From Candidatus Woesearchaeota archaeon (GTDB lineage Archaea; Nanobdellota; Nanobdellia; SCGC-AAA011-G17; GW2011-AR18): a stretch of 44,350 nucleotides of DNA. Below, piece after piece: positions 1-44,350 of the stretch. The notes below the pieces were generated by a model. It made no database searches, was not told where the DNA came from, and worked only from the letters and a program-made list of their open reading frames with translations. How positions within the stretch are numbered: position 1 is the first letter of the stretch; each line of letters starts with the position of its first letter. The DNA lies in the NCBI GenBank assembly GCA_018302105.1, contig JAGWAD010000008.1, positions 1 to 44,350 on the forward strand, written 5' to 3'. The position numbers were made by a program, and so were the translations under genes.

Positions 1-1788
1 TGGAGTTGAAGTTTGGGAAGAATCTGGTGAAGTACCTGTGTTTGTTCCAGTTGTGCTTCCACTTGAACCAGTAGAAGAACTAGTTCCAGAAGTTTCCTGA
101 TTTACAATTATTGATAAAGTTGCAGTATTTATATTTGATGAAGCATCTGTTGCTGTACAAGTAATTGTTTTTGTTTCTGCTGTAGTTGGAGTGTATGAAG
201 CAGAACATGAATTGCTATTAGAAGAGCATATTGCTGTACCATCACTTGAAGTTACTGAAACTGTAGAAGGATTGTCATCTGAATATGTGCATGAAATTGT
301 AGTTGAAGATGATCTTGTAAAGGAAGTTCCTGCAGAAGATGTTAAAGAAATTCCTGTTGGTATAAATGTATCTGCGAATATAGTATAGTTGCTAAAACCA
401 TAAACATTAATTGAAACAGGATTACTTGCTAATTTTGTGCAAATTGTTGAAGGACATGAAGTTCCATCCTTATAAATAGTATATCTATTATTTGCTGTAA
501 AACTTTGCTGGAAAAATGTAAAATTTATTGTTTTGTTTAAATTTTGATATTTTGTGCTATTTAAAAAAACACTATTATTCAATATTAGAATATTATCTGC
601 TGCACCCAATGTTAAATCTTCGTATATTGTTAAATTTGTCTGGTTCCAAATTAAAATTGCAAAATCATTTTCATATGTCATTGTATTATATGTTATAATT
701 CCAGTTGAGTTTATATCTATAGTATTATTCCCGAATGTGTTGTTTAGTAAATGAACTCTTGCAGTTTCTTCTAGTTGTATGCCTACACTTGAATTTCTTA
801 TAATATTGTCTCTTAATGTATAATTAAGACCTGGAGTTACACTACCTAGAATATCTCTTACAAATCCAAAATAAAAACCATATGTGACATTAAAAATATC
901 ATTATTTGCTATTGTTATTCTCTTTTGGTTATTTGGAAAAGAATTATCGCCTATACCTTCTAAATCAATACCTGCAAATATCATATTTCTTAATGTATTA
1001 TTTATTAATGATGTATTGCCTACATTAATAAGCATAATTCCTATATATGTATTGTCAATTATATTATCTTTTATTGTTACATTGTTCAGATCTACAGTAA
1101 ATCCCCCAAAATTTAATTCTATTCCTATACTATATTTGTTAGGTATTGAAGTAGTATTAAATATATTATTTTGTATTATTGTAACATTTTCAAAAAAATT
1201 TCCATTAGAAGGTGCAAATTTTATCCCATTTGATCCTGATGGGTTACTACAGGCGCTGCAAGTAAAATTATAAAATGTGTTATCTTTAATAAAACCATTT
1301 ATTACATTTTTTAAAAATAATCCTTCAGCATAATTATTGCCTGTTGAGTTTAAATGTCTTATTGTATTATTTATAAATGTAAAATTATATGCGCTGCCGT
1401 GTGTATTGACTCCAATTCCTACCCCTTCAATTATACAATTTTTTATAGTTATATTAATTCTTGGACTTGGATTTGATAATGCTATTGCAGTATATTGTGC
1501 AATTTGATTATTGCTAGTTAATCCAGCTCCTGAGTAATTGCCAACTATAGCATTTCCTGCACAGTCCAATTCAATATTATCTGAAGTTATATTCAGAATT
1601 GTATTGTTGTGGCAACCAGTTAAAGTATCGGAAGCTGTTAATATCCTACTTGCATTTAAATTATCGCCACAAGTACAAGCAATATTTGCCCCACAAAGAC
1701 TGTTATATCCTGCGATTGAATAAAAAGAATTTAATATTAAAGAAACTACAAATAAAATAAAAATTGCTATTATTAGATTTGACCTCAT
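1..1788 (-). CDS. Secreted parallel beta-helix surface protein, C-terminus cut by window edge
   Basis: An open frame runs from ATG at 1788 to the window edge (596 codons, no stop), so this is the N-terminal part of a larger protein. Residues 1-27 form a signal peptide or membrane segment (MRSNLIIAIFILFVVSLIL). A long array follows with repeated Asn-rich rungs such as NNTIRHL, DNIIDNT and NNTLRNM, typical of right-handed beta-helix (NosD-like) repeats. After it comes an Ig-like segment with paired Cys (TISCTYSDDNPSTVSV) and a Ser/Thr/Gly-rich linker. Many N-x-S/T sites suggest surface glycosylation. A TATA-like element on the minus strand lies near 1813-1825. Function is likely adhesion or polysaccharide contact, but no catalytic motif is visible. 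Confidence 0.8.
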   Translation of the reverse strand, partial: MRSNLIIAIFILFVVSLILNSFYSIAGYNSLCGANIACTCGDNLNASRILTASDTLTGCHNNTILNITSDNIELDCAGNAIVGNYSGAGLTSNNQIAQYTAIALSNPSPRINITIKNCIIEGVGIGVNTHGSAYNFTFINNTIRHLNSTGNNYAEGLFLKNVINGFIKDNTFYNFTCSACSNPSGSNGIKFAPSNGNFFENVTIIQNNIFNTTSIPNKYSIGIELNFGGFTVDLNNVTIKDNIIDNTYIGIMLINVGNTSLINNTLRNMIFAGIDLEGIGDNSFPNNQKRITIANNDIFNVTYGFYFGFVRDILGSVTPGLNYTLRDNIIRNSSVGIQLEETARVHLLNNTFGNNTIDINSTGIITYNTMTYENDFAILIWNQTNLTIYEDLTLGAADNILILNNSVFLNSTKYQNLNKTINFTFFQQSFTANNRYTIYKDGTSCPSTICTKLASNPVSINVYGFSNYTIFADTFIPTGISLTSSAGTSFTRSSSTTISCTYSDDNPSTVSVTSSDGTAICSSNSNSCSASYTPTTAETKTITCTATDASSNINTATLSIIVNQETSGTSSSTGSSGSTTGTNTGTSPDSSQTSTP

Positions 1789-1827
1789 TTAAATATATTA
1801 AACTGTTTTTATTTATATAAATTGCTG

Positions 1828-3564
1828 TTATTCATTACAAAATTCCCTAAGGTCAATAGAAGTATTTGGCATGATTTGGTCTCTAAATTTTTCATCATTT
1901 TTTCCTCTGCATAGGACACTAATTTCTATTGGAGAACTACCACAACCATAAGAAATTATAGGTTCACTGCTTGAAGTTAACTGTGAGAGTTCTGGTGCTC
2001 TAAAAATAGTTTCGTTTTCATCTTTTATTGTAATCATCTCTATTTTTGGATGAACTAAAAATTCAACTCTGTTGTTTGGGTAATTACAGTTATTTTTTAG
2101 AAGTTTAACTTTTGTTGTATATTCATATGTTTCTTCTATTCCGATAACTCTTTCAGTTGGTATTGGTTTTGGAGTAACTAAGAAACTGGTACAACCTTTA
2201 TGATCATAGTCAAATGCTGCGATACCAAATGTGTCTATTGGTTTATTAAATATTTCTCCTGCAAATTTTCCTTGGTTTGTATATGATCCATCATTATTCA
2301 TAAGCAATAATAAATATTGATCTGATGCAGATTCCTGAGCTTGGCCTGATTGTAACACTACTTCTCTGCTCATATAAACTCCATTTGTTATTAATTTATC
2401 TAAAGAACCATTATTGTCAATATCCCTATTTTTATGATCCCATGATACTTGTTGAAATGGTACATGGCCATAGTTAATTAAGTCTGAATTGTCAGTAACA
2501 TTATTTTCTCTATCGATTGTTAATAAGATCATGTGGCTTGCTGCATCTGAGACACTTAAATTCACATTTCCAGTGTTATTTACATATTCAATTCCTAAGG
2601 CCATACTATTTATTATTCCGAAACCATGGTTTTTTTCAGCTCTTGCCTGTCTTATTTGATTTAAAGGAAGTTGTATAGGAATAAATTTCAAATCCTCTTC
2701 CTTTCCTTCAACTTCCCACAGGCATATTTCGTTTGTAAAAAAAGCAATATCTGCAACTTTGGCATAGAGATCATTTAATCCAAATTTTCTTCTGGAAACT
2801 AATGCTGAGCCATAATTCCTGGCATTGCTACAATTTCTTAGTTCTGCATAATCTTTTCTTTCAAAACTGCCATTTACCTTTTGAAGCAGCATTATATCGG
2901 GTGCAGCACTCTCATATGGAATAGGCTCTCCAGTCAATGTAACTGAAGCATCTATATCTATTTTTTTATTTTTATCTATATCAGCAAAATTAAGTGCAAA
3001 AATAATTTCTTTAAAAGGCCTATTAAAATTATAATCTATAAGTTCAAACTTTAAGTCTCCTAAATTTTTTAGAACTTGGAGCCTTGCTCCCCCTTCTTCG
3101 AAAGTTCCGCCCCCAGCTAAAACTATTTCTGATTTTTCATCATCAGTTAAATCAATTATAGATTGTGCGGTTATATTTTTAATAATAGGTATTTTATTTA
3201 TTATTAAATCTTCTAAGGGCAATGATGAATAAAATTTACCTCCACAATTAAAATATATATTTCCGTCGATAAGAACATCTGCCCAATCATCTCCGTTTAC
3301 ATAACCTACGGCTGCAGTCACTGATAAAGTTTCAGGGAGACCAACTTCTATTGTTACATCGCTAAAACCTGGTTGGACTTCATTGTCTAATGGGAATGTT
3401 TTTTCTTCTAAACTTTTTTTGTCCATTCTATGAATCATTTCACAATAATTGCTTCCATCTTTATTTAAACCCTTTATAACTTCTTTAGATGTATTTTCTG
3501 ATCCGCATCCGAATAAGCTTCCAGCTAATAGAAAACTGCCTAGAAACAATTCTTTTAATCTCAT
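1828..3564 (-). CDS. FG-GAP/VCBS-like repeat lipoprotein
   Basis: 578 aa. The N-terminus is a lipoprotein signal (LLAGSLFGC, Cys20), so the protein should be lipid-anchored outside the cell. From about residue 67 it carries FG-GAP/VCBS-type units: GFSDVTIEVGL then VGYVNGDDWADVLIDG, and later FADIDKNKKIDIDAS and WDHKNRDIDNNGSLDKLITNG. These resemble the D-x-D/N-x-D/N-G calcium loops of beta-propeller surface proteins. An SD-like GGTAGGTAG lies just before the ATG. It is codirectional with the upstream beta-helix gene but separated from it by a gap holding that gene's own promoter. Ligand unknown. Confidence 0.8.
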   Translation of the reverse strand: MRLKELFLGSFLLAGSLFGCGSENTSKEVIKGLNKDGSNYCEMIHRMDKKSLEEKTFPLDNEVQPGFSDVTIEVGLPETLSVTAAVGYVNGDDWADVLIDGNIYFNCGGKFYSSLPLEDLIINKIPIIKNITAQSIIDLTDDEKSEIVLAGGGTFEEGGARLQVLKNLGDLKFELIDYNFNRPFKEIIFALNFADIDKNKKIDIDASVTLTGEPIPYESAAPDIMLLQKVNGSFERKDYAELRNCSNARNYGSALVSRRKFGLNDLYAKVADIAFFTNEICLWEVEGKEEDLKFIPIQLPLNQIRQARAEKNHGFGIINSMALGIEYVNNTGNVNLSVSDAASHMILLTIDRENNVTDNSDLINYGHVPFQQVSWDHKNRDIDNNGSLDKLITNGVYMSREVVLQSGQAQESASDQYLLLLMNNDGSYTNQGKFAGEIFNKPIDTFGIAAFDYDHKGCTSFLVTPKPIPTERVIGIEETYEYTTKVKLLKNNCNYPNNRVEFLVHPKIEMITIKDENETIFRAPELSQLTSSSEPIISYGCGSSPIEISVLCRGKNDEKFRDQIMPNTSIDLREFCNE

Positions 3565-3671
3565 TTTACTACCTACCTAAATGAAAGTATAAGATCATTA
3601 ATTATTTAAAACTTACTTTTCCACCTAAATTTCAATGAATTAAAAAATTAAATTAAAAAATAAAAGAAAAA

Positions 3672-4040
3672 TTATGCTTCATGAGCTAATGAATAAATTG
3701 CCCTTAAAGCTACTACTATTGTTGCAGGAACTACAAATACAACTATTGCATTTAAAATTCTTGCAAGCGGAGCACCAACAACCTGGACACTTCCTAAAAC
3801 ATTTCCACCGAAGCTATTTACTATTACTAGAGATACGACTGCTAGTAAGAAACTTGTTGTTTCGCCTGATGTTATATTTAGGAAACCTACAACCAGACCT
3901 AATACTATAAGTACTGAAGTCAAACCTGGTCCAAGTGGCCAAAATCCTGCTAAAATGGATAATACTATGCCCAATAAGAATAACCAAAATCCTACTCTTT
4001 GTGCATTGCCACCCATACTACTTTCTTCTTTTTTAGCCAT
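3672..4040 (-). CDS. Small four-helix integral membrane protein
   Basis: 122 aa with about four hydrophobic segments (residues about 17-35, 37-57, 62-80 and 94-115). The basic N-terminus MAKKEESSMGGNAQR is probably cytoplasmic. The start is fixed by a near-perfect Shine-Dalgarno GGAGGTG (complement of 4046-4052) a few bases before the ATG, one of the strongest in the window, suggesting high expression. Gly-rich helices (GIVLSILAGFWPLGPGL) pack like small membrane proteins of unknown function. I do not recognise the family. Confidence 0.8.
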   Translation of the reverse strand: MAKKEESSMGGNAQRVGFWLFLLGIVLSILAGFWPLGPGLTSVLIVLGLVVGFLNITSGETTSFLLAVVSLVIVNSFGGNVLGSVQVVGAPLARILNAIVVFVVPATIVVALRAIYSLAHEA

Positions 4041-4081
4041 TATTACACCTCCATTGTTATTTTTAGTATAATTTTTATTTT

Positions 4082-4097
4082 TAAAAATCGATTTTTA
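4082..4097. promoter_or_regulatory. 16-bp AT-rich palindrome upstream of the membrane protein gene
   Basis: TAAAAATCGATTTTTA is a perfect inverted repeat 42-57 bases upstream of the ATG at 4040. A TATA-like TTATA lies between them near 4065-4072. It could be an operator, or part of the termination signal of the radical SAM gene side. In a genome this AT-rich such palindromes arise by chance fairly often. Confidence 0.3.
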
Positions 4098-4131
4098 TGT
4101 ATATAAATGTTTTTTTGTTACTTTAGAATGA

Positions 4132-5139
4132 TTATATTTCTTTTGCCAAATATATACTATCTTTAGTATCTAATATTCTTATATTTACTATATCCCCAAT
4201 GTTTTTATTACACTCAAAAACAGTAATACACCTATTATCTGCTTGTGCTATCATTTCTCCTTTAATCCAGCCAGGCATAATTACTCGTGCTTTTAATTTA
4301 TCTCCCTTCCTGAAGACTAAAGGAATACGTTTTGATCTAGAAATTTTAAAATCTATTGGTCCTAATTTTAATTTAATATCATATTTCTTTTCTAATTCTC
4401 CTAATTTCCTGTAAAATTTAAACCAACTTATTTCTTTTGTCTTTTTTTCTTTTCTTGAATATCTAAATACTTCATATTTTTGTATTGAAATTTTGCAATT
4501 TAATTTCTTTGCTAATTGTATTATATCTTCAATATCCTTATCATTAAATCCAGGAAGCCATACAGGTGTTAAATTTAATTCTATTTTTGAATTATTAATT
4601 AAATCTAATGTTTTTAATATTTTATCTACATTATAATAATCTGAACCGAATAAATATTTTGAAAATTCTGGATTTACTGAATGTATAGAAAAATTTATTC
4701 TGTCTAAACTAGCAGCTGCTAAATCGTTAATTCGAATTTCGGATAAGAGACTTCCGTTGGACTGCATTGTTACTTGTTCTATTCCTGGAAGTGATTTCAT
4801 TGCTTTAACCAATTCAACTATTTTTGGATAAGCTGAAGGTTCTCCTACAGAATCAATATTAATCTGATTTACTAAATTATCTTTTAATCTTATTGTTTCT
4901 TTAATCCAGTCTATTAAATAATCTAATTCAACTTCATAATTATATAAATGGTTTAGAGAATTTGCTGATGTAGAACAAAAAGAACATTTCATATTACATG
5001 CTGTTGAAGCTCTAATCTGCAATAATGATGAACCGCGATCAATAATTCCAATATGTATTAAACCTAGTAGTGGAATCTTTGATTTTCTATCTATCTTGAT
5101 TAATTTATTTTCTGGTTTTATTATTTGTAATTCTTCCAT
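4132..5139 (-). CDS. Radical SAM protein with C-terminal TRAM-like domain
   Basis: 335 aa. The CxxxCxxC motif that ligates the 4Fe-4S cluster is at C48-C52-C55 (ACNMKCSFCS). The downstream pattern IDSVGEPSAYPKIVEL is the SAM-binding GEP element of MoaA-like radical SAM enzymes, followed by a TIM-barrel-like region to about residue 260. The last about 60 residues (KARVIMPGWIKGEMIAQADN onward) look like a small beta-barrel of the TRAM/OB type, which suggests an RNA substrate, but this is inference. A TATA element near 5163-5170 places the transcript start at or near the ATG. Substrate unknown; it may be an uncharacterised archaeal radical SAM group rather than MoaA itself. Confidence 0.8.
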   Translation of the reverse strand: MEELQIIKPENKLIKIDRKSKIPLLGLIHIGIIDRGSSLLQIRASTACNMKCSFCSTSANSLNHLYNYEVELDYLIDWIKETIRLKDNLVNQINIDSVGEPSAYPKIVELVKAMKSLPGIEQVTMQSNGSLLSEIRINDLAAASLDRINFSIHSVNPEFSKYLFGSDYYNVDKILKTLDLINNSKIELNLTPVWLPGFNDKDIEDIIQLAKKLNCKISIQKYEVFRYSRKEKKTKEISWFKFYRKLGELEKKYDIKLKLGPIDFKISRSKRIPLVFRKGDKLKARVIMPGWIKGEMIAQADNRCITVFECNKNIGDIVNIRILDTKDSIYLAKEI

Positions 5140-5227
5140 ATATAATTAATAAAGAAAAAGATTATAAATGTTGATATTGACATTTAATAATGCAAGACTT
5201 AACATTAATTGAAAAATTATGATTAGA

Positions 5228-5656
5228 TTATATTTTAAATTCTAAAGGATCGATTCTTTTAATAAAACTTATCTTGTCAAAATCTGAATCTGCAGAAATA
5301 ATTTCAAATGTAGAATTTAATTCCATTGTGGCAACATGTATAAAGTCCATTGTTGATATTTTAAAATCATATTTAGATGCATGTTTTATAATTAAGAAAT
5401 TAAGGTCATACCAAACTATTGGTAAATTTAATATCGCATCAATATTATCTTCAATCTTAAGAATTTCTTTATTTTCTTTTTCAAATATATGGTTAATCTT
5501 ATTTAAGACATTTAATATTTCAATTAAAACCATGATAGAACAACAAACTTCTAATTTTTTATTTTGAATTTGCTCTAAAATATTTTTACATTTATTTCCA
5601 TATTTAGAATTATTTTCTATAGCATAAATTATTACATTTGTATCTAAATATTTCAT
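5228..5656 (-). CDS. vapC: PIN-domain toxin, VapC type
   Basis: 142 aa, normal length for a PIN-domain endoribonuclease. The acidic metal-binding residues are visible: D5 (YLDTN), E46 (LIEILN), D104 (TMDFIHVA) and D123-D127 (SADSDFD). It overlaps the upstream antitoxin gene by 4 nt (ATGA-type), so the two are translationally coupled. VapC toxins cleave tRNA or rRNA; the target here is unknown. No truncation is seen, so the module is probably active. Confidence 0.88.
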   Translation of the reverse strand: MKYLDTNVIIYAIENNSKYGNKCKNILEQIQNKKLEVCCSIMVLIEILNVLNKINHIFEKENKEILKIEDNIDAILNLPIVWYDLNFLIIKHASKYDFKISTMDFIHVATMELNSTFEIISADSDFDKISFIKRIDPLEFKI

Positions 5657-5877
5657 ATTTCTTCTCTTATTTCTCTTACTAATTTCACTGCATCAAAATT
5701 AGCCTTAAACTGTGACGTCAGGAACTTGACAGGGTCTTTAATTTTTTTCTTTACATCAATTATTACCATACCTTTAATTGTATGCCATTCTACACTATCT
5801 CCTGGTTTTATGCCCAACATATTCCGTACTTCATTAGGTATTGTTGTTTGACCTTTACTTGTAATTTTAGTTTCCAT
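5653..5877 (-). CDS. vapB: AbrB/MazE-type antitoxin, VapB
   Basis: 74 aa. Residues 1-45 are a swapped-hairpin AbrB domain (KITSKGQTTIPNEVRNMLGI then KPGDSVEWH), which binds DNA as a dimer. The C-terminal tail from about residue 47 would wrap the VapC toxin. It is first in a two-gene operon and probably autoregulates through the palindrome 3 bases upstream of its start codon. Confidence 0.88.
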   Translation of the reverse strand: METKITSKGQTTIPNEVRNMLGIKPGDSVEWHTIKGMVIIDVKKKIKDPVKFLTSQFKANFDAVKLVREIREEI

Positions 5878-5880
5878 AAA

Positions 5881-5910
5881 GTATTACTAGTAATACCCAT
5901 TTATATATCT
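5881..5910 (-). promoter_or_regulatory. vapBC promoter with palindromic operator
   Basis: GTATTACTAGTAATAC (5881-5896) is a perfect 16-bp palindrome starting 3 bases upstream of the vapB ATG. A TATA element (AGATATATAA on the minus strand, 5901-5910) lies about 25-28 bases before the ATG, so the transcript should be leaderless. The palindrome covers the transcription start, where a bound VapB or VapBC complex would block RNA polymerase. Confidence 0.65.
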
Positions 5911-6100
5911 TCCTAAATTAAACAATATATTTTATAGAAAAAATGTAAATGTTAATCTATAAAAATCCAGAAAAAATTTTAAAATTAGAAAAATTGTATT
6001 TTTATTCATATTTAGAAATTTGGTTAAATAAGACATACTATCCCCCACTTATAATGTTTTCTACAATAAAGTTAATAAATAATCGAGAGATTTGCTTTTT

Positions 6101-9100
6101 ATGTTATTAGGAAATATAATAAAAAAAAGCGGGACAAATAATTTTGTATTCTTAGTTAAAGGCAATGCTAAGAAATTTATGTATGTCCAGACTAAACATC
6201 TGGATGGTTATGAGGTATTATCACAAATTGTTGAGATAGAAAAAGAAGGACAAGAGACAGTAGCTAAATGTAATGTGTTGGGATATAGAGATAAAGATGG
6301 TATTTTGAAGAATTTACGAACACCCTTAGAACCTGGGAGCGAAATTACTTATGCAGAAGATAAATTTGTCAGCGAAATTTTAGGTTTAGAGAAAAATGAA
6401 AAAGGGGCATATATCGGGGTATTGGAGGACAGAGAAAATATTAAAGTTTATTTAGATTTGAACAAATTAATTACAAAACATGTTGCTGTAATTGCTAAAA
6501 GTGGTGCTGGAAAAAGTTTTACTGTTTCTACAATATTGGAAGAAATTTTAGATAAAAATATTCCTGTTGTTGTTATAGATCCTCATGGAGAATATAATAG
6601 TTTAAAATATCCAAGTGATAAAAAAGAACATTTGAAAAGGTTTGGACTTGAACCTAAGGCTTATTTTAAAAACGTAGTTGAATATAGTCCGGATATACAA
6701 AAAAATCCAGAAGCAAGACCTTTGAAATTAAGTGGTAAGAATTTATCTGGAGCAGAATTAATGCATTTACTTCCTGCTAAACTATCGAGTAGCCAGATTG
6801 GATTATTATATAGTGCGCTAAGTGATGTTGCAAGGGAAGCTGATTTTGATCAATTGATGATGAGTTTACAAGCTGAAGAAAATAATGCTAAATGGGTTTT
6901 AATAAATATTATTGATTACTTGAAGAAATTAAATATTTTTTCAGATGTTCACACAAGTGTAAATGAATTAGTTAATGTTGGTAGGTGCACAATAATAAAT
7001 TTAAGAGGTGTTCCAACTGAAGTACAAGAAGTAATTGTATATAAGGTTGTTAGTGATTTATTTAATGCAAGAAAACAAGGGATGATTCCTCCTTTCTTTT
7101 TGGTAATAGAAGAAGCTCATGCATTTTGTTTAACTGAAGATACCAAAATTTTGACATCAAATGGGAATAAACCAATTTCGAAATTAACTAATGTAGATAA
7201 TATAGCAACTATTAATTTTAATACAGGAACTTTTGAATATAAACCAATTTCGAAAATTCATAATTCAAACCTCAGTGAAGTTTATGAAATAAAAACTAAA
7301 TTTGGTAATATTATTGAAACTACTAAGGATCATCCATTTTTTAGTAGAGAGGGTTATGTTTGTGCATCTGGGCTTGATCATATTGCAATACCTATTGAAT
7401 TTTCTTATAATATGTCTAATGATTCTATTAAAGCCCGTTTGGCAGGCCATATTTTGAGCGATGGTTGGATGGAAACAAGGGGTGGTGTTGGTTTTTCTGG
7501 CAAATATCAAGATATGTTAAAAATTAAAAAAGATTTAGAATTATTGGGTTATAAGTCTACTAAAATTTCTGAAAGAAAAAGTATTTCTAAAATTGATTCA
7601 CTTGATTATGGCATTCTTATTGTTAAGGGAAAAGGTTGTTCATTTACAACAGGTATTGAGTGTTTTAAATTATTTAAAGAACTGGGTTTACCTATTGGAA
7701 GAAAAGTTTTACAACCATACTTGGTACCTAAATTTGTTTTATTTGGCTCTAATCATGTCAAAGCTGAATTTTTAGCTGCATTGATGGGTGGAGATGGATA
7801 TAAACCTAGAATTAAAACTAAAAATATAGATGTAATTAGGATTTCTTTTTCTAAAATTATAGAATTAAAGTCAAATGCTGGAGAATTTGTTAGTCAAATT
7901 ATAGGTTTGTTTAATTCTTTAGGTATAAATGCAACTTTTTGGATTAGAAATGGAAACCTTAGAAAAACAGATAATAAAAAAACTTTGAAATTTATTATTG
8001 ATATTTTAAATAATAGTTTAAATATATGTAAATTTTTATCTTTAGTTGGTTATAGATATTGCAAAGAAAAGGAAGATTTATCTAGAAAGATTTATTATTA
8101 TTATTTAGATAAAATAATAGAATCTACTAAAAGAGATGACCTGAGAAAAAAAATATTAAAGATTAGATCTGATACTGGTTATGGTAAGATAAAATTAGCA
8201 AAAATGTTTAACTTATCTCCTAACCTTGTAAAATGGTGGATTTATGATTTTAAAATTGCTAAGAAAGTAGATTCTCCTAACGTTGGTAGAAATTTTCCTA
8301 ATTTTTATAATTGGTGCAAAAAATATACAGACCTTATGTTTATTTTTGATCCTATATTAACTAAAGAACTTAAAGGTTTTAAAAAAGTCTATAATATTTC
8401 TTTACCCAATAATAATTTCATTGCAAATAATTGTTTAGTTCATAATTGTCCTGAGAGAAGTTTTGGAGAAGTAAAAAGTTCTTCTATATTGAGACAGGTT
8501 TTGGCTGAGGGAAGAAAATTTGGACTTGGTGTAGCAATTGTATCACAAAGACCTGCCAGACTTGATAAGACTGTTTTAAGTCAGTGTAATACACAAATAA
8601 TAATGAAAGTTACTAATCCCAATGATTTACGTTCTATAAGCTCAGGTGTGGAAGGAATTACTTCTGAAACTGAAGGCGAAATTATTAATTTACATGTGGG
8701 TAGTGCATTGATTGCAGGAATTGCTGATACTCCTTTATTTATTCAAGTCAGGCCAAGGAAAACAAGACATGGTGGAGAAGCAGTCGATATTGTTGGAACT
8801 TTTAGTGGAGTAAAGATCGAGAATTCGGCAAGCGCAATAAACGGAATTGTGACTGGCAATATAGACATAACGACTAGCGATAATAAATATTCAAATGAAT
8901 CTGGAAAAACAAAAGAAGTATTAAGTATAGTGAGGCCTAAAGTGAGTAAGGAAGATATAAGATTACTAGTTAATAAGAAAATAAAAAATCTCAAATCTAT
9001 ACTTGTTCCATGTTCTTTTATAATCTGCAAGGATAAAAATTTTGAATTTAATTTATTAATCAATTTAGTCAATGGTAATATAATTACAGATATTGAGAGG

Positions 9101-9508
9101 GGAACTGGAAAACCAATTGATCTGCCATTTGATAAACTATCTGAAAAAGAATCTAAATTACTTGGACTTGTAAGCGGGTTAAAAAAAGAATTTACTGCTG
9201 CTGATTTATTTGCAAAGTCTGGTATGATGTTTTCTGAAGTTTATGACATTATAAATAATTTAGTCAAAAAAGGATTTTTTGTTAAAAATGGTAGCAATTA
9301 TAATTTAAGTGAAGAATTTAATGTTTTTTTGAATCTGAAAGATTATGCTTCATATGAGAAAAATGAATTTATTGGAATGGAATATGATGAGAAAATGGAA
9401 ACTAAATTTAATCCTAATAATTTTATTAATTTATTAAAGAGATTTGTTAATGTGATTAATTATAAAGATTGTTTTATTGTAAAATATGATGTTGAGTATG
9501 AAAGATAA
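6101..9508 (+). CDS. herA: HerA-type hexameric DNA translocase ATPase, intein-containing
   Basis: 1135-aa precursor, 695 aa after removal of the 440-aa intein. The N-terminal HAS-barrel region leads to Walker A (AKSGAGKS, about residues 132-139). Walker B (FFLVIEEAHAF) ends at residue 342, where the intein begins. After the intein come CPERSFGEVKSSSILRQ and the arginine-finger-like VSQRPARL. HerA works with the NurA nuclease in DNA end resection; nurA is not in the window. I prefer ATG 6101 over an in-frame TTG at 6092 because a TATA-like element near 6072-6080 sits about 25 bases upstream of it. A long C-terminal part (about residues 950-1135) has a winged-helix-like segment (FTAADLFAKSGMMFSEVYD). 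Confidence 0.88.
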   Translation: MLLGNIIKKSGTNNFVFLVKGNAKKFMYVQTKHLDGYEVLSQIVEIEKEGQETVAKCNVLGYRDKDGILKNLRTPLEPGSEITYAEDKFVSEILGLEKNEKGAYIGVLEDRENIKVYLDLNKLITKHVAVIAKSGAGKSFTVSTILEEILDKNIPVVVIDPHGEYNSLKYPSDKKEHLKRFGLEPKAYFKNVVEYSPDIQKNPEARPLKLSGKNLSGAELMHLLPAKLSSSQIGLLYSALSDVAREADFDQLMMSLQAEENNAKWVLINIIDYLKKLNIFSDVHTSVNELVNVGRCTIINLRGVPTEVQEVIVYKVVSDLFNARKQGMIPPFFLVIEEAHAFCLTEDTKILTSNGNKPISKLTNVDNIATINFNTGTFEYKPISKIHNSNLSEVYEIKTKFGNIIETTKDHPFFSREGYVCASGLDHIAIPIEFSYNMSNDSIKARLAGHILSDGWMETRGGVGFSGKYQDMLKIKKDLELLGYKSTKISERKSISKIDSLDYGILIVKGKGCSFTTGIECFKLFKELGLPIGRKVLQPYLVPKFVLFGSNHVKAEFLAALMGGDGYKPRIKTKNIDVIRISFSKIIELKSNAGEFVSQIIGLFNSLGINATFWIRNGNLRKTDNKKTLKFIIDILNNSLNICKFLSLVGYRYCKEKEDLSRKIYYYYLDKIIESTKRDDLRKKILKIRSDTGYGKIKLAKMFNLSPNLVKWWIYDFKIAKKVDSPNVGRNFPNFYNWCKKYTDLMFIFDPILTKELKGFKKVYNISLPNNNFIANNCLVHNCPERSFGEVKSSSILRQVLAEGRKFGLGVAIVSQRPARLDKTVLSQCNTQIIMKVTNPNDLRSISSGVEGITSETEGEIINLHVGSALIAGIADTPLFIQVRPRKTRHGGEAVDIVGTFSGVKIENSASAINGIVTGNIDITTSDNKYSNESGKTKEVLSIVRPKVSKEDIRLLVNKKIKNLKSILVPCSFIICKDKNFEFNLLINLVNGNIITDIERGTGKPIDLPFDKLSEKESKLLGLVSGLKKEFTAADLFAKSGMMFSEVYDIINNLVKKGFFVKNGSNYNLSEEFNVFLNLKDYASYEKNEFIGMEYDEKMETKFNPNNFINLLKRFVNVINYKDCFIVKYDVEYER
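7127..8446 (+). other. Intein in HerA with LAGLIDADG endonuclease
   Basis: 440 codons encoding a full intein. It starts with Cys1 (CLTEDTKILTSNG, block A). Block B is ETTKDHPFFS (TxxH), the C-terminal blocks are KVYNISLPNNNFIANN and LVHN, and the +1 extein residue is Cys. Two LAGLIDADG helices are present (LAGHILSDGWM and LAALMGGDGYK), so the homing endonuclease looks intact. An extra helix-turn-helix-like segment (GKIKLAKMFNLSPNLVKWWI) lies between endonuclease and C-terminal splicing blocks. The insertion falls directly after the Walker B glutamates, so the ATPase cannot form without splicing. Confidence 0.92.
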
Positions 9509-9577
9509 GCCAGTATTTAGAAATATTTTCTAAAAAATTTGGAAAAGATTAATAAACTTTAAATTCGTTATTAATTT

Positions 9578-9748
9578 ATGAAACAGACGAAAAAGAATAT
9601 TTTTGCGATTGCAGGCGTCATAAGTATGGTTCTTGGAATAACAGTAACAATACCTAGTTTGGGACAAGGTAATTATATACTGGCTACATTATCTGGGATA
9701 TTTATAATTGTTGGATTATTACTCATAGCTATAGCTTTTGGTGATTAA
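9578..9748 (+). CDS. Small two-helix membrane protein
   Basis: 56 aa: MKQTKKNIFAIAGVISMVLG, a short polar turn (PSLGQGNY), then a second hydrophobic segment ending IAFGD. A TATA-like TTAATAAA lies about 25 bases upstream of the ATG, so the start is probably leaderless. The next gene begins 1 base after its stop, so the two form an operon. The family is not recognised. Confidence 0.6.
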   Translation: MKQTKKNIFAIAGVISMVLGITVTIPSLGQGNYILATLSGIFIIVGLLLIAIAFGD

Positions 9749-9749
9749 A

Positions 9750-10022
9750 ATGAACTACATTATAAAAAAGAATATTTTGGATTTAAATTATAATAAACAT
9801 TTACAATACCTTAATGTTTGCATAGTTTTGTCATTTACATATTTAATTGGAATCTTAATAGCCTTTTTTTCAAAGCAGTTATCTTATAATAATAAAGATG
9901 ATTTACTAATCTTATTTATAATATCAATAATTCTCTTTGGGATTATTATTCTCTCTTTACTAATCATAAATTCTAAAATGAAAAGTATTATTAAAGAAAT
10001 AGAAAAATTAGATAATAATTAA
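9750..10022 (+). CDS. Small two-helix membrane protein
   Basis: 90 aa from ATG 9750; an upstream in-frame TTG lies inside the preceding gene and is less likely. Hydrophobic segments cover about residues 22-42 and 52-74, with a Lys-rich tail (KMKSIIKEIEKLDNN). Translation is probably coupled to the gene ending at 9748. It converges on copA with a 1-base gap. Function unknown. Confidence 0.6.
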   Translation: MNYIIKKNILDLNYNKHLQYLNVCIVLSFTYLIGILIAFFSKQLSYNNKDDLLILFIISIILFGIIILSLLIINSKMKSIIKEIEKLDNN

Positions 10023-10023
10023 T

Positions 10024-12006
10024 CTATATTTTAGCTCTTCTTAATAAATTAGCATTTGTTATAACTGTTATTGAAGACAAAGCCATTGCAATTTCTGCTA
10101 CAACCGGATGTAAGAATCCTCCAACTGCCAAGGGTATTGCGATAACATTATATGCAAAAGCCCAGAATAAATTTTGTTTAATTTTTCTAAAAGTCGCTTT
10201 TGAGAGATTAATTGCCTGAACTACTCCAATTAAAGAACCTCTTGCCAATACAATATCTCCAGATTCAATTGCAATATCTGTACCTGTGCCCATTGCTATT
10301 CCTACATTGCTTTGTTTTAATGCGGGAGCATCATTTATGCCATCCCCTATGAATGTAACCATGCCATATTTTTGTAATTCTTCAACTTTTTTTGCTTTAT
10401 CTTCCGGCAGAACATTTGCTATTACTTCATTAATTCCTACTTGTCTTGCAATTGCTTTTGCAGTTCTTTCATTATCACCAGTTATCATTACTGTTTTGTA
10501 TCCTGCTTTGTTTAATCTTCTGATTGCTTCCTGCGAATCTTCTTTTAATGAATCTGCAACTGCAATTGTTCCAAGAACTTTATTATTTTTAGCAACAATC
10601 ATTGTTGTTTTTCCATCGCCTTCGAAACTTTCTATATCTTTAATTAATTTGTTTAGATTTATTTTCTTTTCATTCATCAATGTCTGATTTCCTATTACAA
10701 TATGATCTGCTCCAATTTTTCCTTCTATACCTCTTCCTCTTAGAATTTTAAAACTTGTAACTTTTTTGCAAGTTTTTAGATCAGCTTTGTTTACAATAGA
10801 TTTAGCAATTGGGTGTTCTGATAATTTTTCTAAACTTGCGGATAATAATAATAATTCTTTTTCTGATATTTTATCAATTGTCTTAATGTCTGTAACTTCT
10901 GGTTTGCCTTTTGTAATTGTTCCTGTTTTATCAAAAACAATATATTTTACTTTTTTCATTGTCTGGATTGCTTCTCCTTTTCTAATCAAGATTCCTCTTT
11001 TTGCACCCATACCTGAACCTACCATAAGTGCAGTTGGTGTAGCTAAACCTAAAGCACATGGACAAGCAATAACTAAAACTGCAACACCTGTTCCAATTGC
11101 CTTACTTATATCCCCTGTAAATAACCACCAAATTAATGCTGTTAAAACTGCTAAACTTAATATAATTGGTACAAAAACTGAGGTGATTTTATCTGCTAAT
11201 CTTTGTATTGGTATTTTAGTGCCTTGCGCTTCTTCTACAAGTTCTATTATGTGCGCCAAGAATGTATCTTTTCCTACTTTTACAGCCTTAACATATAGAA
11301 TGCCATCTTGGTTTATTGTGGCTCCTATAACGTTGTTTCCTTTTGATTTATCAACAGGCAAGCTTTCTCCGGTGACCATGGATTCATCAACAGAACTTTC
11401 TCCCCTTATAACAATTCCATCTGTGGGAATTTTTTCTCCAGGTTTAATAATCATTATGTCTCCAATTTTTAATTCTTCAATTGGAATTTCAACTTCTTTA
11501 TTGCTTACTAAAATTCTTGATTTTTTTGCACCAAGTTCCAATAATTTTCTAATTTCCTGTGATGCTTTTCCACGCGCTTTTGCTTCAACATATTTACCTG
11601 TTGTAAAAAAAGCCATTATCATTGCTGCAACACCTGAATAATCCTGAATAAATCCAGTAAAAGAAAATATTCCTGTTATGTATGCAATAACTGTTCCTAA
11701 TGATATTAATGAATCCATATTGAAATATAAGGTAAATAATCCTCTTATTCCGCTTTTTATTGTGTCCCATCCAAAAATAAAAATTACTGGAAAACCTAAA
11801 ACTAAAATGACAATTATAGAATATGGCATTTCAATAATCTTAAAATTAAAAAGCCTTTCAGATAACATTAATATTGCTATTGGTATTGTTAATAACCAAG
11901 ACCATATGAGTTTTCTTTTCCAGCTTATTATTTCTGCGTCTTCTACTGGGGATTCATGATTATGTTCTTTCATATTTTGCATTTTGTGGTGTTCGTGTTC
12001 TTTCAT
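10024..12006 (-). CDS. copA: Copper-exporting P1B-type ATPase
   Basis: 660 aa. It exports Cu(I) from the cytoplasm using ATP. Visible motifs: His/Met-rich N-terminal tail ([15 protein letters not shown]), actuator TGES (212-215), metal-binding CPC (315-317, [11 protein letters not shown]), phosphorylated Asp359 in DKTGT, the GDGINDAP hinge, and the transmembrane YN and MALSS signatures near the C-terminus, which point to the Cu(I) subgroup (P1B-1). No N-terminal HMA domain is fused; one is supplied as a separate protein by the upstream gene, whose stop overlaps this start (TAATG). It is the last gene of the copper operon. Confidence 0.93.
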
Positions 12007-12218
12007 TATTCTATTTTTGATACTTTATATCCTGTTCTAGCAACTGCTTTTTTAATTTCTTCTTCTGAAACATAATCTTCTGCTTCTACTGTTGCCTTTT
12101 TTAACATTAAACTTACAGATATTTCTTTAATTCCAGATACTTTCTTTAAACTTTTTTCTATATTTGATGCACATGATGCACAATGCATTCCTTCAATGCT
12201 TAATTTCAATTTTTTCAT
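12006..12218 (-). CDS. copZ: HMA-domain copper chaperone
   Basis: 70 aa. One ferredoxin-like HMA domain with the metal site GMHCASC, followed by the usual [11 protein letters not shown] and [15 protein letters not shown]. The start at 12218 is set by GGAGG 8 bases upstream; longer in-frame starts would lie inside pyrD. It overlaps the end of pyrD by 26 bases and the start of copA by 1 base. It should pass Cu(I) to CopA or replace the missing fused HMA domain of that pump. Confidence 0.9.
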
Positions 12219-13335
12219 TTTTATTTCCTCCATTATTTGAATAAGCAGAACCAACAGCTTGTTCAATATTCGAAAATCCATTAGTTCTTAATAGTTTAGA
12301 AAGGCCAAAATTTATTTCTCCTATTATTCCAGGACCATTAAATATCATGCCGGTTATTAACTGCACAAGATTTGCGCCTAATGCAATTTTTCTATATACA
12401 TCTTCAGGAGAAAAAATTCCCCCAACGCCTATTAGGATTGGTTTATTCTTCCATTTTCTTGTTTGTTTGTATACATGTGACAAAATTAAATCAGATTTAT
12501 TTGATAATTCTTTTCCAGATAAGCCTCCTTTATCAAAATTGATGTCTTTTTTTGTAAGATTTGAGCAAATAAATCCTTTAATTCCATATTCTTGAGAAAT
12601 ATTTAATATTTTATTAATTGTATCTTTATCTAAATCTGGAGACAATTTTATGAATATTGGTTTTTTTATTTCCAATATTTTAATTTCTTTAAGAAGCAAT
12701 GAATAAACTTTAGGATCTGAAAATGGCTGTCCTCCATAAGCATTAGGGCAAGATATGTTTATAGTAAAATAATCTCCAATGTTATTAAACTTCTTTAATG
12801 TATAAATATAATCTTTTATGCCTTCATTTGTTATTGTTGTTTCTTCACAATTTGTTTTTGCAACACTTATACCAAATGGAATTTTAAACTCTTTTTCTTT
12901 TAGCCTTAAAGATATTTCATCAGATCCATTATTATTTAATCCTAAATTAACCCATATTGAATTTTTTTCTGGAATCCTTAAAAGACGTTTTCCTTTATTT
13001 CCCTTACAAGGTTTTGCTGTTATACTACCCACTTCAACAAATCCAAAACCAATATCTTCCATTATTGATATTAATTCTGCATTTTTATCAAAACCAGCAG
13101 ACAAACCTACAGGATTTCTAAATTTTATCCCAAATAAATCCTGCTCTAAAATTTTATCCTGATAATTAAATATCATTTTTATGAAATTTTTTGATAGTAA
13201 ATTACTTTCCATTATTTTTCCAATATTTAAAAAGAAATTATGTACTTTTTCTTCATCATGCTTAAAACATATTCTTTTAATTATATTAGAGTATATTGTT
13301 TTGTTTACTTTGTTTCTTATTGTAATTGTTTTCAT
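12193..13335 (-). CDS. pyrD: Dihydroorotate dehydrogenase, class-2-like with a catalytic-loop Cys
   Basis: 380 aa from ATG 13335, which overlaps the preceding stop (TAATG). It oxidises dihydroorotate to orotate in pyrimidine synthesis with FMN. Class 2 (quinone-linked) features: an N-terminal helical extension (FKHDEEKVHNFFLNIGKIM), NPVGLSAGFDKNAE, VNLGLNNNG and the FMN-binding IGVGGI. The catalytic loop, however, reads NISCPNAYGGQPFSDP. Typical class 2 enzymes have Ser (SSPN), while Cys is the class 1 base. It sits inside a copper operon with tight overlaps on both sides, which is odd for a pyrimidine gene. Confidence 0.88.
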   Translation of the reverse strand: MKTITIRNKVNKTIYSNIIKRICFKHDEEKVHNFFLNIGKIMESNLLSKNFIKMIFNYQDKILEQDLFGIKFRNPVGLSAGFDKNAELISIMEDIGFGFVEVGSITAKPCKGNKGKRLLRIPEKNSIWVNLGLNNNGSDEISLRLKEKEFKIPFGISVAKTNCEETTITNEGIKDYIYTLKKFNNIGDYFTINISCPNAYGGQPFSDPKVYSLLLKEIKILEIKKPIFIKLSPDLDKDTINKILNISQEYGIKGFICSNLTKKDINFDKGGLSGKELSNKSDLILSHVYKQTRKWKNKPILIGVGGIFSPEDVYRKIALGANLVQLITGMIFNGPGIIGEINFGLSKLLRTNGFSNIEQAVGSAYSNNGGNKNEKIEIKH

Positions 13336-13721
13336 TATTCTACTATTAATTTTCCTGTTCCCATTCCCATGCTGCATGCAAAAGTGTATTCCCCTGCTTT
13401 TGCCGGTATAAATTCAATTGTATCTTTTGATGTCCTAAGATATTTATGTATTCCTAATTTTCTTATTGTCAAATCCCTAAAACAGCCGTCAACACTTTTA
13501 TCCAAGCTAATACTTACTGGTATTCCAGATTTTACTTTTATTACATTTGGATAATAATTATAATTTTTCATTCCTATAACTATTTTTTGTATACTTTCAT
13601 TTGAAGTTGTAGCTGTTGTATTTCCTGTGATATTATTTTCGTTGTTTCTTAACATAAAATGGCTTGCTATTACAATTATTACTAATATTCCTATGATATA
13701 TAAACTTAATTTGTTTTTCAT
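13335..13721 (-). CDS. Membrane-anchored cupredoxin
   Basis: 128 aa: an N-terminal anchor (about residues 7-23), a Thr/Asn-rich linker, then a cupredoxin-type beta-barrel (residues about 45-128). Potential copper ligands are C80, H92 and the C116-S-M118-G-M120 cluster (FACSMGMGTGKL). It should face the outside and carry or sequester copper, or transfer electrons. It overlaps the upstream membrane protein gene by 4 nt and the downstream pyrD by 1 base, so it is co-transcribed. Confidence 0.85.
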   Translation of the reverse strand: MKNKLSLYIIGILVIIVIASHFMLRNNENNITGNTTATTSNESIQKIVIGMKNYNYYPNVIKVKSGIPVSISLDKSVDGCFRDLTIRKLGIHKYLRTSKDTIEFIPAKAGEYTFACSMGMGTGKLIVE

Positions 13722-14398
13722 TGCAATAAGATGCTCCTTGGGCCGAAGACGGATAGTAAGATTGTTATAACAGTCAGAATAGCACTACAAATTATTATAA
13801 ACATTTCACTATCTTTATGCTGTCTTTCAATTTCTCTTGTTTCCTTGTAAATCATGAATTTTAATCCAAACATTATAAATGTAGATACAATAAAAATTAC
13901 AATTGCAGCTGCTTTTAAGTTATCATTAAACATCATTATAGCAGTCATTGCACCCATTAATCCACCCATAAATCCAGCCATCATTCCTTCCATTATTCCC
14001 ATAATGCCACAACATTTGCCGTTCCAAATTCCAAAAAACATACCTATTGATATTCCAAAAATACTTCCATAGAACATGCCATTAGTTGCACCAATATAAA
14101 ATCCCGATAATAATCCTGCAATCATTCCTATTGTCATTCCAACCATCATACCGCTCATACAGGCTAATTCTTTATATGCTCTTACCTGCCTTGTTGAAGG
14201 AAGGATTATTGCATAGCTTAAAATGGCTAAGAATAGAAAAAATCCATATTTTGGGATGAAATTCTCTATATATCTTAACTTAAAAAAATAGAATATTGCC
14301 AATATGATAAATGAAGTGATAAGAGAAACAAAAATAGTTTTAATTATTTCTCCTTCAACTTGCTCATTTGAGAGTGATTTGATAAATTCTTTTACCAT
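13718..14398 (-). CDS. Met/Gly-rich polytopic membrane protein of the copper operon
   Basis: 226 aa from ATG 14398. A TATA element on the minus strand (TTTTTATATTG, about 14420-14430) lies about 26 bases upstream, so the leaderless ATG is preferred over a TTG at 14419. There are about five to seven hydrophobic segments. The central part is packed with Met and Gly (CMSGMMVGMTIGMIAG and CCGIMGIMEGMMAGFMGG), with Cys pairs. Thioether-rich helices of this kind suit Cu(I) binding or passage, and the neighbours support that, but transport has not been shown for this family that I know of. First gene of the operon. Confidence 0.75.
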   Translation of the reverse strand: MVKEFIKSLSNEQVEGEIIKTIFVSLITSFIILAIFYFFKLRYIENFIPKYGFFLFLAILSYAIILPSTRQVRAYKELACMSGMMVGMTIGMIAGLLSGFYIGATNGMFYGSIFGISIGMFFGIWNGKCCGIMGIMEGMMAGFMGGLMGAMTAIMMFNDNLKAAAIVIFIVSTFIMFGLKFMIYKETREIERQHKDSEMFIIICSAILTVITILLSVFGPRSILLQ

Positions 14399-14435
14399 AT
14401 ATTTAGGATTATGATTCAATATAAAAAGGCTTTTA

Positions 14436-14449
14436 TGAAACTAGTTTCA
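14436..14449. promoter_or_regulatory. Palindromic operator in the divergent copper promoter
   Basis: TGAAACTAGTTTCA is a perfect 14-bp inverted repeat between the copper operon (start 14398) and the divergent regulator gene (start 14491). It lies just upstream of the copper operon TATA (about 14420-14430) and upstream of a TATA-like CTTAAATT (about 14463-14470) for the regulator. It is well placed for one bound dimer to control both promoters. Confidence 0.6.
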
Positions 14450-14490
14450 GATTCAAAAACTTCTTAAATTGGAAATATGCTTTATTTTTT

Positions 14491-14985
14491 ATGGAAAACA
14501 AATATGTGGGTTATTTATTATTTAGTATTTCAATTTTAGTTACAATTGTTATCTTTATGTTTAATTCTGCTTTGAAGGAAGTTATTAATACTTTTTGCGG
14601 AATGCCTGAACATGTTTCAGTTTGTCCAATAGTTAATAAAGCTGTTAATCAACAAACGTATATTGCCTTAAGTATTGTGGGCTTACTTGTAATTGTAGCT
14701 TTGGTTTTAATATTTTCCAAGCCTCAAAAAGAAATTATATTTAAAACAAGAACAGTAGAAAAAAAAGATCAAAAAAAGAAAATAAACTTTAGTGATTTAA
14801 ATTCTGAAGAAAAACATGTTCTTGCACTAATACAAAAAAATAAAGCAATTTTCCAAGCTGATTTAATTGAAAAAACTGGCTTTGGCAAGGCTAAGATGAC
14901 AAGAATAATTGACAGGCTTGAGGGAAGAGACATTGTAGAAAGGAAAAGAAGAGGCATGACTAATATTGTTGTGTTGAAAGAATAA
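14491..14985 (+). CDS. Membrane-anchored winged-helix regulator, candidate copper sensor
   Basis: 164 aa. Two membrane helices (about residues 7-27 and 56-75) flank a short outside loop holding C36, M38, H41 and C45 (TFCGMPEHVSVC), a possible soft-metal site. A basic linker leads to a C-terminal MarR-like winged helix (EEKHVLALIQKNKAIFQADL, then KAKMTRIIDRLEGRDIVERK). This is a one-component membrane regulator layout. Position opposite the copper operon, with a palindrome between, suggests it senses extracytoplasmic copper. The sensing role is inferred. Confidence 0.8.
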   Translation: MENKYVGYLLFSISILVTIVIFMFNSALKEVINTFCGMPEHVSVCPIVNKAVNQQTYIALSIVGLLVIVALVLIFSKPQKEIIFKTRTVEKKDQKKKINFSDLNSEEKHVLALIQKNKAIFQADLIEKTGFGKAKMTRIIDRLEGRDIVERKRRGMTNIVVLKE

Positions 14986-15056
14986 AATTTATAATAAGCT
15001 TACATTCTTAGATTAAAAATGATTTATTTTCAGTTAATAACAAACATTCAAAAAAT

Positions 15057-16105
15057 TTAATTATTCCTTGCTGGCTGACTATAATGCGGCCTGTTATAAT
15101 GAGGATAAGTTTCTGCTTCCATAAAGACTTTTGTTGTTTTTACAGCCAACCCTTTATTTTGATTCATAATCTCTTCTGTTGATAATTCTGATATTCCTAA
15201 ACCAACTAATTCATTTTTAATTGTCATTATAGCTATATTGTCCCCTTTCTTTATTTCTGATTCTAATTTTGTTATTCCTGGAATGTTTAAGTTTGCACCA
15301 TGACAAACAGTATCAACTGCATTATCTGTAATCCAAATTTTAGGTAGGTGACTAATTCCAAATTCTGTTGGTTTAATTATCTTTTTTAATAATGAATCAT
15401 TGTTTTCTGTTTTGTATAATTCGTAGGCATCTTTTAAATCGTGCAATGAATACCACTCACTTTCTTTAAAAGGTCCTGCTTTTGTCCTAACTAATTCTGC
15501 CATGTGCGCATTTGTTCCAAGAGCACGACCCCAGTTAACACAGAGAGTTCTTATATATGTTCCTGCTTGACAACCTACAATGAATAAAACATCTTTTTCT
15601 TTTATTTCTAATATTTCTAAATAATAAATTTCTCTTTCTCTTAATTGTCTTTTAACTGCAGATTTTACTGGTGGTAATTGTGTTATTTTTCCTATAAATT
15701 CTTTTGAAGCTTTATGTATTTTTGATATTGGTATTTCTGCATGCAGGTGCATTATACAAACATATTCTTTTCCTGCTTTTAATAAAGCATCCATTATTCT
15801 TGTAGATTTATCTAATGATATTGGTAAAACACCATAAACATTGGGATAGCTCTGAATTAAATATTAATTTAATTCTCTAGAGTCCCACCGTGTCCAACTT
15901 TTTCTACATTAAATATTTGCTTTATATAATCTGCTACCTGATGCGAGGATGGTCCCTGAGGCTTATTCAGGCAAATAACTCCGTTATTGAGCAATTCTTC
16001 TATAGCTCTCTCTTCTGGTTTTTTTCCATATTTAACATCTGTAACAGACTCTTTTTTTACCAATACTTTTCTTTCTATTTGTTCAAATAGTAATTTATTT
16101 TCCAT
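15057..16105 (-). CDS. cbf5: tRNA/rRNA pseudouridine synthase Cbf5, gene interrupted by a BHB intron
   Basis: Two reading frames join into one 339-aa protein when a 29-nt intron (15848-15876) is removed: exon 1 is 16105-15877, exon 2 is 15847-15057. Exon 1 gives LNKPQGPSSHQVADYI and VEKVGHGGTL; exon 2 gives PNVYGVLPISLDKST and MDALLKAGKEYVCIMHLHAE. The splice creates Asp77 in GGTLDPNVYGV, the catalytic Asp of the TruB/Cbf5 family. The C-terminal PUA domain is present (GANLNIPGITKL, GISELSTEEI). Without splicing translation stops at residue 78. Cbf5 is the catalytic subunit of H/ACA guide RNPs. A TATA element near 16128-16137 implies a leaderless start. Confidence 0.93.
15848..15876 (-). other. 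29-nt archaeal BHB intron in cbf5 pre-mRNA
   Basis: On the minus strand the junction folds as a canonical hBHBh' motif. The outer helix is TGGGA/TCCCA (15883-15887 with 15842-15846) and the central 4-bp helix is CTCT/AGAG. The 3-nt bulges are AGA and CTA, cut AG^A and CT^A. The inner helix is GAATTAAAT/ATTTAATTC (9 bp) with loop TAAT. Cutting between the second and third bulge bases gives exactly the frame that restores GGTLDPNVYG. This is the motif recognised by the archaeal tRNA splicing endonuclease. Introns in cbf5 are documented in Crenarchaeota. Confidence 0.93.
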
Positions 16106-16139
16106 AAATTCAGGTTATTAGCAGAATTTATAAAAATAA

Positions 16140-16319
16140 CTAAAATTTGCAAGCTCCGCAGTTTTCTTTTTCTCTGTAATCAGGCATTGTCATTTCAACT
16201 ATTTCCCAAAACTTTTCTGAATGGTTAAATTCCTTTAAATGAGCAAGTTCGTGTATGCAGACATATTCTAATACTTCTTCTGGCTTAATACAAATAATTG
16301 CTGAAAAGATTGAAAAGTG
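16140..16319 (-). pseudogene. Remnant of SprT/YgjP-like (DUF45) zinc metalloprotease
   Basis: A 59-codon open stretch without a start codon encodes a recognisable C-terminus: IKPEEVLEYVCIHELAHLKE, then FNHSEKFWEIVEMTMPDY. HELAH is the HExxH zinc motif, and the later His in EFNH completes it. The family is normally about 170-230 aa, so two-thirds are missing. It begins directly after the eL31 stop codon, in the same frame, and ends at 16140 over the cbf5 promoter. It is a truncated relic, not a gene. Confidence 0.75.
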
Positions 16320-16322
16320 AAA

Positions 16323-16877
16323 TTAAGGTTTTGCTTCTTTAGCTTGTTTTTTACCTGTGCTTCCTACAACTCTTCCTCTTTTGGCTTTAGCTTCATTTAT
16401 TTTATCTTCCTCTTTTACTGCTTTTTGAGGAGTTTCTATATGTTCATGATGATGTTCTTTTTTTTGTTCGTGAACTTCTTCTTTTTCTAAAGCTTTAAGA
16501 TCCTCTTTCTTTTTTTCATCTTTAATTTCTGTAACTTTCTTATCTTCTTTAACAGTAGCTGCTTTTATATCAATAGGCTTTGATTCTTTTTTCCCTTCTA
16601 TTTTAACTTCTTCAAATAATGGAAACTCTGGAAGTTCAACATAAGCTTTGTTATCGTTTATAGCAGATTTAACTTTTACTTTTGCCGGGGGATTTTTTCT
16701 TCCTCTTTCCCAAATTTTTAAATTTAAATTTTTTCCAATTTTAACATTATTAATCGAAACTTTCATATGCCTTGAAATATATTCTTTAAGAGCAGTAATT
16801 GCCTTTTTACTTCTTTTATAATTCTGTGCTTTATTAAATTCTCTTCTTAAATTGATTATGAATAATTTTTCTTCCAT
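16323..16877 (-). CDS. rpl31e: Ribosomal protein eL31 with long charged C-terminal extension
   Basis: 184 aa, about twice the usual 80-100 aa. Residues 1-90 are eL31 (FIINLRREFNKAQNYKRSKK, then AITALKEYISRHMKV and NLKIWERGRKNPPAKVKVKS). Residues about 92-184 are a low-complexity Lys/Glu tail (KEEVHEQKKEHHHEHIETPQ) ending AKRGRVVGSTGKKQAKEAKP. It starts 1 base after the eL39 stop. The tail probably extends from the ribosome near the exit tunnel; its job is unknown. Confidence 0.92.
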   Translation of the reverse strand: MEEKLFIINLRREFNKAQNYKRSKKAITALKEYISRHMKVSINNVKIGKNLNLKIWERGRKNPPAKVKVKSAINDNKAYVELPEFPLFEEVKIEGKKESKPIDIKAATVKEDKKVTEIKDEKKKEDLKALEKEEVHEQKKEHHHEHIETPQKAVKEEDKINEAKAKRGRVVGSTGKKQAKEAKP

Positions 16878-16878
16878 T

Positions 16879-17052
16879 TTATAGCTTTAATTTTGTTCTT
16901 CTCCAGCTTCTCTTTGATTTTGTATAACGCATTGGATGTACTTTTTTCATTCCCTTGTTTATTTTTGGAACTACCCAAATAGGAGCCCATCTTGTTCGCT
17001 TTCCTGCTTTTGCGAGACGCAATTTTTTTGCTTTCGGTTTGTTACGTGCCAT
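16879..17052 (-). CDS. rpl39e: Ribosomal protein eL39
   Basis: 57 aa: [20 protein letters not shown], then [20 protein letters not shown] and RRTKLKL. This matches eL39, the small basic protein lining the peptide exit tunnel, normally about 50 aa. A few extra residues lie in the middle. It lies between PDCD5 and eL31 in the usual archaeal order. Confidence 0.95.
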
Positions 17053-17081
17053 GTTAATTGTTTTTCGACATTTGTATATTG

Positions 17082-17360
17082 TTATTTCCTCACTATTTTT
17101 GTTTCTCTTTTTTCTGAATCAAGCTGTTTTAAAATTTGCTTGAATTGTTCGTCACTTATTATATCAATTTTATTTTCCTGTATTATTTTTGAAAGCAGCA
17201 CAATAATCTGCAAGGCTTTCCCTTGATCTACACTTTTAATGTTACCAAGCCTTGTTATTGCTTCATTATCTAAATGCTGCTTGACGAAAGTTTCCAATGC
17301 ATTTATCTGCTCTTGTAGTTTTATACGCTCCTGTGAATCATTCTCATTTGTCTGATTCAT
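17082..17360 (-). CDS. PDCD5/TFAR19-family DNA-binding protein
   Basis: 92 aa. The helical core matches the archaeal PDCD5-like family: [40 protein letters not shown] and a basic tail KRETKIVRK. It overlaps the end of eS19 by 17 nt and precedes eL39, a conserved archaeal gene order. The cellular role in archaea is unclear; family members bind DNA or chaperonins. Confidence 0.9.
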
Positions 17361-17775
17361 TTTTTATTAATACTGAATTTTTATCTATTATTGATTTTCC
17401 TTTTGAAGTTATTATCCTTCCTTTATGAACATCATCTTTTTTGAAAGCAACTAATTCTGCTTTTTCTAATTGTTGTAATATTGATCTAATTATTTTTCCT
17501 GAAGCCATTGCAAATCTTGGAGGACTATGCCCTCTTCTTTTTTTACTTCCATATTTAACTCTTAATTTTTGAACGCCAATTGGTCCTCTTTTGAAAACTG
17601 TAATTAATACTGCTGCAGCTCTTACATAATACCAATCTTCTCTTGCTGGCGGTCTTTCTTTTGCTGTGCCAGTTTTTACAAATTTAGTCCATTCAGGAGC
17701 TTTAATCAGGGATTGTAAACTAGTACTAAGTTTTTCTATTGATTTTTGCAAATCTGCATCAAATATATTTGCCAT
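17344..17775 (-). CDS. rps19e: Ribosomal protein eS19
   Basis: 143 aa, normal family length. Recognised by APEWTKFVKTGTAKERPPAR, EDWYYVRAAAVLITVFKRGP, IGVQKLRVKYGSKKRRGHSP and the C-terminal winged-helix part (IIRSILQQLEKAELV). It is the first gene of the eS19-PDCD5-eL39-eL31 operon. A long structured leader lies upstream, with a weak SD (AAGGAA). Confidence 0.95.
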   Translation of the reverse strand: MANIFDADLQKSIEKLSTSLQSLIKAPEWTKFVKTGTAKERPPAREDWYYVRAAAVLITVFKRGPIGVQKLRVKYGSKKRRGHSPPRFAMASGKIIRSILQQLEKAELVAFKKDDVHKGRIITSKGKSIIDKNSVLIKNESDK

Positions 17776-17786
17776 TTTCTTTTGTA

Positions 17787-17865
17787 TTCCTTGCGGAACA
17801 AGTGAGTCTGTTAATGACTCGAGTTAAAAACTCTTTTATTTGGTGTTTTTGTTTTGTTTAAAAAG
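17787..17865 (-). promoter_or_regulatory. Promoter and three-hairpin 5' leader of the ribosomal operon
   Basis: A TATA-like element (CTTTTTAAACAAAA on the minus strand, about 17853-17865) predicts a transcript start near 17833. The leader of about 57 nt then consists of three tandem hairpins in mRNA order. These are GAGTT-TTT-AACTC (17821-17833), GAGTC-ATTAACA-GACTC (17804-17820) and TTCC-GCAA-GGAA (17787-17798, a GNRA tetraloop). The last hairpin contains the AAGGAA ribosome-binding sequence. The shared ACTCGAGT between the first two allows alternative pairing. Confidence 0.5.
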
Positions 17866-17941
17866 GTTTCCATAATTATTTATCTAACTCTAAAGTAATA
17901 ACAATAGAAAGTTTTATAATCTTATATCTTTGCATATTTTT

Positions 17942-18611
17942 ATGAAAATCAAAGCACAAAATATGGAGATCGAAGCACAAGGTCAATTTAATATTGGATA
18001 TGAATTTGCAGAAGAAGAAATAAGAGAAGTATTATCTCCCGAATATATTGAATTCCTAAAAGAAGCAGGTTATGTTGATTTAGATAAAACACCTAATTTA
18101 TTTGTTGCAGCTAAATTATTAAGAATGGATGATAAGGTAAGAGATGCTTGTAATGCCTCTGGAATAATTACTGATATATACTCGCCAAATCAAGAAGTTA
18201 ATTACATAAACTGGGAACAAGGAAGGAAATTAATTAATCATTTAGGTGGAAAATTATTAACAGAAGCATTGATGTATCAACTAATTATTCCTTCATTAAA
18301 AAAAGAATCAAATTCACAAGCAAAAAAAACTTTATATGAAATGGTTGAAAAATATGCAGAATTAAATAGGAAAGTCTTATAGAAATTTAGAACAACTTCC
18401 GCGAAGTGGTTATTTTGATAGTTCTGATCTTAATGAATTTGGATATCCAAAAGTTACTAAAGAAAGTGGAGAATTTTGTTTATATAATGATTTAGGTTTA
18501 GAAAGGGTTGCCGTCGTTCGTATCTGGGGCCCTGAGTTAAGCTTGTTCTTGAATTGGTCTCCTACTTATATGGATAGTAAGCTTGAGATACGTTTTGCAA
18601 AATTTTTTTGA
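17942..18611 (+). pseudogene. Unrecognised soluble protein, split by a frameshift near 18370
   Basis: The first frame gives 146 aa from ATG 17942 (leaderless, TATA near 17912-17920), ending EKYAELNRKVL at 18382. The next frame is open from about 18366 to 18611 and clearly protein-like (YRNLEQLPRSGYFDSSDLNE, then RVAVVRIWGPELSLFLNWSP and LEIRFAKFF). Removing one A at GGAAAG (about 18371-18373) joins them into about 222 aa. The cause could be a mutation, an assembly error or recoding. The family is not recognised. Confidence 0.6.
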
Positions 18612-18657
18612 AGCTGTAAAACGAAAACTTAAAATAAATCTAAAGCTTAATTGATAT

Positions 18658-19029
18658 ATGAATATAGTAAAAATTGCATCAATCCTTACATTAATTGGTG
18701 GAATAATTGAGATGTTGATTGCCATAATTGTTGCAATAATATTAATTGTATTGTTATTTACAGTAAATATTTCTGGGTTGACTTATCAAGAACATGAAGT
18801 CGGTGTTGTAATTTTTATATTTTGGACTTTGTATATGCTGGTTGGGAATACATTAGTTATAGTTGCATCACAAAAAATGAAGAATTCTGAAAAAAGGAAA
18901 AAATGGTCTATAATTGTAATTATATTCAGCGTACTTGGAACTGGAACGATTTTTGGGGTAATTGGGGGTATTCTTGGTTTAGTTGCAGAAGATTTCAAAA
19001 CAAAGCATAATAAAAATTTCATTACATAA
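18658..19029 (+). CDS. Four-helix membrane protein
   Basis: 123 aa, about four hydrophobic segments with a Gly-rich beginning and end (ILTLIGGIIEMLIAIIVAII and TIFGVIGGILGLVAEDF). The layout resembles DUF4064-like membrane proteins. A basic loop (KMKNSEKRKKW) marks the inside. It converges on the next gene with an 8-nt overlap. No function can be assigned. Confidence 0.7.
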   Translation: MNIVKIASILTLIGGIIEMLIAIIVAIILIVLLFTVNISGLTYQEHEVGVVIFIFWTLYMLVGNTLVIVASQKMKNSEKRKKWSIIVIIFSVLGTGTIFGVIGGILGLVAEDFKTKHNKNFIT

Positions 19030-19441
19030 ATTTGTTTAATTCTTTTTTTCTAATATATAATCTAAAACTAAATAATAAAGTATTATAGATTACATTTGCA
19101 GTATTGAAATATTGTACATAAACAAATCCTTCTTCTTCAGGTGACAGTTCTAATTTAAATTGGTTATTTATCAATAATCTGCTATTTGTTATAGAATCTC
19201 CTAAATTTACTTTTGAAATGAATAAGTATAAATTTTTATTCTTATTTATTGCTTCACATATGAATTTATTTTCTTTTAAAGTTATAAACAATGTGGGTCT
19301 AAATTGATTTAAATTCTTTTTTTCATATAAATTTATTTTTTCAGGCCTTATTACATATTTTTCATCTTCGGATTGCAAATTATTTGTATATTTTCTACTT
19401 GAATCATACAGAAAAATTGTAAAAATAACCTTTTTTTTCAT
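19022..19441 (-). CDS. Hypothetical protein
   Basis: 139 aa, mostly beta-strand-like and rich in Asn, Lys and Tyr (RPTLFITLKENKFICEAINK), without signal peptide or membrane segment. A TATA element (ATTATAAATA, about 19459-19468) lies about 24 bases upstream of the ATG. It is not recognised. Its promoter and codon use fit a real gene. Confidence 0.55.
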   Translation of the reverse strand: MKKKVIFTIFLYDSSRKYTNNLQSEDEKYVIRPEKINLYEKKNLNQFRPTLFITLKENKFICEAINKNKNLYLFISKVNLGDSITNSRLLINNQFKLELSPEEEGFVYVQYFNTANVIYNTLLFSFRLYIRKKELNKFM

Positions 19442-19542
19442 TATTTATCTTCTCTTTTTGTTATTTATAATCGTTTAGTTATAAACTTAACTTCATTTTG
19501 TTGTATAGAAATTTATTTAAATAAAGCTTGGCTTTTATTTCT

Positions 19543-20184
19543 ATGGGCTTTTTATCTGGATTAAAACAAACATTCTCTGGGAATAAAAAAACTGAAGAAA
19601 TAGACTCAACAGTTTATTTAGTTAATACTAAGAATAGTTTAAAACATGCACATGATGCCCTTAGCAATTTTTTAGAGGGTGTAAAAGATTTCAGGCCTGC
19701 AAGAAGACATGAACAATTGTACAGTGAAAGTGTTTATGGAAAAGTAACTTTAGTAAAGGCATGGCTGCAGAAAAGCATTGATTTTGTTGATGGTAGGTTG
19801 GGGAATTCAATGGATTCTGTTTCAAGCATTAAAAACCTAAGAGATTTATCAAATTTAATTAATGACTGGACTAAAGTAATAAAAATAGAACAAGTGCAAC
19901 CTTCTAATATTCCAACTGAACAGCAAAAAGGGAAAGTTGTTTATTATAGCCCTAACAGCCCTGAAAGAGTAGAAGAAAATACTGAAGAAAAAGTTCCTGA
20001 AGATGTTTATAACATTTTAAAAGTTGAGATGTGGAGTGAAAAAAGAACAAGCAGAGGATTTCCTGCTCCGCAAAATAAAACTTTATTATTTAACCATTTA
20101 GATAATGCATTTTCCAGACTCAAAGAGGCTAAATTTAATTTAGAAGAGTATCATATGAGGTCCGCTAATAATTCTGGTGATTAA
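19543..20184 (+). CDS. Hypothetical helical protein
   Basis: 213 aa from ATG 19543; an in-frame TTG at 19528 would overlap the TATA region (TTTAAATA near 19515-19522), so the ATG is preferred. Mainly alpha-helical, soluble, with amphipathic helices (NTKNSLKHAHDALSNFLEGV) and a disordered middle around residues 130-165. Not recognised. Confidence 0.65.
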   Translation: MGFLSGLKQTFSGNKKTEEIDSTVYLVNTKNSLKHAHDALSNFLEGVKDFRPARRHEQLYSESVYGKVTLVKAWLQKSIDFVDGRLGNSMDSVSSIKNLRDLSNLINDWTKVIKIEQVQPSNIPTEQQKGKVVYYSPNSPERVEENTEEKVPEDVYNILKVEMWSEKRTSRGFPAPQNKTLLFNHLDNAFSRLKEAKFNLEEYHMRSANNSGD

Positions 20185-20264
20185 ATTGAATAACTTAGCT
20201 AACAACAGATTCTTCACTTGATAAATTTTTAATGGAAAATGCCAGTGATTCAGAAGAAGGTTAA

Positions 20265-20930
20265 TTATTTTTTTAGAATTATAATGTTTCCTCTTCCTTT
20301 TTTTATTTTCTCTATTTTATTTTTAGATTCTAATTCTGTTATAATCAATGATATCTTAGCTTCTGAGTACGGAAGTTTTTTCCTTATTTCTTTTTGTGTT
20401 GTCCTTCCATCTGAATTCTTAATTATTTCTAAAACCTTGTTTGTTAAGTCGCTTTCAATTGCATTTGATACAGGTTCTATTTTCTTTTTCTTTCTTGTTA
20501 TTTTGTAGAATATCAAAGCAATGATAATTATTGTTAGAATTAATGGGATTATCAATATTAAATTATCTGAATTTTCTTTTTCTATAGAACTTATATCTTC
20601 TTCTAAATCAACAAGGCCTTCATTTTCTTCTAATTCTGGAAATGCGAATAAATCTATATTATAAATCCCCTCTTCTTTTATTTCTATTAATTCCTGCACT
20701 AATATTGTGTTGTCCAATGATTTTGCTGTTAAATTATAAACACCTGAAGAAAGCTGAAAAGAATATTCTCCTGTCCTAGTTAGGAATTTTTGTGGTGGCA
20801 CAGAGTTTACTTCAATTAATGCATTTTTTATTGGCTCTAAAGAAAAGTCATAAATTGTTCCTTTAATTATTGAAGCGTTAACTATGTTTGAGAAGATTAA
20901 TAAGAATAATATTAATATTTTAAACTTCAT
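20265..20930 (-). CDS. Membrane-anchored winged-helix regulator with extracellular beta domain
   Basis: 221 aa. Signal peptide (residues 1-19), then a carboxypeptidase-regulatory-like beta-sandwich (IIKGTIYDFSLEPIKNALIE, YSFQLSSGVYNLTAKS). A membrane helix follows (about 125-143, LILIIPLILTIIIIALIFY), then a basic linker and a C-terminal winged helix (VLEIIKNSDGRTTQKEIRKK, then YSEAKISLIITELESKNKI). It shares the one-component membrane-regulator plan of the gene at 14491 but has a different outside domain. The signal sensed is unknown. Confidence 0.75.
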   Translation of the reverse strand: MKFKILILFLLIFSNIVNASIIKGTIYDFSLEPIKNALIEVNSVPPQKFLTRTGEYSFQLSSGVYNLTAKSLDNTILVQELIEIKEEGIYNIDLFAFPELEENEGLVDLEEDISSIEKENSDNLILIIPLILTIIIIALIFYKITRKKKKIEPVSNAIESDLTNKVLEIIKNSDGRTTQKEIRKKLPYSEAKISLIITELESKNKIEKIKKGRGNIIILKK

Positions 20931-21191
20931 AGCTATAATTTTAATTTCTTACTTAATAAAAATTTTGTTATAGCAAAACACATAGAATTTTAGACATGTT
21001 GTGAGTTTACTATCAATAAACAACAGATGTTCAAAAAAGCATTAATACTTCATTGATTGATTCTATAAAGTTATCTGAGGCAATTTAAAGGTTTATAAAG
21101 CTTTAGAAGGCTAAATTTTCCTTATTTATTTTTATTAGGAAAGTATGTTTATAAATAAGATTTAACTTAGATTCTTTGGAGGCTTTGAAAA

Positions 21192-22178
21192 ATGAAAAAA
21201 TTAATTGCAATATTGTTTATGGGAGTTTTGTTATTTAGCTTAATACCTTTGGGTGTTATGGCAGAAGAAAACAAAGAAGATATTAAAGATAGTGAAAGGG
21301 CTGGTAAATTGAATAAAATGGAACTAAGAGAATATGCAATGAAGAGAAGGGAAGATATTCAGCAATTTAAAGATAGAATAAAAAATGCTGAAACAAAAGA
21401 AGAAAGATTAAAAATTATGGATGAAAGAAGAGAGAGATTTAAAGCTAATCTTGAAGAATCGAGAATGAAACTTAAGGATAATAAAGAAAAATTGGTTGTT
21501 TGCAGGGGAAAATTGGATGAAACTTGCAGTAAATTAAAGCAGGAATATAAAGAAAATTCTGCTGTATTCTTATTAAATGCTGCAGACAGAATGATAGAAC
21601 ATTTAGAAAAACTTAAGGAAAAAATATCATCTAATGGTTCTGAAACTGAAGCTAAAAAAGAATTAATTACAAAAATTGATGCAAGGATTACTAAATTACA
21701 AGAAATTAGAACTGAAATTGAAAATTTAGGAGAAAATCCAAGTAAAGAAGATGTTAAAAGACTGGCTAAAGAACTTAGGGTGGGATTGGGAGAAGTGAAA
21801 ATGCATAATAAATCTGCAATGTGGCATAATTTCTCTGATAGGTTTGCTGGCATTTTAGTTAAATCTGAACATTTAAAAACAAGGCTTGATAAAGTTTTAG
21901 CTAAATTGGAAGAAAAAGGCTTAAACACTACGAATGTAGAAGTTAAAATTAATGAATTCAATACCCACATAGAGGATGCTAAAAAATTACATAAAGAAGC
22001 TAAAGCTAAAATTGAAGCAAGTTCTTCGCCTAGTGAGGTTCAGGAACTAATGAAGAAATCTAAGGAGCATTTGAAGCTGGCGCATTCAACTTTAAAAGAA
22101 TTAGTTAAAGAAATTAAAAACCTGAATGAAGGACAGAAAGTGCTTAAGGAAGTAACTGCTGAGTCATTAACAGCTTAG
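21192..22178 (+). CDS. Secreted, highly charged coiled-coil protein
   Basis: 328 aa: a signal peptide (MKKLIAILFMGVLLFSLIPL, cut after VMA), then almost continuous Lys/Glu-rich helix with heptad character (KDRIKNAETKEERLKIMDER, IEHLEKLKEKISSNGSETEA). There is one Cys pair (VVCRGKLDETCSKL) and no C-terminal anchor. The start is set by GGAGG at 21178-21182; a TATA element (TTTATAAATA) lies near 21147-21157. Possibly a structural or binding protein outside the membrane; not assigned further. Confidence 0.8.
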   Translation: MKKLIAILFMGVLLFSLIPLGVMAEENKEDIKDSERAGKLNKMELREYAMKRREDIQQFKDRIKNAETKEERLKIMDERRERFKANLEESRMKLKDNKEKLVVCRGKLDETCSKLKQEYKENSAVFLLNAADRMIEHLEKLKEKISSNGSETEAKKELITKIDARITKLQEIRTEIENLGENPSKEDVKRLAKELRVGLGEVKMHNKSAMWHNFSDRFAGILVKSEHLKTRLDKVLAKLEEKGLNTTNVEVKINEFNTHIEDAKKLHKEAKAKIEASSSPSEVQELMKKSKEHLKLAHSTLKELVKEIKNLNEGQKVLKEVTAESLTA

Positions 22179-22240
22179 AAAGAAATAAAAAGAATATAGT
22201 GCGTCATATTGGTATGTGATATAATAGGGCGGTGATGTAA

Positions 22241-22477
22241 ATGAGAAAAATTTTTTATTTATTTTTATTTAGTATATTTTTATCAGGCTTAATTGGATGC
22301 CAAAATCGATTAGATGGAACTGTAGAAAATCAGAATATTGATGACTCTACTAATAATTTGGAGACTGAAAATGTATTAGACAAAGATGTTGCTGAATTAG
22401 ATAAACTCAATTCTGATTTAGAAGATCCAAGTCTTAATAACTTAGAAGAAGATTTAGATTTAGGTGATGACTTTTAG
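22241..22477 (+). CDS. Small acidic lipoprotein
   Basis: 78 aa: a lipoprotein signal ending LSGLIGC (Cys20), then a very acidic Asp/Asn/Leu-rich tail (DLEDPSLNNLEEDLDLGDDF). GGTGAT at 22231-22236, complementary to the 16S 3' end, sits a few bases before the ATG. It follows the coiled-coil gene by 62 bases. The opposite charges of the two proteins suggest they could interact, but this is speculation. Confidence 0.7.
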   Translation: MRKIFYLFLFSIFLSGLIGCQNRLDGTVENQNIDDSTNNLETENVLDKDVAELDKLNSDLEDPSLNNLEEDLDLGDDF

Positions 22478-22548
22478 AATTTTCAATAATGCAATAACTT
22501 AAAATTAAGTATCGCAAGTTTTAAATCTTTTTTTAAAATCTCTTTTCA

Positions 22549-23355
22549 ATGGTTAGAAATTATCCTGTAAGAAAAGTTAGTAGTGCTCCTTCTACTGGGA
22601 GATTGTTTTATGAATTTTTAATGAAAAACATTAAGATTCCTGCTTCTGCAACTCATAATATATGGTGTGCAGGTATGAATGATCAATTAAAATCTCCAAA
22701 TGATTCTCCTTTTAGAGGTATTATTCCTACTGGACAAACCTTGGAATTAATTTCTCTCTTTGGTAGGCCATTTGAAAACGCAACAAATTATAGATTTACT
22801 GGAGAAGAATCTTTTGTTTTAGTTTCTGATTTATCTGAAAAATCCAGAGAACAACTTGGCATTCCTGCAAAATCAAGAGATAAAGATAAGGTGTATAATA
22901 TAAATTTTAAACCTTATGAGGATTTACAACATTTAACAAAAGTTAGCAATGAACTTGCAGCGCTTTCTGTACCCAAATCAATAAGCAGTTATTTGGCTGG
23001 AGTCAAATCAAATGTTAATTATTCTGAAAGAGATGTTTTAAATCTTCTAACAGTCAGTTTTGAAAATTTGAATAGTCCAGAAATGATGCATATTTTACAC
23101 GGTAATCATTTAGCATGGGCTGCTCTTTCTTATATTAGAGAAAATGGAAATGTTGAAGGAGATATTTTAGCTGAATTTCATGGGCAAAACCCTTCTGATT
23201 TTTATACAAAAGATTTAGGCACAATACTTCCTGCTATGTTTTTTGCTTTAGCTAGTCTGGGAAAGAATCCAATTACATTTTATAAAAAATTGGATGTTGA
23301 GATTTATGGAGCAAAAGATTCTGCTGAGTATATGACTAAATATATGCTAGTATAA
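22549..23355 (+). CDS. Hypothetical soluble protein
   Basis: 268 aa, no signal peptide or membrane helix. N-terminal half beta-rich with FTGEESFVLVSDLSEKSREQ; C-terminal half helical (MHILHGNHLAWAALSYIREN, GTILPAMFFALASLGKNP). A TATA-like TTTTAAATC lies about 25 bases before the ATG. I do not recognise the family. Confidence 0.7.
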   Translation: MVRNYPVRKVSSAPSTGRLFYEFLMKNIKIPASATHNIWCAGMNDQLKSPNDSPFRGIIPTGQTLELISLFGRPFENATNYRFTGEESFVLVSDLSEKSREQLGIPAKSRDKDKVYNINFKPYEDLQHLTKVSNELAALSVPKSISSYLAGVKSNVNYSERDVLNLLTVSFENLNSPEMMHILHGNHLAWAALSYIRENGNVEGDILAEFHGQNPSDFYTKDLGTILPAMFFALASLGKNPITFYKKLDVEIYGAKDSAEYMTKYMLV

Positions 23356-23421
23356 TTTCAGTTAATATATTTCTCTTTGATTCGGAAACATTTATATAGA
23401 AAATGATTTGTTAATTCTATA

Positions 23422-23955
23422 ATGAAAAGAGGGCAGATAATGGATAATAAGAAAGGTGCCATTGAAATGTCGATGACTACTATTATTGTTATAGTTCTCG
23501 GTGTTACATTATTAATTTTAGGATTAGTATTTGTACAATTTATTTTTAAAAAAACTACAGAATTAGCAGAAGGTGCTTTTGAAAGAGCTGAAGGGAAGAT
23601 AAGTGATTTTTCTCAGATATCTAAAGAATTAACTATTTCTCCTGAAAGGATAGATTTAGAAAAAGGAAATACTAAGATTGTTTCTGTAACAATTGCGAAT
23701 TTTAAAGAGAAAAATATTAATGCTAAATTAACTGTTAGTACCAAATCTAAAGATGATGATTTAATTTGTTTATTTGAAGAAACTGAAAGTGACGAATCTG
23801 ATGATCATCCGCTTCCTTCAGGAGAATTTAGAACTTTAAACTTAAGAATTGAAAGCAAAGATGATGGCACTATTGGAAATAAAGTATGTAAAATTGTTGC
23901 TTCTGGTTTAGGAGAAGGAATACAAGATACAATTTCCATAAAAGTTGTTGCTTAA
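23422..23955 (+). CDS. Pilin-like N-terminally anchored surface protein
   Basis: 177 aa. A short basic leader (MKRGQIMDNKKG) precedes a hydrophobic helix (AIEMSMTTIIVIVLGVTLLI), similar to archaeal class III (type IV pilin-like) signal peptides. The outer part is a beta-sandwich-like domain (KELTISPERIDLEKGNTKIV, then NKVCKIVASGLGEGIQDTIS) with two Cys. The Glu sits at +3 rather than the usual +5, so peptidase processing is uncertain. TATA (ATTTATATAG) at about 23390-23399. Confidence 0.75.
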   Translation: MKRGQIMDNKKGAIEMSMTTIIVIVLGVTLLILGLVFVQFIFKKTTELAEGAFERAEGKISDFSQISKELTISPERIDLEKGNTKIVSVTIANFKEKNINAKLTVSTKSKDDDLICLFEETESDESDDHPLPSGEFRTLNLRIESKDDGTIGNKVCKIVASGLGEGIQDTISIKVVA

Positions 23956-24025
23956 TTTTGGATTAAAGTTGGCACTGGACATGTGTGCACCTAAAATTTA
24001 TAAATAAAAATTTCTTTATTGTCCT

Positions 24026-24805
24026 ATGGATTTTAACTTAAAATCTGATTTTAAGAGTTGGAAGGATATAAGGGATGGGATAATTTTACCACAAAGACCA
24101 ACTCTTCAGCTATGTGAGTTAATAGGAATTATTGCAGGTGATGGTTCTATTGCTTCTGACGCTGAAGAAACTAAAGATTACCGTATACAAATTTACGCTA
24201 ATGCCTTTGATGAATTTGCATATTTTATGCATACTAAGAGTTTAGTTAAACAGCTTTTCAATCTTAATATGAAGGATTTTCTTTCTAAAAGCGATAATAC
24301 CATTTACTTATTGAAAAGATCAAAAGCTGTATTCTATTTTTTAAAAAATATTGGTTATGAAAAAATTGATTCTTTGATTAAAGTTCTTTCATGGATTTGG
24401 GAAACCCCCCTATTTGTGGCCTCTTTTGTTCGTGGTCTTTTTGATACTGATGGTTGTCTTGCATTAAAAAATCGTAGTGGTAAATTTTATCCAGTTATAA
24501 GTATTGGTTTAAAGGATGGAGGACTTCTCAAATTAGTAAAAATTTGGTTAGAGTCTAATAGAATTCCTTGTGTTTTTTGTAGAGAACAAGTTTTTGATGA
24601 AAGAACTAACAAAATTTATATTAAATTTAGGTTGGAAGTTAATGGTTACAGAAGTGCAAATGAATTTTTACAATTGGTTGGTACTTGTAATATTAAAAAT
24701 ATAAAAAAAATGGGCCCGGTGAGATTTGAATTCGTGAAGCCACAATGGCTCTCTCACGACCACACGATATCTGATATAAAATCTTCAGTCGTGTGCTCTC
24801 CATAG
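24026..24805 (+). CDS. Free-standing LAGLIDADG homing endonuclease
   Basis: 259 aa with two LAGLIDADG helices (CELIGIIAGDGSI near residue 30 and FVRGLFDTDGCLALKN near residue 134), so it can act as a monomer. No intein splicing blocks are present. It has its own TATA (TTTATAAATAA, about 23997-24007). The 3' end runs 95 bases into the tRNA-Phe gene on the opposite strand and stops inside that gene's D-loop intron. The last about 32 residues (from MGPVRFEF) are therefore antisense tRNA sequence, probably a fortuitous extension or a sign of insertion next to the tRNA. Confidence 0.82.
   Translation: MDFNLKSDFKSWKDIRDGIILPQRPTLQLCELIGIIAGDGSIASDAEETKDYRIQIYANAFDEFAYFMHTKSLVKQLFNLNMKDFLSKSDNTIYLLKRSKAVFYFLKNIGYEKIDSLIKVLSWIWETPLFVASFVRGLFDTDGCLALKNRSGKFYPVISIGLKDGGLLKLVKIWLESNRIPCVFCREQVFDERTNKIYIKFRLEVNGYRSANEFLQLVGTCNIKNIKKMGPVRFEFVKPQWLSHDHTISDIKSSVVCSP
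24703..24710 (-). terminator. T-run terminator after tRNA-Phe
   Basis: Eight T residues on the minus strand directly follow the discriminator base, an oligo-T terminator typical of archaea. No CCA is encoded. Confidence 0.6.
24731..24752 (-). other. tRNA-Phe intron 3 (T arm, 53/54, 22 nt)
   Basis: Central helix CGTG/CACG, bulges AG^A and AA^T, inner helix GAGCC/GGCTT with loop ATTGT. The outer helix is not apparent, so this is a relaxed motif. Removal is the only way to give the 7-nt T loop TTCAAAT and the GTGAG/CTCAC stem. Confidence 0.85.
24769..24782 (-). other. tRNA-Phe intron 2 (37/38, 14 nt)
   Basis: Canonical site after G37. Outer helix CACGA/TCGTG, central helix CTGA/TCAG (anticodon loop bases paired to the intron), bulges AG^A and AT^A. 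The terminal loop TTTTATA is too short for an inner helix, so the motif is a bulge-helix-loop (relaxed form). Confidence 0.9.
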
Positions 24806-24823
24806 CCAAGATTAATCATCTTC
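24802..24823 (-). other. tRNA-Phe intron 1 (D-loop, 22 nt)
   Basis: Fold: outer helix CTC/GAG, central 4-bp helix AGCC/GGCT, bulges TG^G and AT^G, inner helix AAGAT/ATCTT with loop GATTA. The cut falls between G18 and G19 (sequence also allows 19/20) and yields the common archaeal D-loop AGCCTGGGA. Non-canonical position. Confidence 0.88.
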
Positions 24824-25027
24824 CAGGCTGAGCTACAGGCCCATAGAAAATTTGTGTTTTATTAAGATTATTAAACCTTTTGAATTAATTAGTTATGAAG
24901 ATTTTTTCTATATTTAATATTTAAACTGTCTTAAATAAAAATACATGACCTTTACATGGCTTTACTATAATAAGTAATATATTCTGCTAAGAGATAACTT
25001 TAAATAAATTCTATTTGACAACATTTT

Positions 25028-27418
25028 ATGCCAGAAACTCAAATTAAGAATAATAAATGGACAAAGGAATTTGAGAGAGATATTTATGAAAGCTGGAAGA
25101 AATCAAAAGTTTATTCCTTTAACAAAAATTCTAAGAAAAAAATTTATTCTATTGATACACCCCCACCATATGTGAATACTCCTGTACACATAGGACATGC
25201 TACAACTTATGCATTAATGGATATGTTTGCAAGATATAAAAGAATGACAGGATATGAAGTTTTATTTCCTTTGGGGTTAGATAGAAATGGTTTGCCTATA
25301 GAAATGGCTGCTGAAAAGAACTATAATATCAAAGGGCATCAAATAGAAAGAGAAAAATTTGTAGAAATGTGTAAGTCTATACTTGAATCTTCAAGTTTAG
25401 AGTCAACTGAAACTTTCTTAAGATGCGGTATAAGTTTTAATTCCTGGATTCCTGGAGAAGAAATTGGAAGTGTATATTTTACAGATTCTGATGAATATAG
25501 AAAATTAACGCAAGGTACTTTTATAGATATGTGGAAAAAAGGATTGATATATGAAGATAGCAGAATAAATAATTGGTGTCCTGGATGCAGAACAACATTA
25601 GCAGATTCAGAGGTTTTAAGAGAAAATGTTGAAACAGATTTAAATCATGTAAAATTTAAGATAAAGAACACTAATGAATATATTATAATAGCAACTACAA
25701 GGCCTGAGTTATTATGCACTGCCGCATTAATAATTTATAATCCTAAAGATGATAGGTATAAATATCTGAAAGGCAAAACTGCAATAACCCCTATTTTTAA
25801 TATTGAAGTAAAAATCATAGAACATCCATCTGCAGACCCAAATTTTGGTACTGGTTTAGTTTTCATGAGTAAAAGTGCAGGTGATCAAGATGCAGTTAGA
25901 TTTCTTAGGGAGATGAACATAGAGCCTCGAATGGCAGTTGGCATAGATGGTAGAATGAATGAAAATGCTGGAATATTAAAAGGGCTTAAAACTAAGGAAG
26001 CAAGAAAGAAAATAATAGATTTAATACAACAAGAGAAGCTATTGGAAAAACAAGAAAAATTAATGCACAGTGTGCCAATATGCGAAAGAAGCAAAGATCA
26101 GATAGAATTTATTTCAATGCCTGAACTTTATGTAAAACAAGTAGAGTTTAAAGATAAAATATTAGAGTTGCAGAAAGAAGTAAATTTTTATGATGAATCT
26201 AGCAGACAAATATTAGTTGACTGGATTAACTCAATAAATATTGACTGGCCTGTATCTAGAAGAAGGTTTTATGCAACAGAAATACCTCTATGGTATTGTA
26301 CTAAATGTAATTGGGTTTTTGTTCCAGAAAAAGGCAAATATTACAAACCATGGAAGGAAAAACCTAATATACAAAAATGTGAAAAATGCGGCAATAAAGA
26401 ATTTAGAGGAGAAGAAAGAGTTTTTGATACTTGGTTTGATTCAAGTATAAGTCCTTTGTATATATTGCACTATGGTAAAGACCTGGAATTCTTTAAGAAA
26501 GCTTTTCCTGCAACTTTGAGACCTCAAGGCAAAGAAATTATCCGTACTTGGTTATATTATACATTATTGAAGTGTTATCATTTAACTGGGAAATGTGTAT
26601 TTAAAGATGTATGGATAAACTATCACATAACAGATGACAGTGGCAAGAAATTGAGTAAAAGTTTAGGCAATAGCATTGATCCTAAAATAATCTTAGATAA
26701 ATATGGTGCAGAACCTTTTAGGTTGTGGGCTGTAGTTGAGGGTAATCTGGTTAAAGGAGATTTTAGATGCAGCTTAGAAAGGATAGATGGGGCAGGAAAG
26801 ACTTTAATGAAATTATGGAATATTGCAAGATTTATATCCAATTTTGAAAAATCAAAAACTTACAAATTAAATGAATTAGATAATTGGATTATTAATGAAA
26901 TTAATTTACTAATAAAAGAAACAAATTATGGATATGAAAAATATGACTTCCATAATCCTGTAGTTAAAATAAAAACTTTTATTTGGGAAACTTTTTCCAG
27001 CCATTATGTAGAACTTGTGAAATCCAGAGCTTATAATCAAGATAATAAATTTAGCAAAGAAGAACAAAATGGGGCAATATATGCATTATATTACTGTTTA
27101 GAAACTTTACTTAAGTTATTGGCTCCAGTAATTCCTTTAATTACTTATAAATTATACAAAGAGTTATTAAACAAAGATATCCACTTAGAAGAATTCCCAA
27201 AAGAAACTTTAGTAGAAAAAATAAGAATAACAACCCAAGAGATAATTGACTTTAATAGTACTATGTGGAGCTATAAAAAAACAAATGGAAAACCATTAAA
27301 CGCTGAAGTAAAAACTGCAGTTGTGCCTGAAAATTTAAAAATAATAGAGAAGGATATAATATTGACTCATAAAATAAAAAATGTTAAATATGGTAAAGAA
27401 TTAAAAATAGAATTCTAG
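25028..27418 (+). CDS. valS: Valyl-tRNA synthetase
   Basis: 796 aa class I synthetase, charging tRNA-Val. IDTPPPYVNTPVHIGH contains the HIGH signature with the ValRS-typical DTPPP lead. An editing domain (about residues 190-330) has ATTRPELL. WPVSRRRFYATEIPLWYC precedes a Zn ribbon (CTKC and CEKCGNKE), followed by DTWFDSSISPL, RPQGKEIIRTWLYYTL and the KLSKS loop (KKLSKSLGNSIDP). An anticodon-binding helical domain ends the protein. It is compact next to bacterial enzymes of about 900 aa. TATA (CTTTAAATAA) 25 bases upstream. IleRS is less likely from these signatures. Confidence 0.88.
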   Translation: MPETQIKNNKWTKEFERDIYESWKKSKVYSFNKNSKKKIYSIDTPPPYVNTPVHIGHATTYALMDMFARYKRMTGYEVLFPLGLDRNGLPIEMAAEKNYNIKGHQIEREKFVEMCKSILESSSLESTETFLRCGISFNSWIPGEEIGSVYFTDSDEYRKLTQGTFIDMWKKGLIYEDSRINNWCPGCRTTLADSEVLRENVETDLNHVKFKIKNTNEYIIIATTRPELLCTAALIIYNPKDDRYKYLKGKTAITPIFNIEVKIIEHPSADPNFGTGLVFMSKSAGDQDAVRFLREMNIEPRMAVGIDGRMNENAGILKGLKTKEARKKIIDLIQQEKLLEKQEKLMHSVPICERSKDQIEFISMPELYVKQVEFKDKILELQKEVNFYDESSRQILVDWINSINIDWPVSRRRFYATEIPLWYCTKCNWVFVPEKGKYYKPWKEKPNIQKCEKCGNKEFRGEERVFDTWFDSSISPLYILHYGKDLEFFKKAFPATLRPQGKEIIRTWLYYTLLKCYHLTGKCVFKDVWINYHITDDSGKKLSKSLGNSIDPKIILDKYGAEPFRLWAVVEGNLVKGDFRCSLERIDGAGKTLMKLWNIARFISNFEKSKTYKLNELDNWIINEINLLIKETNYGYEKYDFHNPVVKIKTFIWETFSSHYVELVKSRAYNQDNKFSKEEQNGAIYALYYCLETLLKLLAPVIPLITYKLYKELLNKDIHLEEFPKETLVEKIRITTQEIIDFNSTMWSYKKTNGKPLNAEVKTAVVPENLKIIEKDIILTHKIKNVKYGKELKIEF

Positions 27419-27501
27419 TATATAAGTTTTTGATTATTAAGAAGATAGTTACTATAAAATTAAAAGAAATGTATATAATATTAAAAATGTTTGTTTTTTA
27501 T

Positions 27502-27702
27502 ATGGTTATGGATTTGTTAATTTTTGTAATTCCTTTTGCTGTTATAGTTTTCTTATTTGGGTCTGCTTTGTTTTTCGCCAGCAAAATTTTTAAAGTTCAG
27601 AAAGTTGGTTATTGGAACTATATTTCTGTCAGTTTACTAGTTACAATAATTACTGGTCTTTTAAGTTTGCCTATTTTTAGTGGTCTTTTTGGGGCGTCTT
27701 AA
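27502..27702 (+). CDS. Small two-helix membrane protein
   Basis: 66 aa from ATG 27502, chosen because TATATAATA (about 27472-27480) lies about 26 bases upstream; longer in-frame starts exist from 27430. Two hydrophobic segments (LLIFVIPFAVIVFLFGSALF and SVSLLVTIITGLLSLPIFSG). Function unknown. Confidence 0.55.
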   Translation: MVMDLLIFVIPFAVIVFLFGSALFFASKIFKVQKVGYWNYISVSLLVTIITGLLSLPIFSGLFGAS

Positions 27703-27906
27703 ATTATAACAATCAAATTACTTTTATTATATCTCTTGTTTGCTTTAATTAATTGTGTATTGACTGTTCTTAGTTTGAAATATTTTGGAAAATCCTTAAG
27801 CATAGGAAAAGCAATATTAATCTGGCTCATCAGTCTTGTGATTACTGTTTTAGTTCTTTATCTATTTTTGTCCTTATATTTTAGATTATTCTCATTTGAT
27901 TTTTGA
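27703..27906 (+). CDS. Possible second small membrane protein, no standard start
   Basis: Directly after the stop at 27700-27702, in the same frame, 67 open codons encode a two-helix hydrophobic protein (ITIKLLLLYLLFALINCVLT, then SIGKAILIWLISLVITVLVL). No ATG or GTG begins it; an ATT at 27703 or an internal TTG could serve. It may be a start-less remnant, an unusual start, or stop readthrough of the preceding gene. Confidence 0.3.
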   Translation: MITIKLLLLYLLFALINCVLTVLSLKYFGKSLSIGKAILIWLISLVITVLVLYLFLSLYFRLFSFDF

Positions 27907-27965
27907 TAAATTCTTGACATTTTATACACCAAAACTTTATAATACTTCATTTTCAGCAAAATAAT

Positions 27966-30323
27966 ATGTTAGACACAAAACAACAATATAAATTAAGAAA
28001 ATTTGTAAATGAATTAAAACAGTATAGAGGAAGGCATACTGAATTTGTTTCAGTTTATATTCCTTCTGGATATGATCTGAATAAGATAATACAACATTTA
28101 GCACAAGAACAGGGAACTGCATCAAATATTAAGGATAAAACAAATAGATTAAATGTACAGGATGCTTTAGAGAGAATAATAAGACATTTAAGAGTATATG
28201 GAAAAACTCCTGAAAATGGTCTGGCTGCTTTTTCTGGAAATATTGCAAGCCAGGAAGGAAAACAGGATATTAAAGTCTGGAGTATTGAACCGCCTGTTCC
28301 TGTTACTATAAGATTATATCGTTGTGACCATATTTTTGTTCTAGAACCTTTAGAAGGAATGATGCTGATAAATGAAGTCTATGGTCTGCTTGTTTTAGAT
28401 AATAGAGAATCAACTATTGGTTTACTTAAAGGAAAAAGCATACAAGTGATTAGAGATTTTTCTAGTTCTGTTCCTGGAAAGGTTAAAGTTGGTGGCTGGT
28501 GTTTAGATCCTGAAACATTAATTTATCAAGCTAATGGTGTGGTAAGTAAAATAGGTGAGTCTTCTGAATCTTGGGTTTTAAAGAGCTTTGATAATAACCA
28601 AACTAAATTTATTGATTCTAAAATAATTGAGAAAACTATGACTAAACATACTAAATTATTCAAAATTACTACAAGAGCACCTTATTTAGAAATAAAATCT
28701 TCATCGAATCATATATTCTTTGTTATTGAAGGTAATTCTGTGAAAGAAAAAATTGCCTCAGAACTTAAAGTTGGTGATTTTTTATTAACTCCTGAGAATA
28801 TGGAGATAAATGGAATGTTACAATATTTCGATTATTTGAGTGATGGTAGTACAAAATTACCTTCAGTTTTAACATCTGATTTGGCTCGATTTGTTGGGTA
28901 TATTATAGGTGATGGTTCTTATGATAAAGATGATAGAATTGAACTTGTTGAACAAAGAGAGCAAGTCGCTCGATTTTATTCAGAGCTTATATTTAATTTA
29001 TTTGGTAAGAAATCCACTTTTAGATATAGGAAAGATAAAAATTATTATGAAGTTAGGATAAATAGCAGAAATGTTGTTAGATTTATAAAATCACAATTCC
29101 CTGAAAAGAAATATTGTGAAACTTCATCTGTTCCTTTAAAGATAATGATTTCAAATAATGATGTTGCTGCTTCTTTCCTTAAAGGTTTATTTGATGCTGA
29201 AGGTTTTGTGGATGATGATGAAGCAGCAATAACCATGAAAAATAAACAATTAGTAGGGCAAATGCATTTAATGCTACTTAGGTTTGGTATAGTCGCTTCA
29301 TTTTGTTATGCCGGAAGAGGTAAATGGTCTATTAGGATAACTGATAAAGAATCTTTAATTAATTTTAGAAAGTTTATTGGTTTTATGGCTGATGATAAAA
29401 CTAAAAAGTTGAACAATTTAATAGAAGTTAGGAGTTATAAATCTAATACAAGACAAATTGCATGGTCTGGAAGAAGTATTAGATCTTTACTTGAAAGTTT
29501 TGGCTACTTAAAACAAGATTTTAAATCAGCTTCAATGTTTCTTTGCGATAAACGAGGAATGAGTAAAAACACATTCTTTACCACTTTTTTAAATAAATTT
29601 ACAGATGAACCTCAACTTTATGAACAATTGAAAAGAATTGTAGATTATCCATTATTGCCCACAAAAATTGGTCAAATTGAACAAATTGAAGGCAATTTTG
29701 AATTAATTGATATTGGTGTAGAAAATGAGAACTTTATAGCTAACGGAATTTTAGTTCATAATAGTCAAGCCAGGTATGCAAGATTAAGAGAAGAAGCTGC
29801 AAATGAATTTTATAAAAGAATAGCAGAAGTTGCTAATGTTGAATTTGCTGCTGTTGGCAAGGATCTGAAGGGAATTTTGATTGGAGGACCAGGACCAACT
29901 AAAGAAACTTTTGTTAATGGTCCACATTTACATAATGAATTAAAGAAAAAAATTGTAGCGATTAAAGATATAGCTTATACTGATGAACAGGGCCTACATG
30001 AATTAGTTGAAAAATCCCAAGATGCTTTGGCAGAAGCTGAAATTATGAAAGAGAAAAATTTAGTTAATGAATTTTTTGGAATGCTTGCAACTAATTCTGA
30101 AAAAGCAATTTATGGTCCTAATGATGTTATGCGAGCACTTGAGTATGGTGCTGTTGATAAATTATTATTGTCTGAAGATTTTTCAAGAATAGAAGAATTT
30201 GAAGAAAAAGCAAATACTATGAATACTGCTGTGTATATTATAAGCACTGAAACAAAAGAAGGGGTACAGATAAAAGAGCTTGGTGGTGTTTCTGCAATAC
30301 TTAGATATTCTATTGAATTGTAA
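27966..30323 (+). CDS. prf1: Archaeal release factor aRF1, intein-containing, GGW in place of GGQ
   Basis: 785-aa precursor; the spliced protein is 364 aa, shorter than the usual about 400-415. It recognises all stop codons and triggers peptide release. Domain 1 has TASNIKD (residues 51-57; NIKS is usual) and YRCDHIF (118-124, the YxCxxxF motif). Domain 2 reads KVKVGGW (to residue 178), then the intein, then SQARYARLREEA. In the spliced protein the catalytic GGQ position is therefore GGW, with spacing to S-x-x-R-Y-x-R kept. Domain 3 follows (AIYGPNDVMRALEYGAVDKL). Confidence 0.9.
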   Translation: MLDTKQQYKLRKFVNELKQYRGRHTEFVSVYIPSGYDLNKIIQHLAQEQGTASNIKDKTNRLNVQDALERIIRHLRVYGKTPENGLAAFSGNIASQEGKQDIKVWSIEPPVPVTIRLYRCDHIFVLEPLEGMMLINEVYGLLVLDNRESTIGLLKGKSIQVIRDFSSSVPGKVKVGGWCLDPETLIYQANGVVSKIGESSESWVLKSFDNNQTKFIDSKIIEKTMTKHTKLFKITTRAPYLEIKSSSNHIFFVIEGNSVKEKIASELKVGDFLLTPENMEINGMLQYFDYLSDGSTKLPSVLTSDLARFVGYIIGDGSYDKDDRIELVEQREQVARFYSELIFNLFGKKSTFRYRKDKNYYEVRINSRNVVRFIKSQFPEKKYCETSSVPLKIMISNNDVAASFLKGLFDAEGFVDDDEAAITMKNKQLVGQMHLMLLRFGIVASFCYAGRGKWSIRITDKESLINFRKFIGFMADDKTKKLNNLIEVRSYKSNTRQIAWSGRSIRSLLESFGYLKQDFKSASMFLCDKRGMSKNTFFTTFLNKFTDEPQLYEQLKRIVDYPLLPTKIGQIEQIEGNFELIDIGVENENFIANGILVHNSQARYARLREEAANEFYKRIAEVANVEFAAVGKDLKGILIGGPGPTKETFVNGPHLHNELKKKIVAIKDIAYTDEQGLHELVEKSQDALAEAEIMKEKNLVNEFFGMLATNSEKAIYGPNDVMRALEYGAVDKLLLSEDFSRIEEFEEKANTMNTAVYIISTETKEGVQIKELGGVSAILRYSIEL
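28500..29762 (+). other. Intein in aRF1 with LAGLIDADG endonuclease
   Basis: 421 codons. Block A CLDPETLIYQANG with Cys1; C-terminal blocks FELIDIGVENENFIANG and ILVHN; +1 extein residue Ser. LAGLIDADG helices FVGYIIGDGSYD and FLKGLFDAEGFVD suggest an intact homing endonuclease. The insertion point is the peptidyl-transfer motif of the host, a highly conserved site typical for inteins. Confidence 0.93.
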
Positions 30324-30342
30324 TTCTTAGTTGGTAGTTACG

Positions 30343-30359
30343 ATATATATATATATATA
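30343..30359. repeat. Short (AT)n tract
   Basis: Seventeen bases of alternating A and T, 20-36 bases upstream of the ATG at 30379. It overlaps the place expected for the TATA box and probably serves as one; its length could vary by slippage. Confidence 0.6.
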
Positions 30360-30378
30360 AAAAGAACGTTAGGATTTT

Positions 30379-31131
30379 ATGAGGAAGGAGATATTTGGAT
30401 TGATTCTTTTAATTGTGCTAAGCACTATCATGTTTGCAACGGTATTCAGCAATCAAACAACAGGGTATTTTTCATTTGGTAAATTCTTTGGATATAAAGA
30501 AAAAATAAGCAAAGAGTGTAATTCCAATTCTAATTGCAATCCGTCTCAAATTTGCTCCAATAATAAATGTGTTGATAAGCCAAAGATTGCTAATGTTTCA
30601 ACAGTCAACAGAAATGTAGGTGGCACTTCAACAAATTTACAAACAAATCCCAATAGGTGCTCTAATTGTGTATCGTATTGGAGTTTAGTTCCAGTTAATT
30701 TTATTTATCCAGGTTATTGGGTTGTTAATCGTGATAGAATGCTTTTTTTCTATAATGATATTAAAAATGTTGGTAACCCAATGCAAAATTTATTTTATAT
30801 TACTTTGGAAACTAATTGGGATGCTTCACATGGCAGTCCTAGAGATAGTTATATAGTTAGATTAGATAATATTGGTTCCTATAGTGCATTATCAGAAAAG
30901 ATTAAGTTTAATATAAATAATACAGCTGGCAAATTAGTTAATGGCACTATAAATTATCAAGTATTGCTTTCGAGAAATGAGGTTATTAATATACCTATTG
31001 AAAATAATAAAAAAACCTTAAAATTAACACCCTATTCCTTCTCTCTTTATAATTATACTTTGACTGAAATAAGTTATTATAATATTAATTATACACAAAG
31101 GAATGTTATAATTGGCTATAAAATTGAGTAA
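30379..31131 (+). CDS. Secreted or anchored protein with Cys-rich module
   Basis: 250 aa. An N-terminal hydrophobic signal or anchor (about residues 5-24) precedes a Cys-rich segment (CNSNSNCNPSQICSNNKCV) like the short EB/Cys modules found in DPANN surface proteins. The rest (from about residue 100) is beta-rich with several N-x-S/T sites and looks like an Ig-type domain. Function unknown. Confidence 0.75.
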   Translation: MRKEIFGLILLIVLSTIMFATVFSNQTTGYFSFGKFFGYKEKISKECNSNSNCNPSQICSNNKCVDKPKIANVSTVNRNVGGTSTNLQTNPNRCSNCVSYWSLVPVNFIYPGYWVVNRDRMLFFYNDIKNVGNPMQNLFYITLETNWDASHGSPRDSYIVRLDNIGSYSALSEKIKFNINNTAGKLVNGTINYQVLLSRNEVINIPIENNKKTLKLTPYSFSLYNYTLTEISYYNINYTQRNVIIGYKIE

Positions 31132-31270
31132 ATAATTTTTGTAGTCAACAGCAAACCTTATTTTCAACTAAAAGAGTTTATGTGATTTGTTATCCTATGT
31201 TTTCTTCTTTAATTTCTTAAATTAGTTTTGTGGCAGTAAAGCTTTTAAATTAAGTATTCTTAAACAATAT

Positions 31271-31831
31271 ATGCAGGATGATAAAAATAAAATAGAAGCT
31301 GTCTTATTCACAACTGGAAGATTTTTAGATATTGAAGAAATGGCTAAAATGTGTGGTATTGGCAGCATTGGTTATGCTAAAGAAGCGCTATTATCGCTTA
31401 AACGAGATTATGAAGATAAAAATTCTGCTTTACAAATTATTGAACAGGGTTCTAAATTTAAGTTGAATATCAGAAAAGAATATCTTTATTTAACAGAAAG
31501 TTTACTAACAGACAGCGAATTAGATAGGCCGACGCAAGAAACCTTAGCTGTGATTGCTTATAAAAATCCTGCACTGCAAAGTGAAATAATAAAAATAAGG
31601 GGAAATGGGGCTTATGATCATATTAAAGTTTTAAAAGAACTTGATTTTGTTGTAAGCGAGCCTACAGGCAGAACTAAAATTTTAAAATTAACAAACAAAT
31701 TTTATGATTATTTTGATGTGGTCGAAGATCAGTTAAGAAGCAAATTGCAAGATGCTCCTAAGAATAGTTTACCAGAAAATGAGATTAATAATGAAACAAA
31801 GGTTGTAACACAAGATGAAACTTCAAATTAA
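31271..31831 (+). CDS. scpB: Segregation and condensation protein B
   Basis: 186 aa. Two winged-helix domains typical of ScpB: IEAVLFTTGRFLDIEEMAKM and the strongly conserved TQETLAVIAYKNPALQSEII, then KIRGNGAYDHIKVLKELDFV. It binds ScpA and SMC in chromosome condensation; neither partner is in the window. Its 3' end overlaps the next gene by 17 nt, placing it at the head of a membrane glycosyltransferase cluster. Confidence 0.9.
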   Translation: MQDDKNKIEAVLFTTGRFLDIEEMAKMCGIGSIGYAKEALLSLKRDYEDKNSALQIIEQGSKFKLNIRKEYLYLTESLLTDSELDRPTQETLAVIAYKNPALQSEIIKIRGNGAYDHIKVLKELDFVVSEPTGRTKILKLTNKFYDYFDVVEDQLRSKLQDAPKNSLPENEINNETKVVTQDETSN

Positions 31832-33278
31832 AAGCTGGCATTTGTTATTGCTAATTTTTTTTATAACTTTTGCATTTCGTTTATATTTTACTTTTGGTAC
31901 TGAACACTTTAGCAGTGGTGAAGCTTATTTTAATCTAAGGTATGTAAATCATTTGTTAGAAAATAAATCTTTAATGTTTTATGATGATTTAAGTTATGGT
32001 GGCAGATTATTAATTTATCCGCCTTTATTTTATGTTTTTATGTCTTTGTTTAGTCTTGGCTCTGTTGTCATGCTTAAAATCTTACCAGAATTATTTCTTT
32101 CCTCTATTGTCTTTATAATCTATTTTATGGCTAAAGATGTGAATGGTAATGAATATGCTTCTTTATTTGCTGCACTATTATCAGGATTTATTCCTATATT
32201 TTTAAAAGATACATTGAATGTTATATCTCCTTATTCACTCGCTCTTCCTATCTTGTTGTTGATGTTATATTCTTCATTAAGACTAGAAAATAAATTTTAT
32301 ATGTGGGCTTTTATTTTATCTTCTTTTTTACTTCCTTTAGTACATCCAATTGCCATTGTATTTGTTATAACAATTTTGGTTTATTTTCTCTTACTAAGTG
32401 GCGGAGCTTTGGTTCCTACTAAATTAAAAAAAGAGGCATTTTTATTTTCTATCCTGGCTATTCTTTTAATTAGTTTTATTATTTATAAAAAAGCATTTTT
32501 TGAATATGGAATTAATATTATTGGACAAAATATTCCTTTAAATGTCTTAGCAGATCAGTATCAACCCTTATCTGTTTCAGGTTTGCTTATTGGTGTTGGG
32601 ATACTCCCTTTAGTACTTGGATGTGTAGGAATATATCTTGGGATAATAAACCAAAAAAAGAAACCTGTTTATTTTTATAGCGCATTTACTTTAGGTGTGT
32701 TAATTTTGTTATCCTTAAGAATGATAACTATTTCTGTTGGAATGATGATCTTAGGAATTGCTTTATGTATATTTTCAGCTTTAACTATGGGAAGCTTAAT
32801 AGAGTATATTAAAAAAACAAGATTTGCAAATCTAAACTATTTTATTGCTTTTTTACTCTTGGTCAGCTTTGTTGCTTTTTCTTTTATCCCTTCTTATACT
32901 TTTTTATCTAACTTTACATCAATTAATGAAGAAAAGATCAATGATATAAAGAAGATGGCTGCATTTGTTGATAATAATGAAGTAATTTTAGGTAATCTTG
33001 AGGAAGGGCATTTAATATCTGCAATTGCGAACAGAAAGAATTTTATTGATACAAATTTTTTATTAGCTCCTAATCCTGTAAAGAGGCTTAAGGATGTAGA
33101 AGTATTTTACACTACATTCAGTGAAGCCAAGATTTTAGAATTACTAAAGAAATATAATATTAAAGTAATTTATTTTTCTGAAGATACGAAACAATTTTAT
33201 TTTGTAAGACATTTAAAATATACGAAAGACAATAAATGTTTTAGACAGGAGGGTAATTTCTATGTTGTTGAATGCTAA
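31815..33278 (+). CDS. GT-C-fold membrane glycosyltransferase, STT3/AglB-like
   Basis: 487 aa with about 10-11 membrane segments. The first outside loop, SGEAYFNLRYVNHLLENKSL followed by SYGGRLLIYPPLFY, resembles loop 1 of STT3/AglB oligosaccharyltransferases (acidic residue, YFN-R, then a YPP turn). The large soluble WWDYG domain is absent; only about 100 residues follow the last helix (FIDTNFLLAPNPVKRL). It may transfer lipid-linked sugars to surface molecules. It overlaps scpB and the next gene, its paralogue. Confidence 0.7.
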   Translation: MKLQIKSWHLLLLIFFITFAFRLYFTFGTEHFSSGEAYFNLRYVNHLLENKSLMFYDDLSYGGRLLIYPPLFYVFMSLFSLGSVVMLKILPELFLSSIVFIIYFMAKDVNGNEYASLFAALLSGFIPIFLKDTLNVISPYSLALPILLLMLYSSLRLENKFYMWAFILSSFLLPLVHPIAIVFVITILVYFLLLSGGALVPTKLKKEAFLFSILAILLISFIIYKKAFFEYGINIIGQNIPLNVLADQYQPLSVSGLLIGVGILPLVLGCVGIYLGIINQKKKPVYFYSAFTLGVLILLSLRMITISVGMMILGIALCIFSALTMGSLIEYIKKTRFANLNYFIAFLLLVSFVAFSFIPSYTFLSNFTSINEEKINDIKKMAAFVDNNEVILGNLEEGHLISAIANRKNFIDTNFLLAPNPVKRLKDVEVFYTTFSEAKILELLKKYNIKVIYFSEDTKQFYFVRHLKYTKDNKCFRQEGNFYVVEC

Positions 33279-34689
33279 AAAATATTTTTACCTTTTGCTT
33301 ATATTGTGTATAGTATTATTATCTTTATCCCAATATTTACGATTTAGAAATAATGACGGGTTTTTTTATGGTGAAGAATCTTATTATAATCTGAAAATTG
33401 CAGAATTTATTAAAGAGAATAAGGCTTTTCCTGCAGAAGATTCTATGAGTTATGGCGGAAGGCCTTATGTTGGAGAATATGGATATCCTTTATTATTATC
33501 TCTAAATATTAAAATAATTCCCAGGATATTGCCAATTTTACTTGGTGTATTTAGTTTTATATTGTTTTATTTTATAATTACTAAAATTAAATTTGAAATC
33601 CGCGGATTAGCCAGCTTAATTTTAATTATATCTCCTACTTTTATTTATCTATTCTCAACGTTAACTAAATATAGTGTTGTTGTTTTTTTAAGTCTATTTG
33701 CTATATTGCTGCATTTAAATAAAAAACATAAAATTGCATTATTTTTATTTATAATAACTGGTTTTTTCAGTTTTATTTCTTCTACATTAATCTTAATAAT
33801 ATATTCTATTTATGGAATTTTTAAGAAAGGTAAGAAATTTAATTTATTAATATTTTTTCTATCCTGGATTATAATATTTTTTGTACAATTCTTCAAGGTA
33901 TTTAAAATTGGTGTGCCTGAAACAATTTTTGGTATAATACAATTTAATATAAATAATATTATTAATATAATATTTTCTGATTTTGGAAGTATCTTTGGAT
34001 TTAGTTTATTTTTATTTTTAATGGCAATTATTGGAATATATTATATAAATGATAATCTTTTAAAAACATTTATTTATTATTCTGTTTTGATTATTTTTAC
34101 TGTTTTAACAATATATTTCAATGCTTTAATATTTTTATTAGTATTTTTATTAGCTTTTTTTGCTTCTTATGGAATTTACAGTTTGTTTTTTGTAGACTGG
34201 AAATCTGAAATTTTTAAACACCTTACAATCGTGATTCTGTGCTGCGGCTTATTGTTTTCAATAGTAGCATATATGGATGGAATTTCTAAATTTACTCCAA
34301 CAAAAGATTTTGCAGATGGATTAAAATTTTTGAAAGGCCAGAAAATCAATACTGTTGTTTTCTCTGATTATAGCAGAGGAATTTACCTTAATTATGCAGA
34401 TAAAAAGAATTTTATGGATTCAAATTTTTTATATGCACCTGGAGTAAGTTCCAGGGCGCTTGATGCAGAGAGACTTTTCAGAACAAACAACCTGAATGTT
34501 GCACTGGCAATTATTAATAAATATAATATAGAATATATCTGGATTGATAAAGAAATTTTAAATAAGTTCTGGGCTAATGAAGATAGGGAATTATTATTTT
34601 TATTAAGGTACAGCCCACAGAATTTTAATAAAGTGTTTAGCAATGGCGATGTAGAGATATATCAATATATTCCATTGAACAGGAGATAA
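33262..34689 (+). CDS. GT-C-fold membrane protein, paralogue of the preceding gene
   Basis: 475 aa, similar plan: loop YGEESYYNLKIAEFIKENKA then DSMSYGGRPYVGEYGYPLLL, about 10 helices, and a C-terminal part KKNFMDSNFLYAPGVSSRAL parallel to the upstream protein. GGAGGG just upstream sets the start at 33262. Tandem duplication with divergence is likely; the two may act on different substrates or as a heteromer. Confidence 0.7.
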   Translation: MLLNAKKYFYLLLILCIVLLSLSQYLRFRNNDGFFYGEESYYNLKIAEFIKENKAFPAEDSMSYGGRPYVGEYGYPLLLSLNIKIIPRILPILLGVFSFILFYFIITKIKFEIRGLASLILIISPTFIYLFSTLTKYSVVVFLSLFAILLHLNKKHKIALFLFIITGFFSFISSTLILIIYSIYGIFKKGKKFNLLIFFLSWIIIFFVQFFKVFKIGVPETIFGIIQFNINNIINIIFSDFGSIFGFSLFLFLMAIIGIYYINDNLLKTFIYYSVLIIFTVLTIYFNALIFLLVFLLAFFASYGIYSLFFVDWKSEIFKHLTIVILCCGLLFSIVAYMDGISKFTPTKDFADGLKFLKGQKINTVVFSDYSRGIYLNYADKKNFMDSNFLYAPGVSSRALDAERLFRTNNLNVALAIINKYNIEYIWIDKEILNKFWANEDRELLFLLRYSPQNFNKVFSNGDVEIYQYIPLNRR

Positions 34690-34691
34690 AA

Positions 34692-35936
34692 ATGTTTGAA
34701 ATTTATATATGGATAATATCCTTTGTTTCATTATATATATCTATATTTTGGATAATTATAAGCAGCAGGCTTGAAAAGAACCAATCTAATGAATTGAAGG
34801 AATTTCCATTTGTTACGGTTGCTGTGCCTGCATGGAATGAAGAAAAAACTATAATCAATACAGTAAAATCTCTTATCCAACTTGATTATCCTAAAGACAA
34901 AATTGAGATTATTGTTGTTGATGATGGAAGCAAAGATGATACTTCAAAGATATTGAAAAATTTCCTGAAAAAGGAAAAAATATCTTATGTTAAAGTTATA
35001 AAACAAAATAATACTGGTAAGGCGGGTGCTCTAAATACAGCACTTAAAATTGCCAAAGGCGATTATTTCGGAGTTTTTGATGCTGATTCTTTAGCTAGTG
35101 AGAAATCTTTAAAATTAATGCTTCCTTATTTTAGCAATGAAAAAATTGGTGCTGTTATAAGTCCAATAAAAGTATTAAATCCAAGAAATACAATTGAGAA
35201 AATTCAAAGGCTGGAATATATTTTTTCTTCGTTTATAAGAAAACTTATGAGCAATGTAAATACCTTACATATAACACATGGAGTATTAAGTTTATTTAGA
35301 ACCGGAGTGATTAGAAAACTTGGGGGATTTGACAGTAAATTTAACAGAAATTTAACAGAGGATTTTGAAATTGCATTAAGATTAAGAAAAAATGATTATC
35401 AAATACTTTTATGCGAGGAAAATGTTAATTATACTAAAGTCCCAAATAACCTGAAAAGCTTATGGTTCCAAAGAGTTAGATGGTTTAGGGGGTTTATGGT
35501 TAATACATTAAGATACAAAGGAATGGTAATGAGAAAAAGGTATGGATTATTGGGAAGATTCCAATTACCTCTTGAGCTTCTTACAGTTTGTGTAGTTTTT
35601 ATTTCTGCAGGCTTCATGGGCTACCAAGTGATTATAAGGTTATATAATTTTTTTATCAAACTTTCAATACTTAAAATTCATTTTTTTGATTTATTTAAAA
35701 TTCCAACTATAAAACAGGTAGTTTTAGAAATAAATTTTAAATTATTCTTTTCTTTTTTTGTTGTATTAATAGCAGGGATATATCTTTACATAATCGCACA
35801 CAGGTATGTTGATGAAAAGTGGAGATTTCATTTAGTATCATTTATATATCTGTTTCTTTATCCAATAATAAGAAGCTTACAATGGGTACATGCTTTTATT
35901 TTAGAGGTTTTAGGTGCTAAAGAAAGATGGCGATAA
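34692..35936 (+). CDS. Family 2 membrane glycosyltransferase
   Basis: 414 aa. N-terminal helix, then a GT-A domain: VTVAVPAWNEEKTIINTVKS, EIIVVDDGSKDDT (nucleotide-sugar Asp), GVFDADSLAS (metal-binding DxD), LTEDFEIALRL (TED) and WFQRVRWFRGF (QxxRW), the full set of a BcsA-like processive or polyprenyl transferase. Three or four C-terminal helices. Starts 2 bases after the previous stop, in an operon with the GT-C genes. Confidence 0.88.
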   Translation: MFEIYIWIISFVSLYISIFWIIISSRLEKNQSNELKEFPFVTVAVPAWNEEKTIINTVKSLIQLDYPKDKIEIIVVDDGSKDDTSKILKNFLKKEKISYVKVIKQNNTGKAGALNTALKIAKGDYFGVFDADSLASEKSLKLMLPYFSNEKIGAVISPIKVLNPRNTIEKIQRLEYIFSSFIRKLMSNVNTLHITHGVLSLFRTGVIRKLGGFDSKFNRNLTEDFEIALRLRKNDYQILLCEENVNYTKVPNNLKSLWFQRVRWFRGFMVNTLRYKGMVMRKRYGLLGRFQLPLELLTVCVVFISAGFMGYQVIIRLYNFFIKLSILKIHFFDLFKIPTIKQVVLEINFKLFFSFFVVLIAGIYLYIIAHRYVDEKWRFHLVSFIYLFLYPIIRSLQWVHAFILEVLGAKERWR

Positions 35937-36592
35937 ATAAATTCAGGAAGGATATGCTTGTTACAGCATTAATAATAACTATTGCAATATTTTTAATTGG
36001 TTTTTATCTTGGCTATCTGCTTGATAATCTTAGAATTGATGATGCTTCACAATTATTGAAGAAAAGCGAATTAGATTCTGAATCTTTTGAAATAAGCGAG
36101 AGATTTTTTTACTTATTTACAAAAGGAGAATGCTCTTTTGATAGATTAAGGCTGAATGAACTTGGAAAACAGCTTGCAGATATGGGAAGAACATTGACTG
36201 TATATGACAACAAGAAATTAACGCGCAGGCAAAGTTACAATGATCTTAAAAGGAAATACTTTATTTCTGAATTAAAATTTTATAATATGAATAAAGAACT
36301 TGATGATAAATGCGGCAAAAAAAATTCTATAATATTATTTTTTTATAATGTTGAAGGAAATGAAGAATCATTAAGGCAAGGCTATGTCTTGGATATTTTA
36401 GGCAAAGAATACAATGACCTCAGCATATTATCTTTTGACAAAGATTTTGATGATTATTCTATTAAATCTTTAACTTCCTTTTATGGTGTTGAAAAGGCGC
36501 CAACAATAATTATCAACTATGAAAATAAATACCAGGGATTTGTTAGTGAAGGAGAATTAAGGGCTGTTTTAAATGAAAACAAAACTAATTAA
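35927..36592 (+). CDS. Membrane-anchored thioredoxin-fold protein without CxxC
   Basis: 221 aa: one N-terminal helix (about residues 11-32), a helical stalk, then a thioredoxin-like domain from about residue 132 (NSIILFFYNVEGNEESLRQG, FYGVEKAPTIIINYENKYQG). The usual CxxC is replaced by NVEG, while the cis-Pro loop (APT) is kept, so it is probably non-redox, a binding or scaffolding part of the glycan machinery. Overlaps both neighbours. Confidence 0.7.
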   Translation: MAINKFRKDMLVTALIITIAIFLIGFYLGYLLDNLRIDDASQLLKKSELDSESFEISERFFYLFTKGECSFDRLRLNELGKQLADMGRTLTVYDNKKLTRRQSYNDLKRKYFISELKFYNMNKELDDKCGKKNSIILFFYNVEGNEESLRQGYVLDILGKEYNDLSILSFDKDFDDYSIKSLTSFYGVEKAPTIIINYENKYQGFVSEGELRAVLNENKTN

Positions 36593-37952
36593 TTTTTTTC
36601 TTAATAGTAGATTATTCCTATTATTGACTTTTTTAGCAACAAATTTCTTTTTTATTTATCAAAGATTAAACAATACTGGCTGGGATTTTGCAGTTTATGT
36701 CATGAATGCAAAATATTTGATTAATGAAGGATTATATTTTGAAGTTTTGAGACCATTATTCTCATCATTTATAATTTCTTTTTATGGATTTATTTTTGGA
36801 TTTAAGGCTGCTGAATTTTTATATATTATAAGCATTGCTTCACTGCATCTTTATTCATGTTATGCTTTTTGTAAAAAATTTAATTTTAATTTAAATATTT
36901 ATTATTTATTATTTTTAGTTCCTGCATATTTTATTTTGGGGGTTTCTATTGGCACAGAATTATTGATGTTATCTTTGTTTCAATTATATTTTGCCTTTTA
37001 TGATTCAGCATTTTCAGGAATATTTCTTGCATTTTCTTTCTTAACCAGATATAATGGTATGTTATATTTTCCATTTATTTTAGGAAAAGACATTAAATTA
37101 ATTTTTAAAAAAGCAATTTACTTTATTATTCCTATAGTTTTATTTGGATTATATTATTATTTTAAATTTGGCAATCCATTTATCAGCTTCCTAGATAATT
37201 ATGCTTTAAACGTTTACTTCAGGGATTATTACAGGCAGGCATTTAATTTTGTCCATTTAATTTATATTTTAGGTCCTTTGGTTTTATTTACATTATTTTA
37301 TTTTATTTTTAATTTTAAAAAGATTAAAGGTTTTGATTATGTAATGATATTATTTTTATTAATTACTTTATATTCTTATTATTCTGTGCCTGGAAAGGAA
37401 GCAAGATATTTGTTTAATTTATTATTGCCCTGTGTTTATTTTAGCTATAAGTTTATTGCCAATCTAAAAGATATTTACAAGATTTTTATTATTTTCTTTT
37501 ATATTTTATTATTTGTATTATCTTTTAGTTCTGTTATTGTTTTTTATGACTTGATCTATAAGGATTATACAAAGGATAGTTATCTAGCTGCTGTTAATAT
37601 GACAAATGATGGGTGCATGGTTTCTTCTAATGCATGGGTATTAATGAATTACTATGGAAGAGATAGCAAGGATGCTCCAAGGAAAGAACTTTTAGATTAT
37701 GAAATTGATAAGGGCTATAGGATTGTAATGTTTAAATTTGTTGGTGAACCAGATTATATAAAAGATAAAGATTTTTTAAAAAATAAAAAAATATTATATG
37801 AGAATGAGAAATTCTTTATTTTCGGAGATAAAAACATATGCAAGGAAAAAGAAAGAGTAGACAGAAGTTATTTATATAATTTAAACAGAACTTATTCCTT
37901 ATTGTATAACCAGACATTAAATGATTATGGATTTTTATGGAAGAAAAATTAG
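36573..37952 (+). CDS. GT-C-type membrane glycosyltransferase (ArnT/mannosyltransferase-like)
   Basis: 459 aa with about 9-11 helices. Loop 1 holds NTGWDFAVYVMNAKYLINEG, the Asp expected in GT39/GT83-like transferases that use polyprenyl-phosphate sugars. SFLTRYNGMLYFPFIL and GKEARYLFNLLLP are also typical. Last gene of the scpB-glycan operon. Confidence 0.75.
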   Translation: MKTKLINFFLNSRLFLLLTFLATNFFFIYQRLNNTGWDFAVYVMNAKYLINEGLYFEVLRPLFSSFIISFYGFIFGFKAAEFLYIISIASLHLYSCYAFCKKFNFNLNIYYLLFLVPAYFILGVSIGTELLMLSLFQLYFAFYDSAFSGIFLAFSFLTRYNGMLYFPFILGKDIKLIFKKAIYFIIPIVLFGLYYYFKFGNPFISFLDNYALNVYFRDYYRQAFNFVHLIYILGPLVLFTLFYFIFNFKKIKGFDYVMILFLLITLYSYYSVPGKEARYLFNLLLPCVYFSYKFIANLKDIYKIFIIFFYILLFVLSFSSVIVFYDLIYKDYTKDSYLAAVNMTNDGCMVSSNAWVLMNYYGRDSKDAPRKELLDYEIDKGYRIVMFKFVGEPDYIKDKDFLKNKKILYENEKFFIFGDKNICKEKERVDRSYLYNLNRTYSLLYNQTLNDYGFLWKKN

Positions 37953-38092
37953 ATTATCTAAACTGACAGTAATTCCAATCTTAAAATTTTTCATTGTTAG
38001 CAGTTATTCATTACAAATAGCAATTTTAAATATAATCTTCTTAATAGTCTAAAATAATTAATTTTATTAATTCCTTCTTTATTATAATATAC

Positions 38093-38533
38093 ATGAGCAG
38101 CTGTGAATTATGCGGAAAAGAAGCAAATCTGAAAATAACCATAATAGAGAACGCTACGCTTAAGGTATGTAATAATTGTTCTAAATACGGCAAGGCAATC
38201 TATCAAAATCCTATAAATAATATTAAAAAACAAAAGAATTTCAGGCATCAAGAACCTATTGAAGAACTTGTAGAAGATTATGCTAAAATAATAAAAGCTA
38301 AAAGAGAGAAATTGGGCTTAAGTCAAAAAGATTTTTCCTTTAAATTAAATGAGAAAGAATCTATATTATTAAAAATTGAGAATGGAGGGATAAAACCTAA
38401 TCTGGATTTAGTTAAGAAGATTCAGAAATTTTTGAATATAAATTTAATATACAAAGAAGAAAGTTCTATTCTTGGAATTAAACAAAAATCTTCTAAAGAA
38501 GGAATGACTATTGGAGATTTTATAAAAAAATAA
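38093..38533 (+). CDS. mbf1: Archaeal MBF1 transcription coactivator
   Basis: 146 aa. N-terminal zinc ribbon (C4, C7, C26, C29) and a Cro-type helix-turn-helix at about residues 62-115 (IIKAKREKLGLSQKDFSFKL, then NGGIKPNLDLVKKIQKFL). This matches archaeal multiprotein bridging factor 1, which binds the small ribosomal subunit or basal transcription machinery. Its stop overlaps the next ATG by one base. Confidence 0.9.
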   Translation: MSSCELCGKEANLKITIIENATLKVCNNCSKYGKAIYQNPINNIKKQKNFRHQEPIEELVEDYAKIIKAKREKLGLSQKDFSFKLNEKESILLKIENGGIKPNLDLVKKIQKFLNINLIYKEESSILGIKQKSSKEGMTIGDFIKK

Positions 38534-39126
38534 TGGATAAAAAAAAATTAGCAATTTATCTAAGTAAACTAAAAGGTTTCGAAAATCTTAATATTAAATT
38601 AGAACAATACTCTACTGAAGGAGACATTGCTGCAGATATATTGATAAAGGCACAAAAAGACATAGTAAATAAAACAATTGCTGATTTTGGATGTGGGAAC
38701 GGAATTTTTGGAATTGGTGTCTTATTATTAAATGCTAAAAAAGTTTATTTTATTGACGTTGATGAAAAAGCAATAGAAATTGCAAAAGAAAATGCAAAGA
38801 ATTTTCAAAATGCTGAATTTTTTTGTTCTGATATAAATATGTTTGATGAAAAAATTGATACAGTTATAATGAATCCGCCTTTTGGTGTCAGGAAAAGGAA
38901 AGCTGACAAAGAATTTTTACAGAAAGCTTTTGATTTAGCTGATAATATTTATTCATTGCATAAAATTGAAAGTAAAAGTTTTATAGAAAAAATTTCAAAA
39001 GAAAATAATTTTAAAGTAGAATGTATTTTTGAATATAATTTCATATTAAAAAATAGCTATGAATTCCATAAGAAAAAAAATTATAATGTAAAAGTTGGCT
39101 TATGGATTTTGAAAAGAATTAAATAG
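38533..39126 (+). CDS. METTL5-like RNA N6-adenine methyltransferase
   Basis: 197 aa Rossmann-fold methylase: SAM site DFGCGNGIFGIG (51-62), acidic VYFIDVDEKA and the catalytic NPPFG (114-118) followed by VRKRKADKEFL. The start (KLEQYSTEGDIAADIL) and NPPFG point to the METTL5-related group that modifies small-subunit rRNA, rather than HemK. Coupling with MBF1 suits a ribosome-linked role. Confidence 0.82.
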   Translation: MDKKKLAIYLSKLKGFENLNIKLEQYSTEGDIAADILIKAQKDIVNKTIADFGCGNGIFGIGVLLLNAKKVYFIDVDEKAIEIAKENAKNFQNAEFFCSDINMFDEKIDTVIMNPPFGVRKRKADKEFLQKAFDLADNIYSLHKIESKSFIEKISKENNFKVECIFEYNFILKNSYEFHKKKNYNVKVGLWILKRIK

Positions 39127-39146
39127 GAGTTTTTCTTCAAATTGAT

Positions 39147-41732
39147 ATGAAAAAGATTGCTATTTTTTGTTTTTTAGTGTTAATGTTGTTTCTAACTCTT
39201 GCTAATGCTATTGACTATGTTCCACCTAAATATCAAGATCCCTCTAGTTCAGGCACTGATCCCTGCAGTGAATCAATTGAGATTGGCGGAGAAACAAGCT
39301 GTAATACTGAACAAAATAATGATGTTAATTCTCAGGAAACTAATACTTCCACTGATAGTAGTGTAGTTAATTCAGGATCTGAACTTAGTGACTTACAATC
39401 ATTTCAAAAAGGATATGAAGATCCAGGTTATTTTAGACCCAAACAACCAGGCGGCTTAATAGCATATCTTAATTTTGATAATAGAAATTTTGATGACTTT
39501 AGTGTTCTTGGATTCAATGATGGAAGTATTATCTGCTCTGCTGATTTTGACTGCCAACAATTTATTTTAAGTGCAAAAGATCTTTTTCCTAATGTTAAAC
39601 AAAATTATGGACTTATCTTAGCTCCAAGGTATGCAATAGAATTGCCTTTTACAGCAAGAGTAAGCGGACCTGGGTTAAATAATATGGGAATTGGCAGTTT
39701 TACTATAATGGCGTGGGTGAAACCTGATTTAAGTAAAGCAACTACAAAGGGAAATTTTAATTTTATGCCTATAATTTCTGAACATAACCTGGGAATAAAT
39801 GAAAGATATATTTTAGGAGTGAATAATGATAACTTTGTTTTTGTTTATGGAGACAATAATATAATTAAATCTCCTATTGATTATTATAATAATAAACTAA
39901 TGCATATTGCAATTGTGGTTGATATTGATGAGAATAAAATTAAGATGTATCTGAATGGAGTATTGGTTGCTCAAAGAACAGGACAGATTAAACAATTTGG
40001 AGGCGAAGAGGATTATAGATTATTAATTGGTGCAAGTGATATAGGAAATGAAGAACCTCTTTCTAATCAAGGACAATTTAATTTATATGGCGGGAAAATA
40101 GATGAAGTAAAAATCTTTACTGCTGCACTTCCTGTTTCTACAATAAGATATGAAGGGTTATTCAAAAATTGTGGTATTGGAACCCTTGACATGGACTGTG
40201 ATGAGATTCTAGATTCTAATGATAATTGTGATTATGTTCCTAATCCCGGGCAAAGAGATAGCAATAAAGATGGAATTGGAGATGCGTGTGAACCAACTGA
40301 TACTGATAAAGATGGAATTTTTGATGATAAAGATAACTGTATAGATATAGCGAATTATGGACAGGAAGATTCGGATAAAGATAATGTCGGAGATTTGTGT
40401 GACAATTGCATTGAAACTTATAATCCAAATCAAAGAGATTCTTATTATGATGGTATCGGAGATGCGTGTGAAAATATGCCTGAATGCAACCAAATATTAT
40501 ATGATAGTGTTTATTATTTTGACTGTGATTTTAATGGAATTCCTGATGGTATGTGTGGCGATGCAGATAATTTTGATACTGATTGTGATAAAGTTAAAGA
40601 TGCTTTAGATAATTGTGATTATACAATTAACCAAGACCAGAAAGATGATGATAATGATGGCTGGGGAAATGCCTGTGATAATTGTGAAAAAATTGCAAAT
40701 GCAGACCAATTTGATAGCGACCATGATGAATTTTTTGGAGATGTGTGTGACAATTGCAGGTATGTTGTAAATATTTTCCAAGAAGATAGTGATAATGATG
40801 GAATTGGAGATGTGTGTGATGGGTATGGTCTTCCTGAAGACCTTTGTGGAATTGATGAAAATTGCAAGTGGCCTTTAATCTGTGGGCCTGGAGATAGATG
40901 CATTGAATCTTGTTTCTTTAAATTACTTGGATGTCCTCCTGATAATGATTTAGACGGGTGGACAATAAATGATAAGTGTCCTGATGTAAATGATAGAGAA
41001 AATTTAGATAAAGATAATGATGGTGTTGGAGATGCGTGTGATAATTGTGTTAATGTTATTAATCCACTTCAATTAGACTTAAATAAAAATAATGTTGGAG
41101 ATGCATGTGAAGGTGGAGAACAAGCAGATAGTGATGGAGATTTGATATTTGATGAAACTGATAATTGTGTGAATATTCCTAATCCAGGACAGGAAGATAG
41201 TGATAATGATGGTGTTGGAGATGCATGTGAAGGTGGAGAAATTCCTCCTATTGGAGAAAAAGGGGATGGAGAAAAATGCCAATCTGATAATGAATGTGCT
41301 GTAGGAAAATGCATTGCCGGAAGTTGTGAAAGCAGCTGTGAATCAGGATTTAATGGAATATTGTGCGGTTCTGTCCAAGAGTGCGTTGGTGAGCCTATAG
41401 CAAATGCATTTAACCAGCCATGCTGTAGTTCTTGTCTGGAAGCTCATGTTTTAGAAGGACAAGTTGTGCTATTAAATAGGGGGCCGTGTATAGATGAAAA
41501 TGGGGATGGTATTGGAGCAAGTGAAGTTTCTGTTTGTTCTGGAGAAAATTGTGAGGAGATAGTTGAAGTAGAAAAAGCCAAGGAATTAGGTTATGAATCA
41601 AATTTATTTTCAGAAGAGTGCAGAATAAAGCCTAAAGTTATTAATCCCATTTCATTTTATGGTTTTAATAATTTTATTTTAAGTTTGATGATACTTGGAT
41701 TATTTTATATATTCAGGAAAAAAACTTTTTAA
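39147..41732 (+). CDS. Large surface protein with LamG and thrombospondin type 3 repeats
   Basis: 861 aa. Signal peptide (cut after LANA), a Ser/Thr linker, a LamG/concanavalin-like domain at about residues 105-340 (MGIGSFTIMAWVKPDLSKAT, KMYLNGVLVAQRTGQI), then Asp-rich thrombospondin-3 calcium repeats at about 345-690 (DSDNDGIGDVCDG, DSDNDGVGDACEG). A Cys-rich section follows (CQSDNECAVGKCIAGSCES), then one C-terminal membrane helix (NNFILSLMILGLFYIF) with basic RKKTF. It is anchored with its mass outside, likely for carbohydrate or cell binding that depends on calcium. Confidence 0.9.
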   Translation: MKKIAIFCFLVLMLFLTLANAIDYVPPKYQDPSSSGTDPCSESIEIGGETSCNTEQNNDVNSQETNTSTDSSVVNSGSELSDLQSFQKGYEDPGYFRPKQPGGLIAYLNFDNRNFDDFSVLGFNDGSIICSADFDCQQFILSAKDLFPNVKQNYGLILAPRYAIELPFTARVSGPGLNNMGIGSFTIMAWVKPDLSKATTKGNFNFMPIISEHNLGINERYILGVNNDNFVFVYGDNNIIKSPIDYYNNKLMHIAIVVDIDENKIKMYLNGVLVAQRTGQIKQFGGEEDYRLLIGASDIGNEEPLSNQGQFNLYGGKIDEVKIFTAALPVSTIRYEGLFKNCGIGTLDMDCDEILDSNDNCDYVPNPGQRDSNKDGIGDACEPTDTDKDGIFDDKDNCIDIANYGQEDSDKDNVGDLCDNCIETYNPNQRDSYYDGIGDACENMPECNQILYDSVYYFDCDFNGIPDGMCGDADNFDTDCDKVKDALDNCDYTINQDQKDDDNDGWGNACDNCEKIANADQFDSDHDEFFGDVCDNCRYVVNIFQEDSDNDGIGDVCDGYGLPEDLCGIDENCKWPLICGPGDRCIESCFFKLLGCPPDNDLDGWTINDKCPDVNDRENLDKDNDGVGDACDNCVNVINPLQLDLNKNNVGDACEGGEQADSDGDLIFDETDNCVNIPNPGQEDSDNDGVGDACEGGEIPPIGEKGDGEKCQSDNECAVGKCIAGSCESSCESGFNGILCGSVQECVGEPIANAFNQPCCSSCLEAHVLEGQVVLLNRGPCIDENGDGIGASEVSVCSGENCEEIVEVEKAKELGYESNLFSEECRIKPKVINPISFYGFNNFILSLMILGLFYIFRKKTF
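40190..41238 (+). repeat. Thrombospondin-3 coding repeats
   Basis: Roughly ten imperfect units with a recurring core encoding D-x-D-x-D-G-x-G-D-x-C within the surface protein gene. The nucleotide repeats (gatgataatgatgg, ggagatgcgtgtga) could recombine and change the repeat number. Confidence 0.8.
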
Positions 41733-41885
41733 AATAGATTTTACGAAATAATATTTAAATAAGTGTATCGTACATTGTAACGTTAAAGGGAGTTATTAAC
41801 AACGTCTTTATTTTAATTTACCTTTTAGTAGTAGTTACATAATAGAAACTTTTATAAACTTGCTAAATCATGCTTTTTTGAGAAA

Positions 41886-43040
41886 ATGAATGAAGAAAGA
41901 AAACAAGCATATGACGAATTAACTTCTAAGATAGGTGGAACCCCACTTATAAAATATCAGGGCAATGTGCCTAATGGAAATACAGTATGGGTTAAAAGAG
42001 AATTTGACAATCCCTTTGGCAGTCATTATGATAGAGTTTATCTAGATTTATTCAGGCACTATGAAGAACAAGGAGAGATTAGTCCTGGAAATAAAATTTT
42101 AGAAACAAGTTCTGGAGCGGCAGGAGTTTCTTTTGCTGGAATTGGAAAATTGCTTGGATATGAGTGCTTTGTTGCCTTGCCTGCCGGAGGAGAAAAGGCA
42201 AGAGAAATAGCAATAAGAAAACAATTAATTGATGATGAACATTTAATCTTAACTCCTGCAGAAGAATATGTTAGTGGATTTCCAAGATTTTTGAAAAGAT
42301 TTCTACCTGGACATAGAGATTATTTTTTTCTAAACCATTCTATGGAAAAAATGAATAATGAAACAAGACAATATAGAAACAATGAGATTACCCTAAGAGC
42401 ATTAGAAGGAATAGCAAATGAGGTCATGGGAGAGATTGATGAAGTTCATTTTTTCATTCCAGCAGTAGGTAATGGTTCGAGTGTACTCGGTCCTGGTAGA
42501 GTTTTTCACGAATTAAATGAGGTTTTATATGGAGCAATTGGAGGATTAATTGAAGAGCCTTCTAGTTTTGGAATGTTCGATACAGGACATATAAGAGACG
42601 CTGTTGAATATGTTGATAGTGTAAAAACTAGAATTGTGCCTTTTGAAACGTTTCAATCAGCAGTTTTATATGATTTGAAACATCCTGGAAAATACGAAGA
42701 ACAATTTGGAATAAAACCAGGAACACTTTCTAGACATAAATTACCTGGAACAAGCTTCCAAGGTATTGATTTTCCACACATAAGAGGATCTTTAGAAGAT
42801 AGCCTTGTTGAGGACGTTGTACTTGTTAGCGATGATAGAATGGACTCTGAGTATCACGCACTAACTGGAAGAAATGACTCGGAGAAGCTAGTTCATTGGG
42901 ATACTCCCGTTGAAAATCATGAAGAATTTGGTAGAACCACAAGAGCAGGTGTTAATGTTGCATTAAGAATGGCAGAAAATATTGGAGGAAAAAATATGTT
43001 AGTTATTGGCTATGATAAAGCTGATAGGTATGATTCTTAA
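41886..43040 (+). CDS. Fold-type II PLP-like protein lacking the catalytic lysine
   Basis: 384 aa. It has the cysteine synthase/threonine synthase fold: SKIGGTPLIKY, NTVWVKREFDNPFGSHYDRV, ETSSGAAGVSFAGIGKLLGY and a Gly-rich phosphate loop (PAVGNGSSVLG). In active enzymes the loop NP-x-GS-x-KDR carries the Schiff-base lysine; here residue 48 is Tyr (NPFGSHYDR). So it is either a non-PLP relative, an inactive or regulatory protein, or uses another lysine. It overlaps the convergent next gene by 4 nt. Confidence 0.8.
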   Translation: MNEERKQAYDELTSKIGGTPLIKYQGNVPNGNTVWVKREFDNPFGSHYDRVYLDLFRHYEEQGEISPGNKILETSSGAAGVSFAGIGKLLGYECFVALPAGGEKAREIAIRKQLIDDEHLILTPAEEYVSGFPRFLKRFLPGHRDYFFLNHSMEKMNNETRQYRNNEITLRALEGIANEVMGEIDEVHFFIPAVGNGSSVLGPGRVFHELNEVLYGAIGGLIEEPSSFGMFDTGHIRDAVEYVDSVKTRIVPFETFQSAVLYDLKHPGKYEEQFGIKPGTLSRHKLPGTSFQGIDFPHIRGSLEDSLVEDVVLVSDDRMDSEYHALTGRNDSEKLVHWDTPVENHEEFGRTTRAGVNVALRMAENIGGKNMLVIGYDKADRYDS

Positions 43041-43786
43041 TCCTCTTGAATTAACTTTATTTTCTTATCAACTGTAATTTTTTCTTTATTTACAAATTTA
43101 GAAAAACTATTATCTTTTTTGTATGTCTTAAACAATTCTTTTGTTATTCCTTTCTTTGTTTGAGCATTTGTTATTGCATCTTCAATTCTCTGATAATCAG
43201 ATAATGTATCAAATACTAAAGAAAAATAAGCCTCCAAATTTTTATGACTATTTCCTTCTTTTCTTAAATGTCGGTAATAATTTAAGATATGGGTATAAAC
43301 TCTTGACATAACTCCTAATTCTTTTGCTACATCATCGCATTTATTTAAGTAATTTGTGATAGGGAGGAAATATTCTTTAAATTTTTTCAGTGATAAAGAG
43401 CCTACATATTTATTGTTATTATATAAAAGAATCTTTATTTTACCTTTAATAACAGGAGAACCTGCAACATTTATAATTGGAGATTTTCCAATTATTTTCT
43501 TTGGAGTAAAATTAATTACTATCTTGTCCTTATCTAAATAAGGTTTAATTTCTTTCATTAAATCTGAAACTTCTTCTGGTTGAGTTATAATGCAAATTAT
43601 ATCAGATTTTTTAACAGCAGATATATTATTGTTAGTTGCATTTGGAAATTCACTAATTAACTTTTGAAGAGTTTTCCTATTTCTTGTAGTTGAATAAATT
43701 GTTTCCTTCCCATACTTCTTTGCAAGACAAAGACCAATTTGAGAACCTAATTTTCCACAACCTAAAATTGCTACATTCAAAACCAT
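43037..43786 (-). CDS. ProC-like NAD(P)-binding oxidoreductase
   Basis: 249 aa. N-terminal Rossmann motif VAILGCGKLGSQIG, then SDIICIITQPEEVSDLMKEI and VINFTPKKIIGKSPIINVAG, in the order seen in pyrroline-5-carboxylate reductase. The C-terminal part (from about residue 145) is helical but diverges from the ProC dimerisation domain, so proline synthesis is not certain. It is convergent with the PLP-fold gene. Confidence 0.7.
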   Translation of the reverse strand: MVLNVAILGCGKLGSQIGLCLAKKYGKETIYSTTRNRKTLQKLISEFPNATNNNISAVKKSDIICIITQPEEVSDLMKEIKPYLDKDKIVINFTPKKIIGKSPIINVAGSPVIKGKIKILLYNNNKYVGSLSLKKFKEYFLPITNYLNKCDDVAKELGVMSRVYTHILNYYRHLRKEGNSHKNLEAYFSLVFDTLSDYQRIEDAITNAQTKKGITKELFKTYKKDNSFSKFVNKEKITVDKKIKLIQED

Positions 43787-43831
43787 AATTAACTGATATA
43801 AAACCAGATATAAAAAGGTAGTGGATAGCTC

Positions 43832-44350
43832 TTATATTTTGCTCATTTTAATCAAGTCTAACCATTTATTAACCCCTAACTCTAATTGAGGTATAGCAAC
43901 TTCCGCAGGTGTCTTTTTATCTAAAGACATATGCTTTCTATTGAAGTTATAATTTATCTCTAAACCTTTCATAATTGCGTGAGCAGATTCTAAGCAACCA
44001 TGAAAACCCCTCATGACTTTTGTTCTTTCTCTAATTGTATTATGCAATCTTTCAATGGGATAATTAAATCCTCTTTCATCTGCAATTACAACATTATGGA
44101 TTATCTTGCTTTTAGTTCTTGAAGAGGCATGATAAGGAGATTGTAAACTAAACGTTCTCCTTAACACTCTTGGATAACCTCTTAATCCATCTGTTGTAAC
44201 AATCTCAACCTGTTCACCAACTTTAAAATTTGCTCTTTTCATAACCTTAATTAAATTCTCATTAGTTCTACTTTTCATATATTCGCCTGTTACCATAAAT
44301 TTAGTTTCTACATCAAAAGTATCAACAAACCAATTCTGCTCTTTGCCTTT
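43832..44350 (-). mobile_element. Insertion sequence DDE transposase, 5' part beyond the window
   Basis: At least 172 codons, open to the window edge, so the N-terminus is missing. Catalytic residues are visible: first Asp in NWFVDTFDVETKF, second in VEIVTTDGLRGY, Glu in PIERLHNTIRERTKVMRGFH. The order and spacing fit the IS6/IS240-like DDE family common in archaea. Terminal inverted repeats cannot be checked because one end lies outside. An internal ATG at 44296 is not the true start. Confidence 0.85.

What the first reader, a model, noticed from the sequence alone, without database searches (positions are those of the whole stretch)
15842..15887. cbf5 carries a BHB intron inside its catalytic Asp codon
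Two out-of-frame pieces of Cbf5 are separated by 29 nt that fold as a textbook bulge-helix-bulge: outer TGGGA/TCCCA, 4-bp CTCT/AGAG, two 3-nt bulges and a 9-bp inner helix. The cut rule for the splicing endonuclease restores GGTLDPNVYGV exactly, and the splice makes codon 77, the catalytic Asp. Protein-gene introns are very rare in archaea; cbf5 introns are known from Crenarchaeota, so finding one in a probable DPANN genome bears on whether they are ancestral or independently gained. Automatic annotation would call two broken genes.
Basis: partly seen in the sequence, partly recalled or inferred. Interest (0 to 1): 0.92.

Follow-up and report, generated by a model that had tools for sequence, protein, structure and literature searches.

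The report
Spliced intron in archaeal cbf5 gene
A tiny archaeon of the DPANN group interrupts an essential RNA-modifying enzyme gene, inside the codon for its key catalytic residue, with a 29-letter intron that the tRNA-splicing enzymes should remove; the same intron site recurs in scattered relatives, in Asgard archaea and throughout the Thermoproteota, far beyond the Crenarchaeota where it was known.

Summary
Confirmed. Window cbf5 (minus strand, 16105-15057) is split by 29 nt (15848-15876). The unspliced frame stops after 78 aa, before the catalytic Asp. Removing the 29 nt at the splicing-endonuclease cut sites gives a 339-aa Cbf5 (NCBIfam 429 bits) with Asp77. It is the only cbf5 in a 98%-complete genome that also encodes EndA and RtcB. 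The bulge-helix-bulge (BHB) shape alone is not significant in this AT-rich window; the comparative evidence is. The site, between letters 1 and 2 of the Asp codon, is exactly that of the proven crenarchaeal cbf5 intron. I found it in 13 of 76 readable genomes of the window's order (Woesearchaeota), another order of the class, Aenigmatarchaeota, Asgard (12/148) and about 100/300 Thermoproteota. Exon and intron bases of the central helix covary (73/78 fully paired; shuffles 33, maximum 42), and exon codons are constrained (GGG 12/13 versus 3/63). The window's Cbf5 nests inside DPANN, so the gene was not imported whole. Presence is patchy, changing even within genera; ancestral retention with loss versus repeated gain remains open. 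Several relatives also carry such introns in rtcB, the splicing ligase gene itself. No transcript was seen.

The parts
15877..16105 (-). cbf5 exon 1: codons 1-76 and the first letter (G) of Asp77
   Evidence: ORF 15869-16105; spliced product matches Cbf5 models over full length
15848..15876 (-). 29-nt BHB intron AGAATTAAATTAATATTTAATTCAGAGCT
   Evidence: frame restoration; fold z -4.9; same-site introns in relatives
15057..15847 (-). cbf5 exon 2: last two letters (AT) of Asp77 to the stop codon
   Evidence: ORF 15057-15794 plus upstream in-frame part
15883..15887 (-). outer helix, 5' arm TGGGA (exon 1)
15879..15882 (-). central 4-bp helix, 5' arm CTCT (exon 1, Thr75/Leu76 codons)
   Evidence: covariation with intron
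15876..15878 (-). 5' bulge AG^A, cut after the second nucleotide
   Evidence: cut rule as in PMC2738675
15867..15875 (-). inner helix, 5' arm GAATTAAAT (intron); loop TAAT 15863-15866
15854..15862 (-). inner helix, 3' arm ATTTAATTC (intron)
15850..15853 (-). central 4-bp helix, 3' arm AGAG (intron)
15847..15849 (-). 3' bulge CT^A, cut after the second nucleotide
15842..15846 (-). outer helix, 3' arm TCCCA (exon 2)

Best explanation
The 29 nt are a true pre-mRNA intron of the archaeal BHB class. The cbf5 transcript folds into a canonical bulge-helix-bulge whose outer helix is wholly exonic and whose central helix pairs exon 1 with the intron (supported by sequence and covariation). The tRNA-splicing endonuclease EndA cuts between nucleotides 2 and 3 of each bulge, and RtcB joins the exons, rebuilding the G|AT codon of the catalytic Asp77 so that active Cbf5, the H/ACA pseudouridine synthase, can be made (inferred from the enzymes present and from crenarchaeal experiments). 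It occupies the same codon position as the proven crenarchaeal cbf5 introns, in a gene inherited within DPANN. The most likely history is an old intron kept in scattered lineages and often lost; repeated gain at a favoured site is the main alternative. The confidence given is for the intron and its splicing, not for its history.
For: (1) Splicing restores a full-length Cbf5, E 6e-129, and this is the genome's only cbf5: one TruB_C_2 match, and two TIGR00425 matches as expected for its two pieces. (2) EndA with N- and C-terminal domains (211 aa, best solved relative the N. equitans endonuclease 3iey_A, 1e-34) and RtcB are encoded in the same genome. (3) Same-site introns of 13-41 nt, all three length classes mod 3, in Woesearchaeota, another order of the class, Aenigmatarchaeota, Asgard and many TACK groups. 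(4) Central helix fully paired in 73/78 versus shuffled mean 32.6, max 42. On independent, well-supported tree changes the Thr third base and its intron partner change together 8:1 (C-G, p 0.04) and 7:0 (T-A, p 0.016). The search pattern imposed no pairing on that helix. (5) Exon codons are constrained where the intron is present: GGG Gly 12/13 versus 3/63 in the window's order, p 2e-10; CCY Pro 13/13 versus 24/63, p 2e-5. (6) The site equals the experimentally shown crenarchaeal site (PMC2738675). (7) All 78 Nanoarchaeota-type Cbf5 form one side of a branch (support 78, FastTree). (8) Introns of G003, G006 and G008 are alike in sequence while G002 and G009, of G008's genus, lack it, which indicates loss.
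Against: No transcript from this genome was available, so splicing is inferred. On history: within the order the fewest changes on the Cbf5 tree are 10 (starred branches force 6); for the Nano clade, gains alone need 12 and losses alone from an intron-bearing ancestor need 21, so parsimony does not favour pure ancestral retention. None of the archaea named in the 85,000-species scan is a euryarchaeote, although that pattern sees only about a third of such introns. EndA was not found in a few intron-bearing genomes (G006, G035, G421, G423), which may be gaps in draft genomes.
Confidence: 0.94

Rival explanations
1. Repeated independent gain (a rival on history, not on splicing): the intron was inserted anew many times at one favoured site, because the conserved Gly-Thr-Leu-Asp-Pro codons can supply the exonic outer helix (GGGA/TCCC).
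For: Patchy distribution; fewest-change count favours several gains in the window's order; intron sequences differ between lineages; the outer helix is entirely exonic.
Against: Intronless genes in the order rarely have the needed codons (GGG in 3/63), so a ready-made target is uncommon; G003, G006 and G008 introns are alike, with absence in two congeners of G008; every case is at the identical phase and position.
Confidence: 0.35
2. Horizontal transfer of an intron-bearing cbf5 from a TACK archaeon into the DPANN lineage.
For: DPANN archaea live with other archaea and exchange genes (general knowledge); the same site is most common in Thermoproteota.
Against: The window's Cbf5 groups with its own family (73% identity to G008; starred sets of 6, 8 and 73 rows all Nano) and all 78 Nano rows are one side of a branch. 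Transfer of only the short intron region cannot be excluded.
Confidence: 0.08
3. Assembly error or a dead gene: the 29 nt are a sequencing artefact or a frameshifting insertion in a pseudogene.
For: The genome is a draft of 42 contigs and the frame is broken with an early stop.
Against: Same-site insertions with paired BHB arms in dozens of unrelated assemblies; sole cbf5 copy with both exons otherwise intact; compensatory changes between exon and intron.
Confidence: 0.01
4. Translational bypassing: the ribosome hops over the 29 nt instead of the RNA being spliced.
For: Known in phage T4 gene 60 (general knowledge); the insert is a hairpin.
Against: Insert length and sequence vary from 13 to 41 nt while the two bulges and the 4-bp helix are kept, which is what EndA reads; crenarchaeal cDNAs show splicing (PMC2738675).
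Confidence: 0.01

Closest known systems
Crenarchaeal cbf5 pre-mRNA introns (Watanabe 2002; Yokobori 2009, PMC2738675)
   Same: Same gene, same codon and phase (between letters 1 and 2 of the catalytic Asp codon), similar size (16-44 nt there; 29 here), same BHB cut rule
   Different: Host is a DPANN archaeon (Woesearchaeota order); the predicted fold is canonical with two 3-nt bulges, where most of the newly described crenarchaeal ones were called unconventional; intron sequence unlike; RNA evidence exists only for Crenarchaeota
Archaeal tRNA and rRNA BHB introns spliced by EndA and RtcB
   Same: Same structural motif and presumably the same enzymes
   Different: Sits in a protein-coding mRNA, so codons limit the helices
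BHB intron in the 5' UTR of Haloferax HVO_1309 mRNA (PMC7714728)
   Same: mRNA substrate of EndA
   Different: Untranslated region, other gene, euryarchaeote

Membership tests
Archaeal cbf5 pre-mRNA intron | Host gene is cbf5 (archaeal H/ACA pseudouridine synthase) | tested here: met
   TIGR00425 416 bits, NF003280 429 bits, full length after splicing
Archaeal cbf5 pre-mRNA intron | Intron between letters 1 and 2 of the catalytic Asp codon | tested here: met
   G|AT of Asp77; published site; named Desulfurococcales and Sulfolobaceae loci L052, L055, L059, L073 show the same site
Archaeal cbf5 pre-mRNA intron | BHB or BHB-like fold with cuts between nucleotides 2 and 3 of the bulges | tested here: met
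   covariation across relatives
Archaeal cbf5 pre-mRNA intron | Spliced mRNA observed | not testable with these tools
   no transcript data
Archaeal cbf5 pre-mRNA intron | EndA and RtcB present in the genome | tested here: met
   EndA G000:C23:22524-22784; RtcB G000:C8
Archaeal cbf5 pre-mRNA intron | Common descent with the crenarchaeal intron | tested here: inconclusive
   same site, gene not transferred whole, but patchy distribution
Hetero-oligomeric (alpha-beta)2 splicing endonuclease, proposed in the literature as the enabler of cbf5 introns | Second EndA-type subunit gene | tested here: inconclusive
   only one PF01974 match in G000; a degenerate second subunit could be missed

The most novel reading that the evidence does not exclude
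EndA/RtcB splicing of mRNA is an old and widespread layer of archaeal gene expression: the cbf5 intron was already present before DPANN, Asgard and TACK separated and has been lost piecemeal, and in several Woesearchaeota relatives the ligase gene rtcB itself carries such introns in its conserved PDxHxGYG motif, so that RtcB is needed to make its own mRNA.
Probability: 0.45. Interest if true: 0.9.

Novelty: new member of a known kind. Interest (0 to 1): 0.76.

Why it matters
Protein-gene introns are among the rarest features of archaea; a 2020 paper still called the crenarchaeal cbf5 intron the only reported mRNA example besides its own (PMC7714728). Finding the identical site in DPANN, Asgard and many TACK groups turns the question of ancestral or repeatedly gained introns into one that a few hundred public genomes can answer, including species pairs of one genus that differ in the intron. 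It also shows why gene finders would report broken cbf5 genes in these lineages.

Tried and rejected
Significance of the BHB shape alone: rejected, such shapes are as common in shuffled windows. Rfam and tRNA scans of the window: nothing. Pattern hits L041, L051, L060, L067, L075, L169 and L175, and G694, G736, G765 and G800, were set aside as chance, because they lack the cbf5 frame or BHB pairing. Whole-gene transfer from TACK: disfavoured. Literature: no paper in the held library reports a cbf5 intron outside Crenarchaeota, but subscription journals are not held.

Full report
What is there. The window's minus strand carries cbf5 in two out-of-frame pieces: an ORF of 78 aa ending GGTLEN-stop and an ORF of 245 aa beginning inside the gene. 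Removing 15848-15876 joins them to a 339-aa protein with GHGGTLDPNVYGV and Asp77. It matches Cbf5 models (NF003280 429 bits, TIGR00425 416 bits), the DKCLD, TruB_N, TruB_C_2 and PUA domains, and solved archaeal Cbf5 structures. The genome (1.15 Mb, 42 contigs, 98% complete) has one TruB_C_2 match, this gene, so the split gene is its only Cbf5.

The fold. The 53 nt around the insertion fold with -15.4 kcal/mol, z -4.9, as outer helix TGGGA/TCCCA, bulge AG^A, CTCT/AGAG, bulge CT^A, 9-bp inner helix and a 4-nt loop. The cut rule (between bulge nucleotides 2 and 3) gives exactly G|AT. A scan for the same geometry found 23 sites in the window and 34 on average in shuffled windows, so the hairpin alone proves little; the frame restoration and the relatives do.

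Relatives. Among 40 relatives, four more broken cbf5 genes had inserts at the same place. Reading the site in all same-order genomes where it could be found gave 13 with and 63 without an intron. Those with it: window genome G000, G003, G006, G008 (its family); G035, G043, G044, G046; G022, G038; G066, G067; G078. An intron-specific pattern over 371 genomes of the phylum found nine true cases, one in another order (G368). A scan of 85,000 species with a narrower pattern found 27 true cases and three chance bacterial ones. The true cases are Woesearchaeota, Aenigmatarchaeota, Jordarchaeia and Borrarchaeum (Asgard), Bathyarchaeota, Caldarchaeum, Calditenuaceae, Methanomethylicota, Culexarchaeum, Brockarchaeota, Geoarchaeota, Thermofilum, Desulfurococcales, Thermodiscus, Sulfolobaceae, and two titled only Thermoproteota or uncultured archaeon. 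Surveys then gave Asgard 12 of 148, Thermoproteota about 100 of 300 after removing evident chance hits and Aenigmatarchaeota 2 of 115. These are lower bounds, because the pattern demands a GGG codon; for the Thermoproteota cases without a fetched locus the call rests on the matched string alone.

Why these are introns. In 82 intron-bearing genes the inserts are 13-41 nt with no preference modulo 3. The central helix joins exon codon positions to intron bases and all four bases pair in 73 of 78, against 33 expected after shuffling (max 42). On the tree, Thr third-base changes and their intron partners change together in 8 of 9 and 7 of 7 informative supported pairs. Genes with the intron keep GGG for Gly (12/13 versus 3/63, p 2e-10) and CCY for Pro (13/13 versus 24/63), as the exonic outer helix requires. 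These Fisher tests do not correct for relatedness. The shortest introns (13-17 nt) have little room for an inner helix and would be relaxed substrates.

Machinery. G000 encodes one EndA of 211 aa with both Pfam domains, closest among solved structures to the Nanoarchaeum equitans endonuclease (3iey_A, E 1e-34), and an RtcB interrupted by a long in-frame insertion. 21 of 23 named intron-bearing genomes have EndA. That EndA cuts and RtcB joins this mRNA is inferred from the crenarchaeal case, where cDNAs and cleavage were shown (PMC2738675).

History. Published crenarchaeal cbf5 introns are at the same position, and my loci from those orders agree. All 78 Nanoarchaeota-type Cbf5 rows fall on one side of a branch and the window's protein groups with its own family, so the gene was not imported whole. 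Within the order the label needs 10 changes, 6 forced by well-supported branches. G008 has the intron while congeners G002 and G009 do not, and its intron resembles those of G003 and G006, which points to loss. G044 has it while congener G018 does not. Gains alone would need 12 events and losses alone 21 in the Nano clade. I lean towards an old intron with frequent loss because intronless genes seldom have the codons that would make a ready target, but repeated gain is a live alternative.

A second gene. In five of the twelve rtcB loci that I read, rtcB is broken by 28-32 nt: in G005, G010, G011 and G018 inside the Tyr codon of PDxHxGYG (T|AY), in G003 two codons earlier. Removing the insert restores the motif at the junction in all of them and gives an open frame of 470-489 aa in G011 and G003, a partial one in G005 (contig end) and one still carrying a long in-frame insertion in G010. 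In G018 a second in-frame insert with a stop at the GFDI/CG motif still interrupts the frame. The four Tyr-codon inserts fit the BHB cut rule on manual inspection; G003 is a looser match. I found no report of this in the papers I could search.

Verdict. The observation and its reading as a BHB intron are right, with 0.94 confidence. It is a new member of a known kind, in a new part of the tree, and it opens a testable question about the age of mRNA splicing in archaea.

Noticed in passing
L273 277-304 (+), L274, L275, L277 (-), L279 270-299 (+): Putative 28-32 nt BHB introns in rtcB, the RNA ligase that completes splicing, in five relatives (G011, G018, G003, G005, G010); four at the same Tyr codon of PDxHxGYG. 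Removal restores the motif.
   Followed up: partly
L274 (G018 rtcB), about 80 nt downstream of the first insert: A second, in-frame insert of about 30 nt with a stop codon inside the GFDI/CG catalytic motif; fold not clearly BHB.
   Followed up: no
L276 (G000), L278 (G009), L279 (G010), L280 (G012): rtcB carries a long in-frame insertion (open frames of about 870-1010 aa with the RtcB profile split), probably an intein; in G000, G010 and G012 it follows the DINC motif, in G009 it follows GYGF.
   Followed up: partly
L285 (G586, Thermoproteota) and L286 (G458, Asgard): Cbf5 with a long in-frame insertion near profile position 170 (open frames of about 800-900 aa), probably inteins; G586 has a 22-nt cbf5 intron as well.
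   Followed up: no
window 16140-16322, minus strand: Short ORF ending CIHELAHLKEFNHSEKFWEIVEMTMPDYREKENCGACKF, with a metallopeptidase-like HELAHLKEFNHSEKFW motif but no N-terminal part: looks like a gene remnant between the L31e gene and cbf5.
   Followed up: partly
window 16323-17775, minus strand: cbf5 lies downstream of a ribosomal cluster: S19e, a PDCD5-type DNA-binding protein, L39e, and L31e with a long lysine/glutamate-rich tail.
   Followed up: partly
G191:C26 (L288) and G122:C24 (L289): Cbf5 of these same-class genomes matches through one in-frame stop (TAA, TGA) although the Asp site is intact; cause unknown.
   Followed up: no
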